Shown one piece after another: positions 1 through 64,000 of a DNA stretch of 64,000 nucleotides. Below the pieces are notes generated by a model, which was not told the DNA's origin, ran no database searches, and saw only the letters and a list, made by a program, of their open reading frames with translations. Both the position numbers and the translations under genes were made by a program. This DNA is from Candidatus Poribacteria bacterium (GTDB lineage: Bacteria > Poribacteria > WGA-4E > PCPOR2b): positions 1-64,000 of the forward strand of contig JAJEAL010000091.1 in assembly GCA_022822785.1 (NCBI GenBank). The letters run 5' to 3'. The first letter of the stretch is position 1; the number at the start of each line of letters is the position of its first letter.

Positions 1-2
1 AA

Positions 3-65
3 CAGGCTACGGAAGCGTTGGCGGGGGTAGAGTCGGCACCTGAAGATGAAGAGGCTGCAGATTAA
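3..65 (+). CDS. C-terminal end of an unidentified protein with acidic tail (partial)
   Basis: The frame beginning at base 3 is open from the left edge to a TAA at 63-65 and encodes about 20 residues rich in Glu, Asp and Ala, ending in EDEEAAD. Acidic, Ala-rich tails occur in several ribosomal and translation proteins, but nothing here identifies the family. The stop codon lies one base before a MITE-like element, so the present C-terminus may be native or may have been set by the insertion. The call rests only on the open frame and its composition. Confidence 0.35.
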   Translation, partial: QATEALAGVESAPEDEEAAD

Positions 66-66
66 T

Positions 67-183
67 TATGGTGAACCTTACAATTAATGAGACACTCCAC
101 ACGGGTGCGGTTGGAAACCGCACCTACCGGGTACGAAAATCTACCAGGGCCGAAAGGGTCTACTTATTTTTTGATTCACCATA
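67..183. mobile_element. MITE-like element, family 1, complete copy
   Basis: A 117-bp element bounded by TATGGTGAA on the left and its exact reverse complement TTCACCATA on the right. The outermost TA on each side may be a duplicated TA target, as left by IS630/Tc1-mariner transposases. The interior contains a hairpin with arms GTGCGGTT and AACCGCAC at about 108-126. It has no coding capacity. Related ends occur at 22943-23067, 52659-52732 and 63879-63901. It lies between the left-edge gene and the 3' end of tgt. Confidence 0.65.
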
Positions 184-204
184 AAAAAGATAAAAGTCAT
201 TGTA

Positions 205-1886
<1,682 letters not shown>

Positions 1887-2065
1887 AGTACGAGGAAAAT
1901 TCAAGATGGGTCTTGGATACGTGAATCCGTTTTAGACAACAAGGAAGGAGCGGAAGCAAGGTAAAATACCTCCCTTCCCCGCCACATTTGAAATTACGCC
2001 CCGCGATGAAATCCCATGTGCCATGTAAGTATATCTACCCGGTTTTAATCTTATTTTTCGACTTT

Positions 2066-2494
2066 CTACTTCCCGGCACCTGCTCCGGTGTCATTTGACG
2101 TGTCAGATGTGGACGAATCAGCACCAGCTGTATCATCAGTACCAACCGCTTCTGAACCTGCGGGAGGTTCCGCTGTTTCATCTGAAGGGGCAATTGTGCT
2201 TTCGGTTTGTGCTGCTCCCTCTTGAAGCGGTTTTAATTCACCGCCTGTTTCACCGTAGAACCGCATCAGAAACAGTGCCATTATCATGAATCCGATAGCG
2301 AGCCACGTGGTCGCTTTGGAAAGGAAGGTTGCAGCACCTTGTCCACCCAAAACGGATTGCATGCTGCCGCCTGCTCCACCAAATGCACTTGATGACAGCC
2401 CTTCTCCTTTGCTATCCTGCAATAGAATAATAACGGGTAACAAGATGCAGGCCGGTATAAAAAGTACAAGAACAAAGCCAACGATGATTCCCAT
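2066..2494 (-). CDS. secG: preprotein translocase subunit SecG
   Basis: Accessory inner-membrane subunit of the SecYEG channel. The 142 residues contain an N-terminal hydrophobic helix, the conserved loop LLQDSKGEGLSSSAFGG and a second helix around residues 60-80 ending LMRFYG, matching the SecG two-helix hairpin. After that is a Thr/Ser/Asp/Ala-rich acidic tail of about 60 residues, longer than in typical SecG (75-110 residues) and probably disordered. A GTGAGGAACC ribosome site precedes the ATG at 2494. It follows tpiA by 28 bp and is probably cotranscribed with gap-tpiA, an order (gap, tpiA, secG) common in bacteria. Confidence 0.93.
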   Translation of the reverse strand: MGIIVGFVLVLFIPACILLPVIILLQDSKGEGLSSSAFGGAGGSMQSVLGGQGAATFLSKATTWLAIGFMIMALFLMRFYGETGGELKPLQEGAAQTESTIAPSDETAEPPAGSEAVGTDDTAGADSSTSDTSNDTGAGAGK

Positions 2495-2522
2495 AATGGT
2501 TCCTCACTTTCATATTAATTGT

Positions 2523-3302
2523 TTATGTTTTGTCCGTTGAATAGGTATTGTGCACTGCTGTGGCAATTTGGGCAAACGATTCCGCTTCCCAGCTCGCAGT
2601 GCCGACCAATGCGCCATCTACATCGGGCTGCATAATTAAGGCAGCAGCGTTGTCCGGCTTAACACTTCCACCGTACTGAATCCGAACCTGCGTTGCCACA
2701 TCAGCCGAGTAGATGTCTGATAGGACAGATCTGATAAGCGCGTGGACCTCTTGAGCTTGGTCTGGGGTCGCATTACGGCCTGTCCCGATTGCCCAGACAG
2801 GTTCATAGGCGATTACTGTCGAGGGAATCTGATCCGCGGATACCCCGGCAATCCCGTTAAGAACATGGTCTTTGATCACCGCGTCCGTTTTGTCGGTCTC
2901 CCGTTCCGCAAGGCTTTCGCCGACACAGATGATTGGTATCAACTCGTGCGTATGCGCTGCCTTCACCTTGCGGTTGACCTCTTCATCCGTTTCACCGAAA
3001 TACTGTCGGCGCTCCGAGTGGCCAATGATAACATAGTTGCAACCGACATCCTTGAGCATCCCCGGCGATATTTCCCCTGTGAACGCGCCACTGTCTTCCC
3101 AGAAAACGTCCTGTGCTGCGAGTTGAATATTCGCGTCTGCTAGTGCCTGCGCGACTGCGGAAAGTGCCGTGAAAACGGGGGCAACGACGATTTCGACATC
3201 GGCAATATCAACGACCAGCGACCGAAGCGACTTAACGAGCGTTATTGCTTCATTGATGGTGTTGTTAAGCTTCCAGTTGCCGACAATAATTGGTGTTCGC
3301 AT
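2523..3302 (-). CDS. tpiA: triosephosphate isomerase
   Basis: Interconverts dihydroxyacetone phosphate and glyceraldehyde 3-phosphate in glycolysis. The 259-residue protein has the substrate lysine in NWKLN (Lys11), the catalytic His in IIGHSERR, the catalytic Glu and hinge in AYEPVWAIGTG, and the phosphate loop YGGSVKP followed by DGALVGTAS. Length is standard for the family. An AGGAAACT ribosome site precedes the ATG at 3302. It lies 44 bp downstream of gap and 28 bp upstream of secG on the same strand, so one glycolytic operon is likely. Confidence 0.97.
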   Translation of the reverse strand: MRTPIIVGNWKLNNTINEAITLVKSLRSLVVDIADVEIVVAPVFTALSAVAQALADANIQLAAQDVFWEDSGAFTGEISPGMLKDVGCNYVIIGHSERRQYFGETDEEVNRKVKAAHTHELIPIICVGESLAERETDKTDAVIKDHVLNGIAGVSADQIPSTVIAYEPVWAIGTGRNATPDQAQEVHALIRSVLSDIYSADVATQVRIQYGGSVKPDNAAALIMQPDVDGALVGTASWEAESFAQIATAVHNTYSTDKT

Positions 3303-3346
3303 AGTTTCCTGAGAATTGTGGACAGATTGGAATCCGACTACGTTCC

Positions 3347-4351
<1,005 letters not shown>

Positions 4352-4529
4352 TCATCCTCCATCTGCTTAGCACAAGCCTAAAATTATTCCACACAAACCC
4401 TCCATTCGTCAAGGGACAAATTCCATCAATCTTTCTCATTTTACAAGTCATAGAACGGATTTTATCGCTGGTCGGACTTCTGAATCAAGCGCAGCAAGGC
4501 TTTTCTCCAATTATTACGTAAAAAAAGAC

Positions 4530-4559
4530 TTGCACGAAATACCAAATCTCGTTTATAAT
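4530..4559 (+). promoter_or_regulatory. sigma-70-type promoter for larA
   Basis: TTGCAC at 4530-4535 and TATAAT at 4554-4559 are separated by 18 bp. The predicted transcript start (about 4566) is too close to the ATG at 4580, which lacks a ribosome site, and this favours the ATG at 4625 as the true start of the downstream gene. Confidence 0.7.
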
Positions 4560-4624
4560 GTTATAACGATATAGTATACATGAAACTTTCTAACGCTGCA
4601 GCTAGCAAACTGAGGAAAATCCTA

Positions 4625-5899
4625 ATGCGAGTTGGCATGAAATATGGACGAAATCTGCTGGAAGTAGAAATCCCTGAACGGAATTTGGCAGGTGTGTTGA
4701 CGCTCCAGAAATCTGTCCCAATTGCGGATCCAGAGCGTGCAGTTTGGGACGTGCTCGCGTCGCCCATTAGCTCTGCACCGCTAGCCGCCTTGGCGAAAGA
4801 TCGGACCTCCGCCTGTGTTGTCATTTCGGATATAACACGTCCGGTTCCGAATAAGCTGATCCTGCCACCAATTCTACACACGCTAGAATCAAGCGGCATC
4901 CCGCGTGAAAAAATCACGATTCTCATTGCAACAGGTATTCATCGCCCCAATGAAGGGGAAGAACTTGAAGAAATGGTCGGCCCTGAGATTATGCGGAACT
5001 ATCGAATTGTCAACCATTTTTCACAGGAGATTGAGTCCCACAAATATCTCGGTTTAACACGAGGTGGTGCTCCGGTTTATATTGATAAAACCTATCTCGA
5101 ATCAGACTTGAAGGTTACGACTGCTCTGATTGAACCACATCTGATGGCAGGATATTCCGGAGGCCGCAAATCAATCTGTCCTGGACTCGCTTCAATCGAG
5201 ACGATGAAGGTTTTGCACGGTCCCCAAATACTTGAACATCCCAAAGCGTCGGTCGGTAACCTTGAAGACAACCCGCTTCACCTCGAAGCCACCGAGATTG
5301 CTTTAATGGCCGGTGTTGATTTTAACGTGAACGTTACCATTGATGAAAAGCGTCGGCTGACCGGTATATTTGCTGGCGATATTGTCGAATCTCATTTGGC
5401 AGGTGTCGGATTCGTTGAGAAACAGGTGAAGGTGACATTGCCCAAACCGGTGGACGCTGTCCTTGTGTCGAGTGCAGGTTATCCGCTCGATACCACGTTT
5501 TATCAGGCGGTCAAGGGGATGCTAGCAGCAGTGGAAATCGTTAAACCGAATGGGAGTATTGTCTTGGTCGCGGAATGTAGCGAGGGAATTGGGAGCGGAT
5601 CTTTCACAGAACTGATTTTGAAGACAAAAGACCTCGGTCAGTTTATTGACGATATTCACGACCCAACCAATTTTGTCATTGACCAGTGGCAGCTGGAGGA
5701 GTTGGCGAAAGCCGCGAAGAAAGCCGAAATCTACTGTTACGCTGATGGCATACCCTATGACCAACTGAAAGACCTGTTTGTGCATCCAATTCGAACGCCT
5801 GAAGAGGGGATTGAGCGCGTTATCGCTAAACATGGAGCAGATGCCCGAATTGCTGCACTTCCTGATGGTCCCTATGTGTTAGCAAAAATCGAAAATTAG
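4625..5899 (+). CDS. LarA-family nickel-pincer racemase (lactate racemase-like)
   Basis: Member of the DUF2088/LarA family, which racemises or epimerises 2-hydroxyacids using a nickel-pincer nucleotide. With the start at 4625 the protein has 424 residues. The motifs SDITRPVP, ATGIHRP and EPHLMAGYSGGRKSICPG are present. His106, His172, Lys182 and His198 fall at the same spacing as the catalytic and nickel-binding residues of Lactobacillus plantarum LarA (His108, His174, Lys184, His200). A GAGGA ribosome site at 4612-4616 supports this start over the upstream ATG at 4580. The cofactor genes larB, larC and larE are not in this window, so they must be elsewhere if the enzyme is active. The substrate cannot be told from sequence. 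Confidence 0.85.
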   Translation: MRVGMKYGRNLLEVEIPERNLAGVLTLQKSVPIADPERAVWDVLASPISSAPLAALAKDRTSACVVISDITRPVPNKLILPPILHTLESSGIPREKITILIATGIHRPNEGEELEEMVGPEIMRNYRIVNHFSQEIESHKYLGLTRGGAPVYIDKTYLESDLKVTTALIEPHLMAGYSGGRKSICPGLASIETMKVLHGPQILEHPKASVGNLEDNPLHLEATEIALMAGVDFNVNVTIDEKRRLTGIFAGDIVESHLAGVGFVEKQVKVTLPKPVDAVLVSSAGYPLDTTFYQAVKGMLAAVEIVKPNGSIVLVAECSEGIGSGSFTELILKTKDLGQFIDDIHDPTNFVIDQWQLEELAKAAKKAEIYCYADGIPYDQLKDLFVHPIRTPEEGIERVIAKHGADARIAALPDGPYVLAKIEN

Positions 5900-5933
5900 C
5901 TGCGATAAACACTTATTTCATAAGAGGGGTGAA

Positions 5934-6620
5934 ATGCAGAACGTATCACATCCAATCGTTGAACTCAAGGGATTCCGCGATGGGTTGCGCCTAATTATTG
6001 ACCCGGAAGCCTCGATGGAGGAAATAGAACAGGCAATTGTAGAACGGATGGCAAGCTTAGGAGATTCGTTGTCAGGCATAACTATGAATCTTGGTCTCGG
6101 CAGTCGATCGCTTGATGACGGCGAGTTGGTTCGTCTTAAAAGTTTACTGAACGAAAACTATGGGCTCGAAGTGAAACAGGTAATTGGCGATTCCTACGAC
6201 GAGCCGAAGAGCACAGAAGCTCCTCAGATTGCAGGAGTGCCTGCGCTTCATACGGCAGAGCGCGATTATAATCAATTTATTCCGGTGAACGAGGAAACGC
6301 GGTTTATTCGCCACACCCTGCGGTCTGGACAGGTTGAGCGCGCGTTAGAAGGGAATATGGTGGTTCTAGGCGATGTGAATCCGGGAGCAGAAGTAGTTGC
6401 CTCCGGCGATATTATTGTCCTTGGTGCGTTGCGTGGCGTTGCTCACGCTGGTGCGCTCGGCGATACATCATCAATAATTTTTGCCCTGAATCTATTACCG
6501 ACTCAGTTGAGGATTGGGCGTTTTATCACCCGCCCTCCCGCTGGGAAACAGTACCGGCACCATAAACCAGAAATTGCGCGCATCCTAGAAGACGCTATCG
6601 TCGTCGAAGAATTCGATTGA
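5934..6620 (+). CDS. minC: septum site-determining protein MinC
   Basis: Inhibitor of FtsZ assembly away from mid-cell. The 228 residues show an N-terminal domain (about 1-100), a short linker, and the right-handed beta-helical MinC_C domain with LRSGQVERALEGNMVVLGDVNPGAEVVASGDI, given here as linked short motifs LRSGQ, GNMVVLGDVN and GAEVVASGDIIVLG, then GALRG.AHAGA. A GAGGGGTGAA ribosome site precedes the ATG. It starts 34 bp after larA and is followed by minD and minE, but a 252-bp gap with its own promoter separates it from minD. Confidence 0.95.
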   Translation: MQNVSHPIVELKGFRDGLRLIIDPEASMEEIEQAIVERMASLGDSLSGITMNLGLGSRSLDDGELVRLKSLLNENYGLEVKQVIGDSYDEPKSTEAPQIAGVPALHTAERDYNQFIPVNEETRFIRHTLRSGQVERALEGNMVVLGDVNPGAEVVASGDIIVLGALRGVAHAGALGDTSSIIFALNLLPTQLRIGRFITRPPAGKQYRHHKPEIARILEDAIVVEEFD

Positions 6621-6647
6621 CTCGAATTAGGCTGAGAGGGGTACAAG

Positions 6648-6661
6648 GGAACCCGGGTTCC
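6648..6661. other. perfect 14-bp palindrome after minC
   Basis: GGAACCCGGGTTCC is self-complementary over its whole length and lies 28 bp after the minC stop. No T-run follows, so it is not a standard intrinsic terminator. It could be an operator or a weak transcript-end structure. Confidence 0.3.
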
Positions 6662-6679
6662 TATCGATGTCTTCACATT

Positions 6680-6706
6680 TTGTCAATTTCCGAATTGTAG
6701 TAAAAT
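6680..6706 (+). promoter_or_regulatory. possible sigma-70 promoter for minDE
   Basis: TTGTCA (6680-6685) is followed by TAAAAT (6701-6706) at 15 bp, or by AAATAT at 17 bp. The spacing is imperfect, but the region is AT-rich and sits in the 252-bp gap ahead of minD. The overlapping bases CACATTTTGTCA resemble one half-operator of the groESL upstream element (see 61980-62028). Confidence 0.35.
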
Positions 6707-6872
6707 ATTAGTGGGCCCCAATGTTTATTTTTAGCAATCCACACTTTTAACCGGATGATTAGAGGTGAATACTGCCTAAGCCAAAACATCCGTGGTCATG
6801 AGTGTTTGGACACAGCTATTAACCGGAATTGGTACGATACCAAAAATTTCGTGAAGGAAGGACAACGAAAAA

Positions 6873-7667
6873 ATGGGAAAGGTGATCGTCGTTACGTCTG
6901 GTAAGGGCGGGGTTGGTAAAAGTACTTCCACGGCGAATCTTGGAACGGCCCTTGCTGTGCTGGGCAAGAAGGTCGTTGTCGTTGACGCGGATGTCGGATT
7001 GAGAAATCTGGACGTGATTATGGGGTTGGAGAGTCGCGTTGTGTACACATCAATGGATGTCCTCGAAGGCAACTGTGAACTGGATAAGGCATTGGTCAAA
7101 GATCGGCGGACGAAAGATCTCTACCTGCTCGCAGCCTCACAGAAGAACAACAAGAGCGATATTCAACCGGAACAGATGAAGAAGCTCTGCCTCGAATTGA
7201 AGGAGGCGCACGACTACGTTCTGGTCGATTCGCCTGCTGGAATCGAGCAGGGGTTCCAAAATGCGGCAGCGGGTGCTGATGAGGCGCTTATCATAACAAC
7301 GCCAGAGGTCGCGGCGGTCAGAGATGCGGATCGAATCATCGGTTTGTTGCAGAACATGTCTATTAATGATCTTCACCTTGTCATCAATCGACTCTCACCG
7401 GAGATGGTTAAGACGGGGGATATGATGGAGCCGACGGATGTCATTGACATTCTGTCAATCGATCTGATCGGTGTCATCCCAGAGGATAGAGAAATTGTTA
7501 TTTCAACGAACCGAGGCATGCCGTCAACCTATAATCATAAGTCTGATGCCGGGCAAGCCTATAAACGTATCGCGCAACGACTTGAAGGGGAAGATGTTCC
7601 CATTCCAGAGTTTAAGTCGGTAGGTTTGCTCGGGACCTGGTTTGGCAAACTGTTCACGTGGGGATAA
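6873..7667 (+). CDS. minD: septum site-determining protein MinD
   Basis: Membrane-cycling ParA/MinD ATPase that recruits MinC. The deviant Walker A is GKGGVGKST (signature Lys11 and Lys16), followed by VVDADVGLRNLD and VLVDSPAG. The C-terminal residues VGLLGTWFGKLF form the expected amphipathic membrane-targeting helix. 264 residues is standard. A GAAGGAAGGACA ribosome site lies before the ATG. minE follows after 13 bp, so the two are cotranscribed. Confidence 0.97.
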   Translation: MGKVIVVTSGKGGVGKSTSTANLGTALAVLGKKVVVVDADVGLRNLDVIMGLESRVVYTSMDVLEGNCELDKALVKDRRTKDLYLLAASQKNNKSDIQPEQMKKLCLELKEAHDYVLVDSPAGIEQGFQNAAAGADEALIITTPEVAAVRDADRIIGLLQNMSINDLHLVINRLSPEMVKTGDMMEPTDVIDILSIDLIGVIPEDREIVISTNRGMPSTYNHKSDAGQAYKRIAQRLEGEDVPIPEFKSVGLLGTWFGKLFTWG

Positions 7668-7680
7668 AAGGAGAAAACAG

Positions 7681-7956
7681 ATGTTCAAACGGTTAATGCA
7701 GTTACTGAATCGGGAACAGAAGAGCAAAAGTGTTGCGAAAAGCCGGCTACAACTCATCCTCGTTCAGGATCGAACCGGTATTGACGAAGAGATTATGGAA
7801 AGCTTGCAAGCGGAGCTCACGGAAGTTCTGTCGAAGTATTTTATACTTGAACGAGAACAGGTCGAGATGGAGCTTGAGCGGGAACAGGACTCAATGGCAC
7901 TCGTTGCAAATATTCCGGTACTCGGGACAAAGGTCCGTCATCCTATCGAAGCGTAA
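7681..7956 (+). CDS. minE: cell division topological specificity factor MinE
   Basis: Stimulates the MinD ATPase and confines MinCD to the poles. The 91-residue protein begins with the amphipathic segment FKRLMQLLNR, then the MinD-binding region KSRLQLILVQDRTGI, then the dimerising topological-specificity domain ending ANIPVLGTKVRHPIEA. A strong AAAGGAGAA ribosome site 7 bases ahead fixes the start at 7681; longer upstream versions of the frame overlap minD and are not needed. It converges on the HAD gene at 7980. Confidence 0.95.
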   Translation: MFKRLMQLLNREQKSKSVAKSRLQLILVQDRTGIDEEIMESLQAELTEVLSKYFILEREQVEMELEREQDSMALVANIPVLGTKVRHPIEA

Positions 7957-7979
7957 GGCGATGCGGCCTTAATCCATCT

Positions 7980-8783
7980 TCAAAGCAGCAAACTCTCAAC
8001 CGCTAGAGCGACACCATCGTTGTGGTTGGTATCCGTCGTGTAATCCGCGATAGCCTTAATTTCATCGACGGAGTTTCCCATCGCGACCCGGAACCCGGCA
8101 GCTTGCATCATGCTTTCATCGTTGTATCCATCGCCAAAGGCAACGATTAAATCGCTTGGGATGTCGAGTCGGGCAGCGAGCGCTTGTAACGCTCGTCCTT
8201 TGGATACCTGTGGATTCATAAATTCGATATATTCAACTTGGGTCCGCGTGACATATAACCGCTCGCCAAACTCGGCGCCGCATTCGGTGAGGAGTACCTC
8301 GATTTTTTCAGGTGTGTTCAAAATCTGCATCTTTGTCGGTTCCTGCCCATCCAACTTGCGGAGATCGCCGAGTGCTGTCGCCGCAACTCCTGTCCGTTCC
8401 TCGTATAATTTACTCCACTGATTGTGTTCTTTGATGAATAATTGATCATTCAAACAGAAGTTAAGGTGGAGTTCCTTCCGATCGCCGTATGCAATCAACG
8501 CCATCGCGTCCGCTGCCGGGATAGGGGTATGATGAATGACCTCCCCGGTGCGAGGGTGTTTGACCATCCCACCGTTGTATGAAATTATCGGGTTTTCTAA
8601 CCCAATCCGATTACTAACCGGCAAGATGGCTCGATGCATCCTTCCTGAAGCGAGCACCACTACAACGCCTTGCGCCGATAATTTCTGAAGCGCTTCACAG
8701 TTTCGATCTGTCACAACGTGCTCATCATTCAGCAGCGTTCCATCTAGATCGAACGCCGCCATACGGCACGACACTTTTGCCAT
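7980..8783 (-). CDS. Cof-type HAD-superfamily phosphatase
   Basis: Likely a cytoplasmic phosphatase of sugar phosphates or a similar small phosphoester. Motif I is AFDLDGTLLN with the nucleophilic Asp near residue 12, motif II is the VVLASGR segment, and motif IV is VAFGDGYNDESMM. The 267 residues include the C2-type cap domain typical of the Cof family. An AAAAGGAG ribosome site precedes the ATG at 8783. The substrate cannot be predicted. It is head-to-tail with the YkgJ-like gene, 40 bp downstream of that gene's start region. Confidence 0.9.
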   Translation of the reverse strand: MAKVSCRMAAFDLDGTLLNDEHVVTDRNCEALQKLSAQGVVVVLASGRMHRAILPVSNRIGLENPIISYNGGMVKHPRTGEVIHHTPIPAADAMALIAYGDRKELHLNFCLNDQLFIKEHNQWSKLYEERTGVAATALGDLRKLDGQEPTKMQILNTPEKIEVLLTECGAEFGERLYVTRTQVEYIEFMNPQVSKGRALQALAARLDIPSDLIVAFGDGYNDESMMQAAGFRVAMGNSVDEIKAIADYTTDTNHNDGVALAVESLLL

Positions 8784-8823
8784 ATTCTTCTCCTTTTCTA
8801 GCCCGATTTTCCCTCCGGCTAAT

Positions 8824-9378
8824 TCAACATCTGTTTTTTATTCGTGCTAAGGTCAGCTTTTCTAGCGTACGGACAATTACCACCGTTTCCTGGTAGGGTC
8901 CGATAAGTTGCCAATTTGCAGCAACGGTTTCAACGGCAGAATCCGTTTCCAGATAGTCCACCATGTAGTCGATATAGCGCTGGAAGGCGCCCGTCTGCAT
9001 TTCTGTCTCACCGTAAGGACAGATCATGTCAACGCCGAGGACAACCTGCGTTCGATCTTGATTGTACATCAGAGCGAAAGGGTAAATCTGGCAATCCAGT
9101 GGACGAATCGGGTAGATTGTGCACTCACTTGTTTCGGGATTGAAACAAGGGCAGATATACATATCGCCACGCGGTATCAATTTAGCTTGTGCACTTTTTC
9201 CATCTGTGGTGGACTGAAAGTGATTCGGGTTCACTCCCGTCGCAATTGCTCGTTTCATTTCAGTTTGTGTGAAGATAGGTGCGAGGAAGCTGTCCGGTTC
9301 GAGGAATCGGCAGCAAACGTCGCATGAAAAGCAGACCTTGCTGGGTACGATTTGGTCTAGTTGGATTAATTGGTTCAT
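8824..9378 (-). CDS. YkgJ-family cysteine-cluster protein
   Basis: A 184-residue protein with the N-terminal cluster CFSCDVCCRF (Cys16, 19, 22, 23) and a second cluster CPCF..ETSECTIYPIRPLDCQIYPF. This matches the zinc- or iron-chelating YkgJ/UPF0153 family, whose role is not established. An AAGGGGAA ribosome site precedes the ATG at 9378. It is next to, and probably cotranscribed with, the M23 peptidase gene upstream (34-bp gap). Confidence 0.85.
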   Translation of the reverse strand: MNQLIQLDQIVPSKVCFSCDVCCRFLEPDSFLAPIFTQTEMKRAIATGVNPNHFQSTTDGKSAQAKLIPRGDMYICPCFNPETSECTIYPIRPLDCQIYPFALMYNQDRTQVVLGVDMICPYGETEMQTGAFQRYIDYMVDYLETDSAVETVAANWQLIGPYQETVVIVRTLEKLTLARIKNRC

Positions 9379-9412
9379 CTGTGTTTCCCCTTCAGCACAG
9401 GTAACTGCCGCC

Positions 9413-10621
9413 TCACGGGGACGAAAAATCTCGTTCCGTCCATTCTTCTGGGGCGACCGCTACCCCCTTGACGACCATACCCCAATGCAGATGCGAACCT
9501 GTGGCTTGACCGGTGGCTCCCATCAATCCGATCTGTTGTCCCTTTTCAACCCGTTCTCCGGCTTTCACATGAATCTCGCTGAGATGATTGTAACTGGTCG
9601 AGATACCTTGTCCATGATTGAGAATTACCGCGTTTCCATAAATATGCAGCCTGTCAGCGAGGGTGACGATTCCACGGTTTGACGCATAGATAGGTGTGCC
9701 TACCACATTTGCGATGTCTGTGCCGTAGTGATGCCGGCGGACGCCGGTGCTATATTCGCGGTACTTCCCGAAAGGCGAAGTTAGTCTCCCTTCTGTGGGA
9801 CGAATGAACCTCCCTTCCCAAAGCTGCTTGGCTTCCTCATTCGCTTTTGCGTAAGCTGCCCCTCTTTTGGCGTTATCCTCCCGGCCTTTGGACCTATCCA
9901 TCATGATCTGTTGTTTTTGGGGCGAGAGCACAATGTAGCCACCACGTGCGAATTTTGTTTTATTGACTTCCACCTGAAAGGTATGTTCCGTTTCATTGCC
10001 AGCCAGATCGATAGCGTTCACGGTGAGTGGGTAGTTCTTAACGGTAGATGTTACACCAACACCGAGAAAACTCCGGTACAGATTCTCGGAGCTGGTTGGA
10101 TAGAGGGTGGCCGACTTATCAAAAAGTTTTCCCTCAATTGCCGCGAGTGGTTCGTCCGCTTGAAGGAAGAGCGTGAGTGTTCTGCCTTGTCCGACACGGA
10201 GGATTTCCGGGGGAATATGCAACTTCGGAGGGGTGTTGTCGATGTAAAATGGAAGCGTGTAGTGCTTCTGATTTTTGTACAAAGACCTATCCGTTGCCGT
10301 GACGGAAACCTTGTGGGGCCCATCAGCGAATTCGGTTGTCTGGAGCACCCAAAAGGTGGACTCCGTTGGGGTGCTGTTCAAAGGGATTGGAGGGGTGTCG
10401 TCAATCTGCACGGTCAATGACCCCAAACCGGGCTTTTCGTCCAAAGCGGCAATCGTGAGCGTCAGAGAACCGCGATACTGTTTTGCCTTCTCCAAACCAC
10501 TGACTGTGAGGGTAGGTGGTATAGTATCAAACAGGTTAGGAACCACGTAGAGCCCAAGTCCTATCAGCGGAATGATGACGAGCAGAGGAATCAGGATAGG
10601 GGCTTTTCCGAGCGATTTCAT
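9413..10621 (-). CDS. M23 (LytM-type) metallopeptidase, membrane-anchored
   Basis: Probably a peptidoglycan endopeptidase or an inactive activator of one, acting outside the inner membrane. Residues about 8-30 form one hydrophobic segment (signal anchor). Residues about 35-225 are beta-rich repeats resembling Ig-like folds. The C-terminal LytM domain has HHYGTDIANVVGTPIYA (zinc His and Asp), YGNAVILNHG, and HLHWGM with the two His residues of the active site. All expected metal ligands are visible, so catalysis is plausible. It follows rdgB by only 6 bp on the same strand. Confidence 0.92.
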   Translation of the reverse strand: MKSLGKAPILIPLLVIIPLIGLGLYVVPNLFDTIPPTLTVSGLEKAKQYRGSLTLTIAALDEKPGLGSLTVQIDDTPPIPLNSTPTESTFWVLQTTEFADGPHKVSVTATDRSLYKNQKHYTLPFYIDNTPPKLHIPPEILRVGQGRTLTLFLQADEPLAAIEGKLFDKSATLYPTSSENLYRSFLGVGVTSTVKNYPLTVNAIDLAGNETEHTFQVEVNKTKFARGGYIVLSPQKQQIMMDRSKGREDNAKRGAAYAKANEEAKQLWEGRFIRPTEGRLTSPFGKYREYSTGVRRHHYGTDIANVVGTPIYASNRGIVTLADRLHIYGNAVILNHGQGISTSYNHLSEIHVKAGERVEKGQQIGLMGATGQATGSHLHWGMVVKGVAVAPEEWTERDFSSP

Positions 10622-10627
10622 AAGGGG

Positions 10628-11233
10628 TTAGCGCTTGTCAGGGGATATCTCACTTAATAATTTTTTTGTTCTGTCCAGTGCTTTTGCGCGGTGACTAATC
10701 TGATTCTTAATCTCGTCACCCAACTCCGCAAAGGTTTTGTCATAGCCGGTGGGGAGAAAAACTGGATCATATCCAAAACCGCCCGCCCCACGCGGCATGT
10801 GGCTAATCCGACCTTCGCAGGCGCCACGGACAACCCGCACCTGATCTACAGACTTAGCGATGGCTACAGCACAGATGAAACGCCCCCCCCGCTGATTGTC
10901 AGGAACGTTCCGCAGTGCTTCAAGCAACTTAACAATGCGATCTTGGTCTGAAGCGTTTTCACCGGCATAGCGTGCAGAATGGACGCCGGGTGCGCCGTCA
11001 AGCGCATCCACCTCCAAACCGGAGTCATCCGCGATGGTTAAATGTCCGGTGTATTCGGCGAGCACGGTGGCTTTCTTGATGGCGTTCTCCTCATACGTTT
11101 TGCCATCTTCGACTACCTCCGGTGCGTCCGGATAGTTGGAAAGCGACAATAGGTCGATCCTATTCTTGGCGTGAAGGATTTCACCGATTTCGCGGACTTT
11201 GCCTTGATTCCGAGTCGCCAGTACTAATTTCAT
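10628..11233 (-). CDS. rdgB: XTP/dITP pyrophosphatase (RdgB/HAM1)
   Basis: Removes non-canonical purine triphosphates (ITP, dITP, XTP). The first residues [16 protein letters not shown] contain the nucleotide-binding T/SxN..K motif. [26 protein letters not shown] is the central family signature (present as [13 protein letters not shown] and [10 protein letters not shown]), and SHRAKAL is near the end. The ATG at 11233 is preferred over an in-frame TTG at 11245. The start lies inside the 3' end of rph, giving a 53-base overlap that suggests translational coupling. Confidence 0.95.
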
Positions 11234-11966
11234 CTTTATTTTCAATAATCATCTGTTTCTGAAGGCGGATGAGTTGTTCAATGCCATTGACCGCCAGATC
11301 GAGCAGCTGATCTGATTCCTCCCTAGAGAAAGGGGTGTCTTCCGCTGTGCCTTGAATCTCAACAAATTTCCCCGCGCCGGTCATAACAATGTTCATATCG
11401 ACATCAGCGCTAGAATCTTCTGTGTAACAGAGGTCTAGCATGGGGGTCCCATTGATAATGCCGACACTCGTTGCCGCCACATGATCGATGATTGGGACTG
11501 TTTTTATGAGTTTTCGATCCATCAGCCATTGACAGGCGTCCCAGAGTGCGATGAAGGCGCCGGTGATTGATGCGGTGCGTGTGCCACCGTCCGCTTGGAT
11601 GACATCACAATCGATCCAGATTGTGCGCTCACCGAGTGCTTTGAGATCTACAACCGCTCGCAAAGATCTACCGATGAGCCGTTGAATCTCTTGTGTCCTT
11701 CCACCAGGTGATCCACGGGTTACTTCTCGCCGCATCCTGTCGGAGGTAGAACGGGGCAGCATAGAATATTCAGCGGTGACCCAACCTCGGTTTCGGAGAT
11801 GCTGTTGACGCATGAAACGCGGTTGCGACTCCTCTACCGATGCCGTACAGATGACTTTTGTATCACCAACGGCAATCAGTACAGATCCTTCTGGATGTGT
11901 GATGTAATTCCGAACGATGCGGGTAGGACGCATCTGATTCGGGGTGCGTCCGTCTTCTCGTGCCAT
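11181..11966 (-). CDS. rph: ribonuclease PH
   Basis: 3'-5' phosphorolytic exoribonuclease that trims tRNA 3' ends. The 261-residue protein starts [12 protein letters not shown] and has the characteristic [47 protein letters not shown] and [15 protein letters not shown] motifs. The C-terminal 20 residues are poorly conserved and come from the part that overlaps rdgB. The rph-rdgB order on one transcript is common in bacteria. Confidence 0.97.
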
Positions 11967-12065
11967 CTGAATGCCTCTTTTTCTTAGTTGGTTTTCGGTC
12001 CTCGATTAATCGGAGGTATGCCGATTGTACATTTGCGTTGGGCATAGAACAAACGTTAAATCCTT

Positions 12066-12287
12066 TTAGTTTGAATCACCTGCGGAATCGTCCTTTAAAA
12101 AATCGAGTGCTTTGGTATAACTGCGGCGTTGTAAGTAATGGCGTAGCTGTGATGGGACGGTCGATCCAATCTCCTGCTGGATACGCTCAATCTGTTCTAG
12201 GTCTTCAATTATACTCTCTTTTTCGGCGATATGCTCGAACATTGACTCTAAGGTTGTTTTCAGGGCTGTCGCTTGTTCTGGCGTCAT
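12066..12287 (-). CDS. small hypothetical protein, 73 residues, coiled-coil
   Basis: Not recognised. MTPEQATALKTTLESMFEH begins a helical, charged protein with a short heptad-like region (IIEDLEQIERIQQEI). A TAGGAGAATCTC ribosome site sits directly before the ATG at 12287, and a good promoter lies at 12334-12362, so expression is likely. It lies between rph and alr on the same strand. Confidence 0.6.
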   Translation of the reverse strand: MTPEQATALKTTLESMFEHIAEKESIIEDLEQIERIQQEIGSTVPSQLRHYLQRRSYTKALDFLKDDSAGDSN

Positions 12288-12333
12288 TGAGATTCTCCTA
12301 TTGTATGAGGTGCTAAATGATAAATTGCGTTTC

Positions 12334-12362
12334 AGTTTATCATCCTTCCTCCCTGATGTCAA
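12334..12362 (-). promoter_or_regulatory. sigma-70-type promoter for the 73-residue protein gene
   Basis: On the minus strand TTGACA (12362-12357) and TAAACT (12339-12334) are 17 bp apart. The -35 box lies just past the end of alr, giving a leader of about 40 bases with a clear ribosome site. Confidence 0.55.
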
Positions 12363-12366
12363 ATGC

Positions 12367-13509
12367 TTATGACTCCCGATTGACGTAGATACGAGGAATC
12401 CGTTTCCCAATGCCCGTCAATATCTCGTACGAGATGGTCCCGGCTTGCTCCGCGACCTGATCGACGCTAATCTCCAATCCGTTCTGCTTTCCAATTAGCA
12501 CCGCTTCATCGCCAATGCCTAGGGGCGGCTTGGTGCCGCTTGGCTTTGGCAGTGCACTCCGAAAAACTGTTCCGTCCATGCAAACCGCCCCAATCTGTTG
12601 ACACTTTTGCCCACCGATTAACGCTTTACCACGATTCGATAAGGCGCGTGGATAGCCATCGGCGTAGCCAACGGGCAGCGTGACTAACCAGGTGGGCGTA
12701 TCAACTGTGTAGGTGCGACCGTAGCTGACCCCTTCGCCCTGTATTGACTGACGTAAGCAGATAAGGCGTGCTTTCCAACTCAAGGCGGGACGTAAGCATA
12801 CAGGGCTTGCTTCTCTAACGTGAGGAGATGGATAGACACCGTATAGCGCTAAGCCCACACGGACTGCGTCAAAATGTGCATCGCGAAGCGTTAATGCAGC
12901 TGCGCTGTTGGCAGCGTGAACAATCGGAGGACGCAAGCTGAGTTTGGAAAGGGCGGAAAGCAGAGACTTAAACCGCTCCAACTGAAGATGTAGATGGCTT
13001 TTGTCAGCTTCGTCCGCAGTGGCGAAGTGGGTGAAAACCCCTTCAACCGCTATCCCCTCAAGTGCCGTCAGCCATTTAAGGAAATCCACCGCCTCTGTAT
13101 ACCAAATCCCGCCCCGATTCATACCGGTATCCACATCAAGGTGCACACTAACCGATGCCCCTTTCGCTCGCGCTGCACGAGACAATGCGTTGCAGAACGT
13201 CGATTCATACACAGCGGGTGTCAGTTGGTGGTCAATAATTGTTTCTGCTTGAATCGGCAGCGCGTTGAACAGGACGAGCACCGGTTTTCTAACATTAGCA
13301 CTGCGCAGCTCTATCGCTTCTGTCACCGTGGCGACGGCGTACATCGTTGCTTCTTCGCACAATGCTTCGGCAACTGGAATCGCACCGTGTCCATACGCAT
13401 CTGCTTTAATCACGGCAATTAGCGGTTTTCTTTGGGCATACCCTCTGATTGCCTGTGCATTGGATCGAATTGCGGAGAGGTCGACTTCCACCCATGTTGT
13501 CGTTGTCAT
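12367..13509 (-). CDS. alr: alanine racemase
   Basis: PLP enzyme making D-alanine for peptidoglycan. Residues 30-41 read LIAVIKADAYGH, with the PLP lysine at 35. The second catalytic residue, a Tyr, is in EGVSYGRTY, and the VSVHLDVDTGMNRGG and GLALYGVYPSP motifs are present. At 380 residues the length is normal. The ATG at 13509 is 42 bp from the divergent ABC ATPase gene. Confidence 0.96.
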   Translation of the reverse strand: MTTTTWVEVDLSAIRSNAQAIRGYAQRKPLIAVIKADAYGHGAIPVAEALCEEATMYAVATVTEAIELRSANVRKPVLVLFNALPIQAETIIDHQLTPAVYESTFCNALSRAARAKGASVSVHLDVDTGMNRGGIWYTEAVDFLKWLTALEGIAVEGVFTHFATADEADKSHLHLQLERFKSLLSALSKLSLRPPIVHAANSAAALTLRDAHFDAVRVGLALYGVYPSPHVREASPVCLRPALSWKARLICLRQSIQGEGVSYGRTYTVDTPTWLVTLPVGYADGYPRALSNRGKALIGGQKCQQIGAVCMDGTVFRSALPKPSGTKPPLGIGDEAVLIGKQNGLEISVDQVAEQAGTISYEILTGIGKRIPRIYVNRES

Positions 13510-13535
13510 TTTTGGTTTTTATTTTTATTTACGTA

Positions 13536-13544
13536 TGCTAAAAT
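13536..13544 (+). promoter_or_regulatory. extended -10 promoter giving a probable leaderless mRNA
   Basis: TGCTAAAAT matches the extended -10 consensus TGnTATAAT with one mismatch. The expected transcript start, 6-8 bases downstream, falls at or next to the ATG at 13552. No ribosome site is present, so the message may be leaderless. Confidence 0.4.
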
Positions 13545-13551
13545 ACACAAA

Positions 13552-14688
13552 ATGGCAGAAATCAGACTTGAACATATCACGAAACGTTTTGGGGCTGTCG
13601 TTGCTGTAGACGATGTGAACCTCGAAGTCCATGACCAAGAGTTTGTTGTTTTTCTGGGTCCGTCGGGTTGTGGAAAAACGACTACGCTCCGAGCTATCGC
13701 CGGGTTGGAACAGCCCGATGAGGGAGACATCTTTATTGATGGACAGTGTGTCAATATGTTATCTCCTGCGGATCGGGACATTGCGTTTGTATTTCAATTT
13801 TACGCGCTCTATCCCCACTTAACCGTTTATGATAACATCGCCTTCCCCCTGAAGGCGGTGAAAGCGTCGAGCTCCGATATTCAGGAACGGGTTAAGGAGG
13901 TCGCCGCCATCTTGCAAATTCAGGCGATGCTCGATCGGAAACCTAGCCATCTGAGCGGCGGCGAGATGCAGCGTGTCGCTTTGGGACGGGCGATGGTGCG
14001 TAGGCCGAAGGCGTTCTTAATGGATGAGCCGATGTCGAACCTAGATGCAAAGTTGCGGGTAGACATGCGGACAGAGCTAAAACGCCTGCAGCACAGGTTG
14101 GGGGCAACCACCATTTTCGTTACCCACGACCAAGTCGAAGCGATGTCGATGGCGGATCGGATTGTCATCATGCACCAGGGAAGTTTGCAGCAGATTGGGA
14201 CGCCGCAAGAGGTATACAACCAGCCACAGACCGTTTTCGTCGCTCAATTCATGGGAAGTCCCTCGATGAACCTAATCGATGGCAAGATTCAGTCACAGGC
14301 CGATGTGAACCCCACTTCTATTGACGCAGGAGACCTTGCCTTGCATCTGACACATACGGAGGTCTCGGTGAAATTATCGGCAGAACAGATTTCGCGCCTC
14401 GGTCGGTCAGATGAAATCATCTTTGGTGTCAGACCGGAGCACATTGTTGTCTCAAAGGAACCGATGGAACACGGTTTCCAGGCATCGGTGCACCTTGTAG
14501 AAGCGTTGGGATCGGTCAATATTATTGACATCTTTCTCGGCGAAGCGCCTGAAACTGGGGATCTGGTCCTCCTCAGAGCTCGCACACACCCATCATTCAG
14601 GCCTGAAATCGGACAACCGGTTTGGTTTGACCTCGACCCCAAACAGGTTCATCTGTTCGATCGCCATACTGAACAAGTTATTTCTTGA
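13552..14688 (+). CDS. CUT1-type sugar ABC transporter ATPase (MalK/UgpC-like)
   Basis: Energy-coupling subunit of a carbohydrate or related importer at the inner membrane. The 378 residues contain Walker A GPSGCGKTT, signature LSGGEMQRVALGRA, Walker B FLMDEPMSNLD and the switch His in FVTHDQ. The C-terminal part carries the TOBE-like FGVRPEHI segment typical of MalK relatives. No permease or binding-protein gene is next to it, so it may serve several transporters. The start is chosen at MAEIRLEHITKRFG; earlier in-frame starts lie in alr. Confidence 0.92.
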   Translation: MAEIRLEHITKRFGAVVAVDDVNLEVHDQEFVVFLGPSGCGKTTTLRAIAGLEQPDEGDIFIDGQCVNMLSPADRDIAFVFQFYALYPHLTVYDNIAFPLKAVKASSSDIQERVKEVAAILQIQAMLDRKPSHLSGGEMQRVALGRAMVRRPKAFLMDEPMSNLDAKLRVDMRTELKRLQHRLGATTIFVTHDQVEAMSMADRIVIMHQGSLQQIGTPQEVYNQPQTVFVAQFMGSPSMNLIDGKIQSQADVNPTSIDAGDLALHLTHTEVSVKLSAEQISRLGRSDEIIFGVRPEHIVVSKEPMEHGFQASVHLVEALGSVNIIDIFLGEAPETGDLVLLRARTHPSFRPEIGQPVWFDLDPKQVHLFDRHTEQVIS

Positions 14689-14691
14689 AGA

Positions 14692-15603
14692 TTGCCTGAT
14701 TTATCAAAGTTCTTAAAGCCACTCACGTTAAAAGATAAACCCCTTTTCGATCGGTACGCGCGACAGATGTCAACGGAACTATCGCGTTACGCCTTTGCCC
14801 CTCACTATGTATGGCGAGGTTTTTTCGATTTTTACTGGACAATAATCGATGACCAGTTCTGTCTGTTCGCCAATCAGGCTGGTGATTACTTCATGCCGAT
14901 CCTCCCGATGGGGACATCCCCAAACGAAGAAGTAATCCGTCAAGTGTATGGGTTCCTCCTTGCAACCAATCGTGCGAAGCAGATTGCACGGATTGAAAAC
15001 GTTCCGGCACATCTAATCTCTATTTTTCGGAGGATGGGGTTCCACGCTGTTCAGAAAGAAACGGAATACCTATACGAAAAGGTTGACCTCATCCAGCTCA
15101 AGGGGGATCGTTACAGAAGTAAGCGCGCGGCTTACAACATGTTGATCCGTAATCATCCTACTGTGCAGTTATCCCCGTACTACCCCGTTCATCTCTCAGA
15201 GTGCCTCGCACTTTATGAGACGTGGCGACAGGAACGGGAGGCACGGTACCACGATGGTATTTATCGAGCAATGTTGGAGGATTCGCAGCACGCTCATCGC
15301 GCGGGCCTCATGAACTACAGGGAATTGGGTTTGATCGGCAGAGTCGTTTTCGTTGATGGCGTCCTGAAAGGATACACCTTCGGATACCCGCTCAACAACG
15401 AGATTTTCTGCGTCCTTTTTGAGGTGGCCGATCTCACGGTGAAAGGGTTAGCCCAGTTTCTTTTTCGAGAGTTTTGCCGAGAGCGGGTAGGCTATCGGTG
15501 GATCAATACAATGGACGACTCCGGCTTAGAAAACCTCAAGCGTGTGAAACTATCATATCGTCCTACCCAGCAGCTCTCATCCTACAACCTATTTCTCCCG
15601 TAA
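14692..15603 (+). CDS. DUF2156-like protein (LPG-synthase C-terminal type)
   Basis: The 303 residues resemble the soluble GNAT-fold DUF2156 domain of phosphatidylglycerol lysyltransferases: LTLKDKPLFDRYARQM near the start, RSKRAAYNMLIRNHP in the middle, and INTMDDSGLENLKRVKLSYRP at the end. The membrane flippase part is absent, so this is a stand-alone domain whose substrate is unknown. The start is a TTG at 14692, 3 bases after the ABC ATPase stop; an ATG at 14767 would drop the N-terminal conserved region. It is probably cotranscribed with the genes on both sides. Confidence 0.75.
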   Translation: MPDLSKFLKPLTLKDKPLFDRYARQMSTELSRYAFAPHYVWRGFFDFYWTIIDDQFCLFANQAGDYFMPILPMGTSPNEEVIRQVYGFLLATNRAKQIARIENVPAHLISIFRRMGFHAVQKETEYLYEKVDLIQLKGDRYRSKRAAYNMLIRNHPTVQLSPYYPVHLSECLALYETWRQEREARYHDGIYRAMLEDSQHAHRAGLMNYRELGLIGRVVFVDGVLKGYTFGYPLNNEIFCVLFEVADLTVKGLAQFLFREFCRERVGYRWINTMDDSGLENLKRVKLSYRPTQQLSSYNLFLP

Positions 15604-15624
15604 CCGATTGCTAATTCAGATGGT

Positions 15625-16383
15625 ATGAAATCCGCGTTAATTTTTCTCAATGGTTATTACGACCTCGGCTACCCCCAATTCTATCGGGATGCGCTGACGT
15701 GGGCAGTGCAGCACGGTTACCCACTGATCTGTGCCGATGGAGGTCTCCGCCTATTCACGGAACTTAACCGGATTAGCCACCTCCAAATTTTCCCGACTGT
15801 GCTAGTCGGCGATCTGGATTCCCTTGAGGAGATGCCGGGGGATACGATTGAACAGCTAGAGCGAGCTGGTACGCACATCGTCCGTGAGTGGATTGGGCAT
15901 GTGGACAAGGATGACACCGACGGACAGTTGGCGGTCACTTATGCCGTTGAGAAATATCGCTGTCAGCGAGTGTTACTCTACGGTGGCCTTCCTCGCCCTA
16001 ACGGGTACGAAACGGATCACTTTCTCGGCAATCTGCGGTTGATGCGCCTCGGATTCCAACTGTCTCAGGGGAGCCTCCACGGGGACAGGGGCAACTGGAA
16101 GGCGGAGATGCGTGACCGGCTTCAAACCATCCACTTCGTTGTTTCAGAGGTAACTTTAGAGCGCCAAAACGATGGTATACAACGGGTATCGCTTATTGCT
16201 GACGATCCCAATGTTACTGTCGAAAGCAGTAGAAACCTTCGATGGCGTTTGGACGGGCTACATATAGATCCGGTCAGAACCAATGCCTTACGCAACGAAT
16301 TTGTGCCGGGCCCTGACGTTGCAACCATCCGCCTCGCGGAGGAGTCGGATCCGGTCTATGTCATCCATAATTGGTACGAATAG
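15625..16383 (+). CDS. thiamine pyrophosphokinase-like protein
   Basis: Transfers pyrophosphate from ATP to thiamine. The first 160 residues show the family signature: PLICADGGLRLF, VLVGDLDSL, HVDKDDTDGQLAV and LYGGLPRPNGYETDHFLGNL (given as its parts LYGGLPRPNG and DHFLGNL). The C-terminal third matches the beta-rich thiamine-binding domain in position, though with few identifiable residues. At 252 residues it is slightly longer than usual (about 210-220). It lies 21 bp after the DUF2156-like gene. Confidence 0.85.
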   Translation: MKSALIFLNGYYDLGYPQFYRDALTWAVQHGYPLICADGGLRLFTELNRISHLQIFPTVLVGDLDSLEEMPGDTIEQLERAGTHIVREWIGHVDKDDTDGQLAVTYAVEKYRCQRVLLYGGLPRPNGYETDHFLGNLRLMRLGFQLSQGSLHGDRGNWKAEMRDRLQTIHFVVSEVTLERQNDGIQRVSLIADDPNVTVESSRNLRWRLDGLHIDPVRTNALRNEFVPGPDVATIRLAEESDPVYVIHNWYE

Positions 16384-16395
16384 CTATCCGTATCC

Positions 16396-17433
16396 TTATT
16401 GTCCCGTTGACCGAATTTCGACGTTATCAAGTCCCTCCGCCAACGGCAGGGGCACCTGTGTCCCCGTCTTATGCGAGATGTGCATGGCGGTGATGACCTC
16501 CAACGCTTTTAGCCCATCGCGTCCGGTGGAAACGCTTTCTCGATTCTCTAAGAGACAGTCAACTGCTTCCCGCGCTGCGCTGTAGAAATAGTCGTCGAGG
16601 ATAAGGTCTTCAGGCATGTCGGGGAGAGGTTGAAAGTCGTAGCGTGCGCCGTACCCTTCGCTCGCCTCAACAAGGGGACCGTACTCCCAGATGCCACGCC
16701 GCTCGCAGAAATGAATCTGTCCCGCCGTACCTCCGATGATAACATCGCTGAGAGATTCTCTCCGTATTGGGATGCAGTTGATGAAGATAACCACGCCATC
16801 CTCGCAGACAACCATCCCACCACCGCCCGGATCGGCAACGGGTTCATCGCTGAGAAACCCCGATACTAACTTGGGTTGTGCCGATGTGAAGTAGAAAGCG
16901 TAGTCCACCGTGTGTGTGCCGTTGTGGAGTAGAGGGCGGGCACCGGAGTAAGTAATGGTTCGTACCTCCCCTACTGCTCCCTCATCAACCATCTTTTTCA
17001 GCCTGCGGTAATGGGGCAGGAAGCGGCGCGTGTGATCTACAGCCAATCGACAGCCGTTTGCTTCGCAGGCTTCGACCATTTTCCGTCCCCATTCGACGCT
17101 GATAGCGAGCGGCTTTTCCACCATAATCACCTTGATTCCTGCCTCCGCAGCTTCGATGACCGGCTCATGATGATGGAAGTTATGGGTGGTCACACTTACG
17201 ATGTCCAACCCCGCTTGTTCGTACATCTCCTGCGCGGTGCTGTAACGCTGTTCTGATGCGATTTCCCATTCGTCGCCGAACTGTTGCAGCCGTTCGTTGT
17301 TGATATCAGCGACCGCTGCCAGCTCAACTTCTTCACACCGTCGATAGCCACCCGCATGAGAGTTTTCTCTTCCACCAAGTCCCCCGACACCACCGGCACC
17401 GACGATGCCAACCCTAATTTTCGATTTTGACAT
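16396..17433 (-). CDS. Gfo/Idh/MocA-family oxidoreductase 1
   Basis: NAD(P)-dependent oxidoreductase of unknown substrate, probably a sugar or cyclitol. The 345 residues start IRVGIVGAGGVGGLGG (Rossmann), carry the catalytic EKP at 106-108 and a His in NGTHTVDYAF that fits the second catalytic position. A GGAGGAAGGTCGC ribosome site fixes the ATG at 17433; the upstream extension overlaps the next gene. It follows the two-domain GNAT gene by 29 bp. Confidence 0.88.
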   Translation of the reverse strand: MSKSKIRVGIVGAGGVGGLGGRENSHAGGYRRCEEVELAAVADINNERLQQFGDEWEIASEQRYSTAQEMYEQAGLDIVSVTTHNFHHHEPVIEAAEAGIKVIMVEKPLAISVEWGRKMVEACEANGCRLAVDHTRRFLPHYRRLKKMVDEGAVGEVRTITYSGARPLLHNGTHTVDYAFYFTSAQPKLVSGFLSDEPVADPGGGGMVVCEDGVVIFINCIPIRRESLSDVIIGGTAGQIHFCERRGIWEYGPLVEASEGYGARYDFQPLPDMPEDLILDDYFYSAAREAVDCLLENRESVSTGRDGLKALEVITAMHISHKTGTQVPLPLAEGLDNVEIRSTGQ

Positions 17434-17462
17434 TGCGACCTTCCTCCTTCGTTGGGATGCAG

Positions 17463-18542
17463 CTAAGTTTTCGGCCTCCAAGTATGTGCAGCGGCAACTC
17501 GCTCTGCCTGCCACGGTTTTCTATTGCCGTAATAATCTTCTTCTTTTCTTAATGGAGTTGTGTCTCGCATCCATAAGGTGTAGACAAGCATATCCAGCCG
17601 GTTTTCTCCGTCGTATAATTGATTTCGCAAACGTGCTTCTTCGGTAAATCCCACCGTTTTTGCCATCTCTTTTTGGTCGCCGTCACAGTCAGCAATGTAG
17701 ATCTGTAACCCCTGAATCGAGAGCGCTTTTGCTTTTTCTGCGGCAGCGGCCAAAAGTTCAGCTGCTTGGTCAAAATAGCTCGGACAGACACGAAAGCTGA
17801 GTGTGGCGATATGTTGTTCATGAAAAGTGTCAAACCGTTTCAATACCGCTGTCCCAACAATCCGTTGTTCTCGGTTTTCCAATACCACAAATGCGCCGTT
17901 TTGGTCTTCGATCTGTCGCATCAATCTCACGTAGTGGCTTTCAAAACGGGTCTCGCGGAAGGTCTGGGTGAAATAGTCTTTGATGAGCCAGCGTGGTTCG
18001 CGGTGGTTGTAGAGCACGGAAGCACGCGGCAGATCTCCCCATGTGGCCTCCCGGCTGTGCGCCGGTCCGCTGTACGCCAGATAGGTCTGATCGAAGTCAC
18101 TGGCCTCCGGTGCGAGATACCGCATCCCATCTCCCACATGATACCAGAATCCGTGCTTTTCGTACAGACTACCGGCGATGGGATTAGTGGTACAGAGATA
18201 AAGCGCTATCCCGTCATCGGCACGAAAGCTGCGGATCAGGCAATCCATAAGCGCCGAAGCGATGCCTTTGCTGCGATGTTCCTCCGCTGTTTGCACAAAC
18301 TCTACAACACCCACATCGCGCGTGTCCGTTGGTGTGTAATAACTCATACTGCCGACAACTTCCCCGTCAATTTCACCCACAAAGTAGGGCGTGAAGAGCC
18401 ATTCTGTCAATTTACCGTTGAGTAGGTCATCGCGCACATCGCCCCAACAGCCAACTTTGTCGGCGTAGTCATGGAGCGGTGGGTGTAGCGTCTTGATGAC
18501 AAGCTGCTCGCTTGTCTTTAATTGTACCGTCTCTGTCCTCAT
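17463..18542 (-). CDS. two-domain GNAT acetyltransferase
   Basis: The 359-residue protein has an N-terminal GNAT domain (about residues 10-150) with the acetyl-CoA loop EEHRSKGIASALMD, and a second, more divergent domain (about 160-310) that lacks a clear Q/RxxGxG/A loop. A GAGGAACGTGCT ribosome site and a good promoter at 18582-18611 support the ATG at 18542. The substrate is unknown. Confidence 0.8.
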   Translation of the reverse strand: MRTETVQLKTSEQLVIKTLHPPLHDYADKVGCWGDVRDDLLNGKLTEWLFTPYFVGEIDGEVVGSMSYYTPTDTRDVGVVEFVQTAEEHRSKGIASALMDCLIRSFRADDGIALYLCTTNPIAGSLYEKHGFWYHVGDGMRYLAPEASDFDQTYLAYSGPAHSREATWGDLPRASVLYNHREPRWLIKDYFTQTFRETRFESHYVRLMRQIEDQNGAFVVLENREQRIVGTAVLKRFDTFHEQHIATLSFRVCPSYFDQAAELLAAAAEKAKALSIQGLQIYIADCDGDQKEMAKTVGFTEEARLRNQLYDGENRLDMLVYTLWMRDTTPLRKEEDYYGNRKPWQAERVAAAHTWRPKT

Positions 18543-18581
18543 AGCACGTTCCTCGATCCTATTGTTTATCAATGCGTCAGC

Positions 18582-18611
18582 ATTGTAGCACGTTACTGTC
18601 TCTGTGGTCAA
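18582..18611 (-). promoter_or_regulatory. sigma-70-type promoter for the two-domain GNAT gene
   Basis: Minus-strand TTGACC (18611-18606) and TACAAT (18587-18582) with an 18-bp spacer, about 35 bp upstream of the ribosome site. It is back to back with the plus-strand promoter at 18656-18684. Confidence 0.6.
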
Positions 18612-18655
18612 TCCCGTTTCTCTTCCGTTGAATCCGCATCTGCATAGGGGGTAGA

Positions 18656-18684
18656 TTGACATACGCCCTGCTCTGTGGTATAAA
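18656..18684 (+). promoter_or_regulatory. strong sigma-70-type promoter for the small GNAT gene
   Basis: TTGACA (18656-18661) and TATAAA (18679-18684) with an exact 17-bp spacer, followed by a GAGGAGGAATATAA ribosome site and the ATG at 18713. Confidence 0.75.
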
Positions 18685-18712
18685 ATCCAAAACCAATTGA
18701 GGAGGAATATAA

Positions 18713-19159
18713 ATGTCTGACGAAACAGTGATACGCTTTGCGCGACGTGATGACTTGGACTTTGCGTATCAGGATGGATACATTCGTGGTGAAGTGTTAA
18801 GGCGAAAAATTGAGGCACAAACTTTGAATCCCGATCGTATTGAGGATATTGTGATTGCTGAGTGGAATGGAGAACGGGTGGGGTATGTGCGGCTTGAGTA
18901 TTTGTGGTCTATCGTGCCTTATATCTCACTGATTCAAGTATTACCGGAATATCGCCGTCAAGGGGTTGGTAAAGCGTTACTCCGGTTCATCGAAACCTTT
19001 CTGCGAGATGCTGGTCATGAGGTGCTGTACAGTTCATCGCAGGCTGACGAGCCTGAACCGCAAGCGTGGCATCGGTATGTGGGGTTTGAAGAGTGTGGGG
19101 TGATTGCTGGCATTAATGAGGGGGTCGGTGAGGTATTTTTCCGCAAAAGCCTTCCCTAG
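18713..19159 (+). CDS. GNAT-family N-acetyltransferase
   Basis: A 148-residue single-domain acetyltransferase. The acetyl-CoA binding loop is VLPEYRRQGVGKALLRF and the C-terminal RYVGFEECG matches the typical GF motif. It has its own strong promoter and ribosome site. It is divergent from the two-domain GNAT gene, but the two share no clear extended similarity. Substrate unknown. Confidence 0.88.
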   Translation: MSDETVIRFARRDDLDFAYQDGYIRGEVLRRKIEAQTLNPDRIEDIVIAEWNGERVGYVRLEYLWSIVPYISLIQVLPEYRRQGVGKALLRFIETFLRDAGHEVLYSSSQADEPEPQAWHRYVGFEECGVIAGINEGVGEVFFRKSLP

Positions 19160-19196
19160 ATTAAAGCATGTTTTTGCTAGCCTTGTGAATCTTTAG

Positions 19197-19225
19197 TTTA
19201 CAGGGCTGCGAAAATTTGATATAAT
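19197..19225 (+). promoter_or_regulatory. sigma-70-type promoter for the first PhyH gene
   Basis: TTTACA (19197-19202) and TATAAT (19220-19225) with a 17-bp spacer, 64 bp ahead of the ATG at 19289. Confidence 0.65.
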
Positions 19226-19288
19226 GTGCCATCATGAAAATTGACCGAACTTAGGGTCCGCGAAATTAAAATAGGTAAGGAGGTATAT

Positions 19289-20137
19289 ATGGACACTGCA
19301 TGTTTGGATTATTGTCTGACGCATGAGGAACGGCTGCAATTTGAAAAGAACGGCTTCTTCATCGTTGAAGATGCGTTGCCGCCGAAAATGGTCGATGACC
19401 TCAACGCCGTGCTAGACCGGCTTGAGGCGAAATATCGACCCGAGCAAAATTTGAGTCCCCATGAACGTTGTAACATATTTGATTTCATTGGGAAGGATGA
19501 CCTCTTCCTAGAGTTACTGGACTGGTACAAGACATTCCCGAAGGTGTGGGGTATCTTGGGCTGGCATATCCAGCTCTACCACTCGCACTTGGGAATCACG
19601 CCGCCATTACCGCCCGAGGAAAGGTCGGAGGAGATTCGTTTGGGCTGGCATCAGGACAGTGGCCGTTTGAACATGGATTTGGAGAGCAACCCCCGTCCGC
19701 GAATCTCTCTCAAAATCGGCTATTTTCTGACTGACACAACGGAGGAGGGGAGCGGAAACTTCTATGTCATTCCCGGCAGCCACCTGTGGAACAAGCTAGA
19801 ATTGACTGAGGAAGAGGGCGCAAACCCTGAAGGGACAATAGCAGTAAAGGTGCCCCCCGGCACGGCGGTATTTTTCGATCGACGGATTTGGCATTCGGCG
19901 AGCCCCAATCATTCAAATATTACCCGAAAGGTGCTGTTCTACGGGTATAGCTATCGCTGGCTGCGACCGAGAGACAATATGACCGTTGACCATTATATGG
20001 AGCGTAGCGACCCGATCCGACAACAGTTGTTGGGCGCTAGCACGGGTGGATTGGGCTATACCTCCCCGAAAGATGAGGATGTGCCCCTCCGCGACTGGAT
20101 TAAGGAACACCTCGGAGAAGACGCGGTTATCCCCTAA
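19289..20137 (+). CDS. phytanoyl-CoA dioxygenase (PhyH) family protein 1
   Basis: Probable Fe(II)/2-oxoglutarate-dependent oxygenase. The 282 residues contain the facial triad: His121 and Asp123 in LGWHQDSG and His202 in RRIWHSASPN, with the 2-oxoglutarate-binding Arg likely in NITRK (213). IPGSHLWNK is also typical. The TAAGGAGGT ribosome site fixes the ATG at 19289; a longer frame from 19241 begins only about 16 bases after the predicted transcript start and has no ribosome site. A perfect stem-loop follows the stop. The substrate is unknown. Confidence 0.9.
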   Translation: MDTACLDYCLTHEERLQFEKNGFFIVEDALPPKMVDDLNAVLDRLEAKYRPEQNLSPHERCNIFDFIGKDDLFLELLDWYKTFPKVWGILGWHIQLYHSHLGITPPLPPEERSEEIRLGWHQDSGRLNMDLESNPRPRISLKIGYFLTDTTEEGSGNFYVIPGSHLWNKLELTEEEGANPEGTIAVKVPPGTAVFFDRRIWHSASPNHSNITRKVLFYGYSYRWLRPRDNMTVDHYMERSDPIRQQLLGASTGGLGYTSPKDEDVPLRDWIKEHLGEDAVIP

Positions 20138-20148
20138 TCCAAAGAAGC

Positions 20149-20181
20149 AGAAACCGAGTTTTTGTCAAAAACTCGGTTTCT
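20149..20181. repeat. perfect stem-loop AGAAACCGAGTTTTT, possible terminator
   Basis: Two 15-base arms separated by a 3-base loop form a perfect hairpin just after the PhyH stop. Its arm sequence is shared with the hairpin inside the MITE-like element at 37976-38064 (14 identical bases). The T-rich sequence after the stem is short, so it may end transcription or may simply be a dispersed repeat. Confidence 0.6.
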
Positions 20182-20225
20182 ATATCTTTCTGTCTACACT
20201 CTTTTGAAGTTAACGGAGGTATTTT

Positions 20226-20246
20226 GGGCAGGCACAAGACCTGCCC
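20226..20246. repeat. short palindromic repeat, GGGCAGG stem-loop
   Basis: GGGCAGG and CCTGCCC flank a 7-base loop in the gap between the PhyH gene and the convergent DapA-like gene. The rest of this 204-bp gap shows no gene. The form resembles dispersed stem-loops common in Poribacteria-like genomes (recollection, not checked). Confidence 0.45.
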
Positions 20247-20341
20247 CTACATTGACTCAATTCTTGTGGGGAATAACGATCCTCCAATCTATGACCGAGA
20301 GTTGTTGCCTACAACTTTTCCAGCTGCATCACGCGCTGCGG

Positions 20342-21247
20342 TTATTTCTTCCAAGTCATCAGTGGTTCAAGCCGTGCGAGGATTTGATCCAAGTACTTTG
20401 AAGCGATTGCGTCCAACGGCATCTTCCCGTTACGCTTGAGCGGACAATCGATAATCCCACGCCGATACAGGACCTCCTTGTAACAGCCGGGGAGTTGATG
20501 TTCAAAGAGGAAAAGCGGTGCCATCTCTTTGTAAATGTAGTTCGATTGTTCCTCATCTCCTGCCTCTAAAGCGTTCCATAAACCGACCACAACATCGACG
20601 ACATGGGAGGCAGGCATTTGTCCGGCGCTCCCGCGCAGGTACTCCTCAATCAGATAACGTCCACCTGCCCCACCGAATACCCCCTTACACGAGCCGTCAT
20701 CCCCTTCCACCACAGCGGTCAGTTTCACCGTGCTGGGTATCGTCTCCTCCTTGATATATTCAACGTGCTCAATTTCCCGACAGAGTTTGAGCAAGCATTC
20801 TGCTGACAGATTTGACCCGATCGGCGGCATATTGTTCTGGATGAAAACCGGCATCTGCGCTGCATCTGAGATTACTTGATAATATTCAAAGACGAGGCTT
20901 TCAGAGATATGATGGATGTACGGTGGCATTGCGATGACACCATCTGCGCCGATATCGCGGGCATGTTTGGCGAACCCTTCCGCGACCTCCTGCCCCACTC
21001 CTGCGACGCCGATAATGGCTGGCAATCGACCGTCATTCTGCTTCACAAGCACTTCCGACATCTGGAACCGTTCTGCATCGCTGAGAGCGGTGAACTCACT
21101 GGCGTTCACGGGATAGACTAAGCCGTGTGACCCGCACTCGATACAAAAGTCGATCATACGTTGAAAACTAGGGACATCAATCTCGCCGTTCTCTCGGAAA
21201 GGGGTGGACGGGATGGTGAATACGCCACGATAACTGTTTGCGGACAT
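20342..21247 (-). CDS. DapA/NAL-family lyase-like protein with altered active site
   Basis: A TIM-barrel protein of the dihydrodipicolinate synthase/N-acetylneuraminate lyase family, 301 residues. The Schiff-base lysine is retained (Lys166 in EYIKEE). Other catalytic positions differ. The usual GTTGE loop reads VNASE (47-51), so both Thr are replaced, and the Tyr of the YNxP motif is Asn138 in FIQNNMPP. It is therefore not a dihydrodipicolinate synthase in the strict sense; an aldolase, dehydratase or other lyase role is possible. Start chosen at 21247, which has a GGAGA site 5-7 bases upstream; in-frame ATGs at 21259 and 21283 are alternatives. Confidence 0.82.
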   Translation of the reverse strand: MSANSYRGVFTIPSTPFRENGEIDVPSFQRMIDFCIECGSHGLVYPVNASEFTALSDAERFQMSEVLVKQNDGRLPAIIGVAGVGQEVAEGFAKHARDIGADGVIAMPPYIHHISESLVFEYYQVISDAAQMPVFIQNNMPPIGSNLSAECLLKLCREIEHVEYIKEETIPSTVKLTAVVEGDDGSCKGVFGGAGGRYLIEEYLRGSAGQMPASHVVDVVVGLWNALEAGDEEQSNYIYKEMAPLFLFEHQLPGCYKEVLYRRGIIDCPLKRNGKMPLDAIASKYLDQILARLEPLMTWKK

Positions 21248-21822
21248 TAAATTCTCCATATAGATATTTGCGGTATCAATCAACATATTGGTTCGTTTCG
21301 GAAAACTGCCTAAGCTCATTAATGTTAGATTGTGTTAGTCATTGTGGATAACTGACCCATCTACCGTCATTGATGCAACACACAGGTTGCCCCGCCCTGA
21401 TACATGGGGATTCAAAACCGGGGCTAAAAACTGCGGATTGCTTTGGCTTGTTTTCCCGGTGCACTTGTCACGTTTCACAATGTACGTTTGAGGTTTCCAC
21501 ATAGTGCTCCGCTAGAGCACAGAATCGTGGTGATGTCGCCATTCTATAGACATGTCGCTCCGCTGGAGCGAAAGACGATGTTGTTAGGGACTTAGGTAAA
21601 CGCTTATCACACCTGATAAATCCCCGATAGATTGTCCGGTCCCGATTCTCGTGGATGTTCGGAACGGCATAAACCGAGACCAGGGGGACAGGGTCCGAGA
21701 AGTCGGGATTCTCGTGGCAGGGCACGGGATTCAGAGCAGCTGGATCGACAGCTAAAAGCATCCAATTTTAATCGCAAACCGCTGGGCTTTTAACACTAGG
21801 AGCTTGCGTTAGCATACGCAAG
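21248..21822. repeat. 575-bp gene-poor region with several stem-loops
   Basis: No convincing gene. It holds two related stem-loops (GTGCTC..GAGCAC at 21504-21520 and TCGCTC..GAGCGA at 21555-21571), a 49-bp repeat at 21750-21798 that recurs at 47106-47154 with about 9 mismatches, and a hairpin at about 21801-21824 (GCTTGCGT..ACGCAAGC) that overlaps the argC stop. A 97-codon frame on the minus strand is built mostly from these repeats. Confidence 0.5.
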
Positions 21823-22794
21823 CTAACTCGTGCTATAAACCGGGTCAATACCGTACAGCCGGGGCAGTCCGAGCATAATATTCATATTTTCAACGGCTTG
21901 GCTGGCGGCGCCTTTTCCAAGGTTGTCCTCAAGGGAACAGATATAGGCGAATCCTTCATCAACTCTGACTTTGACGAGGAGTTTGTGGGTGTCAGCGACA
22001 TCTCGTGTGCCCCACTGTTTATCAGCGGTATCTTCCACGATAAAGACCAGATCCTCCGGTCGATAGGCGTTTCGTATGGTCTGACTCAACTGTTCAACCG
22101 CTACTTCCTCAGGGAGGTTTTTTAGTGGTTCCATCAATTCGACTCTGATGTTCGTGTTGATTCCCCTGAAGACAGATTGGAGAACAATAGGGGTGAAGTT
22201 GACACGAAAACCAGAGTATAGCTCCATCTCCGGGATGTGCTTGTGCTGCCTGCCGTAAGCGTACGTAATTTCATTGGGCACCTCTTCGACATCTTGGCGC
22301 GCCCCGGAAATTCCCGATGTTGCTACAATTGTTGCGTCTCCTTGGACAAGTCCTTTAAGGGGCCTTAAAGCGAGAACAACGCTCGTCGGGTAGCAGCCCG
22401 GATTTCCCACCAACCTTGCTTGTGCAATCTGATCCTGCAGCAGTGCTGGCATCCCGTAAACGGCTTCCGATAGCAGTTCCGGAACATAATTCGCTGACTC
22501 ATCGGGGTTCAGTCCAATCCGCGGTGCGTACTCTCCTTCAAATTCCGCTCTAGGAAATCTGAATGCGCCGCTCATATCAATCACTTTTTTTTCACGCTCA
22601 AAAACTGGAGGCGCAAACGCCATCGATTCCGGATCTTTCGTTGCAAGAAAGACTAGGTCGCAGGTGTCCAACGCTCCTTCTGCTCTTCTTGAATTTTGTC
22701 TGAAGCAGATTTCAACCTGATCGTGGTGTTCTAGGATCTTTTCAATCTCTTGCCCCACCATGCCGGTGTCGCCGTATATGCCGATTCTGTACAT
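21823..22794 (-). CDS. argC: N-acetyl-gamma-glutamyl-phosphate reductase
   Basis: Third step of arginine synthesis, NADPH-dependent. The 323 residues start RIGIYGDTGMVGQEI (Rossmann), carry the active-site motif VGNPGCYPTS with the catalytic Cys, and have the catalytic His in the GRQHKHIPEME segment. An AAAGGAGG ribosome site precedes the ATG at 22794. A perfect-spacing promoter and a palindrome over the transcript start lie upstream. No other arginine gene is nearby. Confidence 0.93.
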   Translation of the reverse strand: MYRIGIYGDTGMVGQEIEKILEHHDQVEICFRQNSRRAEGALDTCDLVFLATKDPESMAFAPPVFEREKKVIDMSGAFRFPRAEFEGEYAPRIGLNPDESANYVPELLSEAVYGMPALLQDQIAQARLVGNPGCYPTSVVLALRPLKGLVQGDATIVATSGISGARQDVEEVPNEITYAYGRQHKHIPEMELYSGFRVNFTPIVLQSVFRGINTNIRVELMEPLKNLPEEVAVEQLSQTIRNAYRPEDLVFIVEDTADKQWGTRDVADTHKLLVKVRVDEGFAYICSLEDNLGKGAASQAVENMNIMLGLPRLYGIDPVYSTS

Positions 22795-22835
22795 GATCTG
22801 CCTCCTTTTGTAGATTGTGATTCAAGAATGGTCGA

Positions 22836-22860
22836 ATAGTGAGATTAAATCTCACACTAT
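22836..22860. promoter_or_regulatory. palindromic operator candidate over the argC transcript start
   Basis: The 15-bp perfect core TGAGATT-A-AATCTCA (22840-22854) lies within a longer imperfect palindrome with ATAGT/ACTAT flanks. It begins 2-3 bases downstream of the -10 box of the argC promoter and so covers the expected start site, a normal place for a repressor. Its size is like an ArgR box, but the sequence is not a close match to known boxes. Confidence 0.45.
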
Positions 22861-22862
22861 GA

Positions 22863-22891
22863 AGTATAATCTCTCATTTTTCGAGTGTCAA
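22863..22891 (-). promoter_or_regulatory. strong sigma-70-type promoter for argC
   Basis: Minus-strand TTGACA (22891-22886) and TATACT (22868-22863) with a 17-bp spacer, followed by the palindrome at 22836-22860 and a ribosome site before the ATG at 22794. Confidence 0.75.
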
Positions 22892-22942
22892 TGTTTTTTT
22901 GGTTAGCTCAACGGGTTAGGGGAGAAGTAGGGTGGTGGCGTT

Positions 22943-23067
22943 TATGGTAGATTTTAGAATTACTTAAAGACTATGAACGAGCGAGGCCAGGACGTTGTGC
23001 GCAGAGTTACGGCACACGGAGTGTACCTACTACTTTTAATATTTACTTATTTTTCTAATTCACCATA
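22943..23067. mobile_element. MITE-like element, family 1, diverged copy
   Basis: A 125-bp region starting TATGGTAGATTTTAGAATTA and ending CTAATTCACCATA. The ends are imperfect inverted repeats of each other and match the ends of the 67-183 element. The right end is closely shared with the fragment at 63879-63901 (ACTTATTTnTCTAATnCACCATAG). The interior is unrelated to copy 1. Together with the two promoters it fills the 469-bp gap between argC and the aminotransferase gene; no gene is seen there. Confidence 0.55.
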
Positions 23068-23166
23068 GTCTGCCGCTGGATGGATTTCCGGATCTGGATT
23101 GCAGCTTCCTATCCAGAGACAAAAAAGCCGAAAAAGAGACGGCTCTAACCCCATGCCAGTTTAGGA

Positions 23167-23196
23167 TTGACGCCCTTGTAGGATTCGTGCTATTAT
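23167..23196 (+). promoter_or_regulatory. sigma-70-type promoter for the aminotransferase gene
   Basis: TTGACG (23167-23172) and TATTAT (23191-23196) with an 18-bp spacer, 68 bp ahead of the ATG at 23264. Confidence 0.6.
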
Positions 23197-23263
23197 TTCA
23201 ATTGGCTTGGGGGTTGTGAGGCTCTCAATCATACCATCTCACAAATCACAGAGGGATCTTTCT

Positions 23264-24487
23264 ATGGGGCTAATGCCATCAGCATGGGCGCAACAGATAA
23301 AACCGTCGCCGACGTTAGAAATCAAGTCAGTTGCAGATAGGTTGAGACTGGAAGGGAAACAGATTTACGATTTCGGGATCGGTGAAATGAATCCGGAACT
23401 CCCGGTTCCTCACCTGCTGAAAGCCGCGATTGCCCAAGCTGTGATGGATAATGCAACGCACTATTCGCCGGCGGCAGGTGATCCAGAACTGCTTGACGCT
23501 ATTCATGCGGATCTTCGTCTGTTCGGGTTGGACTATTCCCCTGCAGAGATTGTTGTCTGCCCCGGGCCTAAAGATGCGTTCTTCAAAATCTGTGTGACAA
23601 TGCTGAACCCAAGTGCTCGCCGGAATCGATTGGTCGCATTTGCGCCAACCTACGAATCTTACGAAAACCTGCCTGTCCTGTTGACGGGTAAACCGCCCAT
23701 TGTCTTGCAGACCGATGCACATTTCCTGCCGGATCCGAATCAGTTGGAAGACCTACTGAGCCAAGATGATACGATTGCACTGATTGTACTGAATTCGCCA
23801 AATAATCCAACTGGAGCGGTTTATCCCCTGTCATTATTGGGTGAGCTTGCCGAAATCATCGGTAAGCACGAACAGATCTGTGTTCTGTCCGATGAGGTTT
23901 ACCGCACCGTCGTCTATGACGGTATCGAACATGTGAGCATTGCATCATTTCTGCCCGATCAAACCGTACTCGTTGGGGGGGTGTCCAAAGAGGTTTCGGG
24001 CACGGGACTTCGCTTGGGGTTTATTGCGGGTCCGGAACCGGTGATGCAGACAGTGGCAAATGTTGAGGGAAACATATCTTCCTGTGTCAACCTACCTACG
24101 CAGAAGGGATACGCCCAGTTTTTGCACAAAGATGCCGATCTGCGTCTACGCTATGAAATTCGGGATGCACTTTGTGTGCGGCGAGACGCATTGATAGGGC
24201 GCTTTAGCGAGCTAGTGGAGGACGCACTTTGGGAGCGTCCATCCGGCGCGTTCTACTTTTTCCCCGATATACGCTGCTACTGTGGTCGGCAGACACCGGA
24301 CGGGCGACTTCTGGACACGGACGAGGCGTTGGCACTTTACTTAATTGAAAGTGCGAATGTCGTAACCGTGCCGGGGAGCAAGTTTCAGCGCCCCGGGCAT
24401 CTCCGATTCGCGTATGCGGTTAGTCTTGAAACAATCGATGTGGGGATACAGCGACTGGCGGCAGCACTGAATCGGTTGTGTGCCTAA
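23264..24487 (+). CDS. class I/II pyridoxal-phosphate aminotransferase
   Basis: A 407-residue fold-type I aminotransferase. Family motifs are THYSPAAGDPEL, LNSPNNPTGAVY, CVLSDEVYRTVVYDG (PLP-contacting Asp and Tyr) and the PLP lysine in GVSKEVSGTGLRLGF with the Arg/Lys phosphate ligands. The substrate, an aspartate- or alanine-type amino acid, cannot be fixed. A GAGGGATC ribosome site supports the ATG at 23264; the longer frame from 23207 begins only about 4 bases after the predicted transcript start and lacks a site. It starts the long plus-strand block. Confidence 0.9.
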   Translation: MGLMPSAWAQQIKPSPTLEIKSVADRLRLEGKQIYDFGIGEMNPELPVPHLLKAAIAQAVMDNATHYSPAAGDPELLDAIHADLRLFGLDYSPAEIVVCPGPKDAFFKICVTMLNPSARRNRLVAFAPTYESYENLPVLLTGKPPIVLQTDAHFLPDPNQLEDLLSQDDTIALIVLNSPNNPTGAVYPLSLLGELAEIIGKHEQICVLSDEVYRTVVYDGIEHVSIASFLPDQTVLVGGVSKEVSGTGLRLGFIAGPEPVMQTVANVEGNISSCVNLPTQKGYAQFLHKDADLRLRYEIRDALCVRRDALIGRFSELVEDALWERPSGAFYFFPDIRCYCGRQTPDGRLLDTDEALALYLIESANVVTVPGSKFQRPGHLRFAYAVSLETIDVGIQRLAAALNRLCA

Positions 24488-24580
24488 TAGGGTTATGCGC
24501 TGAATTTCTTAATCGCCATATATTGTTGCTATGAAACATAAATTGCAGTCTAGGGGCTACATTCAGGAGGACAAATTCAT

Positions 24581-25342
24581 ATGCAATATGGAAACAACTG
24601 TTGGGTAGATATTGAGGAGGTAGACAAGAATAAAGTTGTCGTTCTTCCGCTCGGATCGCTAGAACAGCATGGACATCACTCTCCACTACTGACGGATACC
24701 TATCTTGTGACCGCAGTCGCGCAACGGGTTGAACAACAACTTAGTGACCAGATCTATCTGCTGCCGACGCTATGGCTTGGTGCGTCTGACCATCATCTAG
24801 ATCGGGCCGGCACTGTGAGCGTTCCCAATGACATTTACACGTTGATGATAAAGAATATCGTTAGGTCTATCGCCAAGGCGGGATTCCAGCGTGTATTTTT
24901 GCTGAACGGTCACGGCGGAAATGTCATCCCTGGCACACAGGCGATTACGGAGCTGTCCAACGAATCGGATGTCTATGATCAGATGTGGATTGCGTTAGGT
25001 ACCTATTGGACGGTGGCGGAACCAGCGATGGCGCCAGAGCGTCACGGGATGGAAACACCGTATCTGACGCACGCGTGTGAGTACGAAACCTCAATGATGT
25101 TGTTCCTGCACGGCGAGATTATGCGGATGGACCGGGTGACCTCTAGTCCACCGATGGTAGATTCACCGTTTTATCACAGCGAGCACGGTGGACGCATCAA
25201 TGTCGGCCGGCGGTTGGTCACGCGGGCACCGACCGGGGCAATGGGGAAACCGCAGCACGCTACGCCGGAGAAAGGAGAATCGTTGCTGAAAGCCATCGCC
25301 GGTGAAGTGATCGCCTGTATCATGGACTTCGAGATGTGGTAG
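24581..25342 (+). CDS. creatininase-family amidohydrolase 1
   Basis: Metal-dependent amidohydrolase of the creatininase/MftE family, 253 residues. Metal-ligand motifs are PLGSLEQHGHHSPLLTDTY (given as PLGSLEQHGHHSPL and TDTY) with Glu and His ligands, LWLGASDHHLDRAGTV and LNGHGGN. A CAGGAGGAC ribosome site precedes the ATG. Family members act on creatinine, formamides or related ring amides; the substrate is not known here. A second member is at 39670-40401. Confidence 0.9.
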   Translation: MQYGNNCWVDIEEVDKNKVVVLPLGSLEQHGHHSPLLTDTYLVTAVAQRVEQQLSDQIYLLPTLWLGASDHHLDRAGTVSVPNDIYTLMIKNIVRSIAKAGFQRVFLLNGHGGNVIPGTQAITELSNESDVYDQMWIALGTYWTVAEPAMAPERHGMETPYLTHACEYETSMMLFLHGEIMRMDRVTSSPPMVDSPFYHSEHGGRINVGRRLVTRAPTGAMGKPQHATPEKGESLLKAIAGEVIACIMDFEMW

Positions 25343-25421
25343 GTTGATGATTCACAACCGTTCACTATCTATACGATTAACTGTCCTTTTCCAAATGGGA
25401 ACTTAGCTAGGGCGTAAAACA

Positions 25422-26279
25422 ATGAGAAAACTGTCACGAAACGATCCGTGCTGGTGCGGCAGTGGCAAAAGATATAAAAGCTGTCATCTCAAGCTGGACA
25501 AAAAATCAGGTACATTCCAACCACGAATGGCTTCGGGGATTATTCTTAAAACTGAGGAACAGATTGAGGGCATTCGTAGAAGTAGTCAGTTGGCGCGGAA
25601 CACTCTGGACATGTTGGAGCGGCGAATTGATGCTGGTATTACTACCAATGATATTGACCGATGGGTCTATGAATACACCTGTGACCACGGTGGCTATCCT
25701 GCGACTCTTGATGTGAAGGGATTTAATAGAAGTTGCTGCACGTCGATTAACAATGTCATCTGCCACGGGATTCCCGATGAAACGGTCTTGGAGGATGGGG
25801 ATATCATCAACGTTGATGTGACGCCCGTTCTGAATGGGTATTTTGGCGATACGAGTCGTATGTTCGTCATCGGCGAAGCGTCGGCGGAAGCTGTGAGACT
25901 GATCGAGGAAACGAAAGCGTGTATGTACCTTGGGATTAATGCGGTAAAACCCGGTAACACAATTGGGGACATCGGTTACGCTATCCAGCAACATGCCGAA
26001 AGCCTCGGCTACTCTGTTGTGCGTGATCTGTGCGGACACGGCACCGGTCTTGAATTTTGGGAGGCGCCCCAAGTTCCGCATTACGGCAAGAAAAACGATG
26101 GTCCCGAAATGATGCCGAATATGGTTTTTACAATCGAGCCGATGATTAACGCGGGGCGTTACGAATGCACGACATTGTCGGATGGCTGGACGGTTGTTAC
26201 GGTTGATGGTTCGTTGTCGGCGCAGTGGGAGCATACCGTGCGTGTAACGGAGACCGGTGTGGAGATTCTGACAGCGTAA
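25422..26279 (+). CDS. map: methionine aminopeptidase type I with N-terminal SEC-C zinc motif
   Basis: Removes the initiator Met from nascent proteins. Residues 1-25 hold a SEC-C zinc motif (CWCGSGKRYKSCH, Cys10, Cys12, Cys21, His22) like that at the SecA C-terminus, which binds ribosomes. The catalytic part (about residues 40-285) has the dinuclear-metal ligands in NVDVTP, GDTSRMF, CGHGTG, TIEPM and WEHTV. SEC-C-tagged MetAPs are known in several bacteria, and the motif probably aids ribosome docking. It lies between creatininase and tautomerase genes and 20 bp ahead of the latter. Confidence 0.94.
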   Translation: MRKLSRNDPCWCGSGKRYKSCHLKLDKKSGTFQPRMASGIILKTEEQIEGIRRSSQLARNTLDMLERRIDAGITTNDIDRWVYEYTCDHGGYPATLDVKGFNRSCCTSINNVICHGIPDETVLEDGDIINVDVTPVLNGYFGDTSRMFVIGEASAEAVRLIEETKACMYLGINAVKPGNTIGDIGYAIQQHAESLGYSVVRDLCGHGTGLEFWEAPQVPHYGKKNDGPEMMPNMVFTIEPMINAGRYECTTLSDGWTVVTVDGSLSAQWEHTVRVTETGVEILTA

Positions 26280-26298
26280 CTGATAAAAAGAGAATATT

Positions 26299-26688
26299 AT
26301 GTCACAGATTAAAATTTATGGGTTAAGCAAGAACTTGGCCCCTATCAAAGCGAAGCTCTCCGATGTGATTCATTCTTGTGTGGTCGACGCTCTACATTAT
26401 CCGGAGGATAAGCGGGCACACCGCTTCTTTCCACTTGATCCATCCGATTTCTACTATCCCGCGGGGCGCACAACAAAATACACGATTATTGAAATTAGTA
26501 TGTTTGAAGGCAGATCTATAGGGGCGAAGAAAAACCTGATTTCCCTGCTTTTTGAAAGGGTGCATCAACAGCTGGGTATCCTCCCACAAGACCTTGAAAT
26601 CACAATCACTGAGACGCCCACGCACAATTGGGGGGTCCGCGGTATGCCGGGTGACGAAATCGACTTAAACTACAAGGTTGAAGTGTAG
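26299..26688 (+). CDS. tautomerase-superfamily protein
   Basis: The 129 residues resemble the tautomerase_2 group: IKIYGLSKNLAPIKAKLSDVIH at the start (as IKIYGLSKNLAPIK and KLSDVIH), RFFPLDPSDF and EISMFEGRS in the middle, and a WGVRGMPGDE segment. The classic catalytic Pro directly after Met is absent (MSQIK), so catalysis may differ or be lost. It is translationally close to map (20 bp) and overlaps the leader of the next gene. Confidence 0.8.
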   Translation: MSQIKIYGLSKNLAPIKAKLSDVIHSCVVDALHYPEDKRAHRFFPLDPSDFYYPAGRTTKYTIIEISMFEGRSIGAKKNLISLLFERVHQQLGILPQDLEITITETPTHNWGVRGMPGDEIDLNYKVEV

Positions 26689-26707
26689 TAGATGGAGGAA
26701 TGAACAT

Positions 26708-27187
26708 TTGGCTCTTATTTTTAAGCAGCCCAATCCGGACACAATTATCCTCAAACGCAGGATATCCTCTCGAATTTCTAGTCTGATCTGGTTTGCAGCG
26801 GCTGGTCTGCTTATGTTCACGTTCAAGACTAACGATTGGATATGGTTTGCTGTCCCCTGTTTACTCATGGGGCTGCATCTCTTAACGTATACCGTGCGAA
26901 TTACTATCCGGCTGCCGCAGCGTGATATTCTATGGCAGCGGCGGATCCTGCTCCTGTTTCCTGATGAACGGCAAGTACCGTTTTCTGGGGTCCGGTCGGT
27001 GAGGATTGGAATTCGGGGGAGATTCATTAAGATCTGGTGTCTTTACCTTTTTTTGGTCGATGGTTCACAACTCTCGATCGCCTACTCATCTCTCCCGAAT
27101 CAGGTTGAAGTACAGGGGGGTGAACTTGCACAAGTTGTTGGCAAGCCGTTGGTACGCGAACAGGAGGAGCGTGAATCTGAGGAGTGA
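26708..27187 (+). CDS. small two-TM membrane protein with PH-like domain
   Basis: Not recognised by name. With a TTG start at 26708, backed by a GGAGGA ribosome site at 26694-26699, the product is 159 residues: a short basic N-terminus, two hydrophobic segments (roughly residues 24-65), then a soluble region (WQRRILLLFPDERQVPFSGV, then RSVRIGIRG) compatible with a bacterial PH-like fold, and an acidic end. A frame starting at 26678 would overlap the tautomerase. The layout is like the protein at 1458-1886. Function unknown. Confidence 0.6.
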   Translation: MALIFKQPNPDTIILKRRISSRISSLIWFAAAGLLMFTFKTNDWIWFAVPCLLMGLHLLTYTVRITIRLPQRDILWQRRILLLFPDERQVPFSGVRSVRIGIRGRFIKIWCLYLFLVDGSQLSIAYSSLPNQVEVQGGELAQVVGKPLVREQEERESEE

Positions 27188-27221
27188 AAATCAGGACATC
27201 AGTCCCAAAGGATATTAATCA

Positions 27222-27233
27222 GTTACATGTAAC
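27222..27233. promoter_or_regulatory. 12-bp palindrome before the Gfo/Idh-PhyH-MDR-SDR cluster
   Basis: GTTACATGTAAC is a perfect palindrome lying 15 bases before the first ATG of the cluster at 27249. Its size and position fit a repressor site blocking translation or transcription, but no regulator gene is adjacent. Confidence 0.3.
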
Positions 27234-27248
27234 CAGAAAGGCAACCCA

Positions 27249-28409
27249 ATGACAAGCGAACTGAAAGTCGGTTTAGTCGGTGTCCCGCGTGGATCAGGGT
27301 TTATTCGGGCGTTCCAAACTGTGCATGAAACTGCCCTCGTTGCCCTCTGTGATATTAACACCGAAATTTTAAATCAGGTAGGCGATCAGCATGGAATCAA
27401 GGAGCGATACACAGACTTTGAAAAAATGGCACAGTCAGACCTTGATGTGATTCTTGTCTCGACACCGATGCCCTTGCATGTTCCACAAGCTGTTATCGCG
27501 CTTTCAGAAGGAAAGCATGTTCTCTCTGAAGTACCCGCCGCAACAGATATCGAGCAGTGCTGGCACCTTGTCAATGCTGTCAAACAGAGTGGAAAAAAGT
27601 ACATGATGGCAGAAAACTATACCTATATGAAGCCGAATGTACTGGTGCGTGAACTCGCTCGGCGGGGCTTGTTCGGTGAGATCTACTTCGGCGAAGGCGC
27701 CTATATCCATGAATTGAAGGCAGGCAACGAAAGAACCAAGTGGCGGCGCAAGTGGCAAACCGGACGCAACGGATCAACGTATCCGACACATAGCCTTGGT
27801 CCCGTGCTACAATGGTTCGATGAGCGGGTTTGCACCGTCGCCTGTTTCGGCACAGGTCATCATTATCGGGATCCACGTGGTGTGCACTACGAAAACGAAG
27901 ATAGCACGACAATGATGTGCAAGACGACAAACGGTGGACTGATCGAGATTCGGGTTGATATGTTGTCCAACCGTCCACACAATCTTACCTACTATAGCTT
28001 GCAAGGGACGCAGGGTTGCTACGAAGCCCCGCGTGGTTTTGGCGATGCCCCTAAGATCTGGTTGGCAGCCTATGACGAGGAGATGAAGTGGCGTTCGCTG
28101 TGGGATTTCGAGGAGGAGTTTATGCCAGAGATGTGGCGCAATCCGTCGGAAGAAGCCCTACAGGCTGGGCATGGCGGTGGCGACTATTTCGAGATTCGAG
28201 AGTTTGTCGATTCGATTATGACGGATACGAAGCCGCCCATTGATGTCTACGAATCGCTTGATATGACGGTGCCAGGGCTAGTTTCCGAAGCCTCGATTAA
28301 TCAGGGCGGGATTCCGCTGCCTGTTCCCGACTTCCGAGAAATTCAGCGTTTCCCGGACGATCTGCCGGAACCGTTACGAGATAGCGAGATTATTTCCGTT
28401 CAGTTGTAG
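27249..28409 (+). CDS. Gfo/Idh/MocA-family oxidoreductase 2 with EVP in place of EKP
   Basis: A 386-residue oxidoreductase-like protein. LKVGLVGVPRGSGFI is the Rossmann turn. Where the family has catalytic EKP, this protein has EVP (94-96, in VLSEVPAAT), so the usual Lys is missing. A His in YPTHSLGPV fits the second site. It may act as a non-redox lyase or hydrolase on a nicotinamide-bound intermediate, or use another base. It opens a five-gene plus-strand cluster. Confidence 0.85.
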   Translation: MTSELKVGLVGVPRGSGFIRAFQTVHETALVALCDINTEILNQVGDQHGIKERYTDFEKMAQSDLDVILVSTPMPLHVPQAVIALSEGKHVLSEVPAATDIEQCWHLVNAVKQSGKKYMMAENYTYMKPNVLVRELARRGLFGEIYFGEGAYIHELKAGNERTKWRRKWQTGRNGSTYPTHSLGPVLQWFDERVCTVACFGTGHHYRDPRGVHYENEDSTTMMCKTTNGGLIEIRVDMLSNRPHNLTYYSLQGTQGCYEAPRGFGDAPKIWLAAYDEEMKWRSLWDFEEEFMPEMWRNPSEEALQAGHGGGDYFEIREFVDSIMTDTKPPIDVYESLDMTVPGLVSEASINQGGIPLPVPDFREIQRFPDDLPEPLRDSEIISVQL

Positions 28410-28461
28410 GACGGGTTTACCGGTCTAGCTGCGCGAACATCAATATCGAAGGAGATTTCTT

Positions 28462-29277
28462 ATGAGCCAAACTTCGGGAGATGGAAGCTATTTAGCCAAC
28501 CAAATTGTGAGTGAAGCACAGGTTCAGGAGTGGGTGGATCAATTCCATCGGGATGGTTTTCTATTTTTGCAGAATGTGTTGCCGCCGGATTGGTGTGCCC
28601 AGATGCGTGCGGATCTGGATTGGGCGTTAAAAGAAAATCCGAATGGTCTCAACGGTGTGAATGAACGCACTGCACTCGCGCACCGGATGTTTGAGACCAG
28701 CGAAACGAATCTCAAGCTATTCGATTTGGAGCCCATCGTGAGTTTTGCCGAAGCCCTTATCGCCCCAAATTGCCACGTCATCCACAATAACTCGTTCCAG
28801 AGTTTTCCGGGTGGTGGCATAACGCGATGGCATCAGGATGATGCCCCCCATTTCACTGTTACGGAAGGTGAGCCGCCGAAAAATATCCGCTTGTCAGTTA
28901 TGTTTTTCACTGCAAACTATTATCTGACGGATGTGACCGAGGCCAGATATGGCGGCACGGAGGTGATTCCCGGCACACACCTGCTTGGCACAGGTCCACC
29001 CTCCGAAATTGAGGGGACGGAGTGGGAGAGCAAGATTCAGTACAATCTGGGGAAGGCTGGAAGCGTCGTGATGTTCAACAATCAGGTGTGGCATCATGGT
29101 GGACTTAACCGCAGCAATCGAACACGCTACATTACACAGATTACTTACGCCCGGCGTATGATTGGGCACAAATATTATCCGTTTATGAATTATAATATGC
29201 CCGAGCACATCTACAAAGATGCCAATCCGAGGTTGCGACGATTGCTAGGATTCCTTGAGCATGGGGCGTACGGCTAA
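28462..29277 (+). CDS. phytanoyl-CoA dioxygenase (PhyH) family protein 2
   Basis: Probable Fe(II)/2-oxoglutarate oxygenase of 271 residues. The metal triad is His124 and Asp126 in TRWHQDDAPHF and His211 in NQVWHHGG, followed by an Arg-rich NRSNRTRYIT that would hold 2-oxoglutarate. An GAAGGAG ribosome site precedes the ATG. It is 52 bp after oxidoreductase 2 and 33 bp before the MDR dehydrogenase gene, so cotranscription is likely. Compared with PhyH 1 it has only family-level similarity. Confidence 0.9.
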   Translation: MSQTSGDGSYLANQIVSEAQVQEWVDQFHRDGFLFLQNVLPPDWCAQMRADLDWALKENPNGLNGVNERTALAHRMFETSETNLKLFDLEPIVSFAEALIAPNCHVIHNNSFQSFPGGGITRWHQDDAPHFTVTEGEPPKNIRLSVMFFTANYYLTDVTEARYGGTEVIPGTHLLGTGPPSEIEGTEWESKIQYNLGKAGSVVMFNNQVWHHGGLNRSNRTRYITQITYARRMIGHKYYPFMNYNMPEHIYKDANPRLRRLLGFLEHGAYG

Positions 29278-29310
29278 TAGAAATAAGCAGAGAGTAAGTG
29301 AAAGAACACC

Positions 29311-30339
29311 ATGAAAGCGATTGTTTTCCACGAACAGGGCGGAACTGATAAACTCCGCTACGAGGAAGTTCCCGTTCCGGTGATTGGGCCGTCAGAGGTG
29401 CTCATCCGAGTCAAGGTGTGCGCGGTAAATCACCTTGATATCCGTGCCCGACGGGACCGACCGGAGGTGCAGCCGTTCCCACATATTCTCGGATCTGACA
29501 TCTCCGGAGATGTGGCTGAGGTCGGCATGGATGTCCACAATCTTTCTGTTGGTGATCGGGTGGTGCTCTCCCCCTGTATCCCCTGCGAACAGTGTCTAGA
29601 TTGTCTTAACGGCGACGAAAATCTGTGTGACTTTCAGGAGCTTTTGGGCTTTCAGACTAACGGCGGTTACGCAGAATATGTCAAAGCGCCTGCCAAAAAC
29701 GCCATCCAGATCTCCGCTGACCTTTCGTACGTTGACGCTGCCGCTATCCCCATCGCTTATCTCACAGCATGGCACATGCTTGTAACACGGGCGCAAGTAC
29801 GTCCCGGCGATGATGTGCTGGTTTTATCCGCCGGTAGCGGCGTTGGGAGTGCCGGCTTACAAATTGCCAAATTGTGCGGCGCACGGGTCTTCGCTACAGC
29901 GAGTACCGATGAAAAACTGAAACGTGCCCGTGAGATGGGAGCTGACTTCACAATCAACTACACACAGACCGATTTTAGCGAAGCTGTCCATGATGTTACG
30001 GATGGACGAGGGGTTGATGTTGTATTTGAACATGTTGGCGCAGCGACATGGGAGCAAAGCGTGGCAAGCCTGGCAAAAAAGGGACGTCTTGTCTCGTGCG
30101 GTGTCACAACGGGCAATATCGGTGAGATTGATATCCGCAAAATGTATCAGAAACAGTTGACACTGATGGGCTCAGCGCTAGGAACGACCTCCGAGCTTCG
30201 GGCGATTATCGGCCTTGCTGAGCAGGGGAAATTGACGCCGATTATCGCTCAAGTATTGCCGTTACAGGCCGCAGCGGAGGCACATCGGATTATCGAAGCG
30301 CGGGAAAACTTTGGTAAGGTTTGTCTCCAGCCAGAATAA
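29311..30339 (+). CDS. medium-chain zinc alcohol dehydrogenase/reductase (MDR)
   Basis: NAD(P)-dependent dehydrogenase of 342 residues. Cys92, 95, 98 and 106 (PCEQCLDCLNGDENLC) form the structural zinc site. Cys37 and the HILGSDISG motif fit the catalytic zinc region of the MDR superfamily. VLVLSAGSGVGSAGLQIAKL is the coenzyme-binding region (as LSAGSGVGSAGLQIA). The substrate is not known; its position between PhyH and SDR genes suggests oxidation of a hydroxylated product. Confidence 0.9.
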   Translation: MKAIVFHEQGGTDKLRYEEVPVPVIGPSEVLIRVKVCAVNHLDIRARRDRPEVQPFPHILGSDISGDVAEVGMDVHNLSVGDRVVLSPCIPCEQCLDCLNGDENLCDFQELLGFQTNGGYAEYVKAPAKNAIQISADLSYVDAAAIPIAYLTAWHMLVTRAQVRPGDDVLVLSAGSGVGSAGLQIAKLCGARVFATASTDEKLKRAREMGADFTINYTQTDFSEAVHDVTDGRGVDVVFEHVGAATWEQSVASLAKKGRLVSCGVTTGNIGEIDIRKMYQKQLTLMGSALGTTSELRAIIGLAEQGKLTPIIAQVLPLQAAAEAHRIIEARENFGKVCLQPE

Positions 30340-30430
30340 TTGTGCAACCAACTGTAGGTGTGGCATCTTGCCCCGCGCCGAAATGCACAAGACCTATTGA
30401 AAAAGGATTCTGAAGGGAGGGGGAGTTTTC

Positions 30431-31261
30431 ATGGGAAAATTGGACGGTAAAGTTGCAATGATTACGGGTGCGGGCAGGGGGCACGCCGAGGCAATTGCCT
30501 TACGTTTCGCGGAAGAGGGTGCTGCGGTTTCTTTATGTGATGTGATTCCGGTAACAACGTTAGAGGAGAAAGTTGGCTCAAAGATAAGAGATGCTGGTGG
30601 AAAGGTTCTCTACTTTCAGACGGACGTTTCAGAAGAAGAGCAGGTGAACAGGATGGCGAAGGAAACCATTGAAACTTTGGGTACAGTCGATATCCTTGCT
30701 AACGTTGTCGGTATTGCCGGACCGACCAAAGATGTCTGGGACATGACTTTAGCGGAGTGGAGGCGGACACTCGCCGTTAATCTTGATTCGCACTTCCTCT
30801 GCTGCAAGGCGGTGCTGCCTGAAATGATAAAGAAGCGATACGGGAAAATCATAAACTTTAGTTCGGGCACGGGTAAACAGCCACTTTCCCATAGAGCGCC
30901 GTATGCCACCTCGAAGATGGGGGTGATAGGTTTTACGCGCACGCTTGCCGCCGATGTCGGACGTTACAACATCAACGTCAACGCTATCTGTCCGGGCGGA
31001 CATGAGGAGAGAAGCGTCGAATTGGCAAGGGGTAGAGCGGAATACATGAATCAACCCTTTGATGAGGAAGTGCTTCGCGAGCGGATGAGACGGTCAGATC
31101 CGAAGGCCGTTCTCGCGGGTAGATGGTGTGCCGATGAAGGCTATCATGAAAAGGGATCTGGCTCCGAAGAGATGGCTGGCTTGGCACTCTTTCTCGCCTC
31201 GGATGATTCAGCGAGCATGACAGGACAGGATATCAACTGCGATGGTCGGGTTATGTGGTAG
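30431..31261 (+). CDS. short-chain dehydrogenase/reductase (SDR)
   Basis: Classic SDR, 276 residues. The cofactor motif is TGAGRGHAEA (residues 12-21), the catalytic Ser is 144 or 145 (NFSSGTG) and the Tyr-Lys pair is Tyr158 and Lys162 in YATSK. The final GQDINCDGRVMW is typical. A GGAGGGGGAG ribosome site precedes the ATG. It follows the MDR gene by 91 bp within the same cluster. Substrate unknown. Confidence 0.92.
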   Translation: MGKLDGKVAMITGAGRGHAEAIALRFAEEGAAVSLCDVIPVTTLEEKVGSKIRDAGGKVLYFQTDVSEEEQVNRMAKETIETLGTVDILANVVGIAGPTKDVWDMTLAEWRRTLAVNLDSHFLCCKAVLPEMIKKRYGKIINFSSGTGKQPLSHRAPYATSKMGVIGFTRTLAADVGRYNINVNAICPGGHEERSVELARGRAEYMNQPFDEEVLRERMRRSDPKAVLAGRWCADEGYHEKGSGSEEMAGLALFLASDDSASMTGQDINCDGRVMW

Positions 31262-31301
31262 TTCACCATACAGTAGGCGAAAATGACAGGAGGTTTTTAC
31301 G

Positions 31302-31640
31302 ATGGCGGAAACGCTTGAAACCCTAGCAGAACGGTTAGAACGGGTCGAAAAGACGATTGCAGCGTTGACGCTGCAACTCTCTTGGATCGTTGATGAATTA
31401 GTGCCAAACCCAATAGGGGATTATAAGACGGGGGCGGAGGTGATCGCACATTACAGGAAAGATAAAAAAGAGAGTGCTACAATTTTCTGTGAACTTCTTG
31501 ACAAGATGGGGTTTGGAGAGGTGGAACCTATCCCTATTGAAGAACTTCGCAAGAGTATGGCACGCCACGGCATTCGTACGGAAGACAATGAGTTTAGTCG
31601 TGCCATTATTAAAGAACGCGAGAAAACTGTAACTTCCTAA
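31302..31640 (+). CDS. hypothetical protein with N-terminal coiled coil
   Basis: Not recognised. The 112 residues begin with a heptad-like helix (LETLAERLERVEKTIAALTL) and continue with a mixed region containing KTGAEVIAHYRKDKKES. A CAGGAGGTTTTTACG ribosome site supports the ATG at 31302. It is the last gene of the cluster, 40 bp after the SDR gene; a functional link to it is not established. Confidence 0.65.
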   Translation: MAETLETLAERLERVEKTIAALTLQLSWIVDELVPNPIGDYKTGAEVIAHYRKDKKESATIFCELLDKMGFGEVEPIPIEELRKSMARHGIRTEDNEFSRAIIKEREKTVTS

Positions 31641-31687
31641 ACCCTTTACCCCGTTACCCCTTCTGGAATTGTGTCTGAGTTTCTACA

Positions 31688-32239
31688 TTAGGGCGATACA
31701 TCAGCACAATCAGGGCACATCAAGGCAAATCTTTTCTGTCCACCACCGCCATCAAACTCTGTCTCATAATCGTAAGTTACCTTTACGTCCGTTACACCAC
31801 ACCAGTCACATTTCCCACGGAAATAGTCTGCCTTCTGTGCGACTAATTCTTGATGTTCATCTTTCAATCGTTTGGTAGATTGAATGAGATCGATTGCACG
31901 TTGGCGTAGTTTGGGATCCGTTTCTTTCTTTGCAATCTTTTCAAGGATTGGCTGCAGCTGTGGATCGTTTGGTCGTCCACCATCGTCGAGGGTATGCCAA
32001 GCTGCCCTGCGAACCCTAATGTTTGGGTCTTGAAGCCCCCGGTATAGCGCCTCCCACACGGCATCAATCCGTCTACGCACATGGCATGGGCAGAGGTTTT
32101 CCATCGCAGCTTCCCTGTCCTCCGGGGCGTCCGAGTATGCCATCGAAATGTAGAGGTCAATTTTATCGCCGCGCAGTCGGTCTTCGCCGCGACGTTGCTG
32201 CCTCTTCTGATACTTGTTCTTCGCGCGTTTCTTTGGCAT
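31688..32239 (-). CDS. HEAT-repeat protein with C-terminal zinc ribbon
   Basis: A 183-residue protein with a very basic start (PKKRAKNKYQKRQQRRGEDR), HEAT-like helical repeats around residues 45-115 (GLQDPNIRVRRAAWHTLDDG is one), and a C-terminal Cys4 zinc site (CDWCG ... CPDCAD). The basic start and zinc ribbon suggest binding to nucleic acid or ribosome, but this is inference. It lies 64 bp downstream of the cysteine desulfurase gene on the same strand. Confidence 0.75.
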   Translation of the reverse strand: MPKKRAKNKYQKRQQRRGEDRLRGDKIDLYISMAYSDAPEDREAAMENLCPCHVRRRIDAVWEALYRGLQDPNIRVRRAAWHTLDDGGRPNDPQLQPILEKIAKKETDPKLRQRAIDLIQSTKRLKDEHQELVAQKADYFRGKCDWCGVTDVKVTYDYETEFDGGGGQKRFALMCPDCADVSP

Positions 32240-32303
32240 TGATACCTCCTTGTGTCATGTGAAAAAAGTTGAGTCGTTCCAGAGCTTATCGCTTCATTGA
32301 ACA

Positions 32304-33476
32304 CTATAATCTTTTATAGGCCGGTGACATCGAGCGCATCTGCTCAACGATTTTGGGCACCTTTTCGATGACCTCATCAATTTCCGCTTCTGTGTTATCT
32401 TTACCGAGCGAAAACCGGACGGTGCCCTGCGCCAACTGCGGGGGAAGACCGAGCGCAGCCAATACGTGAGACGGTTCCATTGAGCCGGAGGTACAGGCTG
32501 AACCGGTTGAAACACAGATACCCTCCATATCCAATCGGAGAATCAGGCTCTCTCCTTCGATGTATTCAAACGACATATTCAGGGTTCCGGGCAAACTGTT
32601 CTCCGGATCGCTGTTCTCGTGGATATAGTTGATCCGTTCATGCAGCCCCTTTCGTAGCTTGTTCGTCAGTTGGTTCAGATGCTCAAGGTTCGTTTCGCGC
32701 TTCCGCTTTGCCAGCGCTGCTGCCTGACCAAGCCCAACAATCGAGGGGACGTTCTCTGAACCTGCCCGTCGGTTCCGCTCATGCGATCCCCCGTGAAGCA
32801 GGTTTTCCAACCGTGTGCCGCGCCGCAGGTAGAGCGCGCCGATGCCTTTGGGACCGTAGATCTTGTGTGCAGAAAGCGAAAGCATATTGACACCCAATGC
32901 CTGAACATCAACCGGCAACTTGCCGACAGACTGCACAGCGTCCGTGTGGACGGGGATACGATGTTCCTGTGCGATTTTGCACACCTCTGCTATCGGTTCA
33001 ATGATTCCGGTTTCATTATTGGCGTGCATAATCGAGATAAGGATTGTCGTGTCCCGAATTGCTTCGCGCAAGTCGTCGAGTTGAATCTGTCCATACCGAT
33101 CAACGGGCAAATATGTTACTTCAAATCCGTGCTTCTCAAGGTATTGGCAGGTATGCAATACAGCGTGATGCTCGATTGAAGAGGTGATGATGTGATTGCC
33201 GCTATTGCGACTGTGCTGCAATTCAGCAATCCCCTTGATGGCGTAGTTGTCAGCTTCCGTCCCGGTGCTCGTGAAAACGATTTCGCTTGGGCTTTTGGCA
33301 TTAATGAGGACGGCAATCTGTTCGCGCGCATCATCAATCGCATTACGCGCCTCACGGCCGTAGGTATGGATGCTCGAACCGTTGCCGAACTGATCGGTCA
33401 TAAAGGGGAGCATCGCCTCAAGCACTTCCGGGTGAACTGGGGTTGTAGCGTTATGGTCGAGATAAATGCGTTTCAT
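32304..33476 (-). CDS. cysteine desulfurase (IscS/NifS type)
   Basis: Supplies sulfur from cysteine for iron-sulfur clusters and tRNA thiolation. The 390-residue protein starts RIYLDHNATTPVHPEV, has the PLP lysine in LSAHKIYGPKG, the ATGTEA-like FTSTGTEADN, IEHHAVLH and the catalytic Cys in STGSACTSG. ATG at 33476 chosen; the upstream frame extension reaches to 33515 with no ribosome site. No iscU is beside it. It is 28 bp downstream of thrS and probably cotranscribed with it. Confidence 0.93.
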   Translation of the reverse strand: MKRIYLDHNATTPVHPEVLEAMLPFMTDQFGNGSSIHTYGREARNAIDDAREQIAVLINAKSPSEIVFTSTGTEADNYAIKGIAELQHSRNSGNHIITSSIEHHAVLHTCQYLEKHGFEVTYLPVDRYGQIQLDDLREAIRDTTILISIMHANNETGIIEPIAEVCKIAQEHRIPVHTDAVQSVGKLPVDVQALGVNMLSLSAHKIYGPKGIGALYLRRGTRLENLLHGGSHERNRRAGSENVPSIVGLGQAAALAKRKRETNLEHLNQLTNKLRKGLHERINYIHENSDPENSLPGTLNMSFEYIEGESLILRLDMEGICVSTGSACTSGSMEPSHVLAALGLPPQLAQGTVRFSLGKDNTEAEIDEVIEKVPKIVEQMRSMSPAYKRL

Positions 33477-33504
33477 GACGTGCGCCCCCTTTTTCAGATA
33501 TGGT

Positions 33505-35322
33505 CTATAACTCATTTGACCGGGTTGTAATACGGTCCTGTACAGCAGCTATAAATTCTTCCACAGGCAAGCTGTTCTGGCGAGATCCATCCCGTTTTCG
33601 GAGGGAAATGGTGCTGTTTTCCACCTCTCTGTCACCAACCACGAGCATATACGGCACTTGCATCAACTGCGCTTGCCGGATTTTTGCATTCATACGGTCG
33701 GGACTCAAATCAGCTTGTGCTCGAATCTTGGCTGCTCTCAACCGTTCAGCAATTTTTTGTGCGTAGTCGATGTGGCTGTCATTGATTGGAATCACACGTG
33801 CCTGTTCGGGTGAGAGCCAAACAGGGAATTTACCGGCATAATGCTCAAGCAGGAAACCGATCATTCGCTCGTGCGTGCCCAACGGTGCGCGATGTAGGCA
33901 TATCGGGATTTCCGGCTCTCCTGCTCTGTTGATAAAACTCAAGTCACATCTCGCTGGCACAGCGAAATCGACCTGATTGGTGGCGAGGCTAAATTCTCTG
34001 CCGATAGCACTCCAAATCTGTACGTCAATTTTGGGACCGTAGAAAGCGGCTTCATCGGGAACCTCTACAAAAGGTACACCGCCATTCTTCATCGCGTTAC
34101 GGACCATCTCTTCGGTTCTGAGCCACATCGGTTCATTGTCGATATATTTTTTTCCGAGCCCAGCCTTGTGGTGCGTGCTCAGACGCATCACATATTTTTC
34201 GATACCGAAGATTCGGAAATATTCGAGGTATAGATCGACGACCGCCATGAACTCTTCTTCAAACTGATCTTCCGAGCAGTAGATGTGGGCATCGTTCATC
34301 TGCATGGACCGTACCCGCATAAGCCCGAAGAGTTCGCCGCTCTTTTCAAAGCGGTAACAGGTTCCGTATTCACCTAAGCGGAGCGGCAGGTCACGATAGC
34401 TGCGCGGTTTGCTATCAAAAATCTTGTGATGGAATGGGCAATTCATCGGTTTCATATAGTAGCGAACACCCTCCATCTCCATCGGTGGGAACATACTTTC
34501 TGCATAATGAGAGAGGTGGCCAGTCTGCTCAAACAGTGCGTCTTTGGCGAGGTGAGGTGTCCTAACCCGATCGTATCCTCTTTTCTCCTCCATCTCCTTG
34601 GCAAGTGTTTCTAGTTCCTCAATAACGATGCCACCGTTTGGCAACCACAGGGGAAGTCCGGGACCAACATCCTCATCAAAGATGAAAATCTCTAAATCCC
34701 TGCCTAGTTTTCTGTGGTCTCGTTTTTTCGCCTCCTCAAGCATTTGAAGGTGCTGTCTGAGTTCTGCTCTAGTGTGCCATGCCGTGCCGTAGATGCGCTG
34801 AAGCATGGCGTTATTTTCGTCACCCCGCCAATATGCACCGGCGACCGTCAACAGCTTAAAGGCGTCAGGCTTTATTTGACCAGTGTCTGTGACGTGGGGA
34901 CCGCGGCACAGGTCTTCAAAGGTGTCCTGTCGATAGGTGCTCAACACCGGTGCTTCATCGATTGCAGCGCCATATTCATCGGTGTTGCCCTCAATAAGCC
35001 CCTCTATCAATTCCAATTTATAAGGTTGATCTGTGAATAGCTCACGCGCCTCATCAGGGCTGATTTCCCGATAACTGAACTCATGTTTGCCGGCGACGAT
35101 TTGTCGCATACGTTTCTCGATTTTCTCTAGGTCTTCCTGCGAAAATGCAAGCGGTTTGCCATCTCTATCCTTTCCGAGATCGAAATCGTAATAAAATCCG
35201 TTTTCGATCGGAGGACCAATGGCGAGTTTGGCATCAGGATAAAGTTCCATGACAGCTTGCGCCATGACATGTGCGGTACTGTGCCTAATTTTATAAAGCA
35301 GATTGTTTTCTGAGTTTTCCAT
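33505..35322 (-). CDS. thrS: threonyl-tRNA synthetase lacking the TGS domain
   Basis: Class II synthetase of 605 residues. It starts almost directly in the editing domain (RHSTAHVMAQAV, then GPPIENGFYYDF and CRGPHV). The N-terminal TGS domain of about 60 residues found in Escherichia coli ThrRS is missing. Motif 2 (GTCYRFEKSGELFGLMRVR), the zinc Cys in PMNCPFHH, and motif 3 (CLHRAPLGTHERMIGFL) are intact, followed by an anticodon-binding domain. A GGAGAG site precedes the ATG at 35322. TGS-less forms are known in some bacteria. Confidence 0.95.
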   Translation of the reverse strand: MENSENNLLYKIRHSTAHVMAQAVMELYPDAKLAIGPPIENGFYYDFDLGKDRDGKPLAFSQEDLEKIEKRMRQIVAGKHEFSYREISPDEARELFTDQPYKLELIEGLIEGNTDEYGAAIDEAPVLSTYRQDTFEDLCRGPHVTDTGQIKPDAFKLLTVAGAYWRGDENNAMLQRIYGTAWHTRAELRQHLQMLEEAKKRDHRKLGRDLEIFIFDEDVGPGLPLWLPNGGIVIEELETLAKEMEEKRGYDRVRTPHLAKDALFEQTGHLSHYAESMFPPMEMEGVRYYMKPMNCPFHHKIFDSKPRSYRDLPLRLGEYGTCYRFEKSGELFGLMRVRSMQMNDAHIYCSEDQFEEEFMAVVDLYLEYFRIFGIEKYVMRLSTHHKAGLGKKYIDNEPMWLRTEEMVRNAMKNGGVPFVEVPDEAAFYGPKIDVQIWSAIGREFSLATNQVDFAVPARCDLSFINRAGEPEIPICLHRAPLGTHERMIGFLLEHYAGKFPVWLSPEQARVIPINDSHIDYAQKIAERLRAAKIRAQADLSPDRMNAKIRQAQLMQVPYMLVVGDREVENSTISLRKRDGSRQNSLPVEEFIAAVQDRITTRSNEL

Positions 35323-35410
35323 AATTCTCTCCAGTGTTTATCGTCTCCTACGACTAGCTTCGACTGCTACTTAATCTGTGTAAACTCCTGTTCCTCAAGG
35401 GTTCTTCAAT

Positions 35411-35434
35411 AAAAAAAGAGCCTTTCGGCTCTTT
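35411..35434 (-). terminator. intrinsic terminator of the tRNA operon
   Basis: On the minus strand AAAGAGCC-GAAA-GGCTCTTT forms an 8-bp stem with a GAAA tetraloop, followed by a run of seven T. It lies 20 bases after tRNA-Val. Confidence 0.85.
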
Positions 35435-35453
35435 CGTGTTAAACGAGATATGA

Positions 35454-35527
35454 TGGGCGATACTGGATTTGAACCAGTGACCTCTTGCATGTCAAGCAAG
35501 CACTCTAACCACCTGAGCTAACCGCCC
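35454..35527 (-). tRNA. tRNA-Val (GAC)
   Basis: 74 bases. The acceptor stem GGGCGGT pairs with ATCGCCC (one G-T pair), the anticodon loop is TTGACAT between CTTGC and GCAAG (anticodon GAC), and the T arm contains GGTTCAAATCC. The 3' CCA is not encoded. Confidence 0.95.
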
Positions 35528-35541
35528 ATATGAAGAAATGG

Positions 35542-35613
35542 AGGCGGCGGTCGGAATTGAACCGACGCATAGGAGTTTTGCAGACTCCGGCCTTACCACT
35601 TGGCTACGCCGCC
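35542..35613 (-). tRNA. tRNA-Cys (GCA)
   Basis: 72 bases. The acceptor stem GGCGGCG pairs with CGCCGCC, the anticodon loop CTGCAAA lies between GGAGT and ACTCC (anticodon GCA), and the discriminator base is U, as required by cysteinyl-tRNA synthetase. CCA is not encoded. Confidence 0.95.
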
Positions 35614-35620
35614 ACATTGG

Positions 35621-35692
35621 AGCGGGAGACGGGACTTGAACCCGCGACCTCTACCTTGGCAAGGTAGAGCTCTACCACTGAGCTACTCCCGC
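35621..35692 (-). tRNA. tRNA-Gly (GCC)
   Basis: 72 bases. The acceptor stem GCGGGAG pairs with CTCCCGC, the anticodon loop TTGCCAA lies between CTACC and GGTAG (anticodon GCC), and the discriminator is U. It is first in the Gly-Cys-Val transcript. CCA is not encoded. Confidence 0.95.
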
Positions 35693-35705
35693 GAGAGTAT
35701 TTTTA

Positions 35706-35734
35706 AGTGTATCAAACCCGCTCGCATTTGTCAA
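35706..35734 (-). promoter_or_regulatory. promoter of the Gly-Cys-Val tRNA operon
   Basis: Minus-strand TTGACA (35734-35729) and TACACT (35711-35706) with a 17-bp spacer, 14 bases ahead of the 5' end of tRNA-Gly. Confidence 0.75.
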
Positions 35735-35782
35735 CCAAAAATTTCAGATTATACAAGATTGATGAAGTCGCCCCTACGGGCG

Positions 35783-36082
35783 TCACGCCTTTCTATCATA
35801 ACCAACAATCTCCCCTGTAGCCGAATCGAAAATTGCGCCGTAACTCCCCGGTGCGGCGAAATCCTCATCAGTTTGCATCGCTAACTGTGTATTCGCATCC
35901 ATCAGATAGTAGTGTCCGGCGTATAGGTGTGCTGTGTCCTGAATCTGCCTGACATGGTAGCAGTGGCTGTGAAACTGAATGGTGTTATCGTAGATGATGA
36001 TATACCGATCTCCGAACAGACTTTGCGCGATTTGATGCACGATGAACGGTTCAATTTTTTGATATGTATCTCGATTTGACAC
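35783..36082 (-). CDS. hypothetical protein, 99 residues
   Basis: Not recognised. The frame starts at a GTG at 36082 with GGAGG about 12 bases upstream, which is rather far. The product is rich in His, Tyr and Asp (HSHCYHVRQIQDTAHLYAGH) and ends GEIVGYDRKA. It lies between the tRNA operon and the OmpA-family gene. Amino-acid composition looks protein-like, but no motif assigns a role. Confidence 0.5.
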   Translation of the reverse strand: MSNRDTYQKIEPFIVHQIAQSLFGDRYIIIYDNTIQFHSHCYHVRQIQDTAHLYAGHYYLMDANTQLAMQTDEDFAAPGSYGAIFDSATGEIVGYDRKA

Positions 36083-36128
36083 GCGCGTCCAAGCCTCCGT
36101 GAAAACTTGCAGATGTAGGGAATGTTCC

Positions 36129-37871
36129 TCATTCGTGGAGTTCTATCTCCCTTGTCAACAGAATTGTATCAATCCGCCGATTCTTATTTCTCCCCGCCTC
36201 CAGCTTGTTATCCGCAATGGGATGATCTTCGCCTAACCCGATGGCAGCCAGGCGTTCTATCGGCACGTTATGTTTTTCGGTAAGGTGTTTCACGAAAGCG
36301 TTGGCCCGCTGCTGCGTCAATCTCAAATTCACAGCCGATCCACCGCTGCTGTCACTGTGCCCTTCAACCCGCACTTTGTAGGTAGGGAACGTTTTGATAA
36401 GTTCAGCGAGCTGACTAATTTTAGGGAAGAAATCTGGATTGATTTTCACACTCCCTTTTGTGAAAAGCTCACCACTGAATCGGATGTGCACTCCCTTCTC
36501 GGTTCGATCCGTTTCTGCGTCAGAAATTGCTGCTGCAGCATCAAGAATCTGGGTTTCAATATCTTCAATCTCTTTGCCCTTTTCGAGGGCAGTCATCAGA
36601 TATTTGTAGCTCTGCTGACCGACTGTGATGGTGTGAGCGTAATTTTCATCAGCTAGCGCCTGTTTAGCATCTGTGAGCAGCGTTTTCGCCTGTTCGTAGT
36701 ATGCAGGGATGAAGGTTGTCGATGCCTCCGACGCTTGTTGGTTCAACACCTCTTCCACCCGGAAGACTATATCTTTGGCTTGAGCGATTTGCTCCTCCAA
36801 TGCTTCTTTTGCCAACCGTTCACGCTCAATCGGTTCAGCAGCCGTGAAGGCATCGTAAGCGTTGCTCTCGGCTTGTGCGGCGAGCTGCAATGCCCGATCG
36901 TACTGCTCTCTTGTCAGTGCCATGTTTGCGCCCTCAAAGCTGGTGATAGCACGTTGAAAGCGTTCCTCTGCGTGCTCAAACGCATGGACCTTCTCTGCCC
37001 TATCGATTTCAAACTGTGCACGGGCGATGGCTACCTTTGCGTTTGTATGTGCTTCAAGTTTTGCCGCTTGTGATTCACTTGCAGCGGCACTCGCGCCCGC
37101 AACAGCTGCAATTTTCGCCTTGTTTGCGTTATCTTCGGCTTGGGTCGCAAGTGACTCCGCCTCATCAAAGTTATCTTGCGCGAGCGCAGCCCGCGCTTGA
37201 TCACTTAAGTCTCTCGCTGTTTGATAGTTATCGGAGCCGTAAGTGGATGCTCCCGCCGCTTTGGCGTCGCCGAGTATGAGCTCTACCCTATCAATGACAA
37301 TCTGTATCTGCGATCGACGCAGGGCGTTTTGGGCATCCTGTCTTGCTTGTGCTGATTGTGCTTGAGCAGCCATCGCTCGCTGCTCCGCGCGAAGTGCCCT
37401 AGCCAGAGCCCGGCTCATCTTTTCTTCTGCGATTAGCTGACGCACCTGCGCTGCTTGGGTGTTATACCGCATCTCCTCAATTACAGCTTTAAGGGTGTCC
37501 GCCTCGGCATCGTCAATCTGGTTTTGCGCGATTCGTTGGCGCGTTTGCGCTCCGGCAATCTGAGATTCTAGCGCCGCCCAAAATGCCAACTCTATGCTCA
37601 GAATTCCGTTGCCATCCCGTTGGGCTTTTTGTGCCCCCTCGAATAGTCGGGTAGCTTTGTTGAACGTTTCGGCAGCGTGTGCTGCTGCCCCCGCCCGCTC
37701 TGCTTCGGCGATTGCCTTCTGTGTGTCATTAAGGCTTGATTCGAGCAGAATCGGATCCACGGTTCTGGCGCAACCCGCAAAACCAAAAATTACAAGTGCG
37801 TAAACAGCGATGTGACACAAGTAGGTTGTGTATCCTGTTTTTCCTGTTGGCTGTCGCATGAATCGATTCAA
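36129..37871 (-). CDS. OmpA-family lipoprotein with DUF4398-like helical region
   Basis: Envelope protein of 580 residues, probably anchored in the outer membrane and holding peptidoglycan. The signal peptide has a lipobox FAGC (Cys34). Residues about 40-430 are Ala/Gln/Glu-rich helices with DUF4398-like repeats. The C-terminal OmpA domain carries VRVEGHSDSSGG, LRLTQQRANAF and GRNKNRRIDTIL, the peptidoglycan-binding signature. Start is the TTG at 37871, which has a GGAGG site 6 bases before it; an ATG at 37859 would be poorly spaced. The gene downstream of the element at 37976-38064 is related (38074-38505). Confidence 0.85.
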   Translation of the reverse strand: MNRFMRQPTGKTGYTTYLCHIAVYALVIFGFAGCARTVDPILLESSLNDTQKAIAEAERAGAAAHAAETFNKATRLFEGAQKAQRDGNGILSIELAFWAALESQIAGAQTRQRIAQNQIDDAEADTLKAVIEEMRYNTQAAQVRQLIAEEKMSRALARALRAEQRAMAAQAQSAQARQDAQNALRRSQIQIVIDRVELILGDAKAAGASTYGSDNYQTARDLSDQARAALAQDNFDEAESLATQAEDNANKAKIAAVAGASAAASESQAAKLEAHTNAKVAIARAQFEIDRAEKVHAFEHAEERFQRAITSFEGANMALTREQYDRALQLAAQAESNAYDAFTAAEPIERERLAKEALEEQIAQAKDIVFRVEEVLNQQASEASTTFIPAYYEQAKTLLTDAKQALADENYAHTITVGQQSYKYLMTALEKGKEIEDIETQILDAAAAISDAETDRTEKGVHIRFSGELFTKGSVKINPDFFPKISQLAELIKTFPTYKVRVEGHSDSSGGSAVNLRLTQQRANAFVKHLTEKHNVPIERLAAIGLGEDHPIADNKLEAGRNKNRRIDTILLTREIELHE

Positions 37872-37975
37872 TCCATTCCTCCGGCGGTTGACTGTACGGG
37901 AAATTCGGGCAAGATGCCCGAATTACGGTTATATGTGGGTTATAGCGTGTTGGATTGCGTAACGATTTTATCTTG

Positions 37976-38064
37976 GCTCATATAAAAAGAAAGTGCGAAG
38001 CATGAAGAGAAACCGAGTTTTCAAAAAAAAACTCGGTTTCTTTGCACTAAATCTTAACATGAGC
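37976..38064. mobile_element. MITE-like element, family 2, copy A
   Basis: About 89 bp, starting GCTCATATAAAAAGAAAGTG and ending CTTAACATGAGC, with inverted ends sharing GCTCAT and TGCA segments. Inside is a perfect stem-loop (arms 38008-38021 and 38028-38041, AGAAACCGAGTTTT). The ends match a second element at 59478-59624. It fills most of the gap between the two DUF4398-like genes, where its hairpin could also end transcription of the upstream lipoprotein gene. Confidence 0.6.
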
Positions 38065-38073
38065 GTTTATCGT

Positions 38074-38505
38074 TTATCTCACATCTTCAGGTGTTGATTG
38101 CAACTCTTTTAATTCCTGCTCTGCCCCTTTCAAGTCTTGATATGCGGCTGCTGCGTCATCCAACTTCAATTCTAACGCCTCCTCTGCGCTGATCGCTTCT
38201 GCCTCCAACTGACTTGCGAGCGCGAGCGCTTCCGCTATTTTAGCCTTGAGGTGAGCACGCATCCCTAACCGATATGCCTCTGTCTCTTTTCCCGCGCTCA
38301 ACCCCTCTTCAGACCGAGCGAGCAGCTGCTCCGCGTCCCCTAACTCTTGCGGCGCAAGTTCTTGGGCGTTTGCTGCTTTGGCTGTTTCTACTTGTACTTT
38401 TGCATCGTAAATGGTTTCGGTAGCAAGCTGATTTGTTGAACTGCAACCAAGGCACATTAGGACAACGATTAGAGTCGTAGCGATGGTTATTAACGTCTGT
38501 TTCAT
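38074..38505 (-). CDS. DUF4398-like lipoprotein
   Basis: A 143-residue lipoprotein: signal peptide with lipobox LMCLGC (Cys21), then a single helical, Ala/Glu-rich domain (about 30-130) like the repeats in the OmpA-family protein encoded at 36129-37871. A CAGGAGCAATTCG ribosome site precedes the ATG at 38505. The two probably act together in the envelope. The role is unknown. Confidence 0.8.
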   Translation of the reverse strand: MKQTLITIATTLIVVLMCLGCSSTNQLATETIYDAKVQVETAKAANAQELAPQELGDAEQLLARSEEGLSAGKETEAYRLGMRAHLKAKIAEALALASQLEAEAISAEEALELKLDDAAAAYQDLKGAEQELKELQSTPEDVR

Positions 38506-38593
38506 CGAATTGCTCCTGAAGGTGAAAAGGACATTGAGTGATACAGAATTAAAGCGGGTGGCAGCTGCACATTTTCAGGGGGTTCCTCCTCAA

Positions 38594-39595
38594 TTAACGA
38601 TCCACTCCGATTTCAAAATGTTGGACGAGGGGCTCCAGATCCTCCCAGAAGGTCTCCGGAATTTCGACTGCGCCTGCTCGTGCGTTCTCTGCAGCTTCTT
38701 CGGGGGTACGCGCGCCCGGAATCGTGGCGGCGACCTGCGGATGACGGGTGCACCACTGAAGGGAAGCAGCGACCATCGGGATGTTGTAGTCTCGGCAGAG
38801 TGTCTGGATGTTAGCGACGCGGTCTAGACAGCGTTGGCTGAAATTCCGTGCTAGATAGTTGATATCCGAAACTGGTCCTGTTGCGAGCAGCCCGCGTTCA
38901 AGTGGGGTAGCAACGACCAGTCCGACATTGTGCTTTTCCGCAGCGGGCAGGATGCGTTCTGCTGCGAGCTGATTCAGAACGCTCCACGCCTCTGGCACTA
39001 TAGCAGCGTCAAATTCTCCCGTTTCGATGTAGGGCGCATTCGTGTGGGGGTCGTTAGCGGCGACCCCGACGAATTTAACGATTCCGTCCTGCTGAAGTTT
39101 ACGTAACGCTCCTAGTGCGCCGTTCACTCCCATCACCTGCTCCATCGGAATTTCCATTGGGTCATGGATATAGAGGACATCGAAATTTTCAATCCCCAGC
39201 CGTTTTTGGCTTGCTTCCACATCACGTAGGATGGCATCAAAGCTATAGTTCCGCGTATCCATCGTGAGCTGTCCCACCTTCGTGGTGACGGTGCATCTGA
39301 CAGCCAAATCTGGACGTGCTTGCAGCGCACGGCCGATTGTCGTTTCGCTGCGTGCCCCACCGTAAAGGGGGGCGGTGTCAATGAGGGTGCTTCCCGCCTC
39401 AATAGCGGCGTGGACAGTTTGCACACCGAGCGCTTCCTCCATGTAGCTGGTGTCGAATTCGTCGCCCCGGAGGTTGTTGGGATCTTCAGGATATTCCTCT
39501 GCAGCCTGATTTGCCGTGGGGATGCCGAGAAACGCAGCGCCTAAGCCCACGATGGGAATTTCTATGCCTGTCCGCCCCAAGATTTTGGTTTTCAT
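38594..39595 (-). CDS. aldo/keto reductase
   Basis: NADPH-dependent reductase of the AKR superfamily, 333 residues, TIM barrel. The active-site region is STLIDTAPLYGGARSE (Asp and Tyr) with Lys in VTTKVGQL and His in YIHDPM. Start taken at the ATG at 39595 (MKTKILGRTGIEIP), a GTG three codons upstream being less likely. It converges with nothing and is followed, 88 bp downstream, by the lipoprotein gene. Substrate unknown. Confidence 0.9.
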   Translation of the reverse strand: MKTKILGRTGIEIPIVGLGAAFLGIPTANQAAEEYPEDPNNLRGDEFDTSYMEEALGVQTVHAAIEAGSTLIDTAPLYGGARSETTIGRALQARPDLAVRCTVTTKVGQLTMDTRNYSFDAILRDVEASQKRLGIENFDVLYIHDPMEIPMEQVMGVNGALGALRKLQQDGIVKFVGVAANDPHTNAPYIETGEFDAAIVPEAWSVLNQLAAERILPAAEKHNVGLVVATPLERGLLATGPVSDINYLARNFSQRCLDRVANIQTLCRDYNIPMVAASLQWCTRHPQVAATIPGARTPEEAAENARAGAVEIPETFWEDLEPLVQHFEIGVDR

Positions 39596-39669
39596 AATCT
39601 TCACCCTATCTCATTTTTCATTGCGGTGTTTTAGCCTTGCGAGGGCACAGGGCCCCCACAAGGTTGATC

Positions 39670-40401
39670 TTACCCCATCATCTGCCGCATCCTGTCAGCG
39701 ACCCAATCGACGGCGACATCAATCATCGCCTGACCTTTTTCTGCGGTTGCTAGTTTGGCGTCATGATGATACAGCCGATCATCTTCCGCCTGCTGCGGAT
39801 TGGAGATTGTCAGCTTGGCACTATCGTAATCTACGCCATCCCAATCGACATTTTCGGGAAAGGCTGCCCACGCGAACGCCGTTTCAAACTCCGCAGCGTG
39901 GCCGGGACATCTGCCGGTCTCCATCTGTTCTTGGACAAACTCAGGGGAGTATGCTTCCCAATACGAGTGAAAATCAATGTTGATGCCTAACTGCTCCCGG
40001 AAGCCCTCCAACCGTTCATTTACAGGACCTGCGTTGCCGGCATGTCCGTTGATAATCAGTATATTTTCAATCCCGTGACGACGCATACTATCCGCCACGT
40101 CATACAGAACCTGCCCGAACACTTCGGCGCGAAGCGTCAGGGTTCCTTTGTGGTCCATCCAGTGCTCTGACACGCCAATCGCTAACGGCGTGGTCACAAC
40201 TACTTCGGGGAACAGTTTCTGCGCGGCTAGCTTTGAGACATGCACTGCGCTCGCTGTATCGTGGATCATTGCCAGATGCTCGTTGTGCTGCTCTGTGCTG
40301 CCCGTTGGGATAATCGCGCCTCTTAGGGTGCCGTCGTCAATGGCTTCACGGATATATCGTCGTGGATTTTCCCATAACAAAACAGATTTAATCTGAGACA
40401 T
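39670..40401 (-). CDS. creatininase-family amidohydrolase 2
   Basis: A 243-residue family member: IPTGSTEQHNEHLAMIHDT carries metal Glu and His ligands, IGVSEHWMDHKGTL the middle motif, and INGHAGNAGPVNE the third. An GAAGGAGTATC ribosome site precedes the ATG at 40401. The metal-binding Glu and His positions match creatininase 1 (24581-25342), but the overall sequences are clearly diverged. It lies between aldo/keto reductase and Ldh-type genes, suggesting a small catabolic group. Confidence 0.88.
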   Translation of the reverse strand: MSQIKSVLLWENPRRYIREAIDDGTLRGAIIPTGSTEQHNEHLAMIHDTASAVHVSKLAAQKLFPEVVVTTPLAIGVSEHWMDHKGTLTLRAEVFGQVLYDVADSMRRHGIENILIINGHAGNAGPVNERLEGFREQLGINIDFHSYWEAYSPEFVQEQMETGRCPGHAAEFETAFAWAAFPENVDWDGVDYDSAKLTISNPQQAEDDRLYHHDAKLATAEKGQAMIDVAVDWVADRMRQMMG

Positions 40402-40510
40402 TTAGATACTCCTTCTACTATCAGTAAATTCAGTTGAGGTTAAAGGACATCGTAGATAGAATCTATTCCAATTGCAACGCTATCTATTTGGTAAAATTGG
40501 CGGGGTATAT

Positions 40511-41488
40511 CTAGAATGGAAGCGGAATGCCAACCTGTTCAGAAACAGTTTTCAGCTGTTCCTGATGTAGCTCTCCGACCGGGATACCGATCTCCGCCCA
40601 TTCCCGTTCCCGTTCCCACTCTAAACCACCCGGTAGATCCGACCGGTCATAGCCCGGCGCCGGTTGCATTTGTCGGGCATCGTGGATATGCTGGTCAATC
40701 TCCGCTTTGAACTCGTCAATCGGTCGGAATCGAGAGATGTCAATCGCTGCGATGAACGCGCCTTGATTGGCTCCTTCCCAGATGGTCGGGGGATCCGGGG
40801 GTTTATCGAATAACCAGATACCTGCCATAAACCCGCCGAGCGCGTGGCTCACATGAGATAACCCCAACATTCTGAAGAAGGCAGCGGGGCTATTTTCAAA
40901 CGCCTCTTCCAAAGGCAGCTTCGTATCAATGCCGGTTGCCATATCCGCAACGATGGGCGGTTGGTCGCCCGTTGGAATCGCAAAGCTCATCGGTGAAGCG
41001 CCCGTTGCGGTGGCAATCACGCCGTCAGGACTGTGTCGAAAACGGTGGCAAGAGACGGCAAACCCGACACAATCTGCTTCAAGCGCGAGGCGTGAATATT
41101 TGCCTGCACTTCCAAAGTGGAAGTGGTTGCGACTCGTTGCGGCGCCAAGCCCCATCTCTTTGGCTTTTTTGACCGCTGCTTTGGCAGCGTGATACGATGC
41201 GAAGTGCCCCATCCCACCGTCGCCATCGAAGATTGCTGTGGTCGGAGAGTCATCGACGCAGCGGACAGTTGGGCGGGGATTCACTTTGCCATCAAGCATC
41301 ATGCCTACATATCCTGGCGCTTGACGTGTGCCGTGACTGAACACGCCGCGCAAATCAGTAAGAACAAGTAGATGTGCCATGTGTGCAGCGTCCTCTTCCG
41401 ACGTGCCTGCCTGCTGGAAAGCTTCATTGATAAAGGCTCGGAGGGCGTCTGGCATCACGCGGATAAATTCTTCTGGAACTAGATTCAT
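40511..41488 (-). CDS. Ldh/malate dehydrogenase-type oxidoreductase (YlbC/MdH family)
   Basis: NAD(P)-dependent 2-hydroxyacid dehydrogenase of the YlbC/Ldh_2 family, 325 residues. Conserved segments are LTDLRGVFSHGTRQAPGYV (Ser and His of the active site), FDGDGGMGHFASYHAAKAA, SRNHFHFGSAGKY and FAIPTGD.PPIVADMATG. Start at the ATG at 41488, supported by the GGAGAAAAAATC site; the frame upstream is not needed. Substrate among malate, ureidoglycolate or sulfolactate types cannot be decided. Confidence 0.88.
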   Translation of the reverse strand: MNLVPEEFIRVMPDALRAFINEAFQQAGTSEEDAAHMAHLLVLTDLRGVFSHGTRQAPGYVGMMLDGKVNPRPTVRCVDDSPTTAIFDGDGGMGHFASYHAAKAAVKKAKEMGLGAATSRNHFHFGSAGKYSRLALEADCVGFAVSCHRFRHSPDGVIATATGASPMSFAIPTGDQPPIVADMATGIDTKLPLEEAFENSPAAFFRMLGLSHVSHALGGFMAGIWLFDKPPDPPTIWEGANQGAFIAAIDISRFRPIDEFKAEIDQHIHDARQMQPAPGYDRSDLPGGLEWEREREWAEIGIPVGELHQEQLKTVSEQVGIPLPF

Positions 41489-41746
41489 GATTTTTTCTCC
41501 GTCGTTGGTTAATTCGTATCCTGAGTGAAACGCATTTATAGTACTGGATTTCGGATCAATCCATAAGTGCGAAATCATAGATTATAGACACCAATCGTAT
41601 TATGATAATATACTCGATCTGTTTTTCTGTTGCAAGTGGTAAATTTCCAATTGTAAGGCTCTAGTGATCGACGGATTGATGGAGTTGTGATAAAATCAAT
41701 TCAAACCGTTAAGAAATCCGAACATTCTATCAGAAAGGAACGTGTA

Positions 41747-43696
41747 ATGCCTACGAATTCTAATGTGTCAAATCTAGCTCCGGCGAAACGTGCGATTATC
41801 ATCGGTATGGACGGCGCTAGCATGGAATTAGTCAAAAATGTGATTGATTGGGGTGACGCCCCGAACATGGCACGGTTGTTGGCGCAAGGTGTATTTCGAC
41901 CTATGATTGGGGTGTTCCCAACCCTAACGCCACCGGGGTGGACAGCGCTCAGCACTGGGTCCTGGCCTGGCACCCACCGGGTGATGGATTTTAATATCCG
42001 CGCTTTGGGAGAGCAGTTGGATAAAACTGTTTGGGGCATCAATACGGGCTTGTGTCAGTCCGAATACCTCTGGAATCTTGTGGAGCGCGCGGGCCGCAAA
42101 CCGATTCTCGTGAAATGGGAGATGTCTTGGCCTCCAACCGTGACCTCCGGCATTCAGGTGGAGGGCACGGGCCCCGGCGTATCCAACCATCATCAGGTTG
42201 CAGGTTACCACCTCTTTGTCAGTGGAAAGTGGACCCCCCGTCCGATAGGTGGAGAGCGAGATCCGGAAACATTGGATCCAAGCGGGTTACAAGACGTAAG
42301 CGCCATCGATCCGGTAACAGTAGAATCTGTTGAAGGGAAGGGCTGGACGGATCTGCCTGAGTCAGCGCAACCGCCTCGCGAAGTTGAGTTGACAATCCAA
42401 CCGCTCACGCGAGGACGGCAGGACATGAACCGTGGGAAACAGGGCACCCCCAAGCCTTTCTTCGGCCTCATCTATGTCTCCGGTGAAGACGGTTATGATC
42501 GGCTGCGGATATGTCGTAGCCGATCCGGGACGGATAGCGTTACGGAACTTGGTGTAGGGGATTGGAGCGATTTTTGGCTCGATACCTTTGAGATCGACGG
42601 AGCGGATGTCGAGGGATATGTCCGCATGAAATTGATTACGCTCACTCCAAATGCTGATGCCTTTGAGCTGTTTGTCCCACAGATCTGGCCCCCAGCGGGT
42701 TATACCGTCCCCGACGAAATTGCACGGGAGATTGATCAGGAAGTCGGCACTTTCCTTCAGAACCCCGGACGGGATGCGTTGGGTGTGATAGACGACGACA
42801 CCTACTTTGAATCGTTGGAATACCACCACCAACGGCTTGCCGATGTTGCAACGCATTTGACACAAACACGGGAGTGGGATGTCCTCATGGTCGAAACTCA
42901 CGCGCCAGATTATACCAGTCATTTCTTCTTAAGTCAGGCGGACGAGATAAGTGGTGCACCTCCGGAAACGGTCCAACGCTGCCGCGATGGCGTCATTCGG
43001 ACCTACGCTTCGGTCGATCGGATGATTGGGCGCGTGATGGAACTCGCGGACGATGATACCGTTATTCTTGTGTGTGCAGATCACGGTGGGACACCGAATC
43101 AGTTCCGTTCGGTAAATATCACCCAAGTGTTAGAGGAGGCCGGCTTCATTGTCTACAAGGATGGGACCCGAGAGATCGATTGGTCGAAGACCCGTGCGGT
43201 CGACGTTGGGTTGGTGCATATCTTCATCAACCTCAAAGGTCGTGAACCCGATGGCATTGTTGATCCTGCCGATTATGAGGCAACGCAACGCGAGATTATC
43301 GCCGCGCTTCATGCCTATAAAGATTCGCAGACCGGCAGACATCCGTTCTCTCTCGCACTGACACACGCGGACGCCGAGATGGTGAACCTGACTAGTAACC
43401 TGGTAGGAGATGTAGTTTACGCGTTGCGTCCGGAATTCGACGGTGCACACGGGAAGCAACTTCCCTCCGTCAGCTTTGGCATCGGTGGGCAGCACTCGAC
43501 GTTTATTCTGTCCGGCGCCGGTGTCCGTCAAGGCGTGGCACTTGAGCGACAGGTGCGCGTGATTGATGTTGCACCGACGCTCTGTCACTTGTTGGGCTTA
43601 CCTATGCCGCGAAATGTCGAAGGTGGTGTCGTGTACGAGGCGTTGGAAGATCCAGACTGGCACCTTAACGCGTTGGAAGCGTTAGCGAAGGGTTAA
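41747..43696 (+). CDS. alkaline phosphatase/nucleotide-pyrophosphatase superfamily phosphodiesterase
   Basis: Metallo-phosphodiesterase-like enzyme of 649 residues. The start IIIGMDGASMELV holds the first metal Asp22. FPTLTPPGWTALSTG contains the Thr nucleophile (about Thr61). The second metal site is in HAPDYTSHFF and VCADHGGTPN, and a late His is in IGGQHSTFI. An AGAAAGGAACGTGT site precedes the ATG at 41747. There is no obvious signal peptide, so it may be cytoplasmic. A terminator-like hairpin follows. Substrate unknown. Confidence 0.85.
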   Translation: MPTNSNVSNLAPAKRAIIIGMDGASMELVKNVIDWGDAPNMARLLAQGVFRPMIGVFPTLTPPGWTALSTGSWPGTHRVMDFNIRALGEQLDKTVWGINTGLCQSEYLWNLVERAGRKPILVKWEMSWPPTVTSGIQVEGTGPGVSNHHQVAGYHLFVSGKWTPRPIGGERDPETLDPSGLQDVSAIDPVTVESVEGKGWTDLPESAQPPREVELTIQPLTRGRQDMNRGKQGTPKPFFGLIYVSGEDGYDRLRICRSRSGTDSVTELGVGDWSDFWLDTFEIDGADVEGYVRMKLITLTPNADAFELFVPQIWPPAGYTVPDEIAREIDQEVGTFLQNPGRDALGVIDDDTYFESLEYHHQRLADVATHLTQTREWDVLMVETHAPDYTSHFFLSQADEISGAPPETVQRCRDGVIRTYASVDRMIGRVMELADDDTVILVCADHGGTPNQFRSVNITQVLEEAGFIVYKDGTREIDWSKTRAVDVGLVHIFINLKGREPDGIVDPADYEATQREIIAALHAYKDSQTGRHPFSLALTHADAEMVNLTSNLVGDVVYALRPEFDGAHGKQLPSVSFGIGGQHSTFILSGAGVRQGVALERQVRVIDVAPTLCHLLGLPMPRNVEGGVVYEALEDPDWHLNALEALAKG

Positions 43697-43705
43697 TAAT
43701 GGGAA

Positions 43706-43743
43706 GCGGCGAGGGCGGTTGCGCTCTTGCCGCATTTTTTTCC
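43706..43743 (+). terminator. intrinsic terminator after the phosphodiesterase gene
   Basis: GCGGC-GAG pairs with CTC-TT-GCCGC across a loop, followed by ATTTTTTTTCC. The stem has a small bulge. It starts 10 bases after the stop. Confidence 0.6.
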
Positions 43744-43857
43744 GTGCTGGAGGATTGGGGCTCTCTCGCCCGTCTGTACCGATGAATGAAGGAACTTATG
43801 TCTTTCACGTTTCACGAATCACATTTCCGATTTTTCTGGTATGAGCCGGAATATTGC

Positions 43858-43886
43858 TTGCCTTTTTTATATCGATATGTTAAAAT
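43858..43886 (+). promoter_or_regulatory. sigma-70-type promoter for the helicase-exonuclease gene
   Basis: TTGCCT (43858-43863) and TAAAAT (43881-43886) with a 17-bp spacer, 38 bp ahead of the ATG at 43924. Confidence 0.55.
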
Positions 43887-43923
43887 ATGGTTAACGAAAA
43901 CAAGCTCAAACGAGGTTATGTGT

Positions 43924-46900
43924 ATGGAACTCTTACAAGAACTGAATGAAAAACAGCAGCAAGCCGCAGCCCATACCGACGGTGCGATGCTCGTTGTGGC
44001 GGGGCCTGGCACCGGCAAGACAAAGGTCATCACCCACCGAATTGCACATCTTATCCGGAACCATCGGATTCCTCCCCAACAGGTCCTCGCCGTTACCTTT
44101 ACGAACAAAGCTGCACAGGAGATGCTTGAGCGGATTAAAGCGCTACTCGGCACGACCCAAGGGTTGGAGGTTCGTATCCACACCTTCCACGCCTTCTGCG
44201 TTGGTTTACTCCGCGAACATGCCGAAGAGATTGGTTTGGGAATAAACTTTGTCATTTTCAGTCAAGAAACACAGGACGAGGTGCTCGTTGAGTGCTTGCG
44301 CGAACTGCGCCAGAATCGGCTCAGCTATCCGCCGTGGATGCTGCGCGACATCCTTAGCACCTATAAAGTGAGTCTAGAAGATCCGACTGCCGATGGGGAG
44401 CACATTCAGCTACGGGATGGGACTGTTATTGACGATCCGCAGCAACTGCAAGATATCGCTGACCTACTCAAAGCGTATCAGACAAAACTTGCCTCCCATA
44501 ACGCGCTTGATTTCGATGATCTCATCTCTAAGTCAGTCGAAGCGCTTGAACAGGTGCCGGCAGTCCGTGCGAAATACCACAACGACCTCCGCTTCATCCT
44601 CGTTGATGAATATCAAGATATCAACGCCGCACAGTACGCTTTGCTCAAACTCCTTTCGCGGGTGCCTCAAGGTAACGTGATGGTGGTTGCGGACGGCGAT
44701 CAGTCCATCTATAGCTGGCGCGGTTCCAGTCCCAAATATATTGAGCAGTTCAAGGAGGATTTCACTCCGGCGGTCGTCGAGCTAGAGGAGCATTATCGGT
44801 GTAGCGAGAAAATCCTGCGTGCTGCGGGGACGGTGATTGCCAAAAATACGCGTCAGAAAGAGAGCGTCCTCAAAACACACAAGGATGCTGGAAATACGAT
44901 TTATCACTATACGGTGGATACCCCTGACGAAGAAGCAAACCTTGTTATCATGTTGATTCGGAAACTGGTGGAGGAACGACACTACTCCTACGGCGACATC
45001 GCGGTTTTTTATCGCACGCACCAATTGGCGGAGGCGTTAGTTGATCGCCTCCATCAGGAGCGGGTTGGATTTCAGCGCATCGGACGGATTAACTCGTTCC
45101 AAGAGGAGTACGCGCAGGGGACTCTTGCCTATCTGAGTTTCATTCAGTGGCAGCTCCCACGCGATATTGAAAAGGCAGTTAATTTTCCGCAGCAGCTAAT
45201 TGACGACCTAACGCTGGTCCGGTTGAAGTGGCTTGCACAACAGAAAAATATCTCATTGGTTGAATTGCTTAGAAAAATCGATGACTATCCGAATGATGTC
45301 GGTCCACTCACCCGTTGGAATGTGCGTCAATTCTTCAAACAGATTGACGATTTCCACGCGGAGCTGGAAGGCGAAAAAACCCACACAACCGCCAACAGAC
45401 TCTTCGATCTCCTCTCATGTAGACGTAGCCCGTACCGATCCGAAGATATGCACGAGATTGAAAATCAGTCTGAAATCCCCGGGCTTCGCGCTGCGACAGA
45501 TTCTCTGTATAGTACAATTGACCGTGGGCATCCCATCCGCCTAATCGCAAACTACGGGATTGACTCCTATTGCGCTGCCCACATCATCAGGAATACCTTA
45601 GAGCGATACCTCGACCTCTCAATTTATGCTGACTTGCTGCCGCCCGGTTTTCCTGTGCACTCCATAATGGACGCAAGCGGGGTCACTATCCTAATTGGCG
45701 ACTTTGATGACCTGCCTGAACGCACAGATACAACAATCTTACTCGGTTCCGCGATTAACGCAGATGCGAATGTTCTCCAACTCAACCAATCACAGCTCAC
45801 GCAATCGCGCAGCGTCACCGCGTTGAAGCTGTGTCAACGGCTCTTGAGCAGCTTTGAGCGCCCTAACCTCGCGGATATGATTGTCTACGACCTCGAAACG
45901 ATAGACAATAATCCCAAAAACGCGGAGATTATTGAAATCGGCGCAAACCGTTTGAGCGCTATCGGCAGTGAGCTGGAACATTACTATCAACTGGTGAAAC
46001 CGACAGGTCGGATCCCGCAATCGAGTACCCGCATCCACGGGATTGACAACGAGACGGTAGCGAATGAACCAAACATTGAGACGGTGCTTCCCCAATTTCT
46101 GAGTTTCATCCAGGACCGGATTCTCATCGGACACAATATCGCCGATTTTGATAATCTTGTACTTGAACGTGACCTCGGAAAATATCTCAAACGGGGGTTG
46201 GCTAATCCTTATTATGATACACTAGCGACAGCCCAACGCCTCTATCCGCGCGAAAGCTGTAACTTGCAGGCGCTCGCAACTAAGTTTAATATCGAACATG
46301 ACATCATGCATCGAGCGATTGAGGACGTGCAGGTCACTCGCCGTGTGTTTGATGAGTTGATTAAAGCGGATCTCCGTCGTCGCGAGGTGCGATCGCTGCC
46401 TGAGCTGTTGCCCTTGGTTGGAATTGGCATACTTGCTACACGGCAAGATCGACAAGATGTTGGAATGGATGAAGATATAGCGGACGGGCTGCAAACCTTC
46501 TGCGATGCTGCTGCACGCTATGTCCGAACACATCGACCGGCGCTAGATTCGCTCGACGCGGAGCTGCAACCTCCGGAGCAACAATCGCTACAAGGGTTCG
46601 TCGATACACTCGGTCAGGGGCAGTTTGAAGAATCGGACGAGGATAGAGATTGGGAAGCGAGACGGGCGCGGTTCATGAACGGTGTCTTACACTTTGAAAC
46701 GACTTCTGTTGAAAGGGGCTTGACCGATTTTCTGGACTATCAGAAACTAATCAACAGTGCTGATGAGATGGAGGCGGAGACGGACAAGATTACGTTGATG
46801 ACGCTGCATGCAGCAAAGGGGATGGAGTTCCCGGTTGTGATTATCACGGGGATGGAAGAGGGAACGTTCCCGGACTGGCGTAGCAGTAAGTCGTTAGAGG

Positions 46901-47079
46901 ACATTGAGGAGGAACGCCGCTTATTTTACGTCGGTATGACCCGTGCACAAAATCAGCTTTATCTCACCTCCGTCGTCCGCCGCATGGGCGACTATGAGCG
47001 AGGCAGCTCAATGTTCCTTCGTGAGATTCCATCCAACATGATTGAACGTTGGCATCGTGGTAAGAAACGGCAAAGATAA
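43924..47079 (+). CDS. UvrD/Rep-type helicase with internal DEDDh 3'-5' exonuclease domain
   Basis: A 1051-residue single protein. Residues 1-330 are the UvrD N-terminal part: Walker A GPGTGKT (27-33), motif II VDEYQD (Asp228) and ADGDQSIYSWRG. Residues about 330-500 hold the first part of domain 2. Between about 500 and 650 is a stretch I do not recognise. Residues 650-810 are a DEDDh exonuclease: YDLETI (Asp656, Glu658), GHNIADFD (Asp743) and HRAIED (His796, Asp801). Helicase motifs V and VI follow: MTLHAAKGMEF at 959 and RRLFYVGMTRAQNQ. So the nuclease is inserted inside the helicase, not attached at an end. A GAGGT site supports the ATG at 43924. Probable role in DNA repair or processing; the exact path is unknown. 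Confidence 0.9.
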   Translation: MELLQELNEKQQQAAAHTDGAMLVVAGPGTGKTKVITHRIAHLIRNHRIPPQQVLAVTFTNKAAQEMLERIKALLGTTQGLEVRIHTFHAFCVGLLREHAEEIGLGINFVIFSQETQDEVLVECLRELRQNRLSYPPWMLRDILSTYKVSLEDPTADGEHIQLRDGTVIDDPQQLQDIADLLKAYQTKLASHNALDFDDLISKSVEALEQVPAVRAKYHNDLRFILVDEYQDINAAQYALLKLLSRVPQGNVMVVADGDQSIYSWRGSSPKYIEQFKEDFTPAVVELEEHYRCSEKILRAAGTVIAKNTRQKESVLKTHKDAGNTIYHYTVDTPDEEANLVIMLIRKLVEERHYSYGDIAVFYRTHQLAEALVDRLHQERVGFQRIGRINSFQEEYAQGTLAYLSFIQWQLPRDIEKAVNFPQQLIDDLTLVRLKWLAQQKNISLVELLRKIDDYPNDVGPLTRWNVRQFFKQIDDFHAELEGEKTHTTANRLFDLLSCRRSPYRSEDMHEIENQSEIPGLRAATDSLYSTIDRGHPIRLIANYGIDSYCAAHIIRNTLERYLDLSIYADLLPPGFPVHSIMDASGVTILIGDFDDLPERTDTTILLGSAINADANVLQLNQSQLTQSRSVTALKLCQRLLSSFERPNLADMIVYDLETIDNNPKNAEIIEIGANRLSAIGSELEHYYQLVKPTGRIPQSSTRIHGIDNETVANEPNIETVLPQFLSFIQDRILIGHNIADFDNLVLERDLGKYLKRGLANPYYDTLATAQRLYPRESCNLQALATKFNIEHDIMHRAIEDVQVTRRVFDELIKADLRRREVRSLPELLPLVGIGILATRQDRQDVGMDEDIADGLQTFCDAAARYVRTHRPALDSLDAELQPPEQQSLQGFVDTLGQGQFEESDEDRDWEARRARFMNGVLHFETTSVERGLTDFLDYQKLINSADEMEAETDKITLMTLHAAKGMEFPVVIITGMEEGTFPDWRSSKSLEDIEEERRLFYVGMTRAQNQLYLTSVVRRMGDYERGSSMFLREIPSNMIERWHRGKKRQR

Positions 47080-47105
47080 TCGGGATTCAAAGCAACCGGG
47101 GCGCA

Positions 47106-47154
47106 AGCTGAAATAATCCAATCTCAATGGAAAACTGCTGGGTTTTTAACACTA
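47106..47154. repeat. 49-bp dispersed repeat, second copy
   Basis: Runs from AGCTGAAATAATCCAAT to GGGTTTTTAACACTA and matches 21750-21798 with about 9 mismatches in 49. It lies in the gap after the helicase gene and before the VOC gene. No coding potential. Confidence 0.5.
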
Positions 47155-47182
47155 TCAACTTCCGTCATTATAGGAGGAAAAT

Positions 47183-47572
47183 ATGCAAACCAAGGCTATC
47201 TTCAAGACCGCAAAACCTTATCAAGAAGATGAAATGAACCTGCCTGTTGAGAATTTGGAGCAGGCAATTCCTTTTTATGAACAGACAATGGGGTTTCAAA
47301 CAGTTTCCAGAAGTGACACCCCCTGTAAGTCAGCGGTCCTCGCAAGAGACGATATCCGAATCGGATTAGCGGAGAACGGTGGTGACCCGACACAGGATGG
47401 TTGTTTCTTTGAGGTCAACGATGTGGAAGCGGCTTTCAATGAGCTGAAGGGGCATGGACTAGACAAGGAGGCCGCTGATTTCCGGGTCGATACATACGGC
47501 GAAACCTCCTTCCGCGTATTCTTTGTGATAGCGCCCGACCAGCTGTGCTACTGTATCGGTCAGCGACTATAG
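47183..47572 (+). CDS. VOC (glyoxalase/bleomycin-resistance) superfamily protein
   Basis: A 129-residue protein with a VOC betaalphabeta-betabetabeta layout: DEMNLPVENLEQAIPFYEQTMGF is the family start (as LPVENLEQAIPFYE and MGF), CFFEVNDVEAAFNELKGHG the second half. Candidate metal ligands are weak, so dioxygenase, lyase or binding roles all remain open. A TAGGAGGAAAAT ribosome site precedes the ATG. It lies between the helicase and ABC genes with no clear functional link. Confidence 0.8.
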   Translation: MQTKAIFKTAKPYQEDEMNLPVENLEQAIPFYEQTMGFQTVSRSDTPCKSAVLARDDIRIGLAENGGDPTQDGCFFEVNDVEAAFNELKGHGLDKEAADFRVDTYGETSFRVFFVIAPDQLCYCIGQRL

Positions 47573-47608
47573 CCTGCTCTGTAACCCTCCAATTCGTAAA
47601 TCTGTTTT

Positions 47609-49147
47609 ATGACTAACCCATCCTTCATCAAAATGTGTGGCATCACCAAGCGGTTTGGGACAGTTGTGGCGAACGACTGTGCAAATTTCTCGCTACAGCG
47701 CGGCGAAATCCACGCCCTCGTTGGGGAAAACGGTGCCGGCAAATCGACGTTGATGAAAATCCTCTACGGACTTTATCAACCGGATGAAGGGGAGATCTAC
47801 TGTCGGGATGAGCCGGTTCGTATCAACAGTCCCCGCACTGCGATTCAGCTCAGTATCGGTATGGTGCAACAGCACTTTACGCTCATCCCCGCGTTGACCG
47901 CCCTCGAAAACATCGTTCTCGCGAAGGAGCCTCGCCGATTCAAGGCCCTTCTCGACACAGCGACAGCACACCGTACCATCACAGCACTTGCAGCACAGCT
48001 CGGTTTCCCGCTCGATTTTGATGCGAAGGTCGAATCCCTCCCGATTGGGGCGCAGCAGTATACAGAAATCCTCAAAGCGCTATACCACGGCGCAGCGGTG
48101 TTAATCCTTGATGAGCCAACCGCGGTGCTTGCACCGCAGGAGGTGGACAGATTGTTTGAGTGCCTACGTGGATTGAGAGCGGAGGGAAAGAGTGTCATCC
48201 TGATTACTCACAAGCTCAACGAAGTCATGGCGGTTGCCGATACAATCACGGTCATGCGTCGTGGCAAATCTGTCGCATCGCTCCCAAAGGTGGAGACAGA
48301 TGTTGTTGAGTTAGCTGAGTTGATGATTGGCAGCAATTCTTCTAATACCCCAAAAACACAGCGGAGGGTCAATACGCCTGATCAACCGATGCTGCATATA
48401 GAGGAGGTTACACTTCGTGCCAGAAATGGGCGGGCCGTGTTGGATGGGATTAATCTCGACGTTGCCGCGGGGGAGATTGTAGGAATCGCTGGGGTGGAGG
48501 GCAATGGACAAAGTGAGCTCATTGAGGTACTAACAGGGCTGCGAAGAAGTGATAGTGGAGCGATTGCCTTAAACGGCGAGTCGCTTGTCAGCCAATCGCC
48601 GGCTGAGATTCGGCGGAAGCGTTTGGTGCATCTGCCAGCCGACCGACATCGCCACGGCATCAGCCTCAATGACCGGATTGATGACAATCTGATTCTCGGC
48701 AGTCACAGTCGCCTCCCGTTTTGCCAATACGGATTGCTACGACAAAAAGTTATCTATCAATTTGCAGATGAGGTAATTGGAAAATACGAGATCCGCACAG
48801 GGGGCCTGAATCTCCCGATTCAGACGCTCTCCGGCGGCAATCAGCAAAAAGTGGTTGTTGCTCGTGAGTTGGAAAGCAATCCCGAACTGATTATTGCCGC
48901 ACACCCGACACATGGTCTGGACATCAATGCTGCTCAGTTTGTACATCAGCAGTTAATGGATGCCCGCAACCGCTCCAAAGCAATTCTGCTCATCTCCGCA
49001 GATTTGGAGGAGCTGTTAAGTCTGAGTGACCGGATTGCGGTGATGTATAACGGGAAAATTGTCGGGGTTCTTCCACCATCACGGACGGACGAAGCTGAGC
49101 TCGGGGCCCTGATGCTTGGACACTCGACTTTTCACGCATCATGCTGA
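47609..49147 (+). CDS. double-domain ABC importer ATPase (nucleoside/BMP or CUT2-like)
   Basis: A 512-residue fused ATPase. Domain 1 has Walker A GENGAGKST, a divergent signature LPIGAQQYTEI and Walker B LILDEPTAVL. Domain 2 has degenerate Walker A GVEGNGQSELIEV and signature LSGGNQQKVVVARE. This pairing matches YufO/NupA-type nucleoside or simple-sugar import ATPases. No permease or BMP-type lipoprotein gene is adjacent, so it is an orphan in this window. No ribosome site is visible before the ATG. Confidence 0.88.
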   Translation: MTNPSFIKMCGITKRFGTVVANDCANFSLQRGEIHALVGENGAGKSTLMKILYGLYQPDEGEIYCRDEPVRINSPRTAIQLSIGMVQQHFTLIPALTALENIVLAKEPRRFKALLDTATAHRTITALAAQLGFPLDFDAKVESLPIGAQQYTEILKALYHGAAVLILDEPTAVLAPQEVDRLFECLRGLRAEGKSVILITHKLNEVMAVADTITVMRRGKSVASLPKVETDVVELAELMIGSNSSNTPKTQRRVNTPDQPMLHIEEVTLRARNGRAVLDGINLDVAAGEIVGIAGVEGNGQSELIEVLTGLRRSDSGAIALNGESLVSQSPAEIRRKRLVHLPADRHRHGISLNDRIDDNLILGSHSRLPFCQYGLLRQKVIYQFADEVIGKYEIRTGGLNLPIQTLSGGNQQKVVVARELESNPELIIAAHPTHGLDINAAQFVHQQLMDARNRSKAILLISADLEELLSLSDRIAVMYNGKIVGVLPPSRTDEAELGALMLGHSTFHASC

Positions 49148-49213
49148 GTCCGAGATGAGAGAACGTATCCTCAGCTGTACACTAGCACTACTGAGTAATA
49201 GCAGGTATCAAAT

Positions 49214-50134
49214 ATGAACTTAGTTCAGGTTGAAAACATCAGTAAGCACTTTGGGGATTTCAAAGCTGTTGACAACATTTCCTTTAATATCGAAAAGGGA
49301 GCGGTGTACGGACTGCTGGGGCCCAACGGTGCCGGTAAAACCACCACCATCCGGATGATTATGGATATTATCGCGCCGGATTCAGGGACAATTGCCTTCA
49401 GCGGAAATCGACCGAGCGCAGATTTTGCGGATCGAATTGGCTACCTGCCGGAAGAGCGGGGGCTGTATCGAAAGATGAAGGTAGGAGACGTTATCCTTTT
49501 CATGGCGGAGTTAAGGGGGATGAACCGCGTAGACGCTTTCGATGAAATAGATCGTTGGCTGCAGAAGATGGATTTAGCTGAGTGGAAAAATAGAAAGATT
49601 GAAGAGCTGTCGAAGGGCATGGCGCAGAAGATTCAGTTCATCACTACCGTTATTCACAAGCCTGAGCTCATTATCCTTGATGAGCCCTTCTCCGGTCTAG
49701 ACCCCATCAATATGACGCTGCTGAAAGATTTGATGCTTGAACTCAACGCTGACGGCGCAACTATCATCTTTTCCACACATATCATGGAGCAAGCGGAGCG
49801 GTTGTGCGAAAGAATCTGTTTGGTAAATGCCGGCAAAATTGTAGTAGAAGGCGATCTGAAAGAAATCAAAAAGTCCTTCGGGAAGGGTTCAGTAGAGATT
49901 GAGTATTCGGGAAACGTTGACCTGATTAAGAATTCCCGATTTGTCGTCAGCTGTAATGACTTCGGTCAATATGTGGAGGTCAAGCTGCGTGCTCCAGAAC
50001 ACTATAACGCCCTTTTGAGGGAGCTTGTCGAAGCGTCAGTGGATATCACCCGATTTGAGCTAATGGAACCCACACTTCATGAGATATTCGTTCAAAGTGT
50101 GCAGGGCGAAGGGGGACGAGCAGATGCAGCGTAA
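49214..50134 (+). CDS. ABC-2-type transporter ATPase (NatA-like)
   Basis: A 306-residue ATPase with Walker A GPNGAGKTT, signature LSKGMAQKIQFI, Walker B LIILDEPFSGLDP and switch His in FSTHIMEQ. This is the NatA/export group, unlike the two importer-type ATPases in the window. It overlaps the permease gene by 11 bases, so the two are coupled. Probable function is export of sodium ions or small molecules. Confidence 0.92.
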   Translation: MNLVQVENISKHFGDFKAVDNISFNIEKGAVYGLLGPNGAGKTTTIRMIMDIIAPDSGTIAFSGNRPSADFADRIGYLPEERGLYRKMKVGDVILFMAELRGMNRVDAFDEIDRWLQKMDLAEWKNRKIEELSKGMAQKIQFITTVIHKPELIILDEPFSGLDPINMTLLKDLMLELNADGATIIFSTHIMEQAERLCERICLVNAGKIVVEGDLKEIKKSFGKGSVEIEYSGNVDLIKNSRFVVSCNDFGQYVEVKLRAPEHYNALLRELVEASVDITRFELMEPTLHEIFVQSVQGEGGRADAA

Positions 50135-51473
50135 AGTCATAACAGTTATTAAAAGAGAGTACATAACGCGGGTAAAAACAAAGGGGTTTGCAGCGTCAAT
50201 CCTGTTGATGCCAGTGATGATGTGTATTATGATGGTTCTCCCCAGTCTGATGATGACGCTGCAGCATAAATCCGACGAGACAAAAACCTTTGTCGTTTTT
50301 GATGAAACGGGGGCAATCTTCTCCAGAATGCAGCGCGCTCTTGATGAAGATCCATTTTTCCATCATGACGGCAGGCGAGTTTACCAGTTGATTGAGCATC
50401 CCTCCGATTTCAACGGCAATCTAGAAATAAAAAACCAGCTGAATCAGCAGCTCGAGGCGAAAGAAATCCAGGGATATATCGAAATTCCAGCGGATGTCTT
50501 TGAACGCCTTCAAGTTAGCTATTACGCGAAAAATCTCACCAACTTTGAGACGCAACGTGCTTTCAGACGAGTCATTTCCCAAATTGTTATCAACAAGCGA
50601 CTTGAGGACAAAGGGTACGCTGCACACGAAGTTAGGACGCTGATGCAGCGGATTCGCCTTACGGAATATGCTGTTACCGCCACAGCGGAGAAGGTCGAAG
50701 ACGCAGAAACAGCCACGGTCGCGGGAAGGGAGACCACCTTTGTTAAGCTCGGACTGACCTATATCTTGACTTTTTCCTTATATATTTTTACGTTGTTATA
50801 CGGTGCTTCAGTGATGAGAAGTGTGCTTGAAGAGAAAACAACTCGCATTGTGGAGGTGATTATCTCTTCCATTAAGCCGTATCAACTGCTGCTTGGAAAA
50901 ATCATTGGTGTCTGTTCGGTTTGCCTCAGTATGTTCTTGATATGGGGTGCTTGTGCTGTGCTGCTGTTGATGAATATCAATCCGATTTTGGGCTTATTTG
51001 GCAGACAGGAGCTGCCCCCGCAGTTGATTGAAATCACCAATATTATCAAGTCAACGGGTCCATCAGCGTTTCTGTATTTTCTAATCTATTTTGTTTCGGG
51101 CTTTTTTCTTTTTTCCACCCTCTATGCTGTTGTCGGCGCGATCTGTAACAGTGAGGAGGAGGCGCAACAGGTCGTAACCCCGCTTGTGATGGTGTTAGTC
51201 ATCCCTTTTATGTTGATGTTCGGTCTATTTCGTGTGCCAGATTCCACATTGACCATAGTCCTATCGCATGTCCCGTTCTTCTCTCCGCTTATTATGTTCA
51301 TGAGAATCAGCGTGCTTACTCCACCGTTATGGGAAATCTTGATTAATATTGCTGTGATGATTGCAACGATCGTGGGCGCAAACTTGGTCATGGGAAAAAT
51401 ATACAAAATCGGCATACTGATGTACGGCAAACGCCCGACGCTAAGGGAGCTGTGGAAGTGGCTGCACTATTAG
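50124..51473 (+). CDS. ABC-2-type transporter permease (NatB-like)
   Basis: A 449-residue membrane protein: one N-terminal helix (about 20-42), a large extracytoplasmic domain (about 50-210), then five or so helices (YILTFSLYIFTLLYG, VCSVCLSMFLIWGAC, AFLYFLIYFVSGFFLF and others). This layout matches NatB/ABC-2 permeases. The ATG at 50124 overlaps the ATPase stop; a GGGGGACGAG site precedes it. Together they form one exporter. Confidence 0.9.
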   Translation: MQRKVITVIKREYITRVKTKGFAASILLMPVMMCIMMVLPSLMMTLQHKSDETKTFVVFDETGAIFSRMQRALDEDPFFHHDGRRVYQLIEHPSDFNGNLEIKNQLNQQLEAKEIQGYIEIPADVFERLQVSYYAKNLTNFETQRAFRRVISQIVINKRLEDKGYAAHEVRTLMQRIRLTEYAVTATAEKVEDAETATVAGRETTFVKLGLTYILTFSLYIFTLLYGASVMRSVLEEKTTRIVEVIISSIKPYQLLLGKIIGVCSVCLSMFLIWGACAVLLLMNINPILGLFGRQELPPQLIEITNIIKSTGPSAFLYFLIYFVSGFFLFSTLYAVVGAICNSEEEAQQVVTPLVMVLVIPFMLMFGLFRVPDSTLTIVLSHVPFFSPLIMFMRISVLTPPLWEILINIAVMIATIVGANLVMGKIYKIGILMYGKRPTLRELWKWLHY

Positions 51474-51730
51474 GGACCTGTCCGACAAGGAAATTGGGCC
51501 GGCAGGCCACCGTGTCACCCATACAATCACGATATAGATGGCCCCCCAAACCTCCTATCTGCTAATCCTTTTTCAGTGTGTACAACATAAGCGTACCGAT
51601 CTGCTTGTATCTCACAAGGAGGTACAGCGTGGCGCCCACGTGGCTGGCGGTGAGTACTGCTCTCCTCCAGATCAGTGCTGATGGCAAGAACCGGTAACAT
51701 CAACGTTTCTACGGCGTCAAAAAGCGAGTG

Positions 51731-52417
51731 CTACCCCTCCAATACATCCAGAGTGGATTTCAAGCGACGGTCACTGTCCGCATACTGTTTCAGCCATTCG
51801 GTAACTGTTTTGCCGTCCGCAAGCCTAGCGTGCAAATCGGCGCCGTTTTCTACCAGATACCGCGTCGTTTCTGCGTGCCCATGCCCCGCTGCACAATACA
51901 GCGGAAAATGTCCTTGATCCGCTACCACGTTGACATCTGCACCGCCCCTGACCAACTGCTTTACAATTTCCAAGTCGCCGTTTCGGGTGGCGTGGTGCAA
52001 CGCTGTATCGCCACGGGCATAGCGTTCCTGGGCTAGCTTCGGGCTATCACGGAGCATTGCGTTGACGCGTTCGGCATTGGCTAAGAACACAGCGTAAATA
52101 AACTGCCGTGCAGGTTCGCTTGACGGATGGGTGTGTGCATCCAATGCTCCATACGTCACGAGCAGTGATATGATTTCCTTGTTATCTGTCACTTGTCCCG
52201 CGTAGTGTATCACATAACCGTCGTGCGCTGCCAGATCCGCGCCACAGTCTATCAGATACTTAACGACCTCGTAACGGCGGCTTAATCCGGCATGAAATAT
52301 CGGCCGCCATTCATATTGATCATCTTGGTTGACGAGTGAAGGGTTCTGTTCAAGGATTTTCTTCACTGTATCAAGGTCACCCTTTCCTGCTGCATCGTGA
52401 ATTGAACCGAGTTCCAT
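51731..52417 (-). CDS. ankyrin-repeat protein
   Basis: A 228-residue protein made of about six ankyrin repeats, e.g. GDTALHHATRNGDLEIVKQL, then VRGGADVNVVADQGHFPLY, GHAETTRYLVENGADLHA. No signal peptide or other domain is seen, so it is probably a cytoplasmic protein-binding module. An TGGAGGATAAAT site precedes the ATG at 52417. Flanking intergenic regions (51474-51730 and 52418-52893) show no other gene. Confidence 0.88.
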   Translation of the reverse strand: MELGSIHDAAGKGDLDTVKKILEQNPSLVNQDDQYEWRPIFHAGLSRRYEVVKYLIDCGADLAAHDGYVIHYAGQVTDNKEIISLLVTYGALDAHTHPSSEPARQFIYAVFLANAERVNAMLRDSPKLAQERYARGDTALHHATRNGDLEIVKQLVRGGADVNVVADQGHFPLYCAAGHGHAETTRYLVENGADLHARLADGKTVTEWLKQYADSDRRLKSTLDVLEG

Positions 52418-52658
52418 ATTTATCCTCCATGTGTGAGATTATCATAGGTAGAGCTTACGGAGTTGAACGCTCAAAGTTTCCGTTCCGAGAATCTTCGATC
52501 AGTAGTTCGACAATTCATCGCCTGTCCGCGCAGCGAATCGCGCCAAGGGCGTAACTCCTACATATATTAAGTCATCTTCAAGACTGAGATGATGGACATT
52601 ATTTTACCATAACATGCGTTAAGTATCAAGGGTAAGTTTCAGAAAAATTAGGGTCATT

Positions 52659-52732
52659 TATAGTGGACCTTAGAATTAATGAGACACTCCAAACCGGTGT
52701 GGTTAGTAACAACTCCTACCGTTTTCCCGTCT
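52659..52732. mobile_element. MITE-like element, family 1, left-end fragment
   Basis: TATAGTGGACCTTAGAATTA followed by ATGAGACACTCCA and an inverted-repeat core (GTGTGGTT...AACAACTCCTACCG) closely matches the first 75 bp of the 67-183 element. No matching right end is found downstream, so it is truncated or diverged. The rest of the 476-bp gap (52418-52893) shows no gene apart from the promoter at 52817-52845. Confidence 0.5.
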
Positions 52733-52816
52733 GGTAGGCACTGTTTCCACTTCGGGTCATTCCGGAACCGGTCAAAAATGGAAAACTGAATAGCCTTAAC
52801 CAAAATCAAGGGGCTC

Positions 52817-52845
52817 TTTACATGCGGGGGATTTGGTTGTATAAT
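52817..52845 (+). promoter_or_regulatory. sigma-70-type promoter for the nucleotidyltransferase gene
   Basis: TTTACA (52817-52822) and TATAAT (52840-52845) with an exact 17-bp spacer. Its expected start (about 52852) lies downstream of the first ATG of the long frame (52822), favouring the start at 52894. Confidence 0.65.
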
Positions 52846-52893
52846 ACTCTCACTTTAGACTTAGGCGGCAGCAATGCCATTGGTAAGATTGTC

Positions 52894-53538
52894 ATGAAAA
52901 CCAATATGTCCAAACAATCTCGGAAGGTTCTGATCAAAATTGCCCAGCGGAAGCGGAGCCCTGGCACGGGCAGCCCTCTCAGTTTCCTTAAAGGACGGAC
53001 AACTCAAATGATGTGGACAGATCTCACCTCAATTCTATCCCCCATTCAATGGGCGGTAGTTGGTGCGGTGGCAACACGGTTGTATATGCCGGAGCGAATG
53101 ACTCAAGATATAGATATTGTGATTCGGAGCGTTGATGGTTCGCAGGCACGCCAGAAACTTGCCGAGGTGGGATTCATCTATCAAGGGGAGTTGAGTATTG
53201 GTGGCTCTTCATGGACGACCCCTGACAGTGAATTGATGAACATATTAGAAGGCGACGATGTATGGTGGGCAGATGCCATCGCCGATGCACAAGCGAACCG
53301 GGATGCCCAAGGCTTGCCAATTATCCCTTTACGTTACCTCGTTCTCATAAAACTTCGGGCAGGTCGGGTTCAAGATATTGCCGATGTAACCCGAATGTTG
53401 GGACAGGCAGGCGAGGTAGCGTTGGATGCGGTGCGTACGCTATGTGCCCAACACGCCCCCGAGGATATGCAGGACTTGGAAAGCCTGATTGAGCTAGGAC
53501 AGTTAGAACTACAACTCTTTGGAAGCAACGAAGCGTGA
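52894..53538 (+). CDS. nucleotidyltransferase-fold protein (AbiEii-like)
   Basis: A 214-residue protein whose middle VVGAVATRLYMPERMTQDIDIVI fits the nucleotidyltransferase G-S/A...DxD motif (Asp-Ile-Asp) of AbiEii/MNT-like proteins. LPIIPLRYLVLIKL and RVQDIADVTRML are also shared with such families. The N-terminal 45 residues are basic. A toxin role is possible but no partner antitoxin gene is adjacent. The start was chosen because the promoter lies after the longer frame's ATG; 52906 is an alternative. Confidence 0.65.
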   Translation: MKTNMSKQSRKVLIKIAQRKRSPGTGSPLSFLKGRTTQMMWTDLTSILSPIQWAVVGAVATRLYMPERMTQDIDIVIRSVDGSQARQKLAEVGFIYQGELSIGGSSWTTPDSELMNILEGDDVWWADAIADAQANRDAQGLPIIPLRYLVLIKLRAGRVQDIADVTRMLGQAGEVALDAVRTLCAQHAPEDMQDLESLIELGQLELQLFGSNEA

Positions 53539-53572
53539 GCTGCTACGTTTCCCTGATAACCATAAGACTGAA

Positions 53573-53587
53573 TGGCAATTCCCTTGC
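53573..53587 (+). promoter_or_regulatory. sigma-54 (-24/-12) promoter for pspA
   Basis: TGGCAATTCCCTTGC has GG and GC separated by exactly 10 bases and matches TGGCAC-N5-TTGC with one change. It is in the gap between the nucleotidyltransferase stop and pspA. The predicted transcript start (about 53599) gives a 70-base leader with an ATGGAGGG ribosome site. In Escherichia coli the psp operon is sigma-54/PspF dependent, which fits. Confidence 0.7.
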
Positions 53588-53668
53588 ACCATCAAAAGCG
53601 ATTTCATGAACCGTCCAACGGTTCAATTCACTTACATCGCAGCCTGTATGGTATGGAGGGATATTAAA

Positions 53669-54379
53669 ATGAGTGTCTTCAGTCGAATCTCCACAATCTT
53701 CAAAGCCAATGTGAACGATGCACTGACCAAGGCGGAAGAACCGGAAAAGGTTCTCAACCAGCTGACTATCGAAATGCAGGAACAGCTGGTCGATACGAAA
53801 CAGAAGGTGGCTGCCGCGATTGCCGATGAAAAACGGCTTCAGAGACAATATCAGGAAGCCGCCGGGGAAGCTAAGCAGTGGGAAGAGAAAGCGACTGTCG
53901 CTGTTGAGCAGCAACGCGATGACCTAGCGCGGGAGGCCTTGGCACGCCGAAATGAGGCGCAGCAGCTCGCGGATGAGTACAAAATCCAATGGGACAAGCA
54001 GCGACAAGCGGTTGGCCAGCTCAAGGAACATTTGAGAGCCTTAGAGGTGAAGATTGGAGAAGCCAATCGCAAGAAGCATCTGCTGATTGCCCGTCAGAAA
54101 CGCGCTAAAGCGCAAAAGGCTATCCATGAAACGATGGCGGGTATGAAAGATAGCAGCGCGTTTGACACCTTCGATAGGATGGAGCAGAAGGTCGGTGATA
54201 TCGAAGCTAGGGCGGATGCCGCCGCTGAGCTGGCTGATTTTGAACGCGATCCCCTTGAGGATGAGTTTGCAGCGTTAGAAACGAAGGGCAACGTTGACGA
54301 CGATCTCGCAGCGTTGAAAGCAAAAGTCGGAAGCGGAAATGAATCGGAGAAGGGGTCAAGTGCGGAGCGTGAGGCGTAA
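53669..54379 (+). CDS. pspA: PspA/IM30-family phage-shock protein
   Basis: Membrane-associated ESCRT-III-like protein that stabilises the inner membrane under stress. The 236 residues start FSRISTIFKANVNDALTKAE (the amphipathic N-terminal helix and first motif), then a long coiled coil (about 40-170) and a helical, acidic C-terminus. ATGGAGGG ribosome site; ATG at 53669. A sigma-54-type promoter lies upstream. No pspF, pspB or pspC gene is adjacent. Confidence 0.93.
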   Translation: MSVFSRISTIFKANVNDALTKAEEPEKVLNQLTIEMQEQLVDTKQKVAAAIADEKRLQRQYQEAAGEAKQWEEKATVAVEQQRDDLAREALARRNEAQQLADEYKIQWDKQRQAVGQLKEHLRALEVKIGEANRKKHLLIARQKRAKAQKAIHETMAGMKDSSAFDTFDRMEQKVGDIEARADAAAELADFERDPLEDEFAALETKGNVDDDLAALKAKVGSGNESEKGSSAEREA

Positions 54380-54453
54380 GCAATAGGTGCTTTACGCTTT
54401 GGGTTCACGCTTTGTGTCTTGACTTACAGCGCTGATAGCGAAAGGAAAACCTC

Positions 54454-55536
54454 ATGGCTGAACCCAAAGGCGAAGCATTTCGCGTCGTCCATGAAACCGG
54501 TCCCAAACATACCTATCGTGGTGCAGTCGTCGGCTGTGGCAGAATGGGCAGCACAATTGACGATGAACATATCGGAATGCCACACTACCCCTGGCCCTGG
54601 GCACACGCACCAGCAATGATTGAAGCGCGTGGGGTGGACCTCATCGCCGCCGCCGATGTAGATCAAGGGCAACTAGATGATTTCAAACGGCGTTGGGGTG
54701 TTGACGCGCTTTATACTGACTATCGGGAGATGGTGGAGAAGGAGCAGCCGGACATCGTTTGCCTAACCACCCGTCCTGAACCTCGTGCGGAGGTCACTAT
54801 CGGCTTGGCGGAAGCGGGTGTCAAGGCGATCTATGCCACGAAACCGATGTGTCGTACCCTCGCCGAAGCGGACGCAATGATCGATGCCTGCCACAAGCAT
54901 GGGGTCATCCTTGCGATTGCGTGCCACCTTAACTGGTATAACTGGTACACCAACGCGCGTCAAGCGATCGCTGATGGCGCTATCGGGCAATTAAGATCGA
55001 TGATCTGTCATAGCCCGTCCACGCTTTCAAATCTTCACAGCCACACCCTCGCGCTCTTTCGCCTGTTTGCTGGTGCCCCGGCACGGTGGGTTTTCGGTGT
55101 CATGGACAGCGAGGAACGGGCAGCGGGAGAAGGCGACCTCTCAGGGTCGGGATATATCGTTTATGAGAACGGTGTGCGTGCGGTCATGAATACGCAAGCC
55201 GAAACTTCAGGGCTCAACTGGACGCTCGAATTTATCGGCGATAAGGGGCGTATCGTATCACGCAACGCCCACGCCCAATTTGAGCTATGGAGCACCCATC
55301 CAGAGACGGGTGGCCCCATCCAATGTCAGTTTCCCAACCCGTGGTATCCGCGGAGTTCGATGGTGGACGCTATCGAAGGTGTTTGCAGATCTCTTGAGGC
55401 GGGAGAAGAGTTAATCTGTCCGGGTGAATTTGGCAGGGAGGCGTTGGAGATTGCTATCGGGCTGCGCGAATCCCATCGGCGCCGCAATGTGCGGGTTGAT
55501 TTGCCGTTGGCGGATCGAAGTCTTCGGATGGGATAA
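54454..55536 (+). CDS. Gfo/Idh/MocA-family oxidoreductase 3
   Basis: A 360-residue member. The start YRGAVVGCGRMGSTI is the Rossmann turn (residues 21-35), the catalytic Lys is in TKP (129-131, ATKPMCRT) and HTLALFRLFAG fits the second catalytic region. An N-terminal extension of 20 residues precedes the Rossmann fold. A GAAAGGAAAA site lies before the ATG. It follows pspA by 74 bp but has no obvious link to it. Substrate unknown. Confidence 0.88.
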   Translation: MAEPKGEAFRVVHETGPKHTYRGAVVGCGRMGSTIDDEHIGMPHYPWPWAHAPAMIEARGVDLIAAADVDQGQLDDFKRRWGVDALYTDYREMVEKEQPDIVCLTTRPEPRAEVTIGLAEAGVKAIYATKPMCRTLAEADAMIDACHKHGVILAIACHLNWYNWYTNARQAIADGAIGQLRSMICHSPSTLSNLHSHTLALFRLFAGAPARWVFGVMDSEERAAGEGDLSGSGYIVYENGVRAVMNTQAETSGLNWTLEFIGDKGRIVSRNAHAQFELWSTHPETGGPIQCQFPNPWYPRSSMVDAIEGVCRSLEAGEELICPGEFGREALEIAIGLRESHRRRNVRVDLPLADRSLRMG

Positions 55537-55650
55537 TTGTTCCTTACCTTTCCCACTGGGACTTAGAACCGAGTTATTCGTAGGGAACGGCGATCCTCCG
55601 CTCCATTGGTGCGAAACCACCGGGGACAATCGGCCGCTCCTTGTGCTCCT

Positions 55651-55729
55651 GTAGGTCGAGATTCACATCTTGGCACCCTCGGCCCCGCAAGCGGGGAGAA
55701 GAATCGTCGATTTTGGAAAATCGACCTAC
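55651..55729. repeat. nested palindromic repeat between convergent genes
   Basis: GTAGGTCGA (55651-55659) is the reverse complement of TCGACCTAC (55721-55729). Within it are CCCCGC..GCGGGG (55683-55696) and GTCGATTTT..AAAATCGAC ending near 55725. It lies between the ends of two convergent genes; the surrounding 220 bp have no gene. It is probably a small dispersed repeat and may also end transcription. Confidence 0.5.
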
Positions 55730-55756
55730 GGACTACGTGCTGCCTTCCGTTAAACC

Positions 55757-56119
55757 TTACCAACCGTAACTAAAATCCTCCGGTGCCTTCTTCTTCTCGA
55801 TTATCTTCACAAGGTGGTAGGCATACCGTCCCACATCCTGTATCTCCGTCCCGCGGTCTTCCAACCTGACCTCAAGTGTATAGATGTACCCCGGTTCAAA
55901 ATCGAAGCCCTGAATCCCCTCGTAGAAGAATTCCCAGCGACCGGAATCGTCATTGTACTCAAGATAGCAATCCTGTTCAATAAATCCCTGACATCGCTTG
56001 ATGGAAGGACCAATCGTGATAATCTCAATATGCTCCTCGCCGCCAAAGAGTGAAGATATTGGATTGTCCCCGCCGCAAGCAGAGAGAAACAGCAAAGCAA
56101 GAATCAATAGAAATCGCAT
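55757..56119 (-). CDS. hypothetical lipoprotein
   Basis: Not recognised. The 120 residues start with a signal peptide and lipobox FLSACGGDNP (Cys15), then a small beta-rich domain (KRCQGFIEQDCYLEYNDD, then FEPGYIYTLEVRLEDRG). Two Cys could form a disulfide, as in many META-like or DUF4377-like heat-shock domains, which this resembles only loosely. ATG at 56119 preferred. It converges with oxidoreductase 3 and precedes, in the same direction, no operon partner. Confidence 0.65.
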   Translation of the reverse strand: MRFLLILALLFLSACGGDNPISSLFGGEEHIEIITIGPSIKRCQGFIEQDCYLEYNDDSGRWEFFYEGIQGFDFEPGYIYTLEVRLEDRGTEIQDVGRYAYHLVKIIEKKKAPEDFSYGW

Positions 56120-56212
56120 TTTCGTGCCTTGTGAGGTGTGCGACACACCCCCGGTCATCAGGGATCAGCTTTTATAAAGGTCTCAGGCATTTCCCTAAAT
56201 TACTACTGTTTT

Positions 56213-56530
56213 CTAGTCTGATTCATTGGCGACCTGCTGCTCACTGGTAACTTGCCGCTGATTATCTCTCTTATACATGATAGCTGCAGGAGCAGTAACA
56301 GCAACCACAATTAACGCCATAAGCGCAATCATCATAGCCTTCATGTCACCCAGACGTTTATCTATTCCAGTAATCTGAGCATTTATAGTCTTCTCAGACT
56401 TGGCAATTTCATCGTTGACAATAGACCGAATCGCCGCTAAATCCTCTTTTGTCAACTCACCAAATGCAGTAGCAAATCCGAAAGACAAGACTAACAAAGT
56501 CATTACAGCTAATACTTTCATGAGAAACAT
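56213..56530 (-). CDS. small envelope protein with signal segment, coiled coil and TM helix
   Basis: Not recognised. The 105 residues contain an N-terminal hydrophobic segment (VLAVMTLLVLSFGFATAFG, possibly a cleaved signal), a helical region (ELTKEDLAAIRSIVNDEI), a second TM helix (ALMALIVVAVTAPAAIM) and a polar tail. Starts at 56530 or 56521 are both possible. Proteins of this layout are, from memory, frequent in Poribacteria-like genomes. Function unknown. Confidence 0.6.
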   Translation of the reverse strand: MFLMKVLAVMTLLVLSFGFATAFGELTKEDLAAIRSIVNDEIAKSEKTINAQITGIDKRLGDMKAMMIALMALIVVAVTAPAAIMYKRDNQRQVTSEQQVANESD

Positions 56531-56676
56531 TTTTCCAATAAATGTGTCAGATTATCTTTTTAGAATGTCACTCCTTATCAGTCACGGCCAGACTATTTAG
56601 TCTGCAAAAAGAATTATAACAGCTCTTTTAGTTTCAATCAAGTCCTGTCGATGCCTGTTGGGACGCGGTTTTTCCG

Positions 56677-59460
56677 CTATTGTCTCCTGCTTCTTCGTCT
56701 CGACTGGACGTTTGCCGCTAATGGAATCATCACTTTTTCGTACAGACCGAGTAGGTGTTCAACGCGCTCACGGTCCGAGGAAAATGGAGAGCGCCGGTAG
56801 AGTCTATCGACCGCACGGTCTAAGTCACGGTGTGCTTTGCGGAGGTTCGGAGGCATGAGATCGGGGTCGTAGAGGTCTGCTAAAGTTGCGTCTGGATGGG
56901 CAGCGCGGGCGGCGAGGACAGCATCTGCGTAAGGTTCGAGGCGTTCCATTCGTTCTGTGGGGACTTGAGGCACCGGGAAGGTGTTGTATACGAGACCAAT
57001 AGAGTAGCGATAGCGGCTCTCTAACCGGCCGCCGACGTGGCGCAGCCAAGCCATGTGCATTGCCGAAGTAAGCAGCGCGAATAGGGGCTTAGTGGCGGTT
57101 TCTACAACTTCTACAGCATCACTTGGAATAATCGGTGGTTCCATCCAAACAATGGGAACATATTCCCGTCGTTCCGAGCTTACCCTTGGCACGATCAAAA
57201 ACGGTGCGTTTGGAACGACGTTGACATGGTAGAGCGTCGGCGTCGCGGCCAGTGCTTGGGTAGGTCTGCTCCTGCTCTCTAGCCGATAGGCGCGGACAGC
57301 GGCGATGCGCTCACGGACCCTTGGCAACGTCCTCAGTACTTGGGGGGCTACATTAGCTAGGCGCAATATCCACCGTTCTCCACCTTGCAGAAACTCACGA
57401 CTTCCCACGAAGGGCCGCAGATACGGTTCGGCGTCGGGCTCCTCTTGCAAAAACGCAGCGCGCTCGTCGGCGTTGAAAATGTAGTGTCCCCCATCAATGG
57501 GTTTGGAGCCGATAATTAGTCTTGGTAGCCCATTGATCGGCCTGGACTCCTTCTTCACCACAATCCGCGGATCAGTCAATCCGCTGGCGTCGAATAGGTA
57601 AGGCGAGAGGACAGTGTGATGGCTTTCGTGTGGTTCACCGGTGGCAGTGTCGTAGGAGAACAGTCGTTTCTCTCGCGGCGCGTCACTCTGTTTTGTCAAC
57701 CCGATAATGACCACATGGACGTGCGCCATGCCGCGCGCGTCGGAACCCCACGCAAAGGTGCGGTGGGCAAAAGCAATCTCTAAAGTGCAACGCTCAAACA
57801 GGATGGGCCAAAGTTGCGCCACCTGCTCGCCTTGGGTGATGGAATTGGTCGCCACAAACCCGATCTGTGCCTCGCTCTGTTGGATGTATTCACCTGCTTT
57901 GATAAACCATGCTGCTACATAGTCGAGGGTGCCGCCGCTTCCGCCTAGGGCAGCGATGTGTCGCACCTGCTCGCGCTGCTGTGGTGATGCGTACTTCGCC
58001 CCTATAAACGGCGGATTGCCGAGCACGTAGGAACATTCCTCCGGCGGCAGTAGGTCCGCCCAATCAAACTCTAGCGCATCGCCGCCTCTGATATGCGGAG
58101 ATTTTTCCAATGGGATACGTGCATAGGTCTGACCAAACTCCAAACTCAAGCGATTGTTCATGATGTGGTCCATCATCCACAGGGCAACCTCGGCGATGTG
58201 TGCCGGGAACTCTCCCAATTCAATCCCGTAGAACGCATCCACATCGACCACCGAGAGCGACTGCGCGAGCAGGTCAAGCTGACCGTGCGGACGGATCTCC
58301 TTTAACACCTCTATTTCTAATGCCCGCAGTTCACGGTAGGCAATGATTAGGAAATTGCCGCAGCCGCACGCTGGATCAAGAAAGCGCAACCGACCGAGTT
58401 TCTGTTGGAAGGTGATCAGCGCAGGGAGGCGACGGTTATCCCTGCGTTCTCGAAGGCGTTGAAACTCAGCGCGTAACTTGTCAAGGAAGAGCGGCTCAAT
58501 GACTTTGAGGAAGTTCTTTTCGGTGGTGTAGTGTGCGCCTATGGCGCGGCGCTCATCCTTGTCCATCACCGACTGAAAAAGCGATCCGAAAATTGCCGGG
58601 GAGATTTCCGACCAGTTGAAATGGCAGGCATCAATGAGCCGTTGGCGCATCTCGGAATCGAATGATGGGATGAGCAGTTGCTCACGGAATAGGTCGCCGT
58701 TGACGTAGGGGAACTGGGCAAGATCTTCGTCGAGGAGTGTTGAGCGCTGTTCTACCGGCGTGTTGAGCACCTGGAACAGCTGTGTGAGCCAACCGCCGAG
58801 GTCTGATCCATCGTCCTGTGTTCGGTTCTCTAGGAAATCGAGAAAGATGTCGCGTGGCTCGAAGATGCCGGTGTCGTCCGCGAAGAAACAGAAGACGATA
58901 CGCACAAGAAACTGTTCCAGATTGTGTCCTGTATAACCGGAGTCTGCTAACGCGTCGTGGAGTTGCCCAACCCGCTCCGATGCCTCGATATTGACCGGAT
59001 CTTGATCTTTGAAAGATCGCTTCTCCACACCCAAGCTGAAGCTAAATTTTTCGATATGTTCAGGGAGTTCAGGGAGGCTAAAGGCGAGGCTTTCATCTTG
59101 GTCGAGGTCGTATAACTCAAAGGTTTGGAAATCGCTCAGGAGGAGGTAGCGCGGCAGATCAGCGTCGTTGATACCGGGGAAGTAGGAGAACGCCTGCTCT
59201 TTGGCTTCTGTTAGGTCGCGTCCTGCGCTTTTCTGCTCAACGAGGAGCACGCCTTTCCAGAATAGGTCAATAAAGCCGTGCCTATTATCGAGCAATCTAA
59301 CGTGCTCTTCAAACGAGGCAACTCGGCGCACGGACAGGTCAAAGATGGCGAAAAAGTCACGATAGAAGAGTTGGGTTTGTCCCTTTTCGTAGCCTGCATC
59401 CGCCCACTCTTGAGCGAATGTTGCGGCGCGGGTGCGGATTTCATTCCATGATAGGCGCAT
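56677..59460 (-). CDS. MmeI-like single-chain restriction-modification enzyme (type IIL/IIG)
   Basis: Predicted bifunctional endonuclease and DNA methyltransferase of 927 residues; MmeI itself has 919. The N-terminal nuclease motif is D65-x9-E75-x-K77 (IDLFWKGVLLVEQK), with the same spacing reported for MmeI. A helical spacer includes IGAHYTTEKNFLKVIEPLF. The methyltransferase has the AdoMet motif LDPACGCGNF (Asp362) and NPPF (482-485). The C-terminal third would recognise DNA. Start is the ATG at 59460; the upstream frame passes into a MITE-like element and has no ribosome site. No separate methylase is needed for host protection. Confidence 0.88.
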   Translation of the reverse strand: MRLSWNEIRTRAATFAQEWADAGYEKGQTQLFYRDFFAIFDLSVRRVASFEEHVRLLDNRHGFIDLFWKGVLLVEQKSAGRDLTEAKEQAFSYFPGINDADLPRYLLLSDFQTFELYDLDQDESLAFSLPELPEHIEKFSFSLGVEKRSFKDQDPVNIEASERVGQLHDALADSGYTGHNLEQFLVRIVFCFFADDTGIFEPRDIFLDFLENRTQDDGSDLGGWLTQLFQVLNTPVEQRSTLLDEDLAQFPYVNGDLFREQLLIPSFDSEMRQRLIDACHFNWSEISPAIFGSLFQSVMDKDERRAIGAHYTTEKNFLKVIEPLFLDKLRAEFQRLRERRDNRRLPALITFQQKLGRLRFLDPACGCGNFLIIAYRELRALEIEVLKEIRPHGQLDLLAQSLSVVDVDAFYGIELGEFPAHIAEVALWMMDHIMNNRLSLEFGQTYARIPLEKSPHIRGGDALEFDWADLLPPEECSYVLGNPPFIGAKYASPQQREQVRHIAALGGSGGTLDYVAAWFIKAGEYIQQSEAQIGFVATNSITQGEQVAQLWPILFERCTLEIAFAHRTFAWGSDARGMAHVHVVIIGLTKQSDAPREKRLFSYDTATGEPHESHHTVLSPYLFDASGLTDPRIVVKKESRPINGLPRLIIGSKPIDGGHYIFNADERAAFLQEEPDAEPYLRPFVGSREFLQGGERWILRLANVAPQVLRTLPRVRERIAAVRAYRLESRSRPTQALAATPTLYHVNVVPNAPFLIVPRVSSERREYVPIVWMEPPIIPSDAVEVVETATKPLFALLTSAMHMAWLRHVGGRLESRYRYSIGLVYNTFPVPQVPTERMERLEPYADAVLAARAAHPDATLADLYDPDLMPPNLRKAHRDLDRAVDRLYRRSPFSSDRERVEHLLGLYEKVMIPLAANVQSRRRSRRQ

Positions 59461-59477
59461 GTCGTCGAGTATTTTTG

Positions 59478-59624
59478 GCTCATGTAAAAAGAAAGTGCAA
59501 AACATCAAAAAAAGAGGAAGAAAGGAAGGAAAAGACAGGAAGGTTGGATGGGACTGCCACCCCCCCAGTCTTCCAACTTTGCAATTTTCTTACGGTTTCC
59601 GTTGCACTCATTCTTTACATGAGC
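59478..59624. mobile_element. MITE-like element, family 2, copy B
   Basis: About 147 bp. The left end GCTCATGTAAAAAGAAAGTG and the right end TTGCACTCATTCTTTACATG are imperfect inverted repeats. A hairpin in the right half pairs GTTGGA with TCCAAC and ACTG with CAGT. It matches the element at 37976-38064 at both ends. The left edge is only 17 bp from the restriction enzyme start codon, so it lies in that gene's promoter region. Confidence 0.6.
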
Positions 59625-59641
59625 GGTATTTTTTAGTTAAA

Positions 59642-59839
59642 TTGGTTGTGGCAAATCTTTCCCAGAAGTCCAATGTCGTTTTAAGTAAATCAGATTTGGT
59701 TGATTTTGTCAAGCGTGAAGGAAGCTCAGCGGCTTGGGTTAATTTTGAAGCGAACGCGGAGGGAAAGGAGTCGCATTGGTGTGCAAGGCGCGATAACCGC
59801 TGGAAAATAGATTGGAGATATCGGGGAGAAAAAAAATAG
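59642..59839 (+). pseudogene. possible remnant of a gene cut by a MITE-like element
   Basis: From a TTG at 59642 the plus strand is open for 65 codons to a TAG at 59837-59839, with protein-like composition (e.g. SKSDLVDFVKREGSSAAWVN and WKIDWRYRG). The frame continues unbroken upstream into the MITE-like element with no sensible start or ribosome site. It may be the C-terminal end of a gene truncated by the insertion. It could also be a chance open frame. Confidence 0.3.
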
Positions 59840-59863
59840 GGGGCAAAGAAAATCTTTGCCCCC
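59829..59863 (-). terminator. intrinsic terminator of groESL
   Basis: On the minus strand GGGGGCAAAG-atttt-CTTTGCCCCC forms a perfect 10-bp stem, followed by TATTTTTTTT. It starts 26 bases after the groEL stop. Confidence 0.9.
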
Positions 59864-59888
59864 CATACTTAGCTGTAATTTCAGACGT

Positions 59889-61556
<1,668 letters not shown>

Positions 61557-61847
61557 TTAGCTAATTTTTGCCAAGATGTCATCTTCGCGCAGAATCAGCA
61601 ACTCTTCATTTTCATAGGTTACTTCGGTGCCGGAGTATTTACCAAACAGAATTTTGTCTCCAGCTGCGACATCAATCGCTTGCCGTCCGCCATTGTCGAG
61701 CAACCGGCCCTCTCCGACAGCGATAACTTCGCCTTCTTGGGGTTTCTCTTTGGCAGTGTCAGGGATAATAATCCCGCCACTGGTTGTCTGCTCGTCTTCT
61801 TCCGTGCGCCGGATTAAAATCCGATCTCCTAACGGTATAAGTGGCAT
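61557..61847 (-). CDS. groES: co-chaperonin GroES
   Basis: 10-kDa lid of GroEL, 96 residues. [20 protein letters not shown] is the family start including the mobile loop ([10 protein letters not shown]), and [17 protein letters not shown] and DDILAKIS end it. An AAAAGGAGATTAAGAT site precedes the ATG. The promoter region lacks a CIRCE element but has a sigma-54-type promoter (61909-61923). Confidence 0.98.
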
Positions 61848-61908
61848 ATCTTAATCTCCTTTTCGTTGAAGTTGAAACTGATAATGAAACGGTACGGCTA
61901 TTCATTAT

Positions 61909-61923
61909 GCAATAGATATGCCA
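61909..61923 (-). promoter_or_regulatory. sigma-54 (-24/-12) promoter for groESL
   Basis: Minus-strand TGGCATATCTATTGC (61923-61909) has GG and GC with exactly 10 bases between, matching TGGCAC-N5-TTGC in most positions, with AT following. The transcript would start near 61897, 50 bases before groES. A large inverted repeat lies 57-105 bp upstream of the -24 box. Confidence 0.7.
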
Positions 61924-61979
61924 ACTTGCTATTACTGGATCCTGCGCCTGTCGATGACATATTGGCACACTCAAATCGG

Positions 61980-62028
61980 GACAAAATGTCACCATGACTG
62001 TTGTTTTTCGTGATGGTGACATTTTGTC
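61980..62028. promoter_or_regulatory. tandem palindromic upstream activating element of groESL
   Basis: GACAAAATGTCACCAT (61980-61995) and ATGGTGACATTTTGTC (62013-62028) are perfect inverted repeats separated by 17 bases. Each arm is itself a near-palindrome (GACA-AAA-TGTC, or TGACATTTTGTCA). The element lies 83-131 bases upstream of the predicted sigma-54 transcript start, the usual place for enhancer-binding protein sites. The 16-bp stem could also form a hairpin, but it is not near a gene end. Confidence 0.65.
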
Positions 62029-62124
62029 ATTATCTGATTGAGACGCTTCTCATATCAAGGGATCGTGCGAAGAAACTGTACGGGCAGGCAACCCCCCGCC
62101 CGCTTCCGAAAAAACGCTGCTGCT

Positions 62125-63111
62125 CTATTTTACGGAACATGAAACCGCTGCACCTGTCCGATCTGACTCATAGGCAGCTGCAAGAATAGCATTGGTGCAC
62201 AGTCCATCCAGTCCCGTGGCAATCGGTTCTTCCTCTTGAGTTACGCACCGTGCGAAATGCTCGAATTGGCTCTGGTAGAGATCTTCAAACGGAGAGTCGA
62301 TGGTTTGCGATTCGCCGTTAGCGGCGAGCTTAATTTTCCAACCGTCATCATTATGGACCCACACCCATCCATTGGTGCCGTATATCTCAATAACAAGGTC
62401 ACACCCCGCAGCAGCGAAACTGGTGTCAACGAGCCCTTGAGCCCCGTTCTCAAAACGCATCATGATTGTGCCGGTTTCTTCAACATCATAGCCGTGGATA
62501 GCCGTGTTGCAGAATGCGCTGACCTGATCCACCTCCCCGACGATGTAACGTAAAAGATCCACCCCGTGTGCGCCGAGGTCCATCAAGCATCCACCGCCGC
62601 CCTGATCCGGGTTACCGCGCCATGCCCCCGGCGGGATGGGAAACGGTTTAAGGAACGGCATCCGTGCATGGACAATTCGTCCCAAGCGTCCCTCCTCTAT
62701 CCACGTTTTTATTTTTTGAAAACAGGAGTGGAAACGAAATAGGAAACAGATCTGTAGATGTACGCCGTTCGCTTCGCAGGCATCAATCATCCGTTGGCAC
62801 TCTACCGTGTTCAACCCCATCGGTTTATCACAGAGGACATGGTATCCCTGTTCGGCGGCCTCAACCACCTGTTCACAATGCAGATACACAGGTGTCGAAA
62901 CGTAGATTGCATCTAACGCTGGATCTGACAGGAGATCTTTCACCGTTGTATAGTACGTTCGCGCCTGATGTTCCGTCGCTAGCCGTTGGGCACGCTCTTC
63001 GTCTCTAGAAAACAGTGCACCAAGCGTTGCGTCCTTCGCCTTGTTTATCGCCGGGATGGCTCGCCGTTGTGCAACACTTCCTGCGCCAAGCACGCCCCAT
63101 TTTAATGTCAT
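62125..63111 (-). CDS. Gfo/Idh/MocA-family oxidoreductase 4
   Basis: A 328-residue member with Rossmann LKWGVLGAGSVAQRRAI at the start, the catalytic DKP in VLCDKPMGLNT, and a His in MDLGAHGVDLLRY typical of the second catalytic position. A GTGAGGAGAGAAAC ribosome site precedes the ATG at 63111. Its end is near the groESL upstream element but the two appear unrelated in function. Substrate unknown. Confidence 0.9.
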   Translation of the reverse strand: MTLKWGVLGAGSVAQRRAIPAINKAKDATLGALFSRDEERAQRLATEHQARTYYTTVKDLLSDPALDAIYVSTPVYLHCEQVVEAAEQGYHVLCDKPMGLNTVECQRMIDACEANGVHLQICFLFRFHSCFQKIKTWIEEGRLGRIVHARMPFLKPFPIPPGAWRGNPDQGGGGCLMDLGAHGVDLLRYIVGEVDQVSAFCNTAIHGYDVEETGTIMMRFENGAQGLVDTSFAAAGCDLVIEIYGTNGWVWVHNDDGWKIKLAANGESQTIDSPFEDLYQSQFEHFARCVTQEEEPIATGLDGLCTNAILAAAYESDRTGAAVSCSVK

Positions 63112-63214
63112 GTTTCTCTCCTCACTAATTGGGAAGTCTAGAAATTTGGACCTTCTTTTCGGTGTCTTGAGTTCTGATTTTTGGAACCATTATTGCGGGT
63201 GTCGAATTTTTCTG

Positions 63215-63243
63215 TTGAGATTAGCGCTATAAGTTGGTATAAT
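63215..63243 (+). promoter_or_regulatory. strong sigma-70-type promoter, probable rpsU leader
   Basis: TTGAGA (63215-63220) and TATAAT (63238-63243) with a 17-bp spacer. The next recognisable gene is rpsU at 63505, giving a leader of about 255 bases. Within it a hairpin (GATTAGAT..ATCTAATC, 63314-63338) is visible, but no known riboswitch is recognised. No gene is supported in the 393-bp gap. Confidence 0.6.
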
Positions 63244-63504
63244 AACAAATAGCACTTCAATAGAGCAAGCTTGGGATTTTGGTAAAGCAGGTACAGGACT
63301 ATTTCGCATTCACGATTAGATGTCAGCTGAATCTAATCTGTATTGAGATATCGGAAAGATGCTGGCGAGATTCTATTGTGTCGGTATCTGTGCAGGTGTT
63401 GCATTACTTTACGCTTTTTCATGATTATCTATGTTACACTTCCTGCAGAAGCTGTCAACGGTTGCTAAAATCCCAACAGTCGGAAGGGGGGTAGGTTTGA
63501 AATA

Positions 63505-63705
63505 ATGATTCACGTTAGAGTCGAACCAGACGAAACACTTGATAGAGCGCTCGCTCGTTTCAAGAAGATATGCGGCAAGGCAGGTATCGTCACGGAGATC
63601 AGACGACGTAGCTTCTATGAGAAGCCGAGTGAAAAGCGGCGTCGCTTAGAACTGAAACGGCAACGGAAACATAAGATTCGCTCTTTTCACGGCAGACAAC
63701 GATAA
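63505..63705 (+). CDS. rpsU: 30S ribosomal protein S21
   Basis: A 66-residue basic ribosomal protein. VRVEPDETLDRALARFKK, TEIRRRSFYEKPSEKRR and the basic tail RKHKIRSFHGRQR match S21. The ribosome site is weak (TAGGTTTGAAATA). Bacterial S21 genes often lie near dnaG and rpoD, but none is seen before the window ends. Confidence 0.95.
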   Translation: MIHVRVEPDETLDRALARFKKICGKAGIVTEIRRRSFYEKPSEKRRRLELKRQRKHKIRSFHGRQR

Positions 63706-63878
63706 GGGACTCAGTTGACCTGTTTAGCGTTGCGGCAGTGATTGATGGTGGCTGCGGTATATTTGCGTCACCTCAACCTAAATCAGAGGGCATATATATT
63801 TCTCATGGATAATCGACAGAGGTTCGATTGAGTAAATGTATATGCCTTTTTTTATCGAAAATTCCTTGGGAAATGTCC

Positions 63879-63901
63879 ACTTATTTGTCTAATGCACCAT
63901 A
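63879..63901. mobile_element. MITE-like element, family 1, right-end fragment
   Basis: CACTTATTTGTCTAATGCAC followed by CATAG matches the right end of the 22943-23067 element. No left end is clear in the 170 bp before it. It overlaps the stop codon of the right-edge gene on the other strand. Confidence 0.45.
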
Positions 63902-64000
63902 GTAGGCTTTTGGCGGAACCGATCGTACCTCGGAGCTGCAAGAAAATCCTTGAGATATATACGCTCACCGTCGAGCTGATCGGACGCGTTCGCGCCAAGC
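63889..64000 (-). CDS. C-terminal end of an unidentified protein (partial)
   Basis: On the minus strand the frame from the right edge runs without stop for about 36 codons to a TAG at 63891-63889, encoding a segment with protein-like composition (SDQLDGERIYLKDFLAAPR). The last residues PTMVH and the stop come from the MITE-like end at 63879-63901, so the native C-terminus may have been replaced. The family is not recognised. Confidence 0.4.
   Translation of the reverse strand, partial: LGANASDQLDGERIYLKDFLAAPRYDRFRQKPTMVH

Follow-up and report, generated by a model that had tools for sequence, protein, structure and literature searches.

A predicted sigma-54 promoter with an upstream palindrome array at groESL of Candidatus Poribacteria, and a candidate activator for a protein-quality-control regulon

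The groESL locus and its upstream region

The window analysed here, a stretch of 64,000 nucleotides (64 kb), comes from a Candidatus Poribacteria genome of 5.6 Mb in 147 contigs and carries the only groESL copy found in that genome. The operon lies on the minus strand and consists of groES (61557..61847; 96 aa; an open reading frame matching Pfam Cpn10, PF00166, with 118 bits) followed by groEL as the second gene (59889..61523; 544 aa; matching Pfam Cpn60_TCP1 and over the cut-off for the NCBIfam GroEL equivalog). The 5' neighbour of groES is a gene on the same strand coding for a Gfo/Idh/MocA oxidoreductase, which ends at 62125. Upstream of groES the minus strand contains the GG-N10-GC element TGGCATATCTATTGCA (61923-61908), an exact match to the sigma-54 -24/-12 consensus TGGCAYNNNNNTTGCW and the only such match in the window. 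Counting from the -12 GC, whose C lies at 61909, transcription is predicted to begin at 61897, leaving a leader of about 50 nt before the groES ATG.

Three copies of a 13-bp palindrome, TGNCA-N3-TGNCA, precede this box: a proximal copy at 61955..61967 (minus-strand TGCCAATATGTCA, centre about -64), a middle copy with one mismatch at 61979..61991 (minus-strand TGACATTTTGTCC, centre about -88) and a distal copy at 62017..62029 (minus-strand TGACAAAATGTCA, centre about -126). All three fall in the range from about -60 to -150 where upstream activator sites are expected, and their spacing is conserved in relatives. The original prediction had instead singled out a perfect 16-bp inverted repeat, GACAAAATGTCACCAT / ATGGTGACATTTTGTC, as a tandem palindromic enhancer. 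The repeat is indeed there: its arms (61980..61995 and 62013..62028) enclose a 17-base spacer, it lies 57-105 bp upstream of the box, and its placement at -83 to -131 agrees with a start at 61897. However, the relatives conserve separate 13-bp palindromes rather than the extended repeat, which we therefore rejected as the functional unit; judged by this comparison, it is a local accident. The palindromes also number three and not two, the one at 61955-61967 having been missed. A further perfect palindrome at 7445-7457 of the window lies inside a minD-like coding sequence with no box nearby and was taken as a chance occurrence. The groES palindrome does not match the NifA enhancer TGT-N10-ACA, as TGNCA-N3-TGNCA yields TGT-N7-ACA at most.

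Conservation of the groES element

We compared the readable groES upstream regions of 68 genomes belonging to the same order; all genomes used in this study are metagenome-assembled, and the genome-wide scans are pattern searches. The exact -24/-12 box is found in 63 of the 68 upstreams, against a chance rate of 0.0004 per shuffled 500 bp, and with one mismatch in another (G006), being missing only in G080 and in the three genomes of the family labelled f4. Neither the antisense strand nor the reversed pattern gave a single exact match in the in-order groES upstreams. Between one and three exact palindromes are present in 62 of the 68, where 0.006 per upstream would be expected. Relative to the box their centres lie at about -114, -74 and -49 in family f3 and at about -102, -63 and -38 in family f1, with fixed mutual distances of about 25 and 40 bp. 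Relative to f3, the whole f1 array is thus shifted 11 bp towards the box; such a displacement by one helical turn is as expected for a protein that is obliged to face the polymerase. The comparison of orthologous upstream regions, which had been proposed as a check on the promoter, finds the GG-N10-GC box retained, and the palindromes as well.

Beyond the order, a groES copy preceded by a sigma-54 box, either exact or degenerate, is present both in further orders of the class and in the two genomes that represent other classes. Palindromes accompany the box in several genomes outside the order, and several of these out-of-order genomes carry a second groES copy under CIRCE. Taken together, these observations suggest that the sigma-54 arrangement at groES looks old. 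In a comparison set of 29 groES upstreams taken from other phyla, sigma-54 boxes were lacking throughout, and 28 of the sequences carried a CIRCE-like site.

Sigma factors and alternative readings of the upstream region

The source genome encodes RpoN (Sigma54_DBD, 202 bits, over the Pfam cut-off; G000:C22) along with about 20 full sigma-54 activators (bEBPs), so that both checks suggested for the genome at large came out in favour of the promoter. Together with the conserved box and palindromes, these genes support the original reading of groESL as sigma-54 dependent. A second, weaker Sigma54_DBD match (L040, G000:C21:37214-37609; 95 bits, in a 472-aa frame) is possibly a divergent second rpoN.

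Two other readings of the region concern the promoter itself. One holds that the palindromes are repressor operators, or a hairpin or terminator between the oxidoreductase gene and groES, with transcription starting from a sigma-70 promoter. The 16-bp repeat could form a stem, and the f4 family has comparable palindromes ahead of a sigma-70-like promoter. Nevertheless, relatives keep single palindromes and lose the extended stem, the spacing to the -24 box is fixed save for the one-turn shift between families, and the same pairing of box and palindrome recurs at dnaK, clpB and lon (see below); we consider this reading very improbable. Still less credit can be given to control of groESL by HrcA and CIRCE with the sigma-54 box being incidental. 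The source genome does possess hrcA, with a perfect CIRCE ahead of an hrcA-grpE-dnaK1-dnaJ operon. Nonetheless, a search for TTAGCACTC-N9-GAGTGCTAA with up to 5 mismatches found no CIRCE in the window, in line with the original prediction, and none was seen at groES in the in-order relatives checked. Furthermore, HrcA was detected among 30 genomes tested in families f1 and f2 only, and hrcA is absent from the tested f3 and f4 genomes while f3 keeps the sigma-54 element. CIRCE control of groESL is therefore contradicted by the sequence, and we rejected it. Control by RpoH was likewise rejected, as no protein in six genomes exceeded the family cut-off (best score in the source genome 157 bits against a cut-off of 323).

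One locus combines both types of element: in L258 (G069:C1:40000-41000) the box TGGCACGCCGATTGCT, located about -93 to -66 relative to groES, is nested in the CIRCE-like sequence TTGGCACTCTGGCACGCCGATTGCTAA (2 mismatches). This suggests that HrcA could block a sigma-54 promoter, and the locus is a possible intermediate between the two types of control.

A regulon of protein-quality-control genes

To describe the distribution of the element we used a composite pattern, in which one palindrome is joined to a box 28-58 bp away. This pattern matched 104 times, with 44 of the 59 genomes represented, whereas its reversed control did not match at all. In the cases read, the genes behind these matches were mostly groESL, dnaK, clpB and lon, with clpB and lon being identified by Pfam; unrelated genes stand behind some of the elements. 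The presence of -24/-12 boxes at groESL, dnaK, clpB and lon corresponds, by promoters as well as by gene set, to a chaperone regulon of the Flavobacterium kind.

Within the source genome there are 22 exact boxes (9 with the reversed control), and palindromes accompany those of groESL, clpB (L320) and one gene for a secreted protein (L334). Most of the boxes, including that of glnA, are without a palindrome, so the palindrome marks a sub-regulon. The element additionally precedes a receiver-only gene of the source genome (L204, G000:C40, promoter match 678-757), which is followed by a second dnaK in relatives. Given that the same element occurs at dnaK and clpB, and also at lon in some members of the order, it is predicted to govern a regulon for protein quality control (of the heat-shock type), and the content of this regulon argues for induction by proteotoxic stress.

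Several details of these loci deserve mention in their own right. In f1 the second dnaK is separated from the sigma-54 element by the gene of a protein that consists of a receiver alone and has a canonical phospho-Asp; f3 is without this gene, and its dnaK lies directly behind the element. At L334 (G000:C100:29917-29932) the exact box has the upstream palindromes TGACAAAATGTCA and TGACATACTGTCA, and the secreted-protein gene is cut by the contig end. Composite elements are also found upstream of an HD-domain Cas10-like gene (L191, G028:C231) and an ABC permease-like gene (L192, G048:C1:1349724).

The candidate activator D and its fate in f4

Activators were collected from five genomes and grouped by reciprocal matching. 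The member of group D in the source genome (G000:C63:59836-61260) is a 475-aa protein with a pseudo-receiver, a sigma-54 AAA+ domain and a Fis-type HTH. It is over the cut-offs for Pfam PF00158 and PF02954 and shows the Walker A and B motifs, GAFTGA loop and HTH_8 domain of a bEBP, and these motifs are intact in the source genome and outside f4. Scored against the NCBIfam equivalogs AtoC, NtrC, NtrX, ZraR, NifA and LuxO, it exceeds none of the cut-offs (best AtoC, 375 bits against 714). The phospho-acceptor Asp is absent from the receiver, the aligned position in orthologues being mostly P and also Q, S, E or A; hence D probably responds to something other than phosphorylation. D is present in all but four in-order genomes. 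It was not found in G018, G045 and G078, although their groES keeps the element; gaps in the assemblies may account for these cases. A palindrome was looked for at the D gene without success, and a search for the activator by autoregulation was abandoned, as no exact palindrome lies close upstream of any activator gene read.

The f4 genomes depart from this picture at both the promoter and the protein. Their groES lacks the -24/-12 box and has TTGACA-N17-TAGAAT in two genomes and a weaker sigma-70-like site otherwise, while the palindromes are altered to sites of the TAACA-N3-TGTTA type. Among 25 genomes compared, D has lost the GAFTGA loop and the Walker B Asp in all 3 from f4. The f4 D proteins of G011 and G014 are under purifying selection rather than decaying (dN/dS about 0.11; 0.05 for the receiver and 0.02 for the HTH), the least kept part being the AAA+ domain, which is the best kept elsewhere. 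Of the remaining activators in G011, all but one have retained a loop of GAFTGA type, and the counterpart of the exception in the source genome also lacks GAFTGA. The loss of the groES box in f4, combined with the loss of GAFTGA and the Walker B Asp from a D that is still under purifying selection, makes D the best candidate for the regulator, and on balance we favour it as the activator of the groESL element. The f4 pattern is suggestive of an activator turned sigma-54-independent regulator of the same operon, and is only suggestive because it comes from one clade and represents one or two evolutionary events.

An alternative that retains the same sigma-54 promoter and regulon assigns them to a different activator, namely a conserved bEBP under histidine-kinase control, either that of group A or a different one. 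The group A protein (G000:C94:59727-61115) has a canonical receiver, AAA+ domain and Fis-type HTH, is reciprocal-best in f1, f2 and f3, and has no member in the three genomes of f4, a family without the groES box, so that co-loss alone does not single out D. Co-occurrence alone was likewise not decisive between A and D, both having a few gaps. Against group A, it is missing in G006, G013 and G032, whose groES keeps the element, and its neighbours in f1, f2 and f3 include pilin-like and prepilin peptidase genes, which suggests a role in pilus function or secretion. It also leaves the loss of the sigma-54 activation parts in f4 D unexplained. We regard an activator of this kind as unlikely, while giving it appreciably more weight than the readings that dispense with the sigma-54 promoter. 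Groups B and C were rejected as activators, since they occur in all families including f4 with GAFTGA intact and no link to the element was found.

Group B (L215, L208, L227, L239, L247) has EutN/CcmL-like microcompartment shell genes as neighbours, along with a membrane kinase-like gene, and likely regulates the shell genes. Group E (L217, compared with L207 and L226) differs between families: its f1 and f2 members possess a receiver and lie next to a kinase-like gene, while in f3 the receiver is lost and the kinase is gone from the neighbourhood.

Proposed mechanism and implications

The explanation we prefer, at a probability of roughly 0.8 for the whole, is that the groESL region represents a sigma-54 promoter with a three-site enhancer array, and that this element serves as the switch of a protein-quality-control regulon, with D as the likeliest activator. 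The box, the array, their conservation, regulon membership, the presence of rpoN and bEBPs and the change in f4 were all read from the sequences themselves. An AAA+ enhancer-binding protein would bind the three TGNCA-N3-TGNCA sites, loop to the closed RpoN-polymerase at -24/-12 and spend ATP to open this complex at the groESL promoter. Through the same element, dnaK and clpB would be controlled as well, as would lon in part of the order. If the activator is D, which lacks a phospho-acceptor, it would sense a signal such as free chaperone or misfolded protein. A more far-reaching version, to which we give slightly less than even odds, is that the pseudo-receiver protein D reads the folding state without phosphorylation and replaces HrcA in most of the order, and that in f4 it has been rewired to a sigma-70 groESL promoter, keeping its DNA-binding domain together with changed palindromes.

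Textbook accounts of heat-shock control usually offer two alternatives, sigma-32 and HrcA/CIRCE. Poribacteria, an uncultured phylum known for sponge symbionts, are predicted to use an ATP-driven sigma-54 switch on groESL, dnaK, clpB and lon, whereas most other bacteria use a HrcA repressor site. The defined binding site and the named candidate regulator are open to in vitro testing, and the sigma-70-shifted f4 family offers a natural experiment in the joint loss of an enhancer-dependent activator and its promoter.

Comparison with known systems

Sigma-54 chaperone promoters are already known as a kind, for instance in Flavobacterium; what is new here is the phylum, the binding site, the candidate activator and the reversal in f4. 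A literature search found no paper on sigma-54 control of chaperones in Poribacteria. Sigma-54 promoters were mapped at groESL, lon, dnaK, grpE-dnaJ, htpG and clpB of Flavobacterium psychrophilum (PMC9723704), and sigma-54 promoters of chaperone and protease genes were predicted in Planctomycetota and Bacteroidota (PMC12316311); in the accessible text, neither paper names a binding site or an activator that would serve these promoters. The likeness lies in -24/-12 promoters before chaperone and protease genes, the poribacterial set being groESL, dnaK, clpB and lon. Poribacteria differ from Flavobacterium in being another phylum and in that a shared enhancer palindrome, a candidate activator and a sigma-70-shifted family have been identified; on the other hand, starts are mapped in Flavobacterium, whereas the poribacterial start is predicted from sequence.

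The groESL3 operon of Bradyrhizobium is NifA-dependent. It is listed as RpoN-dependent (PMC4842269) and thus also has an RpoN promoter for a groESL operon. However, it is one of several groESL copies and is tied to nitrogen fixation, whereas the poribacterial operon is the sole groESL found and belongs to a chaperone regulon. As the poribacterial palindrome does not fit TGT-N10-ACA, the parallel with NifA is one of analogy only. The Chlamydia hrcA-grpE-dnaK operon, with its tandem sigma-66 and sigma-54 promoters (PMC8762339), similarly combines a sigma-54 promoter at a chaperone operon with HrcA control. Chlamydia groESL is controlled by HrcA/CIRCE, in contrast to the poribacterial groESL studied here, which has a sigma-54 box and no CIRCE. 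A parallel to D is offered by HsfA-lonD of Myxococcus xanthus (Ueki and Inouye 2002, cited in PMC9548883): HsfA is a two-component regulator that activates a heat-shock protease gene as part of a phosphorelay, whereas D is without a phospho-acceptor.
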